IMG/VR virus record: IMGVR_UViG_3300021168_000050 | Location: 1-44,215 of that record | Source of the DNA: a virus | Reading direction: 5' to 3' (one strand) | Length of the DNA: 44,215 nucleotides | In this document: positions 1 to 44,215 of the stretch, piece after piece | Layout: each line of letters opens with the position of its first letter | Numbering within the stretch: position 1 is the first letter of the stretch | Notes under the pieces: generated by a model | Seen by the model: the letters and a program-made list of their open reading frames with translations, nothing else | Database searches by the model: none | What the model was told of the DNA's origin: nothing | Program-made: the position numbers and the translations under genes

Positions 1-143
1 ATCGCAAAGCGGAGGCCAAGCGGATGGTCGTTTGAATTCAGCTGGAGCGGGAGAGGAGAGGACGGGGGCGAAAGGCATGCAGAGAGTGATATGCAATGCA
101 AAGCGAGGGCATGAAAATATCGCTTGACAGGGGAAACTCATGG
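1..143. repeat. Left copy of the direct terminal repeat
   Basis: Bases 1-143 recur in the same orientation at 44073-44215 with two differences (a13 versus c44085, a135 versus g44207). The copies lie exactly at the two ends and beside the terminase genes, which is what a T7-like phage with short direct terminal repeats would show; T7 has about 160 bp. It could also be the overlap of a circularly assembled genome, but an exact assembler overlap would not have mismatches. Confidence 0.85.
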
Positions 144-151
144 CCTATTGT
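124..151 (+). promoter_or_regulatory. Candidate sigma70-type early promoter spanning the repeat edge
   Basis: TTGACA at 124-129 is followed after 16 bp by TATTGT at 146-151 (four of six matches to TATAAT). The expected start of transcription near 158 leaves a short leader with a GAGGGAG ribosome-binding site before the ATG at 180. The -35 lies inside the terminal repeat and the -10 just outside it, so only the left end carries the complete promoter. Confidence 0.6.
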
Positions 152-179
152 AGGCGTCATGAACGAGGGAGCTACCCAA

Positions 180-401
180 ATGGTTGCAGATATCCAAGCC
201 CGCCGCGCCTTAGCCTTTGCCCGTCTACACGACTGGGGACAAGACGCCTTCCTGTCCATCGATCGCAACGATGAGTACACAATTTCAGGCCTAATCGATG
301 GATGGACCGAGCGGGACGACAAAGGGAACGTATCCTATCATGAAACCATCGCAACGGTTCCCGCGACCATGCGCGCCCTGAAGGAGTTTGGTAACTACTA
401 A
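180..401 (+). CDS. Small early protein, unknown function (73 aa)
   Basis: First rightward gene. I do not recognise the family. The frame is open from an ATG at 96, but the start at 180 is preferred: it follows the predicted transcription start near 158 and has GAGGGAG eight bases upstream, and the longer versions would begin inside the terminal repeat. The protein is small, mixed alpha/beta in character and polar, with no membrane segment or cysteine motif. Its position as the first gene behind the left-end promoter suggests it acts very early after entry, perhaps on the host (inference). ATGs at 111 and 159 are alternative starts. Confidence 0.6.
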   Translation: MVADIQARRALAFARLHDWGQDAFLSIDRNDEYTISGLIDGWTERDDKGNVSYHETIATVPATMRALKEFGNY

Positions 402-424
402 GGTCGAAACGCCCTCGTGGCGTC

Positions 425-473
425 CATGCGTAAGGCGCATGCTGACGAGACCGCCAGCTAAACTGACGAGACC
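425..473. repeat. Hairpin plus 21-bp-spaced direct repeat between early genes
   Basis: CATGCG (425-430) and CGCATG (436-441) can form a 6-bp hairpin with loop TAAGG. Directly after it, the 11-mer CTGACGAGACC occurs twice (442-452 and 463-473) with a period of exactly 21 bp, two helical turns. It lies just upstream of the ribosome-binding site of the gene at 487. It may be an operator for a dimeric regulator, or the product of a small tandem duplication. Confidence 0.5.
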
Positions 474-486
474 AGAGGATAGGACT

Positions 487-711
487 ATGAAAGTCACTGC
501 GAACGACGTGTTCAGCAATCCCACAAGCTGGATGAAGCCATCCCAACGAGAGCGCATCGGCCTTCGAGATGATGCCACGTTCAAGCCTGCACGCTCTCCA
601 GGATGGGCGATGCTGAAGGACAAGGCTGTCACGGTCATCGATCCTGAGTTCGACGCTCTGAGCGATGCAGAGGAGGCGCACCTCCAAGCGTGGGCATGCG
701 ATCATGACTAG
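487..711 (+). CDS. Small early protein, unknown function (74 aa)
   Basis: Unrecognised 74-residue protein. The ATG at 487 is chosen because AGAGGA lies eight bases upstream; the frame is open further upstream to 388, but that part overlaps the previous gene and has an unnatural, arginine-rich composition. The C-terminus is acidic (SDAEEAHLQAWACDHD). The end overlaps the next start (ATGACTAG, 704-711), so the two genes are probably translationally coupled. No motif suggests a function. Confidence 0.6.
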   Translation: MKVTANDVFSNPTSWMKPSQRERIGLRDDATFKPARSPGWAMLKDKAVTVIDPEFDALSDAEEAHLQAWACDHD

Positions 712-913
712 GCGCGATTGGTACGTGATCGATGGCCTATTGACCCTTCCGGGGCTTCAGGTCGAGGCTGTGGCCAAGCCATTGCGCGGCCTGTATCAGC
801 CGGTGCGCGATATCGAAACAGCGCTACGCGAGACGCTCGACAATCGCTTGGCGTGGAACAGAGCGCAACGGGCGTGCGCGGGAGTATGGTCTAGAGACCC
901 GGTTGTGCTCTGA
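704..913 (+). CDS. Small early protein, unknown function (69 aa)
   Basis: Unrecognised basic 69-residue protein. The ATG at 704 overlaps the stop of the previous gene, and there is no strong ribosome-binding site of its own, so re-initiation or coupling is likely. The frame is open upstream to 665 but that part lies within the preceding gene. The gene is followed 16 bases later by a good intrinsic terminator, which makes it the last gene of the first short transcription unit (180-913). Confidence 0.55.
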   Translation: MTRRDWYVIDGLLTLPGLQVEAVAKPLRGLYQPVRDIETALRETLDNRLAWNRAQRACAGVWSRDPVVL

Positions 914-929
914 CCTCAGAAAGCCCTAG

Positions 930-962
930 TGAGCCGTGGCCAAGCTACGGCTCATTTCTTTT
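930..962 (+). terminator. Rho-independent terminator after the first early unit
   Basis: TGAGCCGT (930-937) and ACGGCTCA (947-954) form a perfect 8-bp stem with a 9-base loop, followed by TTTCTTTT (955-962). It directly follows the stop codon at 911-913. Confidence 0.8.
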
Positions 963-1052
963 GTCTACCGCTGTTCTCCAGCTTCCCCCTCAACGCTCTT
1001 GTTCTACGGCTAGAGGGGCGCTCTTGCGTCCCTCTCTAAGACCGTTAGTCCA

Positions 1053-1081
1053 TTGACAACCCCGTAAATCCATGCTACACG
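1053..1081 (+). promoter_or_regulatory. Candidate promoter upstream of the second early unit
   Basis: A perfect TTGACA (1053-1058) is followed after 17 bp by TACACG (1076-1081). The -10 context GCTACAC resembles the Caulobacter housekeeping -10 (GCTANAWC). It lies downstream of the terminator at 930-962 and upstream of the gene at 1250. Confidence 0.5.
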
Positions 1082-1191
1082 AGCTTCCTCTAAGCGAGCG
1101 GACGCCTCCTTTGAAGTCGGACGCCGCCGCAGGGCTGGCGAAGTGCCTTCTAAGCGCAATTCCCTTAATGCGAAAAATCCTCTTACCCATA

Positions 1192-1220
1192 TTGACTTAA
1201 GGCGGTCGGGCTGCTATGCC
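1192..1220 (+). promoter_or_regulatory. Second candidate promoter before the gene at 1250
   Basis: TTGACT (1192-1197) and TATGCC (1215-1220) are separated by 17 bp, and the -10 is preceded by GC, giving GCTATGCC. This is the same arrangement as the upstream promoter at 1053. Its expected start near 1227 leaves a leader of about 23 bases containing GGAGAG before the ATG at 1250. Confidence 0.5.
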
Positions 1221-1249
1221 GTTCCCTTGGATCATCATGGAGAGATGGT

Positions 1250-1792
1250 ATGACTATCAAACTCACCCGGGACGAGATCATCGCCTTAGTCCCATGCAAT
1301 TTGAGAAAAGTCCCTGACTTTGGCCGTAGGAAATACATGACGGCCTCTCAGGCGTTGGCGGCCGGGGCTCCCATCGTTGATATACTGTGGGTAGCTGCGA
1401 AGATCGGTCGGAGGGACATATGTGTCCGTTTCGCGGTTGAGTGCGCGAGGCGTGTCGCTGGGGAAAAGCCGGATAGGCGCATCCTCGCCGCTTTAGATGA
1501 AGCCATCGTCTCTATCGTTGAATTTCCCTCCACCACTGCACGTCTGCGACGCCTTGAATACCTCGCGCGTGACGCCAAAGCTACAGCAAATAAATTTTAC
1601 TACGGAACCACTGGAGAGGCAGCCTGTCAAGCGGCTCTTTGCGCGTTTTATGAAATGCCCGGATCAATCGCTGAAGCTGCTTTTCATGCTGCAGTGCAGG
1701 CGCGTGAAGTGGTATATAAGGCTAGAGGCTATTTAGTTCGGAGGGATGAGATACACGAACAAGAGCAACTTCTCATTCGACTATGCAGTTGA
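1250..1792 (+). CDS. Imm-5-like / 'putative immunity protein' family protein (180 aa)
   Basis: The 180-residue protein has the pattern of the alanine-rich helical family often labelled 'putative immunity protein' or Imm-5-like in phages: an N-terminal segment, then APIVDILWVAAKIGRRDICV and CVRFAVECARRVA (about residues 40-70), then helical repeats and a basic C-terminus rich in R, E and Q ending in a leucine-rich helix. I recognise it from this pattern only; the family's biochemical role in phages is not established. GGAGAG lies seven bases before the ATG. It is the first gene of the second early unit and follows two candidate promoters, so it should be strongly expressed early. Codon use shifts to AT-rich codons around 1550-1740. 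Confidence 0.55.
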   Translation: MTIKLTRDEIIALVPCNLRKVPDFGRRKYMTASQALAAGAPIVDILWVAAKIGRRDICVRFAVECARRVAGEKPDRRILAALDEAIVSIVEFPSTTARLRRLEYLARDAKATANKFYYGTTGEAACQAALCAFYEMPGSIAEAAFHAAVQAREVVYKARGYLVRRDEIHEQEQLLIRLCS

Positions 1793-1858
1793 GCTTTCAT
1801 AGTGTCAGCGGCTTCGTCCGCTGGCATCAATGAGCGCTTAAGCTCTGGAGGGAATACA

Positions 1859-2536
1859 ATGAAAGGCCTATACCAATTTCTCTTGCCGGTTCGATCGAAC
1901 AACGGCGCAATCAGCTACGAGAAAGCCCGCATCGCGTGGGAGAAGCTTGCCCTCACGAACGCGGGCGGTTTCACATACCTTGGCCAACATCAAGGCGTCT
2001 GGCAAAGCCCGACTGCCGTTGCAGTGCGTGACGACATCCACCTCTATCAGGTTCTCTGCGATCAAGCCGCGGCTCACCTCCTGTACGGGGAGGCTTTCAA
2101 GCTGTTTCCCGATCAAGAGGCTTTCCTCTTGGCTGAAATCGGAAGCGGAGACATCTGGGGACGTGAGGAGTATGCGGCGCATGTTGAGCCGTTCGTCTCT
2201 GAAGCGTCACGCGTCACGCTCCCTGAGGGTGGACGCTATGAGGTTGGCCGTGGGACCGAACCGAACCCTCGGTACAATCCGAACCCTGAGGCTGGCACTT
2301 GGGACGTCTCTCAAAGCGTTTCTCATCAGCTACGCGCCTATGAGCGGCTCATTCGCGAGACCCTTTGGAGCCTCGATGCAGCGCGCTCTGCGATCCGCAA
2401 GGACGCGGTAGGCTACCGGACGCACAACGCCGCGAACCTAGACGGCGGAGCGAATGGGAAGCCCGGCCAACATGAAGCTGCTCTGATCGTTGCAGAGAAG
2501 CTTCTGGCCAAGCTTGTCGAAACCGATATCATCTAG
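1859..2536 (+). CDS. Hypothetical early protein (225 aa)
   Basis: Not a family I recognise. The start at ATG 1859 follows GGAGGG with a seven-base gap; the open frame continues to 1802 but that extension has no ribosome-binding site. The protein is soluble and slightly acidic. A middle stretch (about residues 134-150) is rich in Asn, Pro and Gly (GTEPNPRYNPNPEAGTWD) and looks like a linker; the C-terminal part (about 155-225) is predicted to be helical. It lies between the Imm-5-like gene and a run of very small genes, all in the same direction with short gaps, so they are probably one operon. Confidence 0.65.
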   Translation: MKGLYQFLLPVRSNNGAISYEKARIAWEKLALTNAGGFTYLGQHQGVWQSPTAVAVRDDIHLYQVLCDQAAAHLLYGEAFKLFPDQEAFLLAEIGSGDIWGREEYAAHVEPFVSEASRVTLPEGGRYEVGRGTEPNPRYNPNPEAGTWDVSQSVSHQLRAYERLIRETLWSLDAARSAIRKDAVGYRTHNAANLDGGANGKPGQHEAALIVAEKLLAKLVETDII

Positions 2537-2545
2537 AGGCTGACT

Positions 2546-2779
2546 ATGTATCGCGACCATGTTCCAGTCATATCGGCTGCAATGCGCGAGGATCCCGCCA
2601 CGTTCACGCGTGGCGGGTTATTCGCTGTCCTCTCGATACGCCAACCTATCCGCAATGTCCCGGCCATGCTCGAGGACGTCGACCGCTTCGGCCGCGAGAG
2701 CGCTTACCTCTTTGGCCACAAGAAACACGCTTTCGAATATCTGACGCTGAATGCCGATCGTATGGGTGTGGAGAGATGA
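2546..2779 (+). CDS. Hypothetical small early protein (77 aa)
   Basis: Unrecognised 77-residue protein in the early operon, starting nine bases after the previous stop with GAGG upstream. The sequence is soluble, with a hydrophobic patch GGLFAVLSIRQP (about residues 23-34) and a C-terminal helix rich in aromatic residues and histidine. Codons 17-24 also form a perfect 9-bp hairpin (2594-2617), so the beginning of this gene may be structured at the mRNA level. No function can be assigned. Confidence 0.55.
   Translation: MYRDHVPVISAAMREDPATFTRGGLFAVLSIRQPIRNVPAMLEDVDRFGRESAYLFGHKKHAFEYLTLNADRMGVER
2594..2617 (+). other. Strong hairpin inside an early gene
   Basis: CCCGCCACG (2594-2602) and CGTGGCGGG (2609-2617) are perfectly complementary with loop TTCACG, followed by TTATTC. 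It lies about 50 bases into a small gene and could attenuate transcription or slow ribosomes; the short T content downstream makes it a weak terminator at best. Confidence 0.45.
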
Positions 2780-2780
2780 T

Positions 2781-2993
2781 ATGCGCTATATAGCCTACTA
2801 CGTTGTGACGCCAAAGACTGGGCGGAAGATCGTTCACTATCTTTCGGCCGGTGGATACACGGGCCAAGAGGCTATGGCCATGCGCTACCGCACGAAGGAG
2901 ACCGCTATGCAAGCGGCCAGTAGTGCAGCCGCGGCGATGAGGACCGAGCTTAGGCAAGATGTCCCATTTTACGTACAGGAGGTAGAACGGTGA
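2781..2993 (+). CDS. Hypothetical small early protein (70 aa)
   Basis: Unrecognised 70-residue protein. ATG 2781 follows GGAGAG and starts two bases after the previous stop. The N-terminus (RYIAYYVVTPKTGRKIVHYL) resembles a beta-hairpin; the middle contains an alanine-rich helix. The last codons contain AGGAGG, which is the ribosome-binding site of the next gene, whose GTG start overlaps this stop codon (GTGA at 2990-2993). The pair is therefore translationally coupled. Confidence 0.6.
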   Translation: MRYIAYYVVTPKTGRKIVHYLSAGGYTGQEAMAMRYRTKETAMQAASSAAAAMRTELRQDVPFYVQEVER

Positions 2994-3166
2994 ACAAGTA
3001 TCTGAAGCCGCGCTCTGAGCGAGATGCTCCGATCATTGAGCATTGCCCTACGTGCGGACTAGGCCATACGTCTTCCTACGCTGCGAAGCGACATGCTCGC
3101 GACGCGGAATGCAGACCCAAAGAGGATCGGAAACATGGAATATACATGGAAAGAGCTCGCTCCTAA
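2990..3166 (+). CDS. C2HC zinc-finger microprotein (58 aa, GTG start)
   Basis: A short frame starting with GTG at 2990, preceded by AGGAGG at seven bases and overlapping the previous stop as GTGA. The 58-residue product has one clear zinc-finger pattern, C19-x2-C22-x12-H35-x5-C41, inside a basic context (CPTCGLGHTSSYAAKRHARD). This spacing matches classical C2HC/C2H2-like fingers, so a role in nucleic-acid or protein binding is plausible (inference). Its 3' end overlaps the next gene (start 3135) by 32 bases in another frame. The strong ribosome-binding site, the stop/start overlap and the metal motif together argue that it is real. Confidence 0.6.
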   Translation: MNKYLKPRSERDAPIIEHCPTCGLGHTSSYAAKRHARDAECRPKEDRKHGIYMERARS

Positions 3167-3620
3167 AGCGAGACAAGCCATCGTCAAGGCGTCGCTCGGC
3201 GATATCTTGGCCAAGCTGACGGCCGAAGCCAAGACGTCAGACATCATGGCGCAGGTTGTGACTGACCTACTTGGCCGAGGATATTTTCCGGAGCTCAGTG
3301 CGGGTCAGGTTCACAACCAAGTGTCCCGTGAGGTTCTGAGGGCGGCGGAAGCTTTCCCGGCTCAAGCGCACCACGACGGCGAGGAATTCACCACGCCCTT
3401 TGGTTCGAAGGCCAGGAGATGGCGTTGGACGCCTTCGGAGAAGTCGGCTGATGATCTATGGGTCTCAGAGGCTTCGGAGCCTCAGCGCTTCGTCCCGTGG
3501 TATCTCCGGGCTGAGGTGGTCGCCGCTCGCTCTGAGAAAGGAGAAGACGGCCAATTGACTATGCGTGGTCAGTATCTTAATGATGCAATCGAGCTCTTCG
3601 AGAAAGGACTTATGGAATGA
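3135..3620 (+). CDS. Hypothetical early protein (161 aa)
   Basis: Not recognised. ATG 3135 is preceded by AGAGGA at eight bases; the frame stays open to 3093, but there is no site for that start. The N-terminal third is helical and amphipathic; the central part contains a charged segment with three closely spaced tryptophans (ARRWRWTPSEKSADDLW, about residues 93-109); the C-terminus is helical. No catalytic motif is visible. It is part of the coupled chain of small genes at 2781-4244: the upstream neighbour overlaps its start and its last bases form an ATGA overlap with the DUF2158 gene. Confidence 0.65.
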   Translation: MEYTWKELAPKARQAIVKASLGDILAKLTAEAKTSDIMAQVVTDLLGRGYFPELSAGQVHNQVSREVLRAAEAFPAQAHHDGEEFTTPFGSKARRWRWTPSEKSADDLWVSEASEPQRFVPWYLRAEVVAARSEKGEDGQLTMRGQYLNDAIELFEKGLME

Positions 3621-3844
3621 CCCAGAAAATCAAGATAGGCGATTTGGTTAGCCTACGATCAGGCGGCCCGATTATGACCGTGAGCCGACCTGGACGTTTT
3701 GGCGACGAGGTCGAGTGTGTTTGGTTCCAATTTGCCCATATTGAGGGTTACGCCCATCTGGTGTGGGAGCAAGGCCGAGGATGGTTTGGAGCTCAGGCTC
3801 TGGAAATCGTAAGCTCTGGGAGCGCCACTCAGGATGCCCAGTAG
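3617..3844 (+). CDS. YodC-like DUF2158 protein (75 aa)
   Basis: The first 30 residues match the YodC/DUF2158 pattern: IKIGDLVSLRSGGPIMTV followed by a Gly-rich turn and VECVWF. Members are small beta-rich proteins of unknown function, common in proteobacteria and phages. The family usually covers about 55-65 residues, so this copy is full length with a short tail. Start ATG 3617 overlaps the previous stop (ATGA), and the end overlaps the next gene by 11 bases, so expression is coupled within the operon. Confidence 0.75.
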   Translation: MTQKIKIGDLVSLRSGGPIMTVSRPGRFGDEVECVWFQFAHIEGYAHLVWEQGRGWFGAQALEIVSSGSATQDAQ

Positions 3845-4244
3845 CGGCCTCACGGACCTGCAGCGCGAGGAGCGGAGCCATTGGCTCTATCGCGCTGTTG
3901 AGGTCACTCGCGGCAATCAGACACGCATGGGCTGTCTGTTGCTCGCCGTCATGAACCAGAACGCCAAGAACCCTCCTTGGATGTGGCCCAAGGGTATGAT
4001 CATCACCGCGGATGGCGAATGCATCACCGGCCTGATCATGCGCGATCGGTCGAGCGGTCAGGACAGCGAAATGGTCGTGTCGCTGGGGACTGTGACTGAG
4101 CTCGTGGATGCGTGGCGCAAGCTGGCGGACAAGATCAAGGCCACGGACACAGAGCGGGTTCAGATGTTCGAGGAGCTCCGCAAACACGTCCTCAGAGACA
4201 ATCGCCCGATTGGATCTCAGGTCGAACGCACGCCCTGGATTTAA
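3834..4244 (+). CDS. Hypothetical early protein (136 aa)
   Basis: Unrecognised 136-residue protein that begins inside the end of the DUF2158 gene. Residues about 5-45 are helical and basic, about 45-80 look like a small beta domain (MIITADGECITGLIMRD), and the C-terminal half is a charged helix (ELVDAWRKLADKIKATDTER) that could form a coiled coil. No catalytic motif is visible. The upstream ribosome-binding site is weak (CAGG), consistent with coupling to the preceding gene. Confidence 0.6.
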   Translation: MPSSGLTDLQREERSHWLYRAVEVTRGNQTRMGCLLLAVMNQNAKNPPWMWPKGMIITADGECITGLIMRDRSSGQDSEMVVSLGTVTELVDAWRKLADKIKATDTERVQMFEELRKHVLRDNRPIGSQVERTPWI

Positions 4245-4313
4245 TTGTTGCGCGATGCGGTCCCGCGTGCTATGTGGCCCGCACTTTCATCTTTCAACCT
4301 GGAGAACTGGCCA

Positions 4314-4838
4314 ATGACTGAAAATACAAAACCCACCGAGGCCCCGGACGATCAAGAGATCGCAGAATTTAGGGCTCTAAGCGAAGCCGGTGAAGGCTCG
4401 CCGCACCCTCTGGAACAACTCTCTGACGAAGGCCTCGAGGCCCTCGTGAACGGCATCTTCTCCCGCTCAGATGACGATCAGAAGATGATCAAGACCTTTG
4501 GGAGCCACCAAAACGCTCTGATGGCCACCCAACTGGCCGCATGGTCGTCCCATGCGTTCCAACTGCCCGACGATCACTTGATCAAGGAAGTCGGCTTCGT
4601 GGACTTCGTCAAGCTCGCCTCGGATATCGCTCTCGGCGAACTCATCCTTCGCCGCTCTCGGACGATTGATCCGGTGATAGTGTCTGAGGTTGTCTCGGAT
4701 CTTCTGCGGACCGCTCTAGGCGCTCGAGGGATCTCCCGACTAGCCGCTAGTGCCGGCGTCTCGCGTCACGATTTGAACCAAGCGTCTGAAGCTCGGGAAT
4801 TCGACACAAGCCTTGACCCCGAGGCTTCCGACATCTAA
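4314..4838 (+). CDS. Hypothetical early protein with C-terminal HTH-like segment (174 aa)
   Basis: Last gene of the second early unit. ATG 4314 is preceded by GGAG; the frame extends upstream to a TTG at 4245 without a ribosome-binding site. The N-terminus is acidic, the middle is helical, and the segment GISRLAASAGVSRHDLNQAS (about residues 138-157) has the spacing of a helix-turn-helix, so DNA binding is possible but unproven. The family is unknown to me. A strong terminator follows 24 bases after the stop. Confidence 0.65.
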   Translation: MTENTKPTEAPDDQEIAEFRALSEAGEGSPHPLEQLSDEGLEALVNGIFSRSDDDQKMIKTFGSHQNALMATQLAAWSSHAFQLPDDHLIKEVGFVDFVKLASDIALGELILRRSRTIDPVIVSEVVSDLLRTALGARGISRLAASAGVSRHDLNQASEAREFDTSLDPEASDI

Positions 4839-4861
4839 GCTCTGATCTATCATGCTACCTC

Positions 4862-4892
4862 AGCCCTAGGCGGAAACGTCTGGGGCTTTTTT
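4862..4892 (+). terminator. Rho-independent terminator with GAAA tetraloop
   Basis: AGCCCTAGGCG (4862-4872) pairs with CGTCTGGGGCT (4877-4887) over 11 base pairs, two of them G-U, closed by a GAAA (GNRA) tetraloop and followed by six T (4887-4892). It ends the rightward early cassette and lies opposite the 3' end of the leftward primase-helicase gene. Confidence 0.9.
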
Positions 4893-4939
4893 ATGCGCGA
4901 AACCGCATATAGCTGATTTATGCTGAAAAGCGCATAGCT

Positions 4940-6868
4940 TCAGTGAACGGTCTTGGGGATGCCCCACATCCATTGGCCCCCTTGCCATTGTACGTAGCCG
5001 GCCAGATCTTTGCCAGGCTTGGCGCGCATCTTGAGAACACGCTCGATGCGGGCTACGCTCGCCTGTCGTTCCTCGGGGCTCTCGACATCCGACATCGGTA
5101 GCGCTTCCTGGGCCAGGACATGGGTGGTCACTAGCTCACCATCATTCGCCCTCTGGAGGCGCACCAGGGCCCCGCCGATGTTTGCTGGGCTCAGGGTATC
5201 GGGCGTCTCTGTCATGGCCCTGTGCTCGGCCTGTGTGGTCGGGAATAGGACGGTCGAGCCGAAGACGTCACGCGCTTCGAATGTCAGGGGGTGGGTAGGG
5301 GTCTTGGCGTTCTTCTGCTTCTGCCACCAGAGCGCCAGGGCCTGTCCGTCTCGCTTGGCCTCTATCAGTGTGTCCAGGGCCCCTTCGAGGCTCGAAGACC
5401 CACGAGCCCCAGCCTGGTTCTTGCCGATATGGTGCACGATCAGAACCAGGGAGCCGAACTCCCGTATCAGCCGCTTCAAGGAAAGGAGCGCCTGGCTCAC
5501 GTCCCGGGTATCGTTCTCGCTCAGGCCCGCCATGAACCAGAACAGGGTATCGAGGACGATCAGCTTGGGGCGGCAGCCTTGGGAGATTTGCTGTTCGATC
5601 AACTGGACGATGTCGTCCGGGTTCGCCGCTAGAGGTACATCCTCGATTATGCGAAATCGGGAGGCGTCGGCCGGCTGCAGGTCATGCGCTGCGAGCCACG
5701 CCTTGACGCGGTCCTGGACCATCTCCTCTGGACTTTCAGCGGCGATGTAGAGGACGTCGGCAGCCTCAGCTGCAGGGCGGCCCCATCCCTCTACGCCTGT
5801 CGCGATCGTGAGCCCTAGGCTCACACAGGCGAATGTTTTGAGCGTTCCGGGGAGGCCGATCAGCATCCCTAGGCCGCGGGCAGGGAAGAGACCGGGCGAT
5901 AGCCACTCGATCGGAGGGCGCTCCATAATCTCTTCGATGGAGTAGGCGTAGAACTTGGGCTTCTGCCCTTGAGGGGGCGTTGAGGCTTCTATGTAGCCCT
6001 TGAAGGCGTCTTCTGCGCTCTCGCCGCTGGCGTAGGCTCCGCCCTCGTTCTGCTTGTAGCCGGATCCGTCTGTCCCAGATACAGCGTTGTGGACCTTGCG
6101 GCGAATGAACGCCTCGAAGCGATCGTCCCGGGGCTCGATCTTGTAGTGGTCGAGCATGGTCTGGACGATCGTCTCCTCACTCAGGCCAAAGTCAGAGAGC
6201 CAGCAGGCGGCCTTGTAGGTCGCCATGTCTGCACCGGCCCCCTGGACTTCGGTCTCTCTGGCCTCTAGCCAGGCGACAGCGCGGGCGATTTGATGCGGGA
6301 GATCTTGAGCGTCAGTGGCGGATTTAGACACGCTATGAAATGCGGCTGCTGCGCTCGGCAGCCATTCTGGAAGATCAGCATCAGGGAGATCTCGTTCAAC
6401 GTGATAGTGTCCCCAATGTTCAGCCGGCTTCCCGCATCGCACATCAACGACTGACGGAGGAACGAGGACATAACCGCCAATTCCTCGCGTGTCCACGCCC
6501 CTACCAAGACGTCGCACGGTAGACCTAAGGTCTCCAACAAAGTAGAGATGGCGGCCTCCCTTCGGGGTCCTGACAGTGTATGTTTCACGTACATTTCCGT
6601 TCTCCTCTTGAAGCTTGGCCCATGTGGCCTCTCCGACTTCGCCTTCGTCCAGGTCTACTACCGTCCACCCCTGGTGGCCGGGAGACAAGGCGATATTATA
6701 TTCGGGGTTCTGACCCCACCATAGATCGATCTGGGCCAAGTCAGATGACGCATCATGAAAGCCGCGCGGGGTCGCGGGCGTCTTCGTACCGGGCAGGCAC
6801 GGAAACACCCTGATACCCTCCTGAGCGAGTGCGCGAGCCTCGGCGTGGAGTGAATTTTTTGCTTGCAT
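4940..6868 (-). CDS. Bifunctional primase-polymerase / RepA-like replicative helicase
   Basis: The 642-residue protein fuses two replication enzymes. Residues about 5-175 are a prim-pol (AEP) domain with the metal-binding pair D72-x-D74 (TVVDLDEG), TPKGGRHLYF with H107, and GIGGYVLVPPSV. Residues about 310-560 are a RecA-fold AAA domain of the RepA/AAA_25 type with Walker A GLPGTLKT (338-345), Walker B LIVLD (436-440) and VHH (478-480). Together they would synthesise primers and unwind the fork. GGAGAG precedes the ATG. It is the only leftward gene in the early half, between a rightward terminator and a divergent rightward gene 58 bases away, so it needs its own promoter; none is convincing in that gap. 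Confidence 0.9.
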   Translation of the reverse strand: MQAKNSLHAEARALAQEGIRVFPCLPGTKTPATPRGFHDASSDLAQIDLWWGQNPEYNIALSPGHQGWTVVDLDEGEVGEATWAKLQEENGNVRETYTVRTPKGGRHLYFVGDLRSTVRRLGRGVDTRGIGGYVLVPPSVVDVRCGKPAEHWGHYHVERDLPDADLPEWLPSAAAAFHSVSKSATDAQDLPHQIARAVAWLEARETEVQGAGADMATYKAACWLSDFGLSEETIVQTMLDHYKIEPRDDRFEAFIRRKVHNAVSGTDGSGYKQNEGGAYASGESAEDAFKGYIEASTPPQGQKPKFYAYSIEEIMERPPIEWLSPGLFPARGLGMLIGLPGTLKTFACVSLGLTIATGVEGWGRPAAEAADVLYIAAESPEEMVQDRVKAWLAAHDLQPADASRFRIIEDVPLAANPDDIVQLIEQQISQGCRPKLIVLDTLFWFMAGLSENDTRDVSQALLSLKRLIREFGSLVLIVHHIGKNQAGARGSSSLEGALDTLIEAKRDGQALALWWQKQKNAKTPTHPLTFEARDVFGSTVLFPTTQAEHRAMTETPDTLSPANIGGALVRLQRANDGELVTTHVLAQEALPMSDVESPEERQASVARIERVLKMRAKPGKDLAGYVQWQGGQWMWGIPKTVH

Positions 6869-6926
6869 CGATCTCTCCGTTGTGATCTATGACCACAAAT
6901 CGAGTTGGATTGCAAGGAGAACTTTC

Positions 6927-7370
6927 ATGGCCCAGTCGCCCATCGCAGAGTACCGGAAGTGGCGCAAAACGGCCAAGCCAGGCGCTGACTTCGTCTACTA
7001 CATCACGGGAGAGGAGCACGATCAAGCCCTCTTCGATGCGGTGCGCGAGGACTTCGAAGCTGGCGAGATCGCTCTGTTCCAGAGCCCCTACTTTGGGCCC
7101 GGCTCCCCGAGCTATCCGCACCATCGATCGTATGCCTATCACGCGCGCTGCATCTCGCCCCGGGCGTGGGACTTCATCAACTGGGCGGGAAAGCAATCCC
7201 TGGAGAACCTCAATGGAACTGATCAAGCTGCCATTCCCGTGGATCGGGGAACCGAACTGGGCGCAGCGGTTCAACGCAATCGCTTGGATCGAAAAGAGCC
7301 GAGGTCGGAACCTCAAAGCATCGCGAGCTCCCTCGGGCACGCCACCACGTTTGTCTCGCCCTCGCGGTGA
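6927..7370 (+). CDS. Hypothetical protein at the start of the replication module (147 aa)
   Basis: First gene of the second rightward module. ATG 6927 has AAGGAG nine bases upstream; the longer frame from 6882 overlaps the divergent intergenic gap. About the first 95 residues look natural (FVYYITGEEHDQALFDAVRE, ISPRAWDFINWAGK) and resemble small proteins often found next to phage replication genes; I cannot name the family. The last 50 residues overlap the gene at 7213 and have unusual composition, so the functional part may be the N-terminal two thirds. Confidence 0.55.
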   Translation: MAQSPIAEYRKWRKTAKPGADFVYYITGEEHDQALFDAVREDFEAGEIALFQSPYFGPGSPSYPHHRSYAYHARCISPRAWDFINWAGKQSLENLNGTDQAAIPVDRGTELGAAVQRNRLDRKEPRSEPQSIASSLGHATTFVSPSR

Positions 7371-7497
7371 CGACTATGTTCCGCGCTGGAAGAGGAAATT
7401 CATTGCTCGTGAGTTTGCTGCTGGCCGCTACGGTCTCGATCTCTCCGAGCCCCCGGGCCGCCACCTACACCCCAACTCGCGACACCTTAGTAGCTGA
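7213..7497 (+). CDS. Hypothetical basic protein overlapping its neighbours (94 aa)
   Basis: ATG 7213 follows GGAG by seven bases and opens a second frame inside the previous gene. The N-terminus (MELIKLPFPWIGEPNWAQRF) has the aromatic-rich look of a real protein, followed by a strongly basic middle (KSRGRNLKASR, RWKRKFIAREF). It overlaps the previous gene by 158 bases and the next by 131. Function unknown; the basic character would allow nucleic-acid binding. Support is the ribosome-binding site and composition only. Confidence 0.5.
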   Translation: MELIKLPFPWIGEPNWAQRFNAIAWIEKSRGRNLKASRAPSGTPPRLSRPRGDDYVPRWKRKFIAREFAAGRYGLDLSEPPGRHLHPNSRHLSS

Positions 7498-7621
7498 GCC
7501 GAGCGACGGTGCTCTCACCAACAAATGCGGGTGGGAGCACCTTCAGGCTCGCTGCGACGGGCAGTTCAATGCGTACCATGCGAAGATCAGACCTTATGAC
7601 ATGGGAAGGATGCATACATGA
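7367..7621 (+). CDS. Putative secreted small protein with signal peptide (84 aa)
   Basis: The frame starts with GTG at 7367 overlapping a stop codon (GTGA), with an alternative ATG at 7376. The first 30 residues look like a Sec signal peptide: basic N-region, hydrophobic core SLLVSLLLAATVSIS and a PRAA cleavage-like site. The rest is short and contains two cysteines (about C54 and C63). If real, it would be exported to the periplasm early in infection, for example as an entry-exclusion factor (speculation). Its end overlaps the helicase start (ATGA), which supports it being translated. Confidence 0.5.
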   Translation: MTTMFRAGRGNSLLVSLLLAATVSISPSPRAATYTPTRDTLVAEPSDGALTNKCGWEHLQARCDGQFNAYHAKIRPYDMGRMHT

Positions 7622-9243
7622 GGCTTGAGTTCAACCCGAAGACCCGCGCCTTCCTCTTGTTCGTGCCGCGGGTCGAGGCCGACATCAAAACGCTGATGGA
7701 AGACCACGGGTTGGACTTCGCGCCTGCGAGCTCCACTCCCTCAGAGGGCTGCCTGTTCACGCGTGAGCCCTATGCCGCGGCTGCCTTCGCCTCATATGCT
7801 ACACCGTCCGCTGCGCATGAGCTCACCGCGATCACGGCTCAGATCGAGGCGTCTTGGGCCAAGGACAGTGATGCCCACATCCTCTGTCCTCCGGACAAGG
7901 AGCTCGCGCCTTTCCAGAAGGCCGGCGTAGCCTACGCCCTGGGCCGCCAGAACACGATCTTCGGCGATGTCCCGGGCCTGGGCAAGACCATGCAGGCCAT
8001 CTGCCTGGCGAATGAGCTCCAGGCCAAGCGCGTCCTAGTGATCTGCCCCGCCAACATCCGCCTTCAGTGGATGACACGGATCCGTGAGTGGTCGACCATG
8101 CGTTGGCCCTACGTGATCTACCCCATCCTGCATGGCCGCCACGGAGTGCATCCCAATGCCCAATGGACAATCGTCAGCTACGATCTCGCCCGCGCTAGCG
8201 CCATCGGAAAGGCGCTCGCGAAAGGATCGTATGATCTCCTCATTCTGGACGAAGGGCATTACCTTAAGACGGTCGATGCACAGCGAACTCGCGCAATTTT
8301 CGGCGGAGGATCAGAAGAACTATTTCAACCTCTTGCCGAGAGATGCGGATCTATCGTTGCTCTCACGGGTACACCCCTGCCTAACCGCCCGCGCGAAGCG
8401 TACACTCTTCTACGGGGCCTCGACTTCGCATCCATAGACTTCATGTCAGAACACGGGTTCGGAGAGCGCTTCAATCCGCGGCAACAGGTGGAGCTACCGG
8501 ACGGGGGCTTCTACATTCGAGAGGGGACTGGACGCCATGGTGAGCTCCAATCTAGAATGCGTGCTAACGTCATGGTACGCCGCGAGAAGCGTGGTCCCAA
8601 TGGAGTGGCCAACCAACTCAAGATACCTCTATTTGACATCGTACAGATGGAGGAGACGGGCCCTGTCAAACAGGCCCTTGCCGCTGAGCGCCTCCTGGAC
8701 ATCGATCCGGAAAACCTATCGGGAGCTGACGCCAAGGTTATGGGAGAAATCGCGACGGTGCGGCGTCTCATGGGCCTTGCCATCGCCCCTCAGGCCGTAG
8801 AGTATATCAAGATGCTGCTGGAAGGCGGCGAAGAGAAGATCGTCGTCTTCGCCTGGCATCGCCAGGTCTTGGACGTCCTGCAACAGAGGTTGGCTCATTA
8901 TGGAACACTTAGGATCGACGGCTCCATTGGTGCGGCTCAGAAGCAAAAGCTTGTGGATCAGTTCATCTCGGACCCTAGCAAGAGGATTATCCTTGGTAAT
9001 CTGCTCTCGATGGGAACTGGGACTGACGGCCTACAGCAAGTCAGTTCTAGGGCTGTCTTCGTCGAGCCCGACTGGGTCCCGGGTAATAACCAACAAGGAG
9101 TGGACCGTCTCGATCGTTGGGGGCAGGAGGGAGATGTTCTGGCTGACTTTCTCGTGGCCCCCGGTTCTATCCTGGAGAAAATTCTCGCCTCGGCCCTCAG
9201 AAAGAACCTAACCACACATAAGGCCCTCGATCGGAGGATGTGA
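7618..9243 (+). CDS. SNF2-family (SF2) DNA helicase/translocase
   Basis: The 541-residue protein has the full SF2/SNF2 motif series: motif I GDVPGLGKT (K123), motif II DEGH (211-214), motif III-like TGTPLPNRP, motif V near GTGTDGLQQVSS and motif VI QQGVDRLDRWGQ (about 492-503). Such ATPases track along double-stranded DNA and are a regular part of phage replication modules that also contain DUF2800, DUF2815 and a family A polymerase, as here. The start ATG 7618 overlaps the previous stop, and the stop overlaps the HNH gene. Codon use becomes clearly less GC-rich from about 8200 onward. Confidence 0.93.
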   Translation: MRLEFNPKTRAFLLFVPRVEADIKTLMEDHGLDFAPASSTPSEGCLFTREPYAAAAFASYATPSAAHELTAITAQIEASWAKDSDAHILCPPDKELAPFQKAGVAYALGRQNTIFGDVPGLGKTMQAICLANELQAKRVLVICPANIRLQWMTRIREWSTMRWPYVIYPILHGRHGVHPNAQWTIVSYDLARASAIGKALAKGSYDLLILDEGHYLKTVDAQRTRAIFGGGSEELFQPLAERCGSIVALTGTPLPNRPREAYTLLRGLDFASIDFMSEHGFGERFNPRQQVELPDGGFYIREGTGRHGELQSRMRANVMVRREKRGPNGVANQLKIPLFDIVQMEETGPVKQALAAERLLDIDPENLSGADAKVMGEIATVRRLMGLAIAPQAVEYIKMLLEGGEEKIVVFAWHRQVLDVLQQRLAHYGTLRIDGSIGAAQKQKLVDQFISDPSKRIILGNLLSMGTGTDGLQQVSSRAVFVEPDWVPGNNQQGVDRLDRWGQEGDVLADFLVAPGSILEKILASALRKNLTTHKALDRRM

Positions 9244-9599
9244 TGGCAGACTTTGATCAGGCGGATTATTACAGAAAGAATAAGCCACGCTTAAAGGAAT
9301 ATAAGCGGAGGTATTATCAGAAGAACGTGGCTCGTTGGAGACAGAAACGCATAGAGAAGTTCGGCATAACCGTTTCTGATTATGAGGCCATGCTAAGGGA
9401 TCAAAACTATAGATGCATCCTATGTGGGTCGGAAGAGTGGGAATGCCGGGACGATGTTCTTGCAATCGATCATGACCACAAAACTGGAAAGGTCCGCGGC
9501 CTGCTCTGTAATTCCTGCAATCTTGGTTTGGGACATTTCCGGGACAACCCCGATCTTTTGGAACGAGCCCAGAATTATCTGCTTGACAGCCGCCGATAG
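9243..9599 (+). CDS. HNH / recombination endonuclease VII-like nuclease
   Basis: A 118-residue protein with the endonuclease VII (His-Me finger) layout: a basic helical N-terminus, zinc cysteines C58-x2-C61 (CILCG) and C89-x2-C92 (CNSC), and between them the catalytic DHDH (76-79) and GKVRGLLC. T4 endonuclease VII resolves branched DNA before packaging; small relatives in phages may do this or act as homing nucleases. ATG 9243 is preferred over GTG 9240 because GGAGG stands five bases before it. It overlaps the helicase stop by one base and sits inside the replication operon. Its lower GC content suggests a recent acquisition. Confidence 0.88.
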   Translation: MADFDQADYYRKNKPRLKEYKRRYYQKNVARWRQKRIEKFGITVSDYEAMLRDQNYRCILCGSEEWECRDDVLAIDHDHKTGKVRGLLCNSCNLGLGHFRDNPDLLERAQNYLLDSRR

Positions 9600-9638
9600 C
9601 CTTGATAGACGCATGTGATCAAACTGGAGGACTACCCC

Positions 9639-10367
9639 ATGACCAAAATTCTCGGCGGCTCCGTCGCCTTCGAAGACCTGAACAAGGGCGCGGATGGCTA
9701 TCCGACCCAGAAGGCGCGCGTCGAACTGTCGTTCGAGCTCCCGGCCGACTATGACCCCACGTCGGACACTGCCTGTCAGGACGTCGCTGTCGCCGGGCTC
9801 CTCGCTCAGCGTGAGGTGGCTCGTCTCCTTGGCCGCAAGGTCGTCGAGGCCGAGGAGCCGCTGCATCCCGCAGTCCTGGCTATGATCGAGCCGGCCGGTC
9901 ACACGGAGCAGACGCGACGCCCTCGGCGGACCAAGGCGCAGATGGAAGCGGACGCCTTGGAAGCCCAGCGCCAGGCGCATCTGAGCAAAGACCCGGCGGC
10001 GATCCAGGAAGCGGATCAGGGTCTGAAAGATGCCCAGTCTGCGGAGCCGGACAGCGCTACGTCGGCATCTGCCACGCCTGCTTCTACAGCTTCAGCGGAG
10101 GAGATCCCTGGCCTGAGCGGATCGTCGGAGCCGTCAAGCGCTGGTCCGGCGGACATGGACTTCAGTTCTGAACCGGAGACGGCGGCAGTAACTGATGCCG
10201 ACCTCAACGCGGCCTGCCAGAAGCGGGCTCAGGCCCTGGGCGGAGCCGACAAGATCAAGACCCTGATCGGCAAGTTCGCCCCAGACCCGACGAAGCCTTT
10301 CAATCTGCGGGAGATCCCCGCGGCACAGCGTCCTGACTTCCTCGCGAAGCTGGAAGCGTTGTCGTAA
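9639..10367 (+). CDS. Hypothetical replication-module protein with disordered linker (242 aa)
   Basis: GGAGG lies eight bases before ATG 9639. The protein has three parts: an N-terminal beta-rich domain (about 1-85, SVAFEDLNKGADGYPTQKAR), a long Ala/Ser/Pro/Glu-rich low-complexity linker (about 95-185), and a short C-terminal helical domain (about 187-242) with QALGGADKIKTLIGKFA and NLREIPAAQRPDFLAKLEAL. The C-terminal module recurs in many phage proteins of unknown role. A ssDNA- or replisome-binding adaptor is a reasonable guess from context only. Confidence 0.65.
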   Translation: MTKILGGSVAFEDLNKGADGYPTQKARVELSFELPADYDPTSDTACQDVAVAGLLAQREVARLLGRKVVEAEEPLHPAVLAMIEPAGHTEQTRRPRRTKAQMEADALEAQRQAHLSKDPAAIQEADQGLKDAQSAEPDSATSASATPASTASAEEIPGLSGSSEPSSAGPADMDFSSEPETAAVTDADLNAACQKRAQALGGADKIKTLIGKFAPDPTKPFNLREIPAAQRPDFLAKLEALS

Positions 10368-10386
10368 GACGCCAAGAGATCCTCTT

Positions 10387-10414
10387 CCCCGCTCTGCCAA
10401 GCGGGGCCTGGCAG
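10387..10414 (+). other. Overlapping hairpins / possible pseudoknot
   Basis: CCCCGCT (10387-10393) pairs perfectly with AGCGGGG (10400-10406), leaving exactly CTGCCA (10394-10399) as its loop; that loop is complementary to TGGCAG (10409-10414). The two stems are either alternative hairpins or a very compact pseudoknot. It stands 20 bases after a stop codon and 60 bases before the next start, without a T-run. Confidence 0.45.
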
Positions 10415-10473
10415 GGATACAACACCGCGGCCACCTAGCGGGAACCTAGAGGGTAGAATTAGGAGCCACGATC

Positions 10474-10863
10474 ATGTACCAAGAACACAACTCATTCATC
10501 ATGGCTCTGAGAGAGGCTGCGCGCCATGCCCACAAGCTGGAGCAGGAAAGCGTCGGCCTGTCCATTCGGATCATGATCGAGGAGGACTGGATCAAGATCC
10601 GGGGTGACTATCTGATCCCGAGCGGAGATCGCTTATGCATACAGCGCGTGGCGTTCTACAACGAGATCGAAGATGCGCGGTTCAGAGTTCTGATCGAGCA
10701 GATTAACTACGTCGTCTACAGCCTGGAGGCCGAGCATGAACATAGAAAAGCCCGACCACTCTCGGCGAGCGCACAGCCCTCGGGGCGCGAGTGGAGCAGA
10801 ACGGTGGATGAACTGTTCCGGCTCGGTGGCGCTCCTGAAGGAGCTATTACTCCCCGAGAGTGA
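10474..10863 (+). CDS. Hypothetical protein upstream of the DUF2800 nuclease (129 aa)
   Basis: TAGGAG stands eight bases before ATG 10474. The first 90 residues look like a genuine small alpha/beta protein (LEQESVGLSIRIMIEEDW, YNEIEDARFRVLIEQINYVV). The remaining part overlaps the start of the DUF2800 gene by 128 bases in another frame and is rich in Arg/Ser/Ala, so it may be only a tolerated tail. Family unknown. It follows a structured 106-base intergenic region and may start a sub-operon (10474-12254). Confidence 0.6.
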   Translation: MYQEHNSFIMALREAARHAHKLEQESVGLSIRIMIEEDWIKIRGDYLIPSGDRLCIQRVAFYNEIEDARFRVLIEQINYVVYSLEAEHEHRKARPLSASAQPSGREWSRTVDELFRLGGAPEGAITPRE

Positions 10864-11917
10864 TGACCCCGACTACCGTCGCGAGGGGACGGCCATGCAC
10901 GAGGCTGCGGCCTACTGCCTGGACAACGGCCTCGACACCTGGGAGATCACTGGGCACACCTTCAACAACACCGTCATTGACGATGTCATGGCCCGGGCTG
11001 TCCAGGTCTACCTGGACACCGTTAGGCCAATCAGTGATGAGGCGATCAAGTTCTATGTGGAGTACCCGATAAGTTCGCCTGTGCATCCGGATTTCTATGG
11101 ATGCGCGGACTACGGGGCTTGGCTCCCTGAACGCATAAAGGTCGTCGATCTGAAGGGCGGACAAGGGATCATCGTCGAGGTTGAGGACAATCCTCAATGC
11201 AAATATTACGGCTTCGGCTTCATCGATGGGATCGAGCGGGAGCAGGGCTTCGAATTCGATCCTGAGATGCCGGTCGATATCGGCATTGTCCAGCCCCGTG
11301 GCATAGGCGAGGACGAGAAGGTGCGTTGGTGGCCGACGACTGTCGGGGAGATCAAGGAATGGGTCCACGACACGCTCGTGCCGGCCATGTGCGCGACTGA
11401 GTTCGACAATAGCTTGAACGCTGGCTCTTGGTGCAGGTTCTGCCCAGCGAAGCTCGTTTGCCCGCTCCTGACATCCTTGTTTCGCGCCGCATGCGTGGCG
11501 AACCCCAAGGAGATCATCAACCTCAACGACGCCTCGCTGGACCGGAGCTACCCCTACATCGAAGGCGTCAAGTTCTACCTGAAGGCCCTGGGCGAAGAGA
11601 CCATGCGTCGACACATGACGGGCCACGAGTTCACCCAGAGCAAGTTGGTCCGGAAGAGGGCCAATCGCGTCTATAAGCCCGGCGCTCCCGAGCTCGCGAT
11701 GGAGCGGTTCGGCGACGACGCTATGACGAAGCCCGAGCTCAAGTCCCCTGGGCAGCTGGAGGCCGTGAGCCCAGAGGCTCAAGAGTTCGTCAAGGAGTTC
11801 GCCTATATCCCAGAGACCGGCTACACCGTGGTCGGCATCAACGATCGTGGGCGGCCAATCAAGATGGAACCTGGCAGCAAGGCCTTTGCTGCGTACCTGG
11901 AGAACCCCGATGTCTGA
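10736..11917 (+). CDS. DUF2800 PD-(D/E)XK nuclease, probable Fe-S type
   Basis: The 393-residue protein begins with the DUF2800 signature HSPRGASGAERWMNCSGSVAL, continues with REGTAMHEAAAYCLDNG and shows the nuclease core GCADY ... KVVDLKGGQG (D-DxK). Cysteines C27 near the N-terminus and C233-x2-C236-x5-C242 (WCRFCPAKLVC) are arranged as in the iron-sulfur nucleases of the Cas4/AddB group: one early Cys plus three late ones around the nuclease core. Such RecB-like nucleases in phages probably process DNA ends for recombination or replication. Start ATG 10736 lies inside the previous gene; the stop overlaps the next start (ATGTCTGA). Confidence 0.88.
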   Translation: MNIEKPDHSRRAHSPRGASGAERWMNCSGSVALLKELLLPESDDPDYRREGTAMHEAAAYCLDNGLDTWEITGHTFNNTVIDDVMARAVQVYLDTVRPISDEAIKFYVEYPISSPVHPDFYGCADYGAWLPERIKVVDLKGGQGIIVEVEDNPQCKYYGFGFIDGIEREQGFEFDPEMPVDIGIVQPRGIGEDEKVRWWPTTVGEIKEWVHDTLVPAMCATEFDNSLNAGSWCRFCPAKLVCPLLTSLFRAACVANPKEIINLNDASLDRSYPYIEGVKFYLKALGEETMRRHMTGHEFTQSKLVRKRANRVYKPGAPELAMERFGDDAMTKPELKSPGQLEAVSPEAQEFVKEFAYIPETGYTVVGINDRGRPIKMEPGSKAFAAYLENPDV

Positions 11918-12254
11918 GCAATCATCTCCCTTCCCCGAGGAGAACACCTTCGAAGCCAAGGACACTGAGCCCCTGGCCCCAGACGGTCCCTTCACCTGCA
12001 CGTTTCAGTTCTTCGTGAAGCGTCACGATGGCACCTATATCTCAGCGCTCTACGAGACGCCGATCGGAACCCTTCCGACCCGAGATACGGTCAATGAGAT
12101 CATCGCCCGTTTCCAAGCGATGCTCCCGCCCGGGGCTAGGTTCATGACCCGGCACGAGTTCCTGCGGAAGGGTCTTGCCCTGGCGCACGACGCCGAGATC
12201 CTGGGCCCGGACTTTTTCACTTTAGCGGTTGACCCGATCCACGGAACCGCGTAA
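11910..12254 (+). CDS. Hypothetical protein between DUF2800 and DUF2815 genes (114 aa)
   Basis: ATG 11910 with GGAGA upstream overlaps the end of the DUF2800 gene. The 114-residue product has an acidic, disordered N-terminus (residues 1-28), a beta-strand region (GPFTCTFQFFVKRHDGTYIS) and a helical C-terminus. I do not recognise a family. Its location inside the nuclease/SSB/polymerase block suggests an accessory role in DNA metabolism (inference). Confidence 0.6.
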   Translation: MSEQSSPFPEENTFEAKDTEPLAPDGPFTCTFQFFVKRHDGTYISALYETPIGTLPTRDTVNEIIARFQAMLPPGARFMTRHEFLRKGLALAHDAEILGPDFFTLAVDPIHGTA

Positions 12255-12267
12255 GAACCTCATGTGA

Positions 12268-12302
12268 ACGGCCGATTGTCGGCTGTAGCGAAGTGCTATT
12301 AT
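12268..12302 (+). promoter_or_regulatory. Promoter for the SSB gene, with hairpin over its -35
   Basis: TTGTCGG (12276-12282) and GCTATTAT (12295-12302) are separated by 12 bp, a good match to the Caulobacter-type TTGaCgS-N10-14-GCtANAWC promoter; the TATTAT hexamer matches TATAAT at five positions. ACGGCCGA (12268-12275) and TCGGCTGT (12279-12286) form an 8-bp hairpin over the -35 with a TTG loop. The expected start near 12309 is immediately before GGAGG (12312-12316) and ATG 12325. Confidence 0.6.
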
Positions 12303-12324
12303 GCACTAGATGGAGGACCATACC

Positions 12325-13005
12325 ATGGTCGATTATGCACTGGGGACTGTGAAGTCCCAAGACCCCCAAGGCACTCTCGCCTCCTTCCCGAACGTCGTCA
12401 CCAAGACCCGCGTCAAGCGGAACGGCAAGGAGACCGGTGAGCCCAAATACTCGATCAACTTCGAGTTCGAACCAGGCAGCGATGACCTGAAGCGCTGCAA
12501 GGCCGCGGCCGTTGCCGTTGCTCGGGAGGCTAAGCCTGGCGTCGATCTCGCCACTCTGAAGTTCCCCTTCGAGAACGGCGACAAGCTGGCGGACAAGGCC
12601 AAGACTGAGAACGAGAAGTCTGGACATCCGAACTACGGGAAGAACAAGCTTCGCGAATGGAGCCGTGGCAAGGCCGTCTTGACGGCTCGCACTACGACCG
12701 AGCTCGAGATCGGCTTGATCGCCAATGGCAGCTATCGCACCTTCGAGGGCGAGAACCGAGTGCTGGCGAAGCCCTACTTCTACACGGGCGTTCAGGTCGT
12801 GTTCGAGGTGCTGTTCAAGTACTACGACGCCGTCGATGAGAACGGAAAACCCGGCGTGACGTGCTACCTGCAGAAGGTGACGTCGCTCAACAAGGGCAAG
12901 AAACTGACGGCCGCGACTTCCGGGGCCGAGACCTTCAGCCACTATGTCGGGATCGTCTCGTCTGAGAACCCGGCCGAAGGTCTGGAAGACGAGATCCCTT
13001 TCTAG
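12325..13005 (+). CDS. DUF2815 ssDNA-binding-like protein
   Basis: The 226-residue protein matches the DUF2815 family, found with DUF2800 and family A polymerases in phages and regarded as single-strand DNA-binding-like (OB-fold). Its C-terminus, LEDEIPF, is acidic-hydrophobic like the DDDIPF tail of bacterial SSB, which recruits partner enzymes. Start ATG 12325 is preferred over 12310 because GGAGG (12312-12316) lies eight bases before it and because the predicted transcription start is near 12309. It has its own promoter, as expected for a protein needed in large amounts. Confidence 0.85.
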   Translation: MVDYALGTVKSQDPQGTLASFPNVVTKTRVKRNGKETGEPKYSINFEFEPGSDDLKRCKAAAVAVAREAKPGVDLATLKFPFENGDKLADKAKTENEKSGHPNYGKNKLREWSRGKAVLTARTTTELEIGLIANGSYRTFEGENRVLAKPYFYTGVQVVFEVLFKYYDAVDENGKPGVTCYLQKVTSLNKGKKLTAATSGAETFSHYVGIVSSENPAEGLEDEIPF

Positions 13006-13106
13006 GGGAAAACCGGAGTAGGCTTGAAAGCGCTGTCGGGCTGGGATGATAAACCATAACCCGTCAGAAGTGCGGCGATAGCTCCGTCAGTACGCCTAGA
13101 GGGCTA

Positions 13107-13137
13107 GGGCCCTGCCCGCCTTAGAAGGGTGGGGCCC
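13107..13137 (+). other. Strong GC hairpin before the polymerase gene
   Basis: GGGCCCTGCCC (13107-13117) pairs with GGGTGGGGCCC (13127-13137) over 11 pairs including two adjacent G-U pairs, loop GCCTTAGAA. No T-run follows, so it is not a classical terminator. It ends 17 bases before the polymerase ATG and could limit polymerase translation or protect the mRNA end of the SSB transcript. Confidence 0.5.
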
Positions 13138-13154
13138 GCTTCCCTGGAGATCTC

Positions 13155-15245
13155 ATGATCAACTTCAATATCTTCCCGACTAGGTCGATGCCGAAGTACG
13201 ATCGCTGGATCGTAATCGACTTCGAGACCGCCTCGATGTGCGACCTGAAGGCGTGCGGGTCATGGCGCTACGCTCAGGACGTCTCAACGCAGGTGCTATG
13301 CCTGAGCTACGAGAATGAGCGTGGGCGGCGTAACACGTGGTTCCCTGGCACTGATCCCAGCGAGGGCCTGATGGCCGCCCTGCGCGATCCTACGGTCTGC
13401 GTGATAGCCCACAACGTCAGCTTCGAGAAGGCTATCTGGCGCTTCATCATGGTCCCGGCCGGCTGGCCCGACATCCCGGATGAGCGTTGGCATGACACGG
13501 CTGCGGTCTGCGCGATGCGCGGCTTCCCGATCGGGCTGGAGCAGGCGCTCATGGAGCTCGGCGGCCCCATGCAGAAGGATATGGAGGGGAACAAGCTGAC
13601 CCTCTCCCTATCCAAAGCCGGCGCTCGTACGACCAAGAACGGGTCGACGATCAAGGGCATGCTACCTGAGATCACGCCACAGATCCTGGCCCGGGTCGGG
13701 CAATATTGCGAGAGCGACATCTATGGACAGGTCTGGATCCACAAACGGATGGGCTGGCTTCCGCCAAAGGAGCTCGAGCTCTGGCTCTTGAACCAGAAGA
13801 TCAATGAGCGCGGCGTCCGCCTCGACATGGAATATGTGCGCGCCTGCCAATCAGTGGTCGACCAGGCCACGGCCGCTCTGGTCGGGGAATTCGAGGAGCT
13901 CACGGGTGGGCTCGGGTTCAACCAGGGGGCCAAGATCATAGCCTGGTGCCAATCGAAGGGTTTCAATCTGCCGAACATGCAGAAGGAGACCCTCGTCGAA
14001 GTCTTAGGATGGGATCCCGATGAGACAGATGAAGATGAGACCCTTGCGCTACCAGACGACTTTACCTTTGAGCCTGTCCCGATGCCTGATGACGTGCGTC
14101 GGGCTCTTACTATTCGCCAGCTTGTTGGAAGTTCAAGTATCAAAAAGCTACGTCGGATGGAACAGTGCGTCAACTATGACAGTCGTGCGCGAGGCCTGCT
14201 TCAGTATCACGGGACTGGGCCTGGGAGAAATACCTCTCGTCTGTTTCAGATCCACAACTTCCCCAAGGGGACAATCAAAGTCGATGATCTTCCCCCGGAT
14301 CCTGAAACTCTAGTCGCGGCGATCAAGACACGCGACGTTGCTTATATCGAGATGATGTACGGCCCCGCGGTAGAGACCGTCGTCCAGGGACTACGACACG
14401 CGATTACCGTCGACCCGGGGAACGTCATGATGGCTGGCGACTACGCCGGCATCCAGGCCCGCCTCGTGCTCTCGGTCGCCGGGCAGCATGACAAGACCGC
14501 CCTGATGGCAGGCGGCGTAGACGTCTACTGCGACATGGCGGCCCAGATCTACAAGCGGCCGATCGACAAGCACAAGGACCCCAAGGAGCGGGGCGTCGGG
14601 AAGAACTCCGTCCTTGGCCTCGGCTTCCAAATGGGCGGCAAGACCTTCCAGTTCAAATACGGGAAGGATCTGACCCTGGAGTTCTGTGAGGGCGTCGTCC
14701 AGATCTACCGTGAGGAGTGGGCACCCCTGGTCCCGAAGGTTTGGGCGGCCCTCCAGAGCGCCTCTATCAAGGCCCTGGAGGAACGGATCCCGGTAGAGGC
14801 CTACGGCCTCGTCTACCGCATCGAGGACCGCTGGCTGACCTGCCAGCTGCCTGGCGGCAACAAGCTATGGTACGCTGACCCTCAGCTGATCTGGAAGCGG
14901 ATGACCTGGTCGACCGACGAGGAGCCGGTGATCCGGAGGGCCTGGTCGTTCAAGTCGACGAAGCAGAAGCGCCGCGTCACAGTCGACGCCTTCGGAGGCC
15001 AGTTGACAGAGAATGCGATCATGGGTATGGAGCGACAGATCGTCGCAGATGCGCAATTGCGTTGCGAGGCCGAGGGCCTTCCCGTAATCTTCGACGTTCA
15101 CGACGAGGTAGTCTGCGAGGTTCCGGAAACCAGAGCCGACCTGAAGATGTTCACTCAGCTATTGGAAGACGTGAAGCCCTGGGTCCGCCACATACAGGTT
15201 CCGATCCAGGTCGATGTCTGGCAGGGAAAGGTGTACAAGAAATGA
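13155..15245 (+). CDS. Family A DNA polymerase with 3'-5' exonuclease domain
   Basis: The 696-residue replicative polymerase has Exo I DFET (D22, E24), Exo II-like AHNVSFEKAIW and Exo III-like YCESDIYG, so proofreading is probably intact. Polymerase motif A is DYAGIQAR (429-436), motif B R479-x3-K483 with LGLGFQMG (487-494), and motif C DVHDEVV (647-653). In motif A the usual glutamate of DYSxIELR is Gln434, and the motif B position equal to Y766 of E. coli Pol I is F491. GGAG precedes the ATG by six bases. It is preceded by a 149-base structured leader and followed by three overlapping small genes. Codon use drops in GC around 14000-14300. Confidence 0.95.
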   Translation: MINFNIFPTRSMPKYDRWIVIDFETASMCDLKACGSWRYAQDVSTQVLCLSYENERGRRNTWFPGTDPSEGLMAALRDPTVCVIAHNVSFEKAIWRFIMVPAGWPDIPDERWHDTAAVCAMRGFPIGLEQALMELGGPMQKDMEGNKLTLSLSKAGARTTKNGSTIKGMLPEITPQILARVGQYCESDIYGQVWIHKRMGWLPPKELELWLLNQKINERGVRLDMEYVRACQSVVDQATAALVGEFEELTGGLGFNQGAKIIAWCQSKGFNLPNMQKETLVEVLGWDPDETDEDETLALPDDFTFEPVPMPDDVRRALTIRQLVGSSSIKKLRRMEQCVNYDSRARGLLQYHGTGPGRNTSRLFQIHNFPKGTIKVDDLPPDPETLVAAIKTRDVAYIEMMYGPAVETVVQGLRHAITVDPGNVMMAGDYAGIQARLVLSVAGQHDKTALMAGGVDVYCDMAAQIYKRPIDKHKDPKERGVGKNSVLGLGFQMGGKTFQFKYGKDLTLEFCEGVVQIYREEWAPLVPKVWAALQSASIKALEERIPVEAYGLVYRIEDRWLTCQLPGGNKLWYADPQLIWKRMTWSTDEEPVIRRAWSFKSTKQKRRVTVDAFGGQLTENAIMGMERQIVADAQLRCEAEGLPVIFDVHDEVVCEVPETRADLKMFTQLLEDVKPWVRHIQVPIQVDVWQGKVYKK

Positions 15246-15331
15246 ACTCTCAAGATCTTATAGACTGGTGCCTCTTCGCTGGGAGCGCCTTGTTCTTCAT
15301 CGCAAACATAATCCACATGGTGACGAAATGA
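15242..15331 (+). CDS. 29-residue single-membrane-span peptide
   Basis: ATG 15242 overlaps the polymerase stop (ATGA) and encodes a 29-residue peptide with one hydrophobic helix, WCLFAGSALFFIANIIHMV. Its own stop overlaps the following start (ATGA at 15328), so the ribosome can pass through polymerase, this peptide and the next gene in one coupled chain. Function unknown; the double overlap is the main support for its being translated. Confidence 0.5.
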   Translation: MNSQDLIDWCLFAGSALFFIANIIHMVTK

Positions 15332-15522
15332 CTTGGAAGACCGAGCGCGTCTGGACGCGGTCTGAGATGTCTTCGAAGGGGCCATTCGAGATCGCCATGG
15401 AGATTGCCGCGGAGCATGATCGTCTGCGCATCGCTGGAGTGAAGTCCATGTCCCGCTTTATCGGAGCCGAGGACAAGTACGAGCTTTGGTCGTGGGTCGA
15501 GGATGAGGGATACAAGGAATGA
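15328..15522 (+). CDS. Hypothetical small protein (64 aa)
   Basis: ATG 15328 overlaps the previous stop (ATGA) and the stop overlaps the RuvC-like start (ATGA, 15519-15522). The 64-residue acidic protein contains two W-rich patches (MTWKTERVWTR, ELWSWVEDEG) and a helix between them. I do not recognise the family. Small proteins of this kind with W and E/D are common next to phage polymerases. Confidence 0.55.
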   Translation: MTWKTERVWTRSEMSSKGPFEIAMEIAAEHDRLRIAGVKSMSRFIGAEDKYELWSWVEDEGYKE

Positions 15523-15959
15523 AGATCGGCGCGCTCGATCTCGGGACGACCTGGGCCTTCGCTGACAATCGCGCAGGCACAGTCGTGATCCATGAGGTTC
15601 TACAGGGCAAGCGCCCTCAGAAGCTGGCCGAGTTCACACGCGCCATGCAGGGCCTCTTCGAGGGCTTGGATGTCGTGGTGTATGAGCGCCCCTTCGCCCG
15701 CGGCCAGGCTGCTACTCGCCTCCTGTGGGCCATAGCGGGCATCATCGAGGCCGCTGCCCATGATCAGGGAGTGGCCGTCCTGGACATGACCCCGGGCGAG
15801 ATAAAGGAGTGGTCGACGGGCTTCGGAAGAGCGGACAAACCTGCTATGATGCAGGCTGCCTTCCTGCTCGGCTACGAAGGCGATAATGAACACGAGGCGG
15901 ACGCGTGGTGCCTGCTGCGCTTTGCCGAAGCAACCTTGAGCAAGGAGCTCTCCAAATGA
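15519..15959 (+). CDS. RuvC-like Holliday-junction resolvase
   Basis: The 146-residue protein has the RNase H-fold resolvase motifs: D7 in ALDLGTT on the first strand, E56 in VVVYERPF, and E126-x-D128 in NEHEADAW near the C-terminus. RuvC-like phage enzymes cut branched DNA so that concatemers can be packaged. Length agrees with small phage RuvC relatives (about 140-170 residues). ATG 15519 overlaps the preceding stop and GGA stands just upstream; the end overlaps the metallophosphoesterase start. Confidence 0.85.
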   Translation: MKIGALDLGTTWAFADNRAGTVVIHEVLQGKRPQKLAEFTRAMQGLFEGLDVVVYERPFARGQAATRLLWAIAGIIEAAAHDQGVAVLDMTPGEIKEWSTGFGRADKPAMMQAAFLLGYEGDNEHEADAWCLLRFAEATLSKELSK

Positions 15960-17194
15960 CCCAAGCCTTCACTTCAGATGCCGAGATCGTCGAAACCCTG
16001 CGCGCTATCGAGGCGGCTGGCGGCTCCCAGCGGGAGGCTTCCAGAGTTTTGGGGATCGACCGCGACACCGTGAAGAAACGCGCCATTATGGCAGAGACCC
16101 GCGGGCTCACTGTCGACACGAAAGTGCTAACCGAGCTCGACCGCTTGAAGATCGCCCTGTCCCAAGCCAACCGGGACATCAAGGGTCTGCAGAAGGAGGC
16201 GGATAGCGCAGAGCGGATCCGCTCCGAGATCTATCGCCTAGCCTCCAGGACGCCTGAGCCGCCGGCTTGGCTAAACCCGAAGACATCGCGCTTCGGACAC
16301 CGCGGCATGCCCTGCACAATCTGGTCCGACTGGCACTATGGCGAAGTCGTGCGCCCCGAGGAAGTCGGCGGCTGCAACACCTTCAACATGGACGTAGCCA
16401 AGCAACGGGTCGAGCGCCTAGTGGACACGACGATCGACCTATGTTTCAATCACATGGGCCGCGCTGAGACCAAGTATCCCGGCATCGTCGTGATGCTAGG
16501 AGGTGACATGCTGAGTGGAGATATTCATGAAGAACTCATGGCTACTAATGACCGCACTACTCAGCAATGTATTAATGATCTCACTGATATTCTGGCGGCT
16601 GGGCTCGAAAGAATGGCCGACACGTTTGGACGTGTATTTGTTCCTTCCGTTGTGGGTAATCACGGCCGTGCTTCTCGTAAGCCTCGTATGAAGGGCCGCG
16701 TTTACACCTCGCACGAGTGGAACATCTACTGCAATCTGGAGCGCCACTTCCGCAAGGATAAGCGGATCTCCTTCCTGATCCCTGGAGAGAGCGATGCCTA
16801 CTTCTCCGTCTATGGACACCGCTTCCTCCTCACCCATGGAGACAGTCTGGGTGTCAAGGGAGGTGATGGAATTATTGGTTCGCTCGGGCCAATTATGCGA
16901 GGCGCACTTAAGGTGGGCAAGTCGGAGGCTCAGATCGGGCGCGAGTTCGACACGGTGGTCATGGGTCACTGGCATCAAGCCCTGTGGCTGCCAGGGATTA
17001 TCGTCAACGGTGCTCTCAAGGGCTACGATGAATACGCCCGCCTCGCGATCAGAGCGCCCTATAGCCGCCCCTCCCAACAACTCTGGTTCGTCCACCCCGA
17101 GCACGGCATCACCGCCAAGTGGGAGATTTTCCTAGACGAGAAGTATGTCAGTACGGACACCAGCGTCACCCTCACCTGGGAGCAGCCCGCATAG
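15956..17194 (+). CDS. Metallophosphoesterase with N-terminal HTH and coiled coil
   Basis: The 412-residue protein starts with a helix-turn-helix (SQREASRVLGIDRDTVKKR, about 24-42), a coiled-coil stretch (about 58-95), then a calcineurin-like phosphoesterase with SDWHYGE (D125, H127), GGDML (D184), GNHGR (N235, H236), THGDS (H294) and GHWHQ (H338, H340). All metal ligands are present. Phage members of this type are often called DNA repair exonuclease-like, but their substrate is unknown; the HTH suggests action on DNA. Start ATG 15956 overlaps the resolvase stop. Codon use changes abruptly to T/A-ending codons at about 16495-16700 across the active-site region. Confidence 0.88.
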   Translation: MTQAFTSDAEIVETLRAIEAAGGSQREASRVLGIDRDTVKKRAIMAETRGLTVDTKVLTELDRLKIALSQANRDIKGLQKEADSAERIRSEIYRLASRTPEPPAWLNPKTSRFGHRGMPCTIWSDWHYGEVVRPEEVGGCNTFNMDVAKQRVERLVDTTIDLCFNHMGRAETKYPGIVVMLGGDMLSGDIHEELMATNDRTTQQCINDLTDILAAGLERMADTFGRVFVPSVVGNHGRASRKPRMKGRVYTSHEWNIYCNLERHFRKDKRISFLIPGESDAYFSVYGHRFLLTHGDSLGVKGGDGIIGSLGPIMRGALKVGKSEAQIGREFDTVVMGHWHQALWLPGIIVNGALKGYDEYARLAIRAPYSRPSQQLWFVHPEHGITAKWEIFLDEKYVSTDTSVTLTWEQPA

Positions 17195-17220
17195 CTGACC
17201 CGAAGCCTGGAGAACTTCCC

Positions 17221-17736
17221 ATGGATCTCGACCTTCATTCCCTCCTCAGCGAGGAAGACTGGGGCATAGCTGTGCGCTATATCGGCTCGCTCTATCGGCC
17301 GCCAGATCTTACGATCGCCCCAGACGGAGAGCCCTACATCTACCGCTGGTACGTGACGCCGCGGAGCAGCCAGGCCAACGTCTATTTCCACGTCCAGGTG
17401 AAGGACGATCCCGATCGCCCACTGCACGATCACCCGTGGGACAACATGAGCACTATCTTGGCCGGGGGTTATATCGAGCACATCCAGTCTCATCCGCCGC
17501 ACGGCGAGACGATCTTGCTCACCCGCCGGCCTGGAGACGTGGTCTTCCGCAGGGCTAAGGAGGCGCACCGGCTGTTCATGCCAGCTGGCGTTCCCTACAC
17601 CATGACCCAGTTCACCACCGGGCCCAAGATCCGCTCATGGGGCTTCTGGGACCTGAAGCGTGGCTGGCTTCATAACGAAGACACCGTCCATCTGGTCGAC
17701 GGCAAGTCGGTCTCACCGAAGGAGAACTTCTCATGA
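17221..17736 (+). CDS. Cupin-fold protein
   Basis: GGAG stands before ATG 17221. The 171-residue protein shows a cupin pattern frequent in phages: YIYRWYVTPR, HDHPWDNMSTILAGGY with H69, H71 and Y84/E86, then a GDVVFRRAKEAHRLFMPAG segment with H116, and a final RSWGFWD. The HxH...E...H set would bind one metal ion. The substrate is unknown; relatives are annotated only as cupin or hypothetical. Its end overlaps the next gene (ATGA), so the two are co-expressed. Confidence 0.75.
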   Translation: MDLDLHSLLSEEDWGIAVRYIGSLYRPPDLTIAPDGEPYIYRWYVTPRSSQANVYFHVQVKDDPDRPLHDHPWDNMSTILAGGYIEHIQSHPPHGETILLTRRPGDVVFRRAKEAHRLFMPAGVPYTMTQFTTGPKIRSWGFWDLKRGWLHNEDTVHLVDGKSVSPKENFS

Positions 17737-18449
17737 GCCTAGAGAAATTAGAAGCACGAGACGACCGCCTGTGCAGCTGCGGCGCTGGAAACAAGAGCCC
17801 AGGGAACTGGCACGATCCTCGCTGCTATTCCTATTATGAATTAGTCTCTAGGCCTCTTGTGCCAATCATCCCTGACTGGATGGAGCAGCAAAGAGAGGCC
17901 CATACCAGAGGCTTTGGCATAGTCTATCCAGCTGAAGCTACGGTCGCGGAGCGCGCTGAAATCCTCGCCCGGGAGACGATCACATCTTACGACCACCCCA
18001 TGGATAGGTCTTTCGTTATGCCCGAAGGCCTGGACGAGTACGTTCGGAGCATGGACATCAGCAAAGCGATAAAGCCCGGCAGCACGGCAGGCCACATCAA
18101 CCCCAAGGACATCGCCGGCTCTCGCAAGGTGCCGTTCCGCCTCGTCCCGTGGGGTGCTATGGTGGGAGTAGCCAAGGTCTTGGCCGAGGGCGCTCGGAAG
18201 TACGGGCCCTTCAATTGGAGGCACAAGCCGATTGGCCGCATGGCCTACTACGAGGCTGCGCTACGCCACATCACGGCGGCTATGGACGGGGAGGACATCG
18301 ACCCTGAGAGCAGTCTGGCCCACATAGATCACGCCATCGCCGGCCTTCTGATAGAGCGCGACGCGACAGCGAACGGAACCTGCAAAGATGACCGCCACAA
18401 GCACGGCGTGACCGGAGACCTGATTAGGGCTTCGACAAAGCGGGCTTAG
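17733..18449 (+). CDS. dATP/dGTP diphosphohydrolase-like protein (DUF5664/MazZ-type)
   Basis: The C-terminal half (about residues 130-205) matches the dATP/dGTP diphosphohydrolase family: FRLVPWGAMVGVAKVLAEGA, KYGPFNWRHKP, YYEAALRHITAAMDGEDIDP and SLAHIDHAIAGLL. These all-alpha MazG-like enzymes cleave dNTPs to dNMPs; the member MazZ belongs to the 2-aminoadenine pathway of some phages. The N-terminal half is different and contains a cysteine/histidine cluster (C14, C16, H27, C31) that could bind zinc. No purZ-like gene is in the window, so the role may be pool balancing. ATGA overlap with the cupin gene; it is the last rightward gene and overlaps the leftward spanin gene by 26 bases. Confidence 0.8.
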   Translation: MSLEKLEARDDRLCSCGAGNKSPGNWHDPRCYSYYELVSRPLVPIIPDWMEQQREAHTRGFGIVYPAEATVAERAEILARETITSYDHPMDRSFVMPEGLDEYVRSMDISKAIKPGSTAGHINPKDIAGSRKVPFRLVPWGAMVGVAKVLAEGARKYGPFNWRHKPIGRMAYYEAALRHITAAMDGEDIDPESSLAHIDHAIAGLLIERDATANGTCKDDRHKHGVTGDLIRASTKRA

Positions 18450-18792
18450 GCCCAGCGCATGCATCCAGCGCGGCCTGCTTCTCATGGTCGCGCTGGATCC
18501 TATCCAACCTCCCCATCGTCAGAAGCTGCACGGCCGTGAACGGATCTGCGACTGCGGCCAAGGCTTGGTCTGTGTCAGGGTACACGGGATCCCGGCCGAG
18601 CTTGCTCGTGTCGCAATAGACTGGTGTCGGGACGGGGATCTTGACGATCTGAGGGCCTGAGCTCGCGCAGCTGCACATGACGATAATCGCAAAAACTGCG
18701 AAGATTGACATAGCGACTACACCCCAGAAACCTGCTCGCTCGATGCGGGTCTGGACGCTCTCGTTGCCAGGCTCTGGCCAGGGGAGGCTCAT
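18424..18792 (-). CDS. Rz1-like outer-membrane spanin candidate
   Basis: The 122-residue product has a hydrophobic segment (about 22-40) ending in MCSCASSG, then a proline-rich stretch (IVKIPVPTPVYC) and a helical tail ending in AALDACAG, typical of Rz1-like proteins found downstream of an i-spanin gene. In gamma-type systems Rz1 is an outer-membrane lipoprotein that fuses the membranes together with Rz at the end of lysis. Here the lipobox (IVMC or MCSC) is not a good match and the N-terminus is extended by 27 residues; an internal ATG at 18711 would remove the extension. Start overlaps the preceding stop (ATGA). It is the last late gene. Confidence 0.65.
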   Translation of the reverse strand: MSLPWPEPGNESVQTRIERAGFWGVVAMSIFAVFAIIVMCSCASSGPQIVKIPVPTPVYCDTSKLGRDPVYPDTDQALAAVADPFTAVQLLTMGRLDRIQRDHEKQAALDACAGPKPALSKP

Positions 18793-19172
18793 CGCACGCT
18801 CCTGTGAACCATATCGAGGATCGCTTGGTCTTGGCAGATGCCTTTTGCCGGATGGGGCAGCGCTTGGATCAAGGCAACTCTCTTAGATAGGGACGCGCCG
18901 GCCGCCTGGGCTTCCAGGACGGCGTTGTCCACGCGCAGCGCATTCGTGGCCGTCAGCGCTTTCGCTGCCGTAGCGAGGTCTCCTACGGCCTTGTTCTGGA
19001 TTGCCAGGTCGTTGGCATAGAGCTTCGCCTGGGACTGGGCGACCGTGACGTCCTTTTTAAGCACGTCAACACGAATGGTCTGGACGCCCAAGCCGAGGAG
19101 AAGCACGCCCACTCCGACCCATGCCCATGTGCTGGGTTTCAGGAAAGCGGAGAGGGCGAGCATCCCAGCCAT
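18789..19172 (-). CDS. Rz-like inner-membrane spanin candidate
   Basis: The 127-residue protein has one N-terminal transmembrane helix (about residues 15-32, WVGVGVLLLGLGVQT) followed by a long helical region with heptad-like spacing (about 34-100) that should form a periplasmic coiled coil, the standard layout of i-spanins. It lies directly upstream of the Rz1-like gene and downstream of lysozyme and holin, the usual place for spanins. No strong ribosome-binding site precedes ATG 19172; the previous stop is four bases upstream. Confidence 0.7.
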   Translation of the reverse strand: MAGMLALSAFLKPSTWAWVGVGVLLLGLGVQTIRVDVLKKDVTVAQSQAKLYANDLAIQNKAVGDLATAAKALTATNALRVDNAVLEAQAAGASLSKRVALIQALPHPAKGICQDQAILDMVHRSVR

Positions 19173-19176
19173 TGGC

Positions 19177-19704
19177 TTAGCCAGCGCCAGCCGCGCCAGC
19201 GGACTTGACTTCAGTGACGCCCTCGACCGGGCGCTCAGAAGGCTCGGAGGTGAAGTTCACCTGAGCGCCGACGGTGCCGGTGATGACCTTAGCGGCATCC
19301 GCCGCCTTCGGGGCCAGCTTGGCGACCAGGGCGGCATCCGCCGCCTTCGGGGCCAGCTTGGCGACCAGGGCGGCGACAGTGTCCTTGAGCTCGTCAAGGT
19401 TCTTGAGGCCGGCTTCATAGTCGGCGCGCAGGGCGTCATACTCTGACTTGGCCACGGTTTCGATTTCCGAGACAGCAGGGGCGACAAAGGCTTCCGCATT
19501 GGCGAGAGCATCCTTGGCGTCTTTGAGGATAGCGGCAGAATATTCTTGGAACGTTCCCATTGTAGGCTCCTTAGTTGCGGCCAGCGCGACAGCGGCGACC
19601 TTTGGGGTGATCCGCACCGGGGCGCGGGGCTTTCGGTGAAGCAGGTAGTATGCCACGCCGACGGATGAAAGGCAAACAGCTGCCAGATAGATCAGGGTTT
19701 CCAT
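19177..19704 (-). CDS. Membrane-anchored helical protein in the lysis cassette, two possible starts
   Basis: The long form (175 residues, ATG 19704) begins with a transmembrane helix (about residues 4-22) and a basic segment. An internal ATG at 19560 is preceded by a much better ribosome-binding site (GGAG, six bases) and would give a 127-residue soluble form lacking the membrane helix. The rest is alanine-rich and helical, with an exact 13-residue tandem repeat (ALVAKLAPKAADA twice). Position between endolysin and spanins suggests a role in lysis or lysis timing (inference); family not recognised. Confidence 0.6.
   Translation of the reverse strand: METLIYLAAVCLSSVGVAYYLLHRKPRAPVRITPKVAAVALAATKEPTMGTFQEYSAAILKDAKDALANAEAFVAPAVSEIETVAKSEYDALRADYEAGLKNLDELKDTVAALVAKLAPKAADAALVAKLAPKAADAAKVITGTVGAQVNFTSEPSERPVEGVTEVKSAGAAGAG
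19292..19369. repeat. Exact 39-bp tandem duplication inside a gene
   Basis: The 39-base unit at 19292-19330 is followed directly by an identical copy at 19331-19369, with five more matching bases beyond. The unit is a multiple of three and adds 13 residues. Complete identity suggests a recent slippage or duplication event. Confidence 0.9.
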
Positions 19705-19707
19705 GGG

Positions 19708-20472
19708 TCAGGCCTTGCTCTGTGCGTTGTGGATCAGGAGGGCGATCACCGAGCAGGTCACGACGACCATAGTCAAGCCAGTCGCGATCTTCCCGAGGAT
19801 CTCGACGTCCGCGTGCGGAGCGACGATACCTTGAAGCTGAGTGGCAGTCGCGCCCACGGCGGTTGCAGCCGTTACGACCTTGGTTCCGAGCGAGGCCATG
19901 TCGAAGGCCTTAGCGGGCGGGGCGGGCGGTGTATCCATGATGTCGCGGGTCACGGCGCTGGAGGGCGGCGCAATAGGAGCGGCCTGGACGGTCGCCACGG
20001 CGGCCTCGACATCTCCGGTGAGCCAGAGTGTCTTCTCAGCTAAGCGCCGATGCTCGAGGCCTGGGACGACCTTCAGGACGCCGCCAATCTTGCCCTTGTC
20101 GAAGCGCATGATCTGGTCGGGAACGTCAGCCAGATTGCCGGCGTTCAGGTCTTTCCAGATCGTCCACTCTGGCTTCTCGCCGAGATTGTAGACGAAGGAG
20201 ATCAGGGCGCTGTACTCGTGGTTCGTCAGGCTCTCTAGACGCTGCGGGTCGACGACAGTTGCAAGGCGGTACGCAGCAATGCCAGCATCATGGCGAAGAT
20301 AGACTTCAGCCGTAGCCTCAGTGATCACCGACGGATCTCCGGGGAGAACGTTATGACCATAGCCAATGGCGAGGATGCCGCCAGTGTCTTTCTTGGCGGT
20401 GAGAACTAGACCCTCGGCGCGACGGATGAAGTCAAGCGCTAGGTCCGGGACCAGTCGAACTGAGATGGGCAT
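19708..20472 (-). CDS. GH24 lysozyme (endolysin) with C-terminal membrane helix
   Basis: The N-terminal domain (about 1-150) is a T4-type lysozyme: FIRRAEG with E20, AKKDTGG with D29 and ILAIGYGHN. The spacing E20-D29-A35 equals E11-D20-T26 of T4 lysozyme, so the catalytic Thr is replaced by Ala. After a linker rich in Pro and Ala (about 165-200) comes a hydrophobic C-terminus with a transmembrane helix (TGLTMVVVTCSVIALLIHNA, about 228-250). The enzyme should cut murein glycan strands while tethered to the inner membrane. ATG 20472 with GGAG seven bases upstream is preferred to the longer frame starting at 20553. It overlaps the holin gene by 41 bases. Confidence 0.85.
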   Translation of the reverse strand: MPISVRLVPDLALDFIRRAEGLVLTAKKDTGGILAIGYGHNVLPGDPSVITEATAEVYLRHDAGIAAYRLATVVDPQRLESLTNHEYSALISFVYNLGEKPEWTIWKDLNAGNLADVPDQIMRFDKGKIGGVLKVVPGLEHRRLAEKTLWLTGDVEAAVATVQAAPIAPPSSAVTRDIMDTPPAPPAKAFDMASLGTKVVTAATAVGATATQLQGIVAPHADVEILGKIATGLTMVVVTCSVIALLIHNAQSKA

Positions 20473-20698
20473 TGAGTTTCTCCAAGCGTTTGTGGCGACG
20501 AACTCGGCGGCGGTGGCGCAACCGAAGGAAACGCTGAACAGTCGTGCTCTCATAGATCTGGATGATGTACCAGACGACCGCCAGGACGGCGGCTATCGGG
20601 GGCAGGATATGCATGAACGTAGCCCCAATCGCAGCCGCTGAGATAGCGTCTACGGACCAAAACAAAACCTGAACATGCTGGGCGACCGGGGATGTCAT
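20432..20698 (-). CDS. Class II holin (T7 gp17.5-like)
   Basis: An 88-residue protein with two hydrophobic helices (about 10-30 and 34-52), the motif ILPPIAAVLAVVWYIIQIYE and a strongly basic C-terminus (RLRHRRRVRRHKR), the standard pattern of T7-type class II holins. It should form the inner-membrane lesion that starts lysis. ATG 20698 lies just after the stop of the previous gene with a GGCGG-type site; the frame also begins at 20713. The 3' end overlaps the endolysin start. Confidence 0.85.
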   Translation of the reverse strand: MTSPVAQHVQVLFWSVDAISAAAIGATFMHILPPIAAVLAVVWYIIQIYESTTVQRFLRLRHRRRVRRHKRLEKLNAHLSSTGPGPSA

Positions 20699-20699
20699 C

Positions 20700-21143
20700 T
20701 TATGTACCGCCATTGGGGAGGAACGCTGTAAAAGCCGTGATGGCGATTGTGTCGCCCGCGGTGATCGTTGTGGTGTTCAGGATCATGTCGGCCGCGGAAG
20801 TGCCGACGTTGCCTTGGAGAACAGCCAGGCCGGTGTGGTCGCAGGCGCGGAAGTATCCGGCTGTTCCAGAGTTCGCGGCGTTGGTGTCGCTGGTGATCGC
20901 ATTGGCCGTAGCTGTCGCGCCCTGGGTGCCTCCACCGGTGGCGACTGAGGCGGCGAACGCCGTGGTGCTGAAGGTCAGGCCCGAGGACAGGAGAGTGCCG
21001 GACGCAGCCGTCTCCAGGGTGATGGGCTCAGACCCGCTGTAGATCTTGATGGTGCCCGCGATCCCGCCGACGTTCAGCTTCGCGAGCAGAGCATCGAGCG
21101 CAGCCTGAGCGGCGACTTGAGAGAACTTCGGGTCAGTTGCCAT
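20700..21143 (-). CDS. Phage structural protein, probably tail-associated (147 aa)
   Basis: The 147-residue protein is rich in Ala, Thr, Gly and Ser, with alternating beta-strand pattern (GTIKIYSGSEPITLETAASG, AITAFTAFLPNGGT) typical of small phage structural proteins encoded after tail fibre genes. AAGGA precedes the ATG. It is not the holin and has no membrane segment. It may be a decoration or fibre-accessory protein; the family is seen in many phages but its role is unknown. Confidence 0.6.
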   Translation of the reverse strand: MATDPKFSQVAAQAALDALLAKLNVGGIAGTIKIYSGSEPITLETAASGTLLSSGLTFSTTAFAASVATGGGTQGATATANAITSDTNAANSGTAGYFRACDHTGLAVLQGNVGTSAADMILNTTTITAGDTIAITAFTAFLPNGGT

Positions 21144-21176
21144 GGAAGGATCCTTAGAGGTTTGAGATGTAGCAGA

Positions 21177-22259
21177 TCAGTTTCCGAATGTCCAGAACTG
21201 CCGCACTCCAGTGCCAGGCGGAGGCGGCTTAACCGCGGCAACCTGGAAGCTGATCTTGCCGAACGACATGGCCAAGGTGCCGAGTTCATTGGGGGGCGCA
21301 TCGTGGGCCGTGACGGTCATGGTCAAGGCACCGAACTTCATGGACACGCTGGCAGTCTTGTCGTTCCCAGAGGCGCTCAACGTCAGAGCTCCGAAGGTCA
21401 TGGCTACAGTGCCGTTCTCTCCCGCACTCGGGTTGTTGAAGGTCTGCGTCTGCAGAGACGACCATGTCGTAGGCGTGACAGAATAAGCGATCGACCAGCA
21501 TAGGCCATCATCTGAATAGATCACGTTGCCAGCGGTCGGGGTCTTCGAGGGGTTCGAGTTCTCTGCCGTTATAGCGACCTGCGCTACGGCCGAAGAAGAC
21601 GGCAGGGCATACAGGATATAGTTCGGAAGCCTATTGATCGAGGTTGCCCATACCGTGCTGTTGCTGCCGTCGAAGGCGTGAGAGGCGACGTTCGTCCCAT
21701 CATCAAAGCCATCGCTCGCAGTCCCGCCTACGTCCAGGCTGCTGCCTCCGATCGTAGCTCGATGCTGTAGCTCGTTGATGGAATAGGCTGAAGGAACCGC
21801 CGTTGGGGCGAAACCCCAATTAATATGGGATCCTCCAGGCGTCGTCCCCTGAGTGAACACGATAGTTTGGCCAAGCGTCCACCCAGTCTTGTGCATATAG
21901 CAGCGGTCAGTCCAAGTCGAATTGTCGTCGCTGAACTGGAGACAGAAGACGTCCGGCGTCTGGTTCTGGCTATTGTCCGTCCTAGCTTGCCACACAACCT
22001 CGACTATATCCTTGGTCACTCCAGCGCCAAAGTCATACTCTACCCATTCTAGCCCGTTGCCGCCCGATGCCCACTGACCCGTATTTGCGAATAGATTGGT
22101 CACACTGAACCCACCGAACGTAGAGCTCGCCGTCGCGGTGCCGCCGGTCGCCACGTTGGGGCCGCCGGCCACTGCCCTGAACTGGCACTGCTGGCCAGCG
22201 TGAACACCACCGCCGTCATTCAAGGCTATGAGGATCCTCCAATAGCGGTGAGCAGTCAT
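21177..22259 (-). CDS. Tail adhesin with discoidin-like domains and three C-terminal repeats
   Basis: The 360-residue protein has two beta-sandwich segments that resemble discoidin (F5/8 type C) domains: about 1-125 (WRILIALNDGG, ATGGTATASSTF, WVEYDFGAG, PDVFCLQFSDDNSTW) and about 150-270 (AFDGSNSTVWATS, PNYILYALPSSS, VIYSDDGLCW). The C-terminus holds three copies of a ~20-residue repeat around VAMTFGALTLSA, VSMKFGALTMTV and LAMSFGKISFQV. Discoidin folds bind carbohydrates or lipids, so this is a good candidate for receptor recognition (inference). It starts with an ATGA overlap with the preceding gene. Confidence 0.65.
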   Translation of the reverse strand: MTAHRYWRILIALNDGGGVHAGQQCQFRAVAGGPNVATGGTATASSTFGGFSVTNLFANTGQWASGGNGLEWVEYDFGAGVTKDIVEVVWQARTDNSQNQTPDVFCLQFSDDNSTWTDRCYMHKTGWTLGQTIVFTQGTTPGGSHINWGFAPTAVPSAYSINELQHRATIGGSSLDVGGTASDGFDDGTNVASHAFDGSNSTVWATSINRLPNYILYALPSSSAVAQVAITAENSNPSKTPTAGNVIYSDDGLCWSIAYSVTPTTWSSLQTQTFNNPSAGENGTVAMTFGALTLSASGNDKTASVSMKFGALTMTVTAHDAPPNELGTLAMSFGKISFQVAAVKPPPPGTGVRQFWTFGN

Positions 22260-22771
22260 TGCTTCCTCCCGGTCACGGTTCCGGATACGTCGGCCAAGGT
22301 AGTGTCAGCCGGGTTCGGGGAGTAGAGGGTCATGGTCTGCCCGGCCGGCAGGACGAAGCTGCCACCGACCCAAGCTACGACTGCCGTCTTGGATCCAGGG
22401 GCGAAGGTGATGGTCCCCACGAGCGTGTTGAAGGCTCCGCTCACGATGTTGAAGACCGCGCTCGCCGTAGCCGGGATCAGGCAGGTCACGATGTTCCCCG
22501 GGTCGCCATTCGAGAACGTGACCTGGCGGCTGAACACGGCCGTGCCTAGCTTCTCGTTCGAAGCGTAGAGGCCCTCGTCGAAGAAGCCGAAGCCGGCTGA
22601 GCTAGTGAGTTTCGAGACGTCAACGGCCGCGGCGATGCCCATACCACGGAGGGCGTTGAGGCTCAGAAGCTGCACCTCTCCGTCGCCACCCGCTGCACGG
22701 CCGAGGATATAGCCCTGTGGCATCGAGGCGCGGATCCCTCGTAGTCGTATAGCAGGGATGTTCTTGGTCAT
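22256..22771 (-). CDS. Tail-associated structural protein, unknown role (171 aa)
   Basis: The 171-residue protein is beta-rich with a glycine- and alanine-rich core (about 40-130) and a C-terminal TMTLYSPNPADTTLADVSGT, looking like a small adsorption or baseplate-type protein. It overlaps the start of the adhesin gene and the end of the large internal protein gene (ATGA both times), so it is part of the tail/adsorption block. No family recognised. Confidence 0.55.
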   Translation of the reverse strand: MTKNIPAIRLRGIRASMPQGYILGRAAGGDGEVQLLSLNALRGMGIAAAVDVSKLTSSAGFGFFDEGLYASNEKLGTAVFSRQVTFSNGDPGNIVTCLIPATASAVFNIVSGAFNTLVGTITFAPGSKTAVVAWVGGSFVLPAGQTMTLYSPNPADTTLADVSGTVTGRKQ

Positions 22772-25700
22772 TGGATGCCCGCCTGCTTGGCAAGATCATT
22801 GGCGCGCTCAGCCATCACCTGCATCGTCGCATAGTGCTGATCTAGAAGCTGACGCTTATCGTTCGGAGACGCATAGGCCGCGTTCGGATTATCGGAGTTC
22901 GCGCGGCCAGGGAGGGAGTTGATGTACTTCACCATCTTCTGCTCGTTCTGGACCGCCTTCGCCGCCTCTAGCCACTGGAACGTGGTCTGCGGGATCGATT
23001 TGGCCGCGGATCCATAGGCGTTGGCATAGTCCTCCAGGTTCGAAGGTAGCGCCGTGTCCTTGGGCATGGTCAATTTCTTCGCGCCAGCGATCCCCGGGTT
23101 CTCGGCGATGATCTGCTGAAACCTCTGGAAGTCATTCTCCTTCAGCGCCAGGGAAAGGCGGTCATGCACCTCACTGAACTTCTGGAATTGATCATCGAAA
23201 TCCCGGATCGGCTGCGCGCTGGCGTTGGGATAGCGAGCCAGGAACGAGGAGAGGAGTGGAGTATCCTCCAGGTGCGGGGCTGGCAGGTTCTGGCGACCGG
23301 CTCCAGAGGCCTGGAGCGCCATGTCCACGACGTGCGTTGCCGCGGTGCCGAGCGTGCCTGACCAGCTATCGATATAGTTGTCGATCACAGGCGGGCTCAA
23401 GCCAGCGCTCTTTAGCAGCGGCAGATCGTTCACGAAGCGCGACAGGGCCTTCGCCGTGCTGGTGCTATATGGAGTGTACTTCTCTTGAGTGGGGAGAGCA
23501 TGACCCACACTATCTGGTACCAGAGGCCGCTCCTTGAAGTACGAGTAGTTCGCCGCGTGCTCGAGGAACGGCAGGAAGGCCGACGGATACATCCCGCCCG
23601 GTGGCAGAAGGCTAGGAGCGATGCTCTTGTGAAAGCCTTCCCAAGCCGATGGGTTGTCCTCCATGAACTGGCTGACGAGCCGGCGCGGGATCGCTCCGAA
23701 GATCAAGGACAGCAGGGGCGGGTACTTGTAGACGAGCGTGGTGCCGTGGGCGACCATGACCGGATTGCCGACTTCGTCCTTTGCACCGGTGGCCTCCCAG
23801 TCGTCGCCCATATGGAAGACGAAGGCGTTGTCCTTCACGTAGTCCGGGACCGCCTTGTACCACTCCTTGTCCTTGTTCTGGAGCTCATTCAAGACGATCG
23901 GGATCGTGATGACAGCCGCTGCCTTGGCCCACGTCTGCGTCATCAGTTTGGGGTCCCAGCCAGGCTCGCCCTCGCCGGGGCGAGAGAAGCCCGCCAAGGC
24001 CCTCGCCGTTTTCTCCATGCCATTCAAGTAGGCCGTGAAGAAAGGGACGCCTGAGTTAATAGCCTTGGCCTGAGGTCCCATCGCACCTGAGCGGTGGAAC
24101 GGGGCCTCGCTCGCCGCGTATGCCAGAGCCTCTTGGCTCTCACCCGCCTTAAGACCCTGGGCGAAGCGGCCGACGGGCATGACCTGCGCCATCTTCATGG
24201 ACCACCACTTCATAGCGTCGTAGGGCGTCTTGATCAGATTGAACGTCCCCTCCATGAACGCAGGGTCCTGGTCGCCCTTCATCACGTCCTTGAGGTAGCC
24301 GCTTTTGCTCAGTCCGTCAAAGATCCGGTCAGGCGCACCCTGGCGCATCCACTGGTCCCAGACTTTGCTCTCGCCGAAGGTATGGCCTATGCCCGTGATC
24401 GCCTGAGCGATCGTATTCCGGAAACCGGGCTTGGTGATGAACTGAAACGGGATGTCATAGCCGAGGATATGGAGCGGGAATGCCGGGTTCAGGACGATCA
24501 TGGACCGCTGGAAGTTCGCGACTGCTCCGACCATCTTCTGCCACATGCCTTGCTGAACGGAGTTCATACCGCGCAGAAGCGGCGCGAGGTCTGGATCCGA
24601 GAAGACGACCTTCTGCATCTGACCATTGCGAAGCACTGGTACCTCATCTTCCTTCAGAGCCTTTCCCGTCAGCTGGGCTACGGTAGCATCCATATCCGGG
24701 TCAAGCTTGCTCTCGAGGTCTTCTACGTTCAGCGGCAGATGCACCGCGCCCTCGCCTTCAACCCGGGCCAAGCCAAGGGGGAGGGCTGCGTCGGCGGCGG
24801 CTTGATTGAGGAGGTTATGGTTCGCTAGGGAGATCCGGAGGAACGTGTCCTTGATCAGGCTCTCGTGGACGTTCTGGACTTGAAGGTCCGAACCCTCGAA
24901 GGTGCGGATCGGGTTCCGAGGATTTGTACCGCCTCCGACCTTGCCACCCTCCCGCGGATGGAGCTCCTCGATCACACGGTAGCCCGGGATGCGGGCCTTG
25001 TTCGCTTCGATCGCCGCGTCGTGCGCGGCCTCGCTCAGGACACCGGCATCGCGAAGGTAGGTCAGGGTCTTGTTCTGGAAGTCGACCAGTTGGTTGAAGG
25101 CGTCGCCATACTTGGCGTGGCCGTTCTGGATGACCTTTAGGGCGCTGTCGAGCGGGATCCCCGTCTCCTTGCCCTGTTCAGCCTTCTCAGCTGCCCACCT
25201 AGCCCCAGCGTACGTCCAGAAGGTGTTCGCCCCGGTCTCGCCCTCGAAGGGCTCCAGGATGGTCCTGAGCCCCGGGCCGATGACATTTCCCTTGGTATCG
25301 AGCATCCCCTTCTCCAGCATGTACTGGGAGGTGTTGTCCGACGCCTCGGCTGCGCGCTGGAGAAACAGAGGGTTCCGCGCATCCTCCAGGCTTCCACCTT
25401 CTCGCGCCGCGTCGACCAGGCGGCCTAGCGGGTGGTCTGGGTTCATCATCTCGAGGTACAGGTCATGGCTACCCTTCGCCAGGAGCTCACTGAAGCTGGG
25501 CGGCTTAGTCACCCCAGCGAAGTGGGAGGCGACTTCCTCTTCCGGAGTGAGCTCGCCCTCTGGGTTCTGCTCCGTCTTCGTCGCCTCACGCTGCTTTCCA
25601 AGAGCGCCACTCTCATCTTGGGCGAAGTCTGAAGCGACCTTGCGGATCTCGTCGAGGAGGTTCGACCCCAGAGCCTGGGCGTCGGCTTCTGATGGGGGCT

Positions 25701-27222
25701 CGCCCATGTTCATGTCCTGCATCATCTGGCGGCCGGCACCGATGTTCAGAGCGCCCGGCTCATTGGGGCTCCCGATGCGGCGCAGCCAAGTCGGCAGAAA
25801 CTGTCCATACTTCCCCGGGTTGCTCTCAGCGAGGGACCGGTAATGTTCCTCGCGCAGGGCTTGGAACGCCTGTGGGTCATTGCCGCTCTTCTCCAGCATC
25901 TCCTTGGCCTTGGCGACACCCTCGTTGATCGCAGCATCGAAGACTGGCAGCTTCATGTTGTCGGGCAGACCATCGATCTTCATCGGCACCCAGTAGTCGC
26001 TATGATAGATGTTCAGGGCATCGGTCTGAGAGATGTTCTTCACATCGAGGCCGGGGTGCGCATTCGAACTGATACCATACTTAGTGACGCCACCGGTGTC
26101 AGAGGTGAGACCACCCTCTTGCTTCAGCATCCATGCACCAGCAGCCTCGAAGTTGCCGGGGATCTTAGGAAGGACATAGCCCGTGCTCTTGACCTGGGTC
26201 GAGGCTGGCGTGGTTATGCGCGGCGGCGCATCGCTCGGGATCGAGAATGCCTGGCGCGCCGGCATGTCATTCATGGTGCGCGTTGCCGCGTCCGTCGGGC
26301 TCTCTCCGGTGTGAACCCAGTTCTGAGCTAGGTTCTCCTTTGCAGCCGCAAGGACGGGGGCTGTCGCGGAAGTGAGCTTCGCTGCCCCGTGAGCCGTCGC
26401 CATCAAAATCGCGCTGTCGATTAGATCCTCTTTCGACATCAGCTTCCCGTTGATCGCCATCGTGCCAGCAGTCAAGGCCGCCATCTCAGCGCCGCTCTGA
26501 AGGATAGTACGCTGAGCGACGCCATAGCCTGCCACCTCTGCACCGACCCCCACGTACTTGCCAGTGCCACCAGTGAGGGCTCCAACCGTTCCCATCTGGG
26601 CGGTATGCCACAACACTTGGCCATAGCGAACGGCGAAATCCTCAGTTGATCGATATTGGCCGTTGCGGATCTCATCCGCATGCTGCTGCTTGATGTACTC
26701 AGGGAGCGCCATCGCGCCAGCCCCAGTCGCTGCAGCGCTAGTGAAGACCGCACCAGGGCCAGTCTCAGAGCCGCCGACCGCGCCCACGACCGCACCGGCT
26801 GTACCGCCAGCCAGGCCAGCGGGAAGGTCGCCAACGCCACCTCCCAGCCCATAGGCAAGCTTGCCCCAGAAGCCCGTTCCCTGAGCCATCGTCTTGGCGT
26901 TATCAGATTGGCCGGTCAGGACGCCGCCAGAGCTCGCCTTCATGCCGGCTATGAAGAGTTCCCACGGGTTCGTGGTCGACTGGGCCTGCGGTGGGTTCGC
27001 CTGATAGGTCGCCTTGGCATTCGCTGCCATCTGCGCGTTCGATGTATCCTGGGCTTTGTAGCCGAGCCGGCTAGCAATCTCAGCATCGCTGAAGCCCTGG
27101 TCGCTAGCCTTCTGCCAGCGCTGGGCAATCGCGTCGTGGATCTCCTGCTGACTGAACCCGTTTGACCTGGCTGTCGCTATACCCTGTTCGAGTGGGGTCA
27201 GAGCCGGGGGTGGGTTCGCCAT
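22768..27222 (-). CDS. Giant internal virion protein with embedded GH108-type muramidase
   Basis: A 1484-residue protein in the position of T7 gp16, the largest ejected core protein. Residues about 360-480 carry a GH108-like lysozyme domain (WMLKQEGGLTSDTGGVTKYG, catalytic Glu at about 369, and YHSDYWVPMKIDGLP), which would make a hole in peptidoglycan during DNA entry. Around 110-170 lies a Gly/Ala-rich hydrophobic region, and the C-terminal third contains the segment FFTAYLNGMEKTARALAGF seen in LPD38-type large phage proteins. ATG 27222 with GGAGG six bases upstream is preferred over GTG 27225. Coupled (TGATG) to the gene before it. Confidence 0.85.
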   Translation of the reverse strand: MANPPPALTPLEQGIATARSNGFSQQEIHDAIAQRWQKASDQGFSDAEIASRLGYKAQDTSNAQMAANAKATYQANPPQAQSTTNPWELFIAGMKASSGGVLTGQSDNAKTMAQGTGFWGKLAYGLGGGVGDLPAGLAGGTAGAVVGAVGGSETGPGAVFTSAAATGAGAMALPEYIKQQHADEIRNGQYRSTEDFAVRYGQVLWHTAQMGTVGALTGGTGKYVGVGAEVAGYGVAQRTILQSGAEMAALTAGTMAINGKLMSKEDLIDSAILMATAHGAAKLTSATAPVLAAAKENLAQNWVHTGESPTDAATRTMNDMPARQAFSIPSDAPPRITTPASTQVKSTGYVLPKIPGNFEAAGAWMLKQEGGLTSDTGGVTKYGISSNAHPGLDVKNISQTDALNIYHSDYWVPMKIDGLPDNMKLPVFDAAINEGVAKAKEMLEKSGNDPQAFQALREEHYRSLAESNPGKYGQFLPTWLRRIGSPNEPGALNIGAGRQMMQDMNMGEPPSEADAQALGSNLLDEIRKVASDFAQDESGALGKQREATKTEQNPEGELTPEEEVASHFAGVTKPPSFSELLAKGSHDLYLEMMNPDHPLGRLVDAAREGGSLEDARNPLFLQRAAEASDNTSQYMLEKGMLDTKGNVIGPGLRTILEPFEGETGANTFWTYAGARWAAEKAEQGKETGIPLDSALKVIQNGHAKYGDAFNQLVDFQNKTLTYLRDAGVLSEAAHDAAIEANKARIPGYRVIEELHPREGGKVGGGTNPRNPIRTFEGSDLQVQNVHESLIKDTFLRISLANHNLLNQAAADAALPLGLARVEGEGAVHLPLNVEDLESKLDPDMDATVAQLTGKALKEDEVPVLRNGQMQKVVFSDPDLAPLLRGMNSVQQGMWQKMVGAVANFQRSMIVLNPAFPLHILGYDIPFQFITKPGFRNTIAQAITGIGHTFGESKVWDQWMRQGAPDRIFDGLSKSGYLKDVMKGDQDPAFMEGTFNLIKTPYDAMKWWSMKMAQVMPVGRFAQGLKAGESQEALAYAASEAPFHRSGAMGPQAKAINSGVPFFTAYLNGMEKTARALAGFSRPGEGEPGWDPKLMTQTWAKAAAVITIPIVLNELQNKDKEWYKAVPDYVKDNAFVFHMGDDWEATGAKDEVGNPVMVAHGTTLVYKYPPLLSLIFGAIPRRLVSQFMEDNPSAWEGFHKSIAPSLLPPGGMYPSAFLPFLEHAANYSYFKERPLVPDSVGHALPTQEKYTPYSTSTAKALSRFVNDLPLLKSAGLSPPVIDNYIDSWSGTLGTAATHVVDMALQASGAGRQNLPAPHLEDTPLLSSFLARYPNASAQPIRDFDDQFQKFSEVHDRLSLALKENDFQRFQQIIAENPGIAGAKKLTMPKDTALPSNLEDYANAYGSAAKSIPQTTFQWLEAAKAVQNEQKMVKYINSLPGRANSDNPNAAYASPNDKRQLLDQHYATMQVMAERANDLAKQAGIQ

Positions 27223-28919
27223 CACTTACCTCCAAATAGGATCCCGTCGAGTTTCGCCTGGCGGTCGGCGGGCATGGTTGCCAGCGGTGCGGGGGCAGAC
27301 GACCCCGTGGGCGGCAGAGGATGAGACGTATCTATCTTGGTTCGGACCTCTGCGCCACCTGAGGTCGCTGCGCGAACGTTATCCCACGCTGCAGTGACAG
27401 CGTCAAGCAGACTACCACCAGCACCCTGCGGTTTCTGCAGAGGAGGCGCATGCTGGGAGCCCGGTGCATTATCCGGGTTGAAGCTCTCGATCTTTCGGTG
27501 GAAGTAGATCGAGTTCGGGTGCTGTTGATCAGGAGGACCGAGAGTGTCGGCCCTGGAGATACCCGCGGCGTCATTGGCGCGGATCAGCGGGGCATAGTAG
27601 TTGAAGGCATCCGAGAAGGCCTCCTTGCCCTTGGCATCGGGCATGCCGGTCATCTTAGCCGAGGGCGAGGCAGTGGAGGTGCGCCAGAAGTCTACCTCTG
27701 CGTCGAGGAGCTTCGTATCAAGCTGGCTCTCCGGGTTCTTCGGATGCAGCTGCTCCAGGAGAAAGCGTGACCCTTCCATCGATAGGCCGTTGGCGACACC
27801 CACCTTGCCTAGGATCTCCGCATCGGTCGGGGCTTGAGCGGTCCCGATCCGGCCGAGGAACGAATGCAGCGTCGCTGGGTCGTCCTTGCCCGCGGCGTTG
27901 GGGTTCTCGGTCTTCTGCTTGAAGAGGCGCTCTGCCAAGCCAGTGAGAGCTTCGCGCGTGGGAGGGAGGAGGTCCGGATCCGTGAGGATCGCCTGGTTGG
28001 CCTTAGACGTGAAGTTCGGATCGCTGACGTCTTGGGTTCCGAAGGCAGTCATATAGGCTCCCGCCTTCTGCTCTGACTTCAGTTTGGCCGCCAACTGCGA
28101 GGCTTCCATCTGGCGGATCTGATCGCGCTCCTTGGCGTTCGTAACCTGATCGGCGAACTTGTCCAGAGCTTCGCGCTGCTGGTCGTCCAGATAATTCGCG
28201 AAGGGACCACCGGCCTTGAACGCCGCCTTGGCCTGCTCTGGGTTGGCCTGCGCCATCCCCTGACCCTGGGAGATCGTAATCTGGGCCATGGCTTCATTGA
28301 CGTGCGTGCGCGCTGCAGCGATCTGGTCAGCGGTCATTCCGGGGTGGGCAGCGATAGCCGCCTCTACGGTTGCCCTATAGGTGCCGCGAACTAGATCCGC
28401 TGAAGTCGGATCGCTGAAGGCAGCGAAGGCAGAGTTGTTCCTGGCGACCTGAAGGTTGCTGACGAAGTCGGCCCCCTCGACGTTGGCTTGTGTTGCCATC
28501 GCCTTCTCGCCGAAATAGGAGCGCAGCTGGTTAGCGTGCTCCATGGCGAACATCTTGCCGCCCTTGGTCTGCGCAGCGTCCTGGTACTGCTGGAGGGCCG
28601 GCTCGACGACCTCGCTGATGAAGTGCTGCGCCGCGGCCGGATTGTTCGCTGAAGCTGGGTCCGTGAAGAGGGCCTGCATCTTCGTGTCGAGGGCATTATG
28701 CAGCTGAGCGCCAGTCGCGCCAAGCTGGCTGATCTCCTGGAACGTCTGGTGTCCCTCGATCGCGTTCCCGACCTGCTTCAGGCCGCCGCCCACGTCAGAC
28801 GCGATCTGGTGATAGAAGGCACCGACACGGCGGCCCTCCATCTCGAATGCCTGAGCGCCGCCCTCCTGGGGACGTAGCGTGTCTTGCTGGCTAGTGTACT
28901 GGACGATATTGCCGGCCAT
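27222..28919 (-). CDS. Internal virion core protein (gp15-like position)
   Basis: The 565-residue protein is almost entirely helical and rich in Ala, Gln and Glu, with long amphipathic stretches (about 40-330) and a disordered Pro/Gly-rich C-terminus. It lies between the gp14-like and gp16-like genes, where T7-like phages encode the second ejected core protein. It has no enzymatic motif. Assignment is by position, size and composition. Its stop overlaps the next start; an AGGAG-type site lies upstream of ATG 28919. Confidence 0.7.
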   Translation of the reverse strand: MAGNIVQYTSQQDTLRPQEGGAQAFEMEGRRVGAFYHQIASDVGGGLKQVGNAIEGHQTFQEISQLGATGAQLHNALDTKMQALFTDPASANNPAAAQHFISEVVEPALQQYQDAAQTKGGKMFAMEHANQLRSYFGEKAMATQANVEGADFVSNLQVARNNSAFAAFSDPTSADLVRGTYRATVEAAIAAHPGMTADQIAAARTHVNEAMAQITISQGQGMAQANPEQAKAAFKAGGPFANYLDDQQREALDKFADQVTNAKERDQIRQMEASQLAAKLKSEQKAGAYMTAFGTQDVSDPNFTSKANQAILTDPDLLPPTREALTGLAERLFKQKTENPNAAGKDDPATLHSFLGRIGTAQAPTDAEILGKVGVANGLSMEGSRFLLEQLHPKNPESQLDTKLLDAEVDFWRTSTASPSAKMTGMPDAKGKEAFSDAFNYYAPLIRANDAAGISRADTLGPPDQQHPNSIYFHRKIESFNPDNAPGSQHAPPLQKPQGAGGSLLDAVTAAWDNVRAATSGGAEVRTKIDTSHPLPPTGSSAPAPLATMPADRQAKLDGILFGGK

Positions 28920-28928
28920 GGTGTTCTC

Positions 28929-29375
28929 CTAGAGCCCAAACAGCGATGCGCCAGCGCCGAGGATGCCACCAAGGAGGCTACCAGAGGAGGCCGCATTTGC
29001 CGCCGCTTCCATGCCTTTATTGGCTGCAGCCTGCTCAGCGTAGTTATTCACGTTGATCTGGGTCTGCGCCGTGATCAGCTGCTTCTGCAGGGACGCTTGC
29101 TGAGCGCTCGACCGCATGATGTCAAGTGAGCTCCCGCTGGCCGCGAAGCCAGCACCGCCGACCTGGGCCTGGGTCGCACCCTCGACCTGGAAGGCTTGGC
29201 GCTGTTCCTGCGTCTGCTGGATCTGCCCGGCCTGCTTCGCGATCTCCTCGTTCTGGGTATCGATCTTCGCAGCCTTGCCGTACGCGTTCCCCTCGGCCTG
29301 GTCGCCCTGAGACGAGAAGAAACCGCTAACCAGATCGCCCGCCGCTCCAAAGATCCCTTGTGCGTTGAAAGCCAT
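28929..29375 (-). CDS. Internal virion protein, gp14-like
   Basis: A 148-residue protein with a hydrophobic N-terminus (AQGIFGAAGDLVSGFFSS), a Gln/Ala-rich helix (about 30-110; GFAASGSSLDIMRSSAQQAS, QKQLITAQTQINVNNYA) and a C-terminal GSLLGGILGAGASLFGL. This is the standard pattern of gp14-like proteins that are ejected with the DNA and insert in the outer membrane. ATG 29375 directly follows the tail nozzle stop; the frame upstream to 29453 lies inside that gene. AGGA is upstream at about ten bases. Confidence 0.75.
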   Translation of the reverse strand: MAFNAQGIFGAAGDLVSGFFSSQGDQAEGNAYGKAAKIDTQNEEIAKQAGQIQQTQEQRQAFQVEGATQAQVGGAGFAASGSSLDIMRSSAQQASLQKQLITAQTQINVNNYAEQAAANKGMEAAANAASSGSLLGGILGAGASLFGL

Positions 29376-29377
29376 GG

Positions 29378-32300
29378 CTAGCGGTCCTGCGTATGATGGA
29401 AGGCCCCGAACGCCAGGACGTTGGCGGGATAGGGGCGAGTGATTGACCAGCATAGCATATCGTCGAAGGAATAGTCACTGTCCAGCGTGTCCCAATAGAC
29501 GCCGCTGAATAGTTGGTTCTTCGTCAGAGGCGTGCCGCCCTTGGTCTTGAAGTTGGCCGCGTGGTTGCTGGTAAAGTTCGTACCGAAGCTGATCCCCTGC
29601 GTATTGTGTAGAAGGGCCGAGAACATATGGCTGCGCCGCGTCATGCCCAGAGCGGGGCCAGTCTGAGCGCCGGCCTCCTGCGGGTTGATCGTCCTCAGGA
29701 TCTGGCCCTGGCTCGTGTAGGTGAACCCAGCCACTAGAGGGGTTTGGTCGGTCGTCTCAGAGGACGCTGGGCCTATGTCCGCCTGGATGCGCATTAGCTG
29801 ATAGGTCCCGCTCGTCGTTCCGCCGACAGGCGTGGGGGCACCGCCTCCAGACGTGTACTGGAAGTACCCTACCAGGAAGCCCGTAACGTCATCGCTGAAG
29901 AAACCGCCTGCCGCTTGTAGACCATGGACGTTCGTCGTCGAGATGACCGTGCCCAGCTTCGTGTTGATCACGATCAGGCTCATGTCAGAACCACCGTTAT
30001 TCACGATGATGTTCATGCGTTGGCGCTGGATCCGAGTGTCAGGAGAGAAGGCCAAGGTAGATTGGTTCGGCATCTTCCAGACGATAGAGCCATCTGTCGG
30101 GTTCACCTTCACGAAATACGAGGGCGTAGTGACCGCGTCCAGTGTGCTATACTGGACGATCACACACCCATCGGTCTCATCGTATACGATATCCTTTCCG
30201 CTCACTCCATCAAAGTGCGTCCAGGTGGGATCGATGTCCGCAGCATGGAACGTCACGAACTCAGTGATGCGCATTCCCTGCGGAGGCAGAGCTTTCCAGT
30301 TGACCGGATGTGTGTCGGGCTGATGGTTCGTGTTAGCTGCAGTGAGCGAAGAATACCAAACTCCGCTGAACTGGACTACGTCACCAACGCCATAGGTGTG
30401 GGCGCTATCGTAATAGTTCGTTGCAGCCAGAAGAGCCTTGTCATCCCACACCGCTATCTTGCAGATACCAGACGGATCTGTCGTGGGAGAGCCGTTCCCG
30501 GGTGAGCTTACTGCAAAGGCGGTGATGATCTGGGCATTCTGGATCCCAACGCACATGCCGCCATTCCGATACAGCGGAGCCGTCGGGATAATCCCGTAGG
30601 CCAGGATGGGGATCCCGGTCGCGAAATTCAGCACATTCCCAGCAATAGCCGAGGCTTGATTGATGTAAAAGCAGTAGGCGTTCCCAGCACCCTTGGCCGC
30701 GACCGCCACTAGAGGGAAGCTAAAGCCGCTGTTGCGGGCATCTCCACCAATAGTTCCCGGAAGCGCAGCCTCTGCTAGAGTATCGGCGTTCAGGATATTC
30801 CAGATCGGGTTGTTCAGAAGCTGCGTCGCATACCAGATATAGTCTCCACCATAAAACATGCCGCTGGCTGTATCGCCGCCTACTGTCGATAGGAGGACTT
30901 CGTTGATCTGCGCATTGCCTGCGATCTCAAACGAAGCCAGGTAGCCACCACCGTTAAGGAAGATGCGGCCCCCAGCCCAGTCTGGCCGGCTGGCCCAGCC
31001 AAAGGTCGGCTTAACGCCTAGACTGGGATTATAGGCCTGGATAGTCGTCGGGTTCGGGGCGATGTCTCCAGTCGTCACGATGAACTCCACGCCCGTCTGC
31101 AAAGGCGCAAAGCTAACTCCCGAAGCGTTTAGGGCATCCAGGTAGGCCTTCGTGAACAGCTTGTCCGGATCACTCTGATAGGGGACATGGATCTTGCCGC
31201 CTGCCTGTACGACATAGTCGCCGAGATCGAGGCCGCCAGCGAAGACTGAGACCGTCTTCCCGATCAGGGGCCAATAGCCGTAGATGTCGAGCCCAGTTCC
31301 GTCCACAGACTGCTGGGCGTAGAACGGGACGATGCCGGCATCCACAAACCAGGCCGCCGTGTTGGGCTTGTTCTCATCGAAGATGTCGGTCAGCATCTCC
31401 ACGAACCGGACGTTGGTCGAGATGTCGTTCGTGACCATCATGAGGCTGTCGATATCGCCACCGATCGAGGGTCCGACCTGGATGCTCTCGACAATACGCC
31501 CAGAGCCCAAGGAGTGCCGGTGCCAGCCAGAGAAGGACGCAGGCTGCGTCCCGAAGGGGCTTTCGCGTTTGTAGGTACATCCGATTAGGCTCCCATCATT
31601 GCAACGCTCCCAGAGAACGGGGGTGAGCTCCCGTTGATACGCGATCTCAGCCACCCCGGGGATAGACAGATGCTTCGCCTTGAGCGAGAGGTTTGTCCCA
31701 CTGAACTTGCCGCTATAGACGTCGGCGATGTACTCGTACGTCTTCCGACCGTAGCGCTGGACGAAGGCGATCGAGAGCCCAGTCTGCCGCGGCTCGATGT
31801 TCGCGCAGCCATACTTCGTGACCCTGTGCGCCTGAATGGAGGTAGGCGTCACGGGGTCGCTCAGATTGCTGGCCTGGATCAACCATTCGCCGGCCTTGGT
31901 CCCAACGACGACGCCAACGGCCGTTGGGATCGCCCAATAGATCTGCTCGATGTTGTCGGAGTTCAGGGTCTCCGTAATCCCATTGTTGTCAGCGACGGTG
32001 CCATCCTGGCCAGTCGGATCAAAGCGCAGGAGCTCATTCGACTTGGTGGCGTCAAACCGGTTCCCAATCGCCCCCATCAGATAAAAGCGGCCCTCATAGT
32101 AGGTGCCCGAGGTGGGGTAGCCAGAGTTCGCGCTGAAAGCCCCTAGCCGCCAGGTTGTGATTGGGGTCGTGTAGAGCAGGTTCCCGTCGGCGCGCGGGTT
32201 GCCCTCGAGGTCGACGGAGGCCGGCTGGATAGCCATCGTCACCTGGTTCACGCTCGCTACCGTAACGATGAAGCCCCACGTCCAGACCGCGGCCGTCGTC

Positions 32301-33328
32301 GAGACCGCCCACTTGGTCAGGTCAGTATCCGGCTGCACGTTCGTGTTCGCGACGATCGCAGTATAGTAGGCCCCATCGAATTTGACAGACTGGTTGGCCG
32401 CGTAGGGCGTCCCACTCGACCAGACCTGAGGCTCGCTGAAGAGGCGGATCATCCGGCCGACGTCCGACGAATTGAAACCAGCGCCGCCGTTAATTGAAGT
32501 CGTCGCCGAGAAGCTGACCGTAATCGTTCCCGTCAAGCCGCTGGGAGTGGCCGTAGAGCCGTCCGTCGGTGGGTCGAGGTAGGGACCATCGGAGAAGACC
32601 GCCTGGGCGAAGGTGAAGTTCGCAAAGACGTTCGAGACTGTGAAAGATGACGTCAGGAGATACACGGGGAAACCCGGGACCAGGATTAGCGCGAACGCGT
32701 CATTCTGGACGATCCTGGCCTGGGCCCATTGGCCGTTCGTGTAGGGGGTCGTGAAGGTTGTAACGCGACTGACGATCAGGGTATTGAGGCCAAGGGTGAT
32801 AGTGCTCCCATCTACCCCTGCGCCCGTCACGGGATCGGCAATCGTGAAGTGGAAGGCGTCCACGACCGTAATCGCCAACTGGCGGTTCAGCAGCGGGGTC
32901 ATCCCAAGGAATACGACGCCACCGACAGGGAGGCCGAACTGGACTTGGTCGCCGGTCGACCATCCATGCGCCTGCGCCGTCTCGACCAGAGCCGGGTTCG
33001 CTGAGTTGATGCCGAGCACGACTGGTGGATTTGGGTCCAGGACCAGGCTTAGGCCGGCGAAGAACCGAATATGACCGTCAGTGAACTCTATCTGGTATGG
33101 TGCCTCTACCGAGAAGTCGAACAAGCGCAGCTGAGCCTTGGCCCCGTTGCGGGTCGTGGCGGCGAAGGCCGTCCCCGGCCGGCGCACTGCGGAGCCTTCC
33201 TCGATCGGGATCGTGTTCAGGCAGACGTTCATGCCCGAGCGGTAGAGCGGGTCGTCCATCCGGCCTTGATAGTAGGGAGAGAATTCGCCTCCGAGAAACG
33301 AAGTCTGAAGCGCTGAAGCGTCGGGCAT
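29378..33328 (-). CDS. Tail tubular protein B-like nozzle protein with carbohydrate-binding-like inserts
   Basis: The 1316-residue protein starts with the signature of T7 gp12-type nozzle proteins: SFLGGEFSPYYQGRMDDPLY, GMNVCLNTIPIEEGSAVRRP, FDFSVEAPYQIEFTDGHIRF. T7 gp12 has about 790 residues, so this one is much enlarged. Two inserts resemble CBM5/12-type carbohydrate-binding modules: about 303-343 (SGTPYAANQSVKFDGAYYTA ... QPDTDLTKW) and about 972-1013 (SAHTYGVGDVVQFSGVWYSS ... QPDTHPVNW). It forms the tail tip through which DNA passes. GGAGG six bases before ATG 33328. Confidence 0.88.
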   Translation of the reverse strand: MPDASALQTSFLGGEFSPYYQGRMDDPLYRSGMNVCLNTIPIEEGSAVRRPGTAFAATTRNGAKAQLRLFDFSVEAPYQIEFTDGHIRFFAGLSLVLDPNPPVVLGINSANPALVETAQAHGWSTGDQVQFGLPVGGVVFLGMTPLLNRQLAITVVDAFHFTIADPVTGAGVDGSTITLGLNTLIVSRVTTFTTPYTNGQWAQARIVQNDAFALILVPGFPVYLLTSSFTVSNVFANFTFAQAVFSDGPYLDPPTDGSTATPSGLTGTITVSFSATTSINGGAGFNSSDVGRMIRLFSEPQVWSSGTPYAANQSVKFDGAYYTAIVANTNVQPDTDLTKWAVSTTAAVWTWGFIVTVASVNQVTMAIQPASVDLEGNPRADGNLLYTTPITTWRLGAFSANSGYPTSGTYYEGRFYLMGAIGNRFDATKSNELLRFDPTGQDGTVADNNGITETLNSDNIEQIYWAIPTAVGVVVGTKAGEWLIQASNLSDPVTPTSIQAHRVTKYGCANIEPRQTGLSIAFVQRYGRKTYEYIADVYSGKFSGTNLSLKAKHLSIPGVAEIAYQRELTPVLWERCNDGSLIGCTYKRESPFGTQPASFSGWHRHSLGSGRIVESIQVGPSIGGDIDSLMMVTNDISTNVRFVEMLTDIFDENKPNTAAWFVDAGIVPFYAQQSVDGTGLDIYGYWPLIGKTVSVFAGGLDLGDYVVQAGGKIHVPYQSDPDKLFTKAYLDALNASGVSFAPLQTGVEFIVTTGDIAPNPTTIQAYNPSLGVKPTFGWASRPDWAGGRIFLNGGGYLASFEIAGNAQINEVLLSTVGGDTASGMFYGGDYIWYATQLLNNPIWNILNADTLAEAALPGTIGGDARNSGFSFPLVAVAAKGAGNAYCFYINQASAIAGNVLNFATGIPILAYGIIPTAPLYRNGGMCVGIQNAQIITAFAVSSPGNGSPTTDPSGICKIAVWDDKALLAATNYYDSAHTYGVGDVVQFSGVWYSSLTAANTNHQPDTHPVNWKALPPQGMRITEFVTFHAADIDPTWTHFDGVSGKDIVYDETDGCVIVQYSTLDAVTTPSYFVKVNPTDGSIVWKMPNQSTLAFSPDTRIQRQRMNIIVNNGGSDMSLIVINTKLGTVISTTNVHGLQAAGGFFSDDVTGFLVGYFQYTSGGGAPTPVGGTTSGTYQLMRIQADIGPASSETTDQTPLVAGFTYTSQGQILRTINPQEAGAQTGPALGMTRRSHMFSALLHNTQGISFGTNFTSNHAANFKTKGGTPLTKNQLFSGVYWDTLDSDYSFDDMLCWSITRPYPANVLAFGAFHHTQDR

Positions 33329-33331
33329 TGC

Positions 33332-34834
33332 CTACCTCCGACAAGTGATGTAGTCGTCCTCGGGCGCTTCGGTCGGGCCCTGCTCAATACCATTGACCAT
33401 GCGAGCCTCTGTCATGAACCGATTATAAGCCGAGACGATAGCACTAAGCTTCGTGGTCGACTGCGTCAAGGTCTCGCAGACCTCAGTCGCTATCCGGCAA
33501 GCCATGCCCTCGCAGAACATCGGGTCCATGAGGGTCACATCCGCTACGTCGGCGACGAAACGCAGGGTGATCGGATAGACCTCGCGAGTGACGATCAGCC
33601 CATTCTCATAGACCCAATCGTCATAGGTCAGGCCAGAGGGTGCTCCGAGGTAGCTCGTGCTCCCAGCCTTAGGATCCTGAGGGGCTTCGCGCAGGAAGCC
33701 ATAGGGCAGCACGTAGACGTTCCGAGTGGCGCTCTGGGTCACAGGGCCCGAACCGGCCGGATAGACCAGTTGAAGGCTCCGCACGGTCGCGTTACCTAGC
33801 TTCAGCCAGTTGATGCCCATCATGAGATCGGGCTGCGTATTCGGCTGGAGACCCCATGGGGCCAAGCCATTGTCGGTCCAGTTGACCCCGGCATTACCCA
33901 CCGGGTTATGGCCGACGTTCCCCGCACCGGTGGAGGTGTAGAGGTGATTGTCTGAGCCGATGACCTGAGCAGCGTTCCCATACGTGGTGCCTACGAGCCA
34001 GAGCGCGACTGGTGTTGAATTGACATTCAGGTCGATCTGGCTCTGATAGACAACGGAGTTGAAGAGGACCGTTTGGCCAACGCTGTAGATCCCGGTGTTC
34101 ACCCATGCGGGGACAGTCGTCGGGACATCAGAGTTGCCAGTGTTCAAACTCAGGTAGACGGACGGGTTCGGTCCCGTAGGATAGTAGACAAGCTCGCCAG
34201 CAAAGTAGCCACCATTCGTGGCAATCTGGCCCTGCTTCGTCCAGTGGACACCGCCATCCGTGACCGGGTTGTTGTTCACGTTCCCGTTCGTCACCGAACT
34301 ATATTCGAACTCGTCGGAGCCGATCGCTAGCTGGCCCGCGGCATAGGTCGTGCTCGGCGACCAGGGCTGCGGGCTCGACTGGTCCGCATTGAACGTCCAC
34401 TGAGTGACAGTCCGTGGTCCGAAATACTGTGTCCAGAAGCTCTCCTGGTCAGAGCCCTGGGTGTTCAGATCAGGCTGCTGGTTCGCTGGCACCGAGCGCA
34501 GAGCCTGATACCATTCTCCATTGAACTGAACGACGGATCCAGTGACGTAGGTCGCCGTCGAGGAATAGATAGCCGGTGTGAAGAGCATGGTTGGGCCGCT
34601 ACCGCTGCCGCCCACCGGTGGAGGAAGGTTGTTGGTGTTCACCGGCCGGATCACTGCGCGCCGGGTCGCGAACGTCCAGACGTTGCGGCGAAGCTCCGCG
34701 TCACGAACCTTGTCATAGACGAAGGCCGTCTCGCTGGCATTCTTACTGTCATCGGTGAACGAGGCGATGCGGGTTGCTCCGCAGCGCTGCAGGGCGCGGT
34801 TCGCGATATCGACGGGGGTCTGAAACTTGGCCAT
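33332..34834 (-). CDS. Tail tubular protein A-like adaptor with inserted CBM5/12-like repeats
   Basis: The N-terminus (DIANRALQRCGATRIASFTD ... RNVWTFATRRAVIRP, 1-64) and the C-terminus (LPYGFLREAPQDPK ... CETLTQSTTKLSAIVSAYNR) match T7 gp11-type adaptors, which join the portal to the nozzle and are about 200 residues. Here about 260 residues are inserted, made of four to five repeats of the kind Y-x3-x-V-x-F-x-G-x-W/Y-Y ... N-x2-P ... W (about 90-135, 158-199, 245-280 and 282-320), resembling CBM5/12 carbohydrate-binding modules. They would project around the tail. GGAGG lies ten bases before the ATG. Confidence 0.82.
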   Translation of the reverse strand: MAKFQTPVDIANRALQRCGATRIASFTDDSKNASETAFVYDKVRDAELRRNVWTFATRRAVIRPVNTNNLPPPVGGSGSGPTMLFTPAIYSSTATYVTGSVVQFNGEWYQALRSVPANQQPDLNTQGSDQESFWTQYFGPRTVTQWTFNADQSSPQPWSPSTTYAAGQLAIGSDEFEYSSVTNGNVNNNPVTDGGVHWTKQGQIATNGGYFAGELVYYPTGPNPSVYLSLNTGNSDVPTTVPAWVNTGIYSVGQTVLFNSVVYQSQIDLNVNSTPVALWLVGTTYGNAAQVIGSDNHLYTSTGAGNVGHNPVGNAGVNWTDNGLAPWGLQPNTQPDLMMGINWLKLGNATVRSLQLVYPAGSGPVTQSATRNVYVLPYGFLREAPQDPKAGSTSYLGAPSGLTYDDWVYENGLIVTREVYPITLRFVADVADVTLMDPMFCEGMACRIATEVCETLTQSTTKLSAIVSAYNRFMTEARMVNGIEQGPTEAPEDDYITCRR

Positions 34835-34855
34835 GAGGCTTGGGCCTCCATAGCC

Positions 34856-35140
34856 CTAGTCGTTGGGGATGCGGGTCAACGTGATGTAGTTGGCCGTGAA
34901 CGTGCCGATCACGATCTCGTACTGGCCCGGAGGCAGGTCAAGGACCTGGTGGCTAGTCGTCGCAGTGACCTGAGTGGCGACCGGGATATAGGTGACACCA
35001 TCGAACGCTTGCATCTCGAGGTCGATTGTGCCGGTGCCGGTGGACTTGGTCAGCAGCATGTACTTGCCACCACGGAGCTCGAAGGCCGCCGTAGTCACCG
35101 CACCTATGTTGGAGAACTGGACGCTTTCTTGACCACGCAT
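34856..35140 (-). CDS. Small beta-rich structural protein (94 aa)
   Basis: A 94-residue protein with regular beta-strand pattern (AAFELRGGKYMLLTKSTGTG, QVLDLPPGQYEIVIGTFTAN) that looks like a single beta-sandwich domain, similar to small head-decoration or fibre-base proteins encoded near phage adaptors. GGAGG precedes ATG 35140. It lies in the block between capsid and tail adaptor genes. No specific family. Confidence 0.6.
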   Translation of the reverse strand: MRGQESVQFSNIGAVTTAAFELRGGKYMLLTKSTGTGTIDLEMQAFDGVTYIPVATQVTATTSHQVLDLPPGQYEIVIGTFTANYITLTRIPND

Positions 35141-35149
35141 GGGGGCCTC

Positions 35150-35374
35150 CTAGAGCGGCACAGACGTGGAGTTGTTGTTGTTCTTGATGAAGCGCCAGAT
35201 GGTCTCGATGGCCTGCCGGATCTCTTTCTTGGTCAGGTTCTTGGTGAGATCAACGCGGATCTCCAGGTCGCCGACGCCAGGCGCAAGAACGCCCTCGGTC
35301 ACAGTCTGTGAACCAGAGCTCGCGACATTGTCGATCAGGGTGCCGCGGGTGAGCGACCAGGAAGCTGAAGCCAT
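35150..35374 (-). CDS. Small structural-region protein, unknown function (74 aa)
   Basis: An unrecognised 74-residue protein with a beta-rich first half (VASSGSQTVTEGVLAPGVGD) and a helical second half (KKEIRQAIETIWRFIKNNNN). AAGGAG-type site upstream. It is encoded between two other small structural genes, each nine to thirteen bases apart, so it is probably produced together with them late in infection. Confidence 0.55.
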   Translation of the reverse strand: MASASWSLTRGTLIDNVASSGSQTVTEGVLAPGVGDLEIRVDLTKNLTKKEIRQAIETIWRFIKNNNNSTSVPL

Positions 35375-35387
35375 AGGAGGTCTCCTT

Positions 35388-35900
35388 CTAGGACAAGATG
35401 CTCGAACCGTTGATCAAAGTCAAGGCTGCGCGCAGGGCGGCCAGCAGTTGAGCCCTCGTAGTGACGACGCCGGTGTCAAAGGTGATGACGACATTGCCAC
35501 CGGCGAGGCCGTTGACATCGGCATTGACAGCGGCCTGGGTAACTCCCTCCGTGTTGATCGCGGTGTTCAGGGTGCCCCAGTTGGTGTTCAGGGTGGTGAC
35601 GTGGGCCTGTGTGGGGGTCGCACCGTCAGCAACAAGCGTCGCGACGTTGGCGGCCACGGTAGCCTGGGCAGCAACAACGGCGGCCAGGGCAGTGGCATCA
35701 GCAGCGTTGTCGGTCTTGAGGGTGGCCGGCAGAGCGGACGAGGCCGCGCCAGCAGTAGTGTTGTAGCCGAGGTTATTCAGACCGCCATCCTGGAAGTGCT
35801 GGCCCACGGTGACGACAATAGAATTGAGGGCCATAGGTGCCTCCGGAGGTACAAGTTGCGGCGGTGGAATACGCTGCGGTGGGGGTCTTATGAGAGGCAT
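35388..35900 (-). CDS. Structural-region protein with two in-frame starts (170 or 148 aa)
   Basis: Two ATGs in one frame each have a perfect GGAGG with a five-base gap: ATG 35900 (GGAGG 35910-35906) and ATG 35834 (GGAGG 35844-35840). The long form has a 22-residue proline-rich N-terminus (MPLIRPPPQRIPPPQLVPPE). The common part is Ala/Thr/Asn-rich (about 30-170), with a QAxxxxxVxxL-type pattern resembling phage head-fibre or decoration proteins. Both products may be made on purpose, as with dual-start decoration or scaffold proteins. Family not recognised. Confidence 0.65.
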   Translation of the reverse strand: MPLIRPPPQRIPPPQLVPPEAPMALNSIVVTVGQHFQDGGLNNLGYNTTAGAASSALPATLKTDNAADATALAAVVAAQATVAANVATLVADGATPTQAHVTTLNTNWGTLNTAINTEGVTQAAVNADVNGLAGGNVVITFDTGVVTTRAQLLAALRAALTLINGSSILS

Positions 35901-35920
35901 GTACGCCTCCCTAGAAGTTC

Positions 35921-35958
35921 ATCCCCGGCCGGCGCTGGAGAGCCCACCGGCCGGGGAT
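35921..35958 (-). other. Perfect 12-bp GC hairpin between late genes
   Basis: ATCCCCGGCCGG (35921-35932) and CCGGCCGGGGAT (35947-35958) are exact inverted repeats around a 14-base loop. The structure lies between the stop of the decoration gene (35977) and the start at 35900 and has no T-run on the leftward strand, so it is more likely an mRNA stabiliser or partial attenuator than a full terminator. Confidence 0.6.
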
Positions 35959-35976
35959 ACGCGCATTCCCGCGCGG

Positions 35977-36516
35977 TTAGATCGCGTAGCCGACCCGCAG
36001 ATAGATCGCGGCACCCGTGGTGACACCCGTGGTGTGGCAGACCGCGACGATGTCGAAGTAGCCACCCGGATTGGCGGACAGGCCGAGAGCCTGCCAGAGC
36101 TCCATCTGGCGATCGGCGATCGGATAGTTGCCTGACTGGTTCGTCTCGTTGGTGGGGCCAACGGCCGAGGAGCAGTCGATGTCGACGGCGAAGAACCCAG
36201 CACCGGTGGTCGGAACCACGAGGCCTTGGACGTTGGCAGGGGTGCCGTCCTGGGTCGCATCGCTGTAATAGACGGACAGCGAGAGCTTGCCGGCAGTCAT
36301 GGCCGCGGCCTCGAAGATGACGTGCTTGATCACGGCATTGGTAGGGACACGGCAAAGCTGGTAGGTCGAACCGGCCAGGTCTCCAGAGACAGTCGAGGCA
36401 AAGCCATCGACTTCCCGGAAGATGGCCATGCCACCGCGGCCCGACGTGTTCTGGACGGAGGGGATCGCGTCCAGGTTCGTGATGGCGGCGGATTTGATGT
36501 GAGAGGTCTGGGTCAT
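35977..36516 (-). CDS. Probable head decoration/structural protein (179 aa)
   Basis: A 179-residue beta-rich protein (STYQLCRVPTNAVIKHVIFE, AGKLSLSVYYSDATQDG, GAAIYLRVGYAI) directly downstream of the major capsid gene. Proteins with this pattern follow the capsid gene in many phages and are probably capsid-associated. GGA precedes the ATG. Two strong hairpins flank the gene (36549-36592 and 35921-35958), which may set its mRNA level relative to the capsid gene. Confidence 0.65.
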   Translation of the reverse strand: MTQTSHIKSAAITNLDAIPSVQNTSGRGGMAIFREVDGFASTVSGDLAGSTYQLCRVPTNAVIKHVIFEAAAMTAGKLSLSVYYSDATQDGTPANVQGLVVPTTGAGFFAVDIDCSSAVGPTNETNQSGNYPIADRQMELWQALGLSANPGGYFDIVAVCHTTGVTTGAAIYLRVGYAI

Positions 36517-36548
36517 GGTGATGTTCCTTCACTGCTTGGGGCTGCTAT

Positions 36549-36592
36549 AGGGCCGGCCTAGCCGGTACTCCGAGGCTCTCGCCGCCGGCCCT
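36549..36592 (-). other. Inverted repeat after the capsid gene
   Basis: AGGGCCGGC (36549-36557) and GCCGGCCCT (36584-36592) are exact inverted repeats. They begin ten bases beyond the capsid stop codon on the leftward strand, with no T-run. The inner bases allow a competing smaller stem (CCGGC CTA GCCGG). A partial terminator or 3'-end protector of the capsid mRNA is likely. Confidence 0.5.
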
Positions 36593-36601
36593 GTTCTCGC
36601 C

Positions 36602-37534
36602 TTACGGGGTGATATCGGCTCCCGTGGTGTCGGCACAGGTGATCTGCAGCACCTTGCCCGGTTGGGTCCGGGTAGCGCCGAAGGAAGTCTGCGTCAGCAG
36701 TTGATAGGGACGACCGGACAGGTCGGCGCGGATGTCGACATAGTTCGACATGTCCTTCCAGATCCCGAGATACATCCCCGACTTGGCGAACGCGATGCAG
36801 TTGCGCACGGAGCCGGTGAAGTTCAGGCGTTCGGAGAACACGAGATCGAACCCGAGGAAGCGAGTGAGCTTGCCATCGACAAGCACGGGCTTGTCGTTGA
36901 ACTCGGTCGAAACGACTTCGACTTGGTTCAGAAGGTCGCTCTCTTGCTGCGAACCGATGACCAGGGTCAGCGGATCGGTGTCGATATCGACATGGTAGTG
37001 GCGGAACGTGCGCTTAGCTTCGATCAGCTTCGTCACCGTCAGGCCGCTGGCGGCGCTGGAACCAAAGGTGGAAACCACCTGAAACCCGGCATTGCCCACA
37101 GTCGTAGAGGTATTGAAGTTCTCGGGCGACAGGCCACCCGCGTCGGTGCCGATCTGCGACGGATTGAAGGCCGCGGCGATCAGGCAGTCGTCCCACGCAC
37201 GACCAACAGCCATCGCGGCATTGGTCGCATATTGAGACTTGACGTCGACGATGGTGCGCAGTTCATCGAAGGTGTCGATCAGCTGCGGCAGTTCGCCGTC
37301 TTGCGGGAAGACCCAGCGCCGGGTGAAGTCCGCATCGATCCGGCCCAGCGGCGCAAAGCGGCCAGCAGGAGCGCGGAGTTGGACAGCGCCGATTTGGTTG
37401 ATGGGCGAAGCTTGCTTACCCACATGGAAGCCCTCACGGACCTTGCCGCGAAGCTTGGACCCCATTTGCTGGAGCTTGAGTTCCAGGTTAGTGGAGAACT
37501 GCGTGGTGAAGAGCTCGAACAGGTTCTCAGACAT
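36602..37534 (-). CDS. Major capsid protein
   Basis: The 310-residue protein has the pattern of the Phage_capsid_2-type HK97-fold major capsid proteins: MSENLFELFTTQFSTNLELK, an N-arm with KVREGFHVGKQASPINQIG, GRIDADFTRRWVFPQDGELP and a core with AMAVGRAWDDCLIAAAFNPS. It forms the icosahedral shell. The frame stays open to 37723, but ATG 37534 with AAGGTGG upstream is the natural start, because the extension has a GC-rich non-protein composition and coincides with the mRNA leader. It has its own promoter (37756-37729), agreeing with the need for many copies. Confidence 0.9.
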   Translation of the reverse strand: MSENLFELFTTQFSTNLELKLQQMGSKLRGKVREGFHVGKQASPINQIGAVQLRAPAGRFAPLGRIDADFTRRWVFPQDGELPQLIDTFDELRTIVDVKSQYATNAAMAVGRAWDDCLIAAAFNPSQIGTDAGGLSPENFNTSTTVGNAGFQVVSTFGSSAASGLTVTKLIEAKRTFRHYHVDIDTDPLTLVIGSQQESDLLNQVEVVSTEFNDKPVLVDGKLTRFLGFDLVFSERLNFTGSVRNCIAFAKSGMYLGIWKDMSNYVDIRADLSGRPYQLLTQTSFGATRTQPGKVLQITCADTTGADITP

Positions 37535-37728
37535 GGCGAAGCCACCTTCTGCTGGAGTTACGGGTTCATCTAACGGATGGCCGTATCCAGTAACGGGGGC
37601 CTCTGCGACTTGTCTCAGGCTCTCCCTCCCGAAGGCGTAGGAGATGGGAGGGGCCAGGCGGATGGTCGCGCACGCCACCCGGCCCCGGGCCGCCCCCGCT
37701 GCGCGAGCCGCGCGGGCAACCAAGCATC
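37535..37728 (-). promoter_or_regulatory. Structured leader of the capsid mRNA
   Basis: About 190 bases separate the predicted transcription start (near 37722) from the capsid ATG. The leader can form several hairpins: CCCTCCC (37624-37630) with GGGAGGG (37646-37652), and a nested pair GTTAC/GTAAC (37557-37561, 37590-37594) around GGAT/ATCC (37575-37578, 37585-37588), plus a GC-rich region near 37670-37720. No gene is visible on either strand. It may stabilise the mRNA or regulate translation. Confidence 0.5.
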
Positions 37729-37756
37729 AAGATACACCCTCAGGCGTCGATGTCAA
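37729..37756 (-). promoter_or_regulatory. Promoter for the major capsid gene
   Basis: On the leftward strand TTGACA (37756-37751) is followed after 16 bp by TATCTT (37734-37729), four of six matches to TATAAT. It overlaps the stop codon of the preceding small gene and lies upstream of the structured capsid leader. It is the clearest promoter found within the late operon. Confidence 0.65.
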
Positions 37757-37935
37757 GAGTGTTTCTTAGCAGCGCGCATGCCAACTAGGGCCAAGCGTGC
37801 TTGAGCACCGGTCTTACCCTTGGCGTGTTCTTTCTCGTGGGCATACTCGGACGTGCTTTCGCCGGCCGCCTTAGCCTTCTCCTTGAACTGCCCATGGGCG
37901 TTCGCGAAGGCTTTCTTCATCCAATGCTTAGCCAT
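37753..37935 (-). CDS. Small basic conserved phage protein (60 aa)
   Basis: A 60-residue, very basic, helical protein (MAKHWMKKAFANAHGQFKEK, SEYAHEKEHAKGKTGAQARL) of a type common in podoviruses and other phages near portal and capsid genes; function unknown. ATG 37935 is chosen over GTG 37938 because GGAGG lies five bases before the latter and eight before the ATG in a TGATG overlap with the preceding gene. Its stop overlaps the capsid promoter. Confidence 0.65.
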   Translation of the reverse strand: MAKHWMKKAFANAHGQFKEKAKAAGESTSEYAHEKEHAKGKTGAQARLALVGMRAAKKHS

Positions 37936-38114
37936 CACTTCCTCCGTTTGGCTTGGTGCCGCGCCGCCTTGACCCGCTCCACTTTCGGAGCGGGCCTGCC
38001 GGTATCGGCGTCGTTGAACTCCTTGCCCACCTTCTGTGGCACGCCGCCATAGCCACCTTTGGTATGGGCGGCTGCAGCCATCAGGCGACGCTGGGCTTTA
38101 GAGACGGAGGGCAT
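37935..38114 (-). CDS. Small basic conserved phage protein (59 aa)
   Basis: A 59-residue frame starting at ATG 38114 with GGAG six bases upstream. The product (MPSVSKAQRRLMAAAAHTKG, GVPQKVGKEFNDADTGRP, basic tail) belongs to a small family widespread in phages, with the recognisable start PSVSKAQxRLMAAxAH and the GVPQKVGKEFxxAD motif; function unknown. Its stop overlaps the next start (TGATG). It lies between scaffold and capsid genes, so a role in head assembly or DNA binding is possible (inference). Confidence 0.75.
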   Translation of the reverse strand: MPSVSKAQRRLMAAAAHTKGGYGGVPQKVGKEFNDADTGRPAPKVERVKAARHQAKRRK

Positions 38115-38123
38115 ACTAGTCTC

Positions 38124-38972
38124 CTACGGCTGCTTAGCGGCCCAGACGATCTTCTGGAGATCCGCCATTTGGCGGGCCTTGGCGACATCGCCAGCCAGAT
38201 AGCTCGACACCCAACTCTCATCGGCCTTCAGATCATTGATCCGGGTCTGGGCCTGCTCAACGGTCATGAGCTCACCCGCGCCTGCGCCTGGAGCCAGGCT
38301 CTGGACGAACCTGGCTTCGCCGGTCTTCTCGCCGATGGTGCGGAACATCTCCATCACCGCGGCGTATCCGATCTGGCTCTCCAAGGCATTGATGGCCTCG
38401 GGCTTCACGCCCAGAGCCTCAGCCGTGTGCTTGGCCACGTCCAGGTTCGCCTGGTAGTTCGTGCCCCAGTTCTGCTTCAGCGAGGAGCGCTCAGCTTCCA
38501 ACTTGACGCCGGCCTCAGCAGTCTCCGCGGCTTCCGCATCATCCAGAAACTTGGCGAAGGACTGAGCCACGCCCACGGCAGCCTCGGCTGGGAGGCCGAG
38601 CTTGACGGCAGTATCGCGCATAGTGGTAACGAAGCGCTCATCGAGATCGGAACCATCCGTGAACTTGACGTTCGCGAAGTCATAGCCAGTGGCCTCCTTA
38701 GGAACGCCTAGGCGCTCACGCACCGCCGCCCAGTTCGCCTCGTCAGAGGCATCTTTCGGCCAGCGGACGAGTTGGTCAGCGGGGACACCTAGACGACGCT
38801 CTGCTTCGCGGTGGGCCTTGGCTGCCTCGAGAGCAACGGCCGCGGGATCCTTGGTATCCCAGCCGCGCTGTTGGATATGCCCGATCAGGTCGGGATCCGT
38901 CACAGTGCTGTACCAAGTGGCAGCCGGGGTAGGTGCCGGCGGTGCATTCGGGTCTACTACGGGATCAGGCAT
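38124..38972 (-). CDS. Probable capsid scaffolding protein
   Basis: The 282-residue protein is acidic and helical after a Pro/Ala-rich N-terminus, with motifs common in phage scaffolds: DLIGHIQQRGWDTKDPAAVA, AERRLGVPADQLVRWPKD, VRERLGVPKEATGYDF and a C-terminal helix (INDLKADESWVSSYLAGDVA). It lies between portal and capsid genes, the usual place for a scaffold, which guides procapsid assembly and is then removed. GGAG precedes the ATG by six bases; it overlaps the upstream gene by eight bases. Confidence 0.82.
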   Translation of the reverse strand: MPDPVVDPNAPPAPTPAATWYSTVTDPDLIGHIQQRGWDTKDPAAVALEAAKAHREAERRLGVPADQLVRWPKDASDEANWAAVRERLGVPKEATGYDFANVKFTDGSDLDERFVTTMRDTAVKLGLPAEAAVGVAQSFAKFLDDAEAAETAEAGVKLEAERSSLKQNWGTNYQANLDVAKHTAEALGVKPEAINALESQIGYAAVMEMFRTIGEKTGEARFVQSLAPGAGAGELMTVEQAQTRINDLKADESWVSSYLAGDVAKARQMADLQKIVWAAKQP

Positions 38973-39273
38973 CGTCTTCTCCAGTCAGTTGTATGTTGAA
39001 GTTCTGCCCATTGTACAGGGCGAACATTTGCTCAGGGCTCAGATGTAGGTGTTGCGTGATCCGCAACCAAACCTCGCGGCGACCCTCTAGAACCGCGTGG
39101 ATCCTCGGATCCGGATCGAAGCAAGTCTTGTCGGCTCGGCAGAACTTGGCTAAGTCACTCAGGACTGCTTGCGCATGATATGAGCGCCCAAAGGTGAGCT
39201 CGTAGTTCCGCTTGCGGACGCGCAGGAAGTCGAGAGCGTGCTCGGCCTTCTCCTTCAGGGTGTTCAGGTCCAT
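38965..39273 (-). CDS. Bbp19-like structural-region protein
   Basis: The 102-residue protein resembles the Bbp19-like domain named after Bordetella phage BPP-1: helical N-terminus (FLRVRKRNYELTFG), VLSDLAKFCRADKTCFDPDP and LEGRREVWLRITQHLHLS. It is found in many short-tailed phages next to portal and scaffold genes; its role is unknown. GGAG stands upstream of ATG 39273. It overlaps both neighbours by a few bases, indicating a tightly coupled operon. Confidence 0.75.
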   Translation of the reverse strand: MDLNTLKEKAEHALDFLRVRKRNYELTFGRSYHAQAVLSDLAKFCRADKTCFDPDPRIHAVLEGRREVWLRITQHLHLSPEQMFALYNGQNFNIQLTGEDDA

Positions 39274-39476
39274 TCCGTTCTCTCCAGCCTAGCATTGTGC
39301 CACGGAACCTTGTCGCAGTCGGCAGGCATGGTTCGCATAGCGCGAACGGCGCACTCAGTCAACATGACGGTCGGCTCGATGACCATCGCGTGGGTCAGGC
39401 CGTAGTGAAGCCGGCTATCGTAGCGGCGCATCACCAAGCAGCCCTCTTCGTCGTTGATCGAGACCAGAACGGTCAT
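39264..39476 (-). CDS. Hypothetical small protein downstream of portal (70 aa)
   Basis: ATG 39476 overlaps the portal stop (ATGA). The 70-residue product starts MTVLVSINDEEGCLVMRRYD and contains a helical segment (LTECAVRAMRTMPADCDKVP) with two cysteines. I do not recognise it. It overlaps the Bbp19-like gene by ten bases, so its translation is coupled on both sides. Confidence 0.6.
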   Translation of the reverse strand: MTVLVSINDEEGCLVMRRYDSRLHYGLTHAMVIEPTVMLTECAVRAMRTMPADCDKVPWHNARLERTEWT

Positions 39477-41263
39477 TGGCCGGCTCCTGAAGGGGGTGCA
39501 GGAGGTCCGCCGCCCGGCTGCACGGGCTTGCCCTGCCCAGCGTTCTGGGCCTGGCTCACGGCGTTGTTCATCCCGGCCTTCGCCTGGACAGCCTGCGCCT
39601 TCATCATCGCTGCCTTGGCCGGGGCTTCCTGGATCTGCTGCTGCCGCTCCGTCGCCTGGGCGCGAGCCTGACGCTTCTGGGCGATCATCTGCGGCGAAGC
39701 CATCCAGCTGACTGGCGATCCCTGGATGTCGGCGATCTCGGGGAGGGCCGTGTCGAAGTCGTAGACGTCGAGGAGGCTTGGGTCCTGGGTCGCGTTCACG
39801 ATCGTGAGCGTAGTCTCCAGGGAGCGCATGAAGCCTGCCACTTCCTGGGCCCGGGCAGCGCGCGCCAGAGGGCTCGTGTAGTTCACGTCGTATGCCCCGT
39901 TGACCTCAGCGAGGGCCGGCGGCATGGGCGGCAGGAGCCGCATACGGGCCATCAGGTCGAGCTCGCGATCGATCATAGGGCCAAGATATTCGTTCTGCTG
40001 GCGGCCGACTGTGGGGGCGAGGAGGATGCCCTTCTCGTTGACACGCTCGATCACCTCGGTCGCTGTCATCTGCGGCGTCTCCTCCAGGATCTGGAAGAGG
40101 CTGACGAGGAAGGCATCCTGGATCAGGCCGACCTCCATGTCCATCATGTCCTTCGAGACCTGGATCTGACCGGTGGGAAGAACCTGGATCAGCGGCTTCC
40201 CGTCTGAACTCACGCCGCCCTTGTTCAGGGCCCCGGGCCTCATGCTGATGTCGACGAGGCCGTCGTCCGCCGTCAGGAGGACAGGGTCCGCGGCGCGGTG
40301 TCCCTGCTTCAGGAAGGTCCGCTTCTCGGCGTTCAGGGTCTTGATCGCCGGCAGAACCATCATGGCTGGGCTGCGGCCGTAGATCTCGCCGGGGGTCTGG
40401 TCATAGCGCGAGGCAGCGATCGGGAACGTGTGGTAGCCGCTCTCCTCCAGGAGGACGCGGCCCTGCATCGAGACGAAGTAGGAGGCGAACTGCAACCCCT
40501 TACTGTCGATCCGGTTCGGATCCCAGTCACTTCGCGGGCAGACGCGGTGCAGGAAATCGAAAGGGAACTCCGACTTGGCCTTCATCGCAGAGATGATGTT
40601 CTCTGGCAGCTTGTCGCCAAAGCGCTGGTAGGCCTGCCGCGGCGTCAGACGGAACCAGCGGATGAAGCCGTCGATCAGGCCCTGGTGGTTCTCATGGAGG
40701 AAGAGCTCTCCAAGCGGCATCGCTTTGTACCGCAAAGCCGGAAGTGGTTTCCCATCCGCCCCATAGGCGCGGTCGATGAACATGCCCGCGGTTCCGAAGG
40801 CCCCGAGGCCCTGGTACTGGTTCTGGTTCTGGGCGCTGAAGTTCGCGATCGGGGCGTAGCGCAGCTTGAAGAGCCGGCGCGTCGCCTCCTCCATCCACAG
40901 CTTCACCTGGCGGTTCTTCCGTAGTTCCGGATGGTCCGCGATCAGCTGGTGCCAGAACATATTCCGCGGCGTCAGGAGGCTGTCGCAGATGGCGGCGAAG
41001 CGGTGTAGCGCCATCATGGCCGAGGCGTCGACCTGGCGATCGGTCTTCTTCACGCCGGGCTGATTATAGTTCCCATAGTAGAACGTGTTTCGGCTAGTCG
41101 GCAGAACGAGCTCCGCGATCTCCTCCCACTGCTGGGCAAAGGTGTTGCGAATGATCTGCATCTGCGAGAACTCTTGGAGTGTCTCATAGACGATCTCCTC
41201 TTCTCGCATCGACTGGACCGTTTGGCGGCCCGCGATATCATAAGCTGTCGGGTCAGTAGCCAA
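39473..41263 (-). CDS. Portal (head-to-tail connecting) protein, TTG start
   Basis: The 596-residue protein matches the head-to-tail connecting (portal) family of T7-like phages: EFSQMQIIRNTFAQQWEEIA, LVLPTSRNTFYYG, DASAMMALHRFAAICDSLLT, NQYQGLGAFGTAGMFIDRAY, with a Gln/Ala/Pro-rich C-terminus. The ring of twelve subunits forms the DNA gate. The start is a TTG at 41263 with a perfect GGAGG five bases upstream; the first ATG is 54 bases further in and has no site. It overlaps the preceding gene by 11 bases. Confidence 0.92.
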   Translation of the reverse strand: MATDPTAYDIAGRQTVQSMREEEIVYETLQEFSQMQIIRNTFAQQWEEIAELVLPTSRNTFYYGNYNQPGVKKTDRQVDASAMMALHRFAAICDSLLTPRNMFWHQLIADHPELRKNRQVKLWMEEATRRLFKLRYAPIANFSAQNQNQYQGLGAFGTAGMFIDRAYGADGKPLPALRYKAMPLGELFLHENHQGLIDGFIRWFRLTPRQAYQRFGDKLPENIISAMKAKSEFPFDFLHRVCPRSDWDPNRIDSKGLQFASYFVSMQGRVLLEESGYHTFPIAASRYDQTPGEIYGRSPAMMVLPAIKTLNAEKRTFLKQGHRAADPVLLTADDGLVDISMRPGALNKGGVSSDGKPLIQVLPTGQIQVSKDMMDMEVGLIQDAFLVSLFQILEETPQMTATEVIERVNEKGILLAPTVGRQQNEYLGPMIDRELDLMARMRLLPPMPPALAEVNGAYDVNYTSPLARAARAQEVAGFMRSLETTLTIVNATQDPSLLDVYDFDTALPEIADIQGSPVSWMASPQMIAQKRQARAQATERQQQIQEAPAKAAMMKAQAVQAKAGMNNAVSQAQNAGQGKPVQPGGGPPAPPSGAGQ

Positions 41264-41504
41264 GTCCGCCTCCCCCTGATGGGTTGTTCCCGACCCCCAA
41301 GAGTGCGATCGTGGACGCCGACTGGTTGATGCTGTTCAGGCCGTTCTGGTTAGGAACCTGTGAGACCTGCAATAGCTTTTTCTTCCGCTCAGCATCCATG
41401 CTCTGGAGTTGCTGGTTTAGTTCGTCGCCTAGACCACCGAGGCCAAGGTCTTGCGCAGACGCGGAGATGGGCGCGTTCTTCGCGCTGGTCGGGCCTGGAC
41501 GCAT
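41253..41504 (-). CDS. Small protein between terminase and portal (83 aa)
   Basis: An 83-residue protein with GGAGG before ATG 41504. It is low in complexity: a central charged helix (ELNQQLQSMDAERKKKLLQV) and Asn/Ser/Gly-rich ends (GVGNNPSGGGGLGY). Such short proteins before the portal gene occur in many podoviruses, role unknown. Its final codons contain the ribosome-binding site and start of the portal gene. Confidence 0.65.
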   Translation of the reverse strand: MRPGPTSAKNAPISASAQDLGLGGLGDELNQQLQSMDAERKKKLLQVSQVPNQNGLNSINQSASTIALLGVGNNPSGGGGLGY

Positions 41505-41537
41505 AGCCGCCTCCTAGTGGATCCTATATTAGATCAC

Positions 41538-43049
41538 TCAGAACAGGTCGAAGTCAATCCCCGAGGCTACGCCGCTCTGGCGCGTACGGTCTATACCTCG
41601 GCCGCCAAGCTGGCAGATCCTGGCGTGGCGCTTCGCCATCACGAAGATCCGGGTTGCCGACATCAGGTCATCCCGCATCTTGACGATCACGCCGTCCTTG
41701 CGGTGATACTCCCGGTATTCTCCCCACCAGTCGCTTAGATGGCGGGCGACCTTCAAGCGCCCAGTCTCCATCCGCTGCTGCATCTCCAGTATGCCGGCCT
41801 CGGTCGATAGGGAGCCATCGGGCCAGGTAGCGTGCTCTGGTAGCATGAGCAAGCCCTGGGCCTTGTAGAGCTTTGAGAGTGGCTCACCGGTGCCCTTTTC
41901 CCGGTGCGTACCATCATGCGGCCACGCCACAGGCACCGATGCTCCGATCGGCTTCATAGCCGCGGCATGGTTGATCGGGGTCATGGTCGCACCTTCGCCG
42001 TTCAGGCGCACGGTGTGGTGGATGTGGATCACGTCGTTATCCCGATCCCAGAGCGCTAGGACCGCAGCGAATGGGTGCCCAATCCCAAAGTCCATGCCCC
42101 ACATCTTGACCCAGTGGTCCGGGATGTACATCAGAGGATCTTCAGCGATCTGGTCCTCAGGATAGGGGAAGATCCGTCCAGACCCCAGCATGGGGACGCC
42201 ATGAGCCCGGGCCTCGCGCTCGTGTGCTGGCCAGGAGGCGATGATCGCTGCGCGCTCCGCGGCCGGGATATGCTCGGCGTCTTCGATGGTCATGGTCGTC
42301 ATGGTGCGCTGAGCGTTCGGCTCATCGAAGAACCGCATCACGACATCCGATCTCCCCTTGAGCGGGGTGAACGTCACCCATACCATACCCCGGGTCGCCA
42401 TCGTCCTGGTCAGGATCTCAGAGTAGATATCCAGAGGCGGCTCCTCGTCGCACCACGCCCAATCCAGTGTCTCTGACTGGAAGCGAGTGCGGCCCTGCTC
42501 GTAGGACTTGAAGCGGATGACAGAGATGCCGTCCTTGACGCCATTGGTTCTATGCTGGACTTGGATCGTGTCGTAGGCATCGGTCACGCCCCGGGCCAAG
42601 GATGGTTTGTCAACGAACGCCTCCAGGGGGATCATCCCAGTCCCAAAGCTGTCCTCAACGCCTGGCTCTCCGCATAGGTATTTCTGAGGCACGTCTCGCG
42701 CCAAGAGGCCTGTCTCTGCGCAGGCCCAGCCCTTGGTAGGGTGATCGAACTTGACCCCCGGCCAATCGGGTGGGTAATCTCCAGTAGCGTGACAGGCGGC
42801 CTCGAACGCCCCCGTGATCGTTTTCCCATTTTGGTTCCCCGCGTTTAGGAGCCGCTCCTTGAAGTCGCGCCCCTTGGCCAAGTGCTCACGCTGCTTCGGG
42901 TATGGGACGAAGAAATCCATGCGCCGGTACTTCTGGCGCTGGACCGCCGCCTCAAGGATCGAGGCTAGCTCCTGGAGTTTCTTGACGTCCAGGTTAGCGA
43001 ACTCGATCGGCTCATCCTCAATCGGTGGCGTGTACTCGAACTCATCCAT
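41538..43049 (-). CDS. terL: Terminase large subunit
   Basis: The 503-residue packaging motor has Walker A GNQNGKT (71-77), Walker B LDWAWCDEEPP (D201, E202), the coupling motif TFTPLKG (about 227-232) and a nuclease-domain start MWGMDFGIGHPFAAV (D320). It pumps DNA into the procapsid and cuts concatemers. ATG 43049 with GAGG seven bases upstream is used; the GTG at 43070 would add seven residues. The start overlaps the previous stop (TGATG). It lies about 1 kb from the right terminal repeat, as in T7-like genomes. Confidence 0.95.
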   Translation of the reverse strand: MDEFEYTPPIEDEPIEFANLDVKKLQELASILEAAVQRQKYRRMDFFVPYPKQREHLAKGRDFKERLLNAGNQNGKTITGAFEAACHATGDYPPDWPGVKFDHPTKGWACAETGLLARDVPQKYLCGEPGVEDSFGTGMIPLEAFVDKPSLARGVTDAYDTIQVQHRTNGVKDGISVIRFKSYEQGRTRFQSETLDWAWCDEEPPLDIYSEILTRTMATRGMVWVTFTPLKGRSDVVMRFFDEPNAQRTMTTMTIEDAEHIPAAERAAIIASWPAHEREARAHGVPMLGSGRIFPYPEDQIAEDPLMYIPDHWVKMWGMDFGIGHPFAAVLALWDRDNDVIHIHHTVRLNGEGATMTPINHAAAMKPIGASVPVAWPHDGTHREKGTGEPLSKLYKAQGLLMLPEHATWPDGSLSTEAGILEMQQRMETGRLKVARHLSDWWGEYREYHRKDGVIVKMRDDLMSATRIFVMAKRHARICQLGGRGIDRTRQSGVASGIDFDLF

Positions 43050-43282
43050 CAGAGAGCCTCGTTGCACCACGACGCGTCGATGCTGTCCAGCGGCCGGTTC
43101 CTCAGGCGGCAGTAGAGGTTCCGCGCCTTACGGAAGGCTGCGCTGTGGCCAGCATACTCGATCCCCATGGACGAGATCGTCCTGTCGAGGAGGTCTGAGT
43201 ATCGCTTGCAATGGAAGGCTTCTCGCTTTCCGATGTTGATCTCACCCAGCTTCCGCAGGGCTCTCGATAGGCGACATGTCAT
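43049..43282 (-). CDS. Hypothetical protein between the terminase genes (77 aa)
   Basis: A 77-residue basic protein (MTCRLSRALRKLGEINIGKR, AFRKARNLYCRLRNRPLD) with four cysteines, encoded between the small and large terminase genes with overlaps at both ends (ATGA upstream, TGATG downstream). Family not recognised. The position suggests a packaging accessory role (inference). Confidence 0.65.
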   Translation of the reverse strand: MTCRLSRALRKLGEINIGKREAFHCKRYSDLLDRTISSMGIEYAGHSAAFRKARNLYCRLRNRPLDSIDASWCNEAL

Positions 43283-43911
43283 GGGTGGCTCTTTTCATGA
43301 TCCGGAGGAGAATATGAGAAGGGGTCTTCAGGTTCCCGTTCGGGAAGAACCTCGGTGAATTCGGTATCTATAGGCTCAGCCTTTACCGCTCGGGAAGATT
43401 TGGTCGAGATCCCTACGGATCCCAATAGCTGGACCGGGTCTAGCTTCAGCTGCCGCGCCATGGCTTCGATCTTTGCGATCATCTCAGGAGCGGTGTGCCG
43501 ATGGTCGTGGATGTGCTCTACCTGTTGTATCACCAGAAGTCCAGACCGGTTCGCCACCTCGACCGCCGCTCTGAAGCGATCCTTGTGGCCCGGCGTCTGC
43601 ATGATCTCGAGCATTACGTCTATGGCCAGTGGTGCGCCTACTCGGACGCGTTTATCCGCTTCTTCCTTGAGGGCGGCGATTATCTTGGGGTGTCGCGCTA
43701 GTTGAGATCCCGTGGTCCTCGCCGACGTGACCGTCATCTCCGGGTTCATTGTTAGCGCTGCGGCGGTCTGGTTTCCGCCATTATCTAGGAGTGCGGTGGT
43801 GTAGGCGCGCTGCTTTGGTGTGAGCGCTGCCATCGCTGGTCCAAGGTCTTCGATCGTGGCGATTTCGCTGGTCATGTTGATGTTAATATCAGTGATCTGG
43901 AAAATTTTCAA
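43279..43911 (-). CDS. terS: Terminase small subunit-like protein
   Basis: The 210-residue frame (or 198 from ATG 43875) has an N-terminal helix-turn-helix region (LTPKQRAYTTALLDNGGNQT, SARTTGSQLARHPKIIAALK) typical of small terminases that recognise the packaging start, a central helical region (about 90-150) and an acidic C-terminus (TEFTEVLPEREPEDPF) that could bind the large subunit. The first possible codon is TTG 43911 with a GAG-type site; ATG 43875 has no clear site, so the start is unsure. It is the first late gene next to the terminal repeat. Confidence 0.8.
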   Translation of the reverse strand: MKIFQITDININMTSEIATIEDLGPAMAALTPKQRAYTTALLDNGGNQTAAALTMNPEMTVTSARTTGSQLARHPKIIAALKEEADKRVRVGAPLAIDVMLEIMQTPGHKDRFRAAVEVANRSGLLVIQQVEHIHDHRHTAPEMIAKIEAMARQLKLDPVQLLGSVGISTKSSRAVKAEPIDTEFTEVLPEREPEDPFSYSPPDHEKSHP

Positions 43912-44074
43912 GCTCGTCGCCGAAATTTTGGAGGTCGTCTCCTAAATTTTTAGGGTCGCGCGTGCGAGCTAAGTGTATAGGATCCCAACACGAGTTCGAA
44001 AGCCCGGGGGTGGGGCCGGTACACCCCGGTCTATTTCCGATAATCCTGACATCTAAGCGCACCTCACTTTGCAT
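43889..44074 (-). CDS. Possible small gene before the small terminase (61 aa)
   Basis: A frame from ATG 44074 ends 13 bases before the ATG of the small terminase. It has no ribosome-binding site. Its C-terminus has a heptad repeat, (K/Q/E)-N-(L/F)-G-D-(D/E)-L, coded by the 21-bp repeats at 43902-43964; most differences between the first two complete units fall in third codon positions. That is the only hint of coding. The repeats can equally be DNA-level binding sites. Confidence 0.25.
   Translation of the reverse strand: MQSEVRLDVRIIGNRPGCTGPTPGLSNSCWDPIHLARTRDPKNLGDDLQNFGDELENFPDH
43902..43964. repeat. Three 21-bp repeats with phased AAATTTT boxes
   Basis: AAATTTT occurs at 43902, 43923 and 43944, a period of exactly 21 bp. 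The first two units also share AGxTCGTCxCC (16 of 21 bases identical); the third is more diverged. Boxes two helical turns apart lie on one face of the helix, which fits bent DNA or a protein-binding array. The site lies next to the small terminase start and the terminal repeat, so a packaging recognition site or replication origin is possible. Confidence 0.6.
43965..44072. other. Short region between the phased repeats and the right terminal repeat
   Basis: The stretch contains a GC hairpin near 44003-44027 (GGGGTG with CACCCC around GGGCCGGTA) and no convincing gene apart from the doubtful leftward frame. No TTGACA-type leftward promoter for the terminase operon is visible here. Confidence 0.35.
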
Positions 44075-44081
44075 CGCAAAG
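44067..44081. other. Palindrome centred on the terminal-repeat boundary
   Basis: CTTTGC (44067-44072) and GCAAAG (44076-44081) form a perfect inverted repeat around ATC (44073-44075). The terminal repeat begins at 44073, exactly at the centre. Such a dyad is suitable for two symmetrical nicks by terminase. Confidence 0.55.
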
Positions 44082-44215
44082 CGGCGGCCAAGCGGATGGT
44101 CGTTTGAATTCAGCTGGAGCGGGAGAGGAGAGGACGGGGGCGAAAGGCATGCAGAGAGTGATATGCAATGCAAAGCGAGGGCATGAAAATATCGCTTGAC
44201 AGGGGAGACTCATGG
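44073..44215. repeat. Right copy of the direct terminal repeat
   Basis: Same 143 bases as 1-143 with two substitutions (c44085, g44207). This copy contains the TTGACA (44196-44201) of the early promoter but stops before its -10, so it would not drive transcription at the right end. Confidence 0.85.

Follow-up and report, generated by a model that had tools for sequence, protein, structure and literature searches.

In T7, the fibre dock of the tail adaptor is a small beta-barrel, and that of the nozzle is found on the outer surface, after the propeller end and before the C-terminal platform (PMC6702177). In SU10, the fibre-dock loops project radially (PMC9509320). Decorated tail proteins are already known. 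In siphophages of Gram-positive bacteria, CBM decorations of lactococcal 936 phage tail proteins bind hosts (PMC6669499) and evolved Dits restore adsorption to EPS+ hosts (PMC10688798). Small anchoring modules have been described at the N-terminus of the Milano gp124 tailspike (8fqc) and the 7-7-1 long tail fibre (9rkv), where they fix the spike or fibre to the baseplate; the Milano module is inserted between the wedge proteins of the baseplate and makes contact through proline-rich motifs at 55-60 and 100-115 (PMC10811340, PMC12796354). In CBM5 domains, chitin is bound by a conserved pair of aromatic residues together with a third one, and a Tyr and a Trp are part of the hydrophobic core (PMC8449059).

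Here, a 44,215-base virus record from IMG/VR (the window) was analysed, from which a tail adaptor and a tail nozzle carrying CBM5/12-like repeats were read. Their core folds are shared with T7 gp11/gp12 and Carin-1 (8ck1), but the adaptors of Carin-1 and BcepC6B-type phages (190-227 aa) lack the module array. As in the lactococcal phages, carbohydrate-module-like domains are found in structural tail proteins; there, binding was proven by experiment, whereas the window phage is a podophage whose modules have a predicted CBM5/12 fold and lack the canonical binding residues. The modules resemble the Milano and 7-7-1 ones in being small beads at a presumed tail-attachment site, but are carried by the fibre-receiving adaptor and nozzle and not by the spike or fibre. 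CBM5/12-bead arrays in a podophage adaptor and nozzle appear to be new: the literature search gave no paper describing CBMs in the tail tubular proteins of podophages, and none of the annotated phage records in the searched collection had the array.

Identification of the adaptor and nozzle genes

The two genes are adjoining minus-strand ORFs (Table 1), with the nozzle starting 4 bases after the adaptor; coordinates and strand had been given correctly in an initial annotation of this DNA. In family searches, the adaptor matched the tail protein family phrog_394 (E = 2.7e-36) and the nozzle matched phrog_376 (E = 5.6e-99). The closest solved relatives in a PDB profile search were the Carin-1 connector (8ck1_E) and nozzle (8ck1_A). 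The latter was matched at E = 3e-43 by profile and at E = 2.8e-29 by Foldseek, which also matched T7 gp12, using an AlphaFold2 nozzle model built without the last 121 residues. In the adaptor model (mean pLDDT 82.8), the core paired with the LME-1, Carin-1, KP32 and T7 gp11 adaptors. Core sequence, helix-bundle fold and the adjoining nozzle gene identify a gp11-type adaptor, and the phrog_376 core sequence and fold a gp12-type nozzle. A T7/Carin-1-type tail for the window phage is supported by these models, which are monomers. Within the family, the N-terminal adaptor core has a mean pairwise identity of 51%.

Two further database entries resembled the adaptor. A0A6J5LNM8 (uncultured Caudovirales, 'ChiA1_BD domain containing', 492 aa), a database model only, matched the adaptor model over its full length in Foldseek. 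In PDB 9wwa chain I ('adaptor protein', 440 aa), residues 55-113 were collinear with adaptor profile positions 66-120, a weak match (E about 1). A search for prophage relatives in bacterial genomes gave no match, and no cultured member of the family was found.

Table 1. Features of the tail genes and neighbouring candidates; coordinates refer to the window, except in the last three rows, which refer to the records of relatives.
Feature	Coordinates	Strand	Residues or size	Evidence or occurrence
Tail adaptor (tail tubular protein A, gp11-type), with module array	33332-34834	minus	500 aa	phrog_394, 8ck1_E, AlphaFold2/Foldseek
Adaptor N-terminal core, helices 1-2	34631-34834	minus	1-68	aligned with insert-free 190-227 aa adaptors
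Adaptor module 1	34460-34570	minus	89-125	in 31/31 relatives
Adaptor module 2	34241-34369	minus	156-198	in 4/31 relatives
Adaptor module 3, 'YFAGELVY', degenerate	34103-34207	minus	210-244	in 29/31 relatives
Adaptor module 4	34007-34111	minus	242-276	in 29/31 relatives
Adaptor module 5	33878-34006	minus	277-319	in 14/31 relatives
Adaptor C-terminal core, MDPMFCEG motif, helices 3-5	33335-33808	minus	343-500	alignment
Tail nozzle (tail tubular protein B, gp12-type)	29378-33328	minus	1316 aa	phrog_376, 8ck1_A, Foldseek
Nozzle module 1	32309-32425 (site 32300-32425)	minus	302-340	module profile, alignment
Nozzle insert	29744-31183	minus	716-1195 (480 residues)	absent from insert-free nozzles; alignment
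Nozzle module 2, within insert	30296-30412	minus	973-1011	module profile
Nozzle C-terminal core, probable platform domain	29381-29743	minus	1196-1316	found in all outgroup nozzles
Fibre-like protein	22256-22771	minus	171 aa	related to 587-aa fibre-like ORF in L060
Virion/tail protein with two F5/8-type-C (galactose-binding-like) domains	21177-22259	minus	360 aa	
Split nozzle ORFs, L006	7651-9882 and 9878-12322			
Split nozzle ORFs, L024	8141-10390 and 10333-12747			
Split nozzle ORFs, L031	8619-10847 and 10724-13186			

Detection of the modules

A profile was grown from the window repeats, that is, from the same proteins in which modules were later counted, and was used with an E limit of 0.1. 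It detected modules of about 40 residues belonging to one family with a CBM5/12 scaffold, five in the adaptor, where four to five had been annotated, and two in the nozzle, as annotated. Adaptor module 3 was the weakest of the five (about 19 bits). Every intact adaptor relative was found to carry modules, and about 240 were present among relatives. Each of 66 distinct adaptors had 1-7 detected modules, mostly 3-6: one module in a single case (a split gene), two in one, three in 19, four in 28, five in nine, six in seven and seven in one. Nozzles of the family had one to six.

Pfam CBM_5_12 matched the adaptor (1.4e-4, 22.3 bits) and the nozzle (7e-4, 20 bits), each over two stretches and under the curated cut-off; single window modules scored 17.2-19.5 bits against PF02839 and did not reach its cut-off of 26.2 bits. 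These low single scores would suit a chance likeness, with low-complexity Thr/Ser/Asn-rich sequence mistaken for a domain. That explanation has next to no probability in view of the number of modules in relatives, the high-confidence predicted fold and the independent PDB matches, and it was ruled out by the controls: reversed and shuffled proteins gave four matches to the profile, all at E >= 0.24 and none under the limit. Individually, 44 of 50 diverse modules matched PF02839 at E <= 0.1 (best 1e-9). In a PDB profile search with the 50 modules, the chitin-binding domain of chitinase A1 came top (E = 1.2e-6), followed by the phage 7-7-1 tail fibre, chitin deacetylases, chitinases C and B, and Milano gp124. 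Profile, controls, Pfam and PDB matches agree that the adaptor and nozzle repeats share one CBM5/12-type family, as initially annotated.

Insertion sites in the tail-tube proteins

Insert-free adaptors of 190-227 aa occur in BcepC6B, HTVC010P, HTVC035P, CP2, vir555 and a Manatee Spring phage. Aligned with these, adaptors of the window family have 103-319 residues inserted between helices 2 and 3, where the array breaks the 'PAWG...YxLPxDFLR' segment. The array is thus a true insertion, since the outgroup adaptors lack it. Similarly, the large nozzle insert follows the propeller end of the main body and precedes the ~120 conserved residues at the C-terminus. A C-terminal extension of the nozzle was rejected, because the last 120 aa are core in the outgroup alignment. 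The insert-free outgroups of both proteins bear out the annotated placement of the repeats within core tail-tube proteins and show an extra domain within a conserved structural tail protein, as in known phage decorations.

Nozzle module 1 is located between the 'DVGR' and 'WxW' segments, and its Y309, P333 and W340 are invariant in 31 nozzles. At this site, the BcepC6B and Carin-1 (8ck1_A) nozzles have a related 'GD..Y.A...P.HT.G..W' element, and in the alignment the Pelagibacter and Manatee Spring phage nozzles have none. The site is therefore considered an old insertion hotspot, which by alignment holds related or diverged elements in distant podophages.

Several relatives encode the nozzle in two ORFs that overlap within the 716-1195 insert; the conserved 120-aa C-terminus belongs to the second (Table 1). 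These could be true two-chain nozzles or frameshifts; in L031, the adaptor is split as well. The nozzle of another relative (L030, 8270-11851) contains a further long stretch of 'TSPDGxTWT' repeats, BNR/propeller-like, inserted ahead of the CBM-like module.

By domain order, the adaptor array site corresponds to the fibre-dock region of T7-type adaptors, and the nozzle insert holding module 2 to the T7 nozzle fibre dock. From domain order and the monomer models, and not from an assembled tail, we infer that the adaptor array and the nozzle insert sit at the fibre docks and are exposed outwards. The surface exposure on which the initial proposal of a sugar-binding tail depended is consistent with this, as the sites are external in T7-type tails.

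Conservation and selection

Modules at the same position in different phages were 36-49% identical, versus 29% between positions within one phage. Recent tandem duplication was rejected, as same-position modules of other phages are more alike than neighbours. Adaptor modules 1, 3 and 4 and nozzle module 1 are near-universal with invariant residues; adaptor modules 2 and 5 are variable. The dN/dS values of the modules (0.05-0.37) indicate purifying selection, being slightly higher in the insert than in the core in most close pairs, and no diversifying selection at the modules was seen by dN/dS. Such positional orthology under purifying selection is as expected of fixed structural roles.

These data bear on a generic decoration, in which small beta-beads, inserted where external loops tolerate them much like the Ig-like domains on phage proteins, would protect or stiffen the tail or make weak nonspecific contact, with no specific partner. 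An insertion hotspot common to unrelated or diverged elements and the coming and going of adaptor modules 2 and 5 fit this explanation, as do the Ig-like-domain proteins of Vibrio phages VP2 and JSF9, which align with some 140 columns of the adaptor model, about the length of the adaptor core (database models only). The four fixed modules with their invariant residues exceed what a generic decoration needs, and we hold it to be improbable.

Fold and sugar-binding residues

The adaptor modules were modelled as small beta-domains (pLDDT about 80-93). In Foldseek, they matched the chitin-binding domain of chitinase C (2d49) with TMt 0.74 and rmsd 2.2, and that of ChiB with rmsd 1.7. Structure prediction of the inserts, recommended in the initial annotation, thus gave a chitin-binding-domain fold. 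Scaffold and predicted fold are those of CBM5/CBM12 (PF02839; ChiA1 1ed7, ChiC 2d49, ChiB 1e15), which also supply the best PDB profile matches; these are domains of secreted enzymes, whereas the window modules form arrays in virion tube proteins.

A residue census was carried out on 147 non-redundant phage modules. The scaffold columns W/Y, Y, Y/W, P and W are kept in about 98-100% (Y 146/147, P 145/147, last W 128/130), V in 91% and G in 81%. In contrast, the exposed-Trp column of CBM12, which we take to be the key binding Trp of ChiA1, is aromatic in 2% of the modules, and the columns matching the CBM5 aromatic pair in 0-4%. The same loss is seen directly in the alignment with ChiB, where 'KWG-Y' faces 'kaavn' in the phage modules. 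The window modules likewise have neither the exposed Trp of CBM12 nor the Y/W-W pair of CBM5.

Judged by these columns, the CBM5/12 scaffold is kept and the known sugar-binding face is lost, so that the chief argument for sugar binding falls away. The annotated sugar-binding role of the inserts was therefore not supported in its canonical form, the binding aromatics being missing in essentially all modules; noncanonical binding via another face of the fold is possible.

Other adhesion and docking candidates

A 171-aa protein with the motif 'MPQGYILGR..GGDGEVQLL' is related to the 587-aa ORF of L060 and is a probable short tail fibre; it may be a dock partner of the modules. In relatives, 400-600-aa ORFs lie at the same place. 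The 360-aa protein with two F5/8-type-C domains is, by its domain content, a better sugar-binding candidate than the modules and a strong candidate adhesin; among 12 records tested, such domains were found in only one relative. Both genes come after the internal virion genes. A 1485-aa internal virion protein (22768-27225), which contains a glycosyl hydrolase 108 and an LPD38 domain, is probably a gp16-like, lysozyme-active ejection protein. The window also encodes a cysteine dioxygenase-like protein (phrog_4786, 17119-17736), an unusual metabolic gene for a podophage.

The 12 long records of the group that were screened (39.6-46.9 kb; IMG/VR records, which may be incomplete) yielded no T7-type fibre anchor. 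In these records, modules were detected in the adaptor and nozzle ORFs, save for one marginal match (13.7 bits, window 21948-22037) within the F5/8C ORF. It follows that the docked protein would be of another kind, or that the modules themselves are the contact surface. A phage without any fibre is less tenable given the 171-aa protein and the 400-600-aa ORFs of relatives. The initial suggestion that sugar binding would extend beyond the fibres calls for caution: the T7-type anchor was not found, but fibre-like and F5/8C proteins are present.

Discussion

The reading we favour, giving it about an even chance, is that the CBM5/12-fold beads form a docking or structural collar and not a multivalent sugar-binding one. 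Because the sugar-gripping residues are missing, a docking or structural role is the likelier of the two. Milano gp124 and the 7-7-1 fibre match the module profile, in sequence and fold, within their N-terminal anchoring module; such phage anchor analogues, together with the near-universal modules, their positional identity and purifying selection, fit a docking or structural role best. As counterpoints, the variation in bead number per adaptor would suit display or adsorption equally, and insert dN/dS slightly exceeds that of the core in most close pairs.

In the docking model, an uncultivated T7-like podophage family would have fitted its tail tube with an external collar of CBM5/12-fold beads. 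The adaptor beads, two to seven per adaptor and five here, would occupy the fibre-dock region, and the nozzle beads would lie one at the old hotspot and one at the fibre-dock position, giving about 72 beads per virion if T7 stoichiometry is assumed (12 adaptors, 6 nozzles). As protein-protein docking and structural elements, they would extend the fibre dock, secure the small fibre-like or F5/8C proteins and strengthen the joint of adaptor and nozzle.

Alternatively, the collar could bind host capsule, exopolysaccharide or peptidoglycan weakly and many-fold, through a face other than that used by chitinases. CBM5/12 homology, the array form with its variable number and presumed external position, the missing T7-type anchor with modules almost confined to adaptor and nozzle, and the host binding by decorated lactococcal tail proteins and evolved Dits all speak for such a collar. 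We nevertheless regard it as rather unlikely: the canonical aromatics are missing in almost all modules, those phage modules whose position is known serve as baseplate anchors, selection is purifying with no sign of diversification, and the F5/8C protein and fibre-like ORFs already supply adhesion candidates. More doubtful still is a collar of some 70 beads that replaces or supplements fibre recognition, binding glycan via the unused face in an avidity-based adsorption by the tail tube. The 'distinct adsorption strategy' of the initial annotation is thus possible, and is put no higher because the binding aromatics are absent and the solved phage modules anchor to baseplates.

For podophages, the arrays indicate how the presumed fibre-dock regions of their most conserved tail proteins can expand into series of chitinase-type domains. 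Labelling a phage protein CBM5/12 is not enough, on its own, to assign it a sugar-binding function. Should the beads bind glycan after all, the family would have an adsorption mode borne by the tube and not by the fibres.
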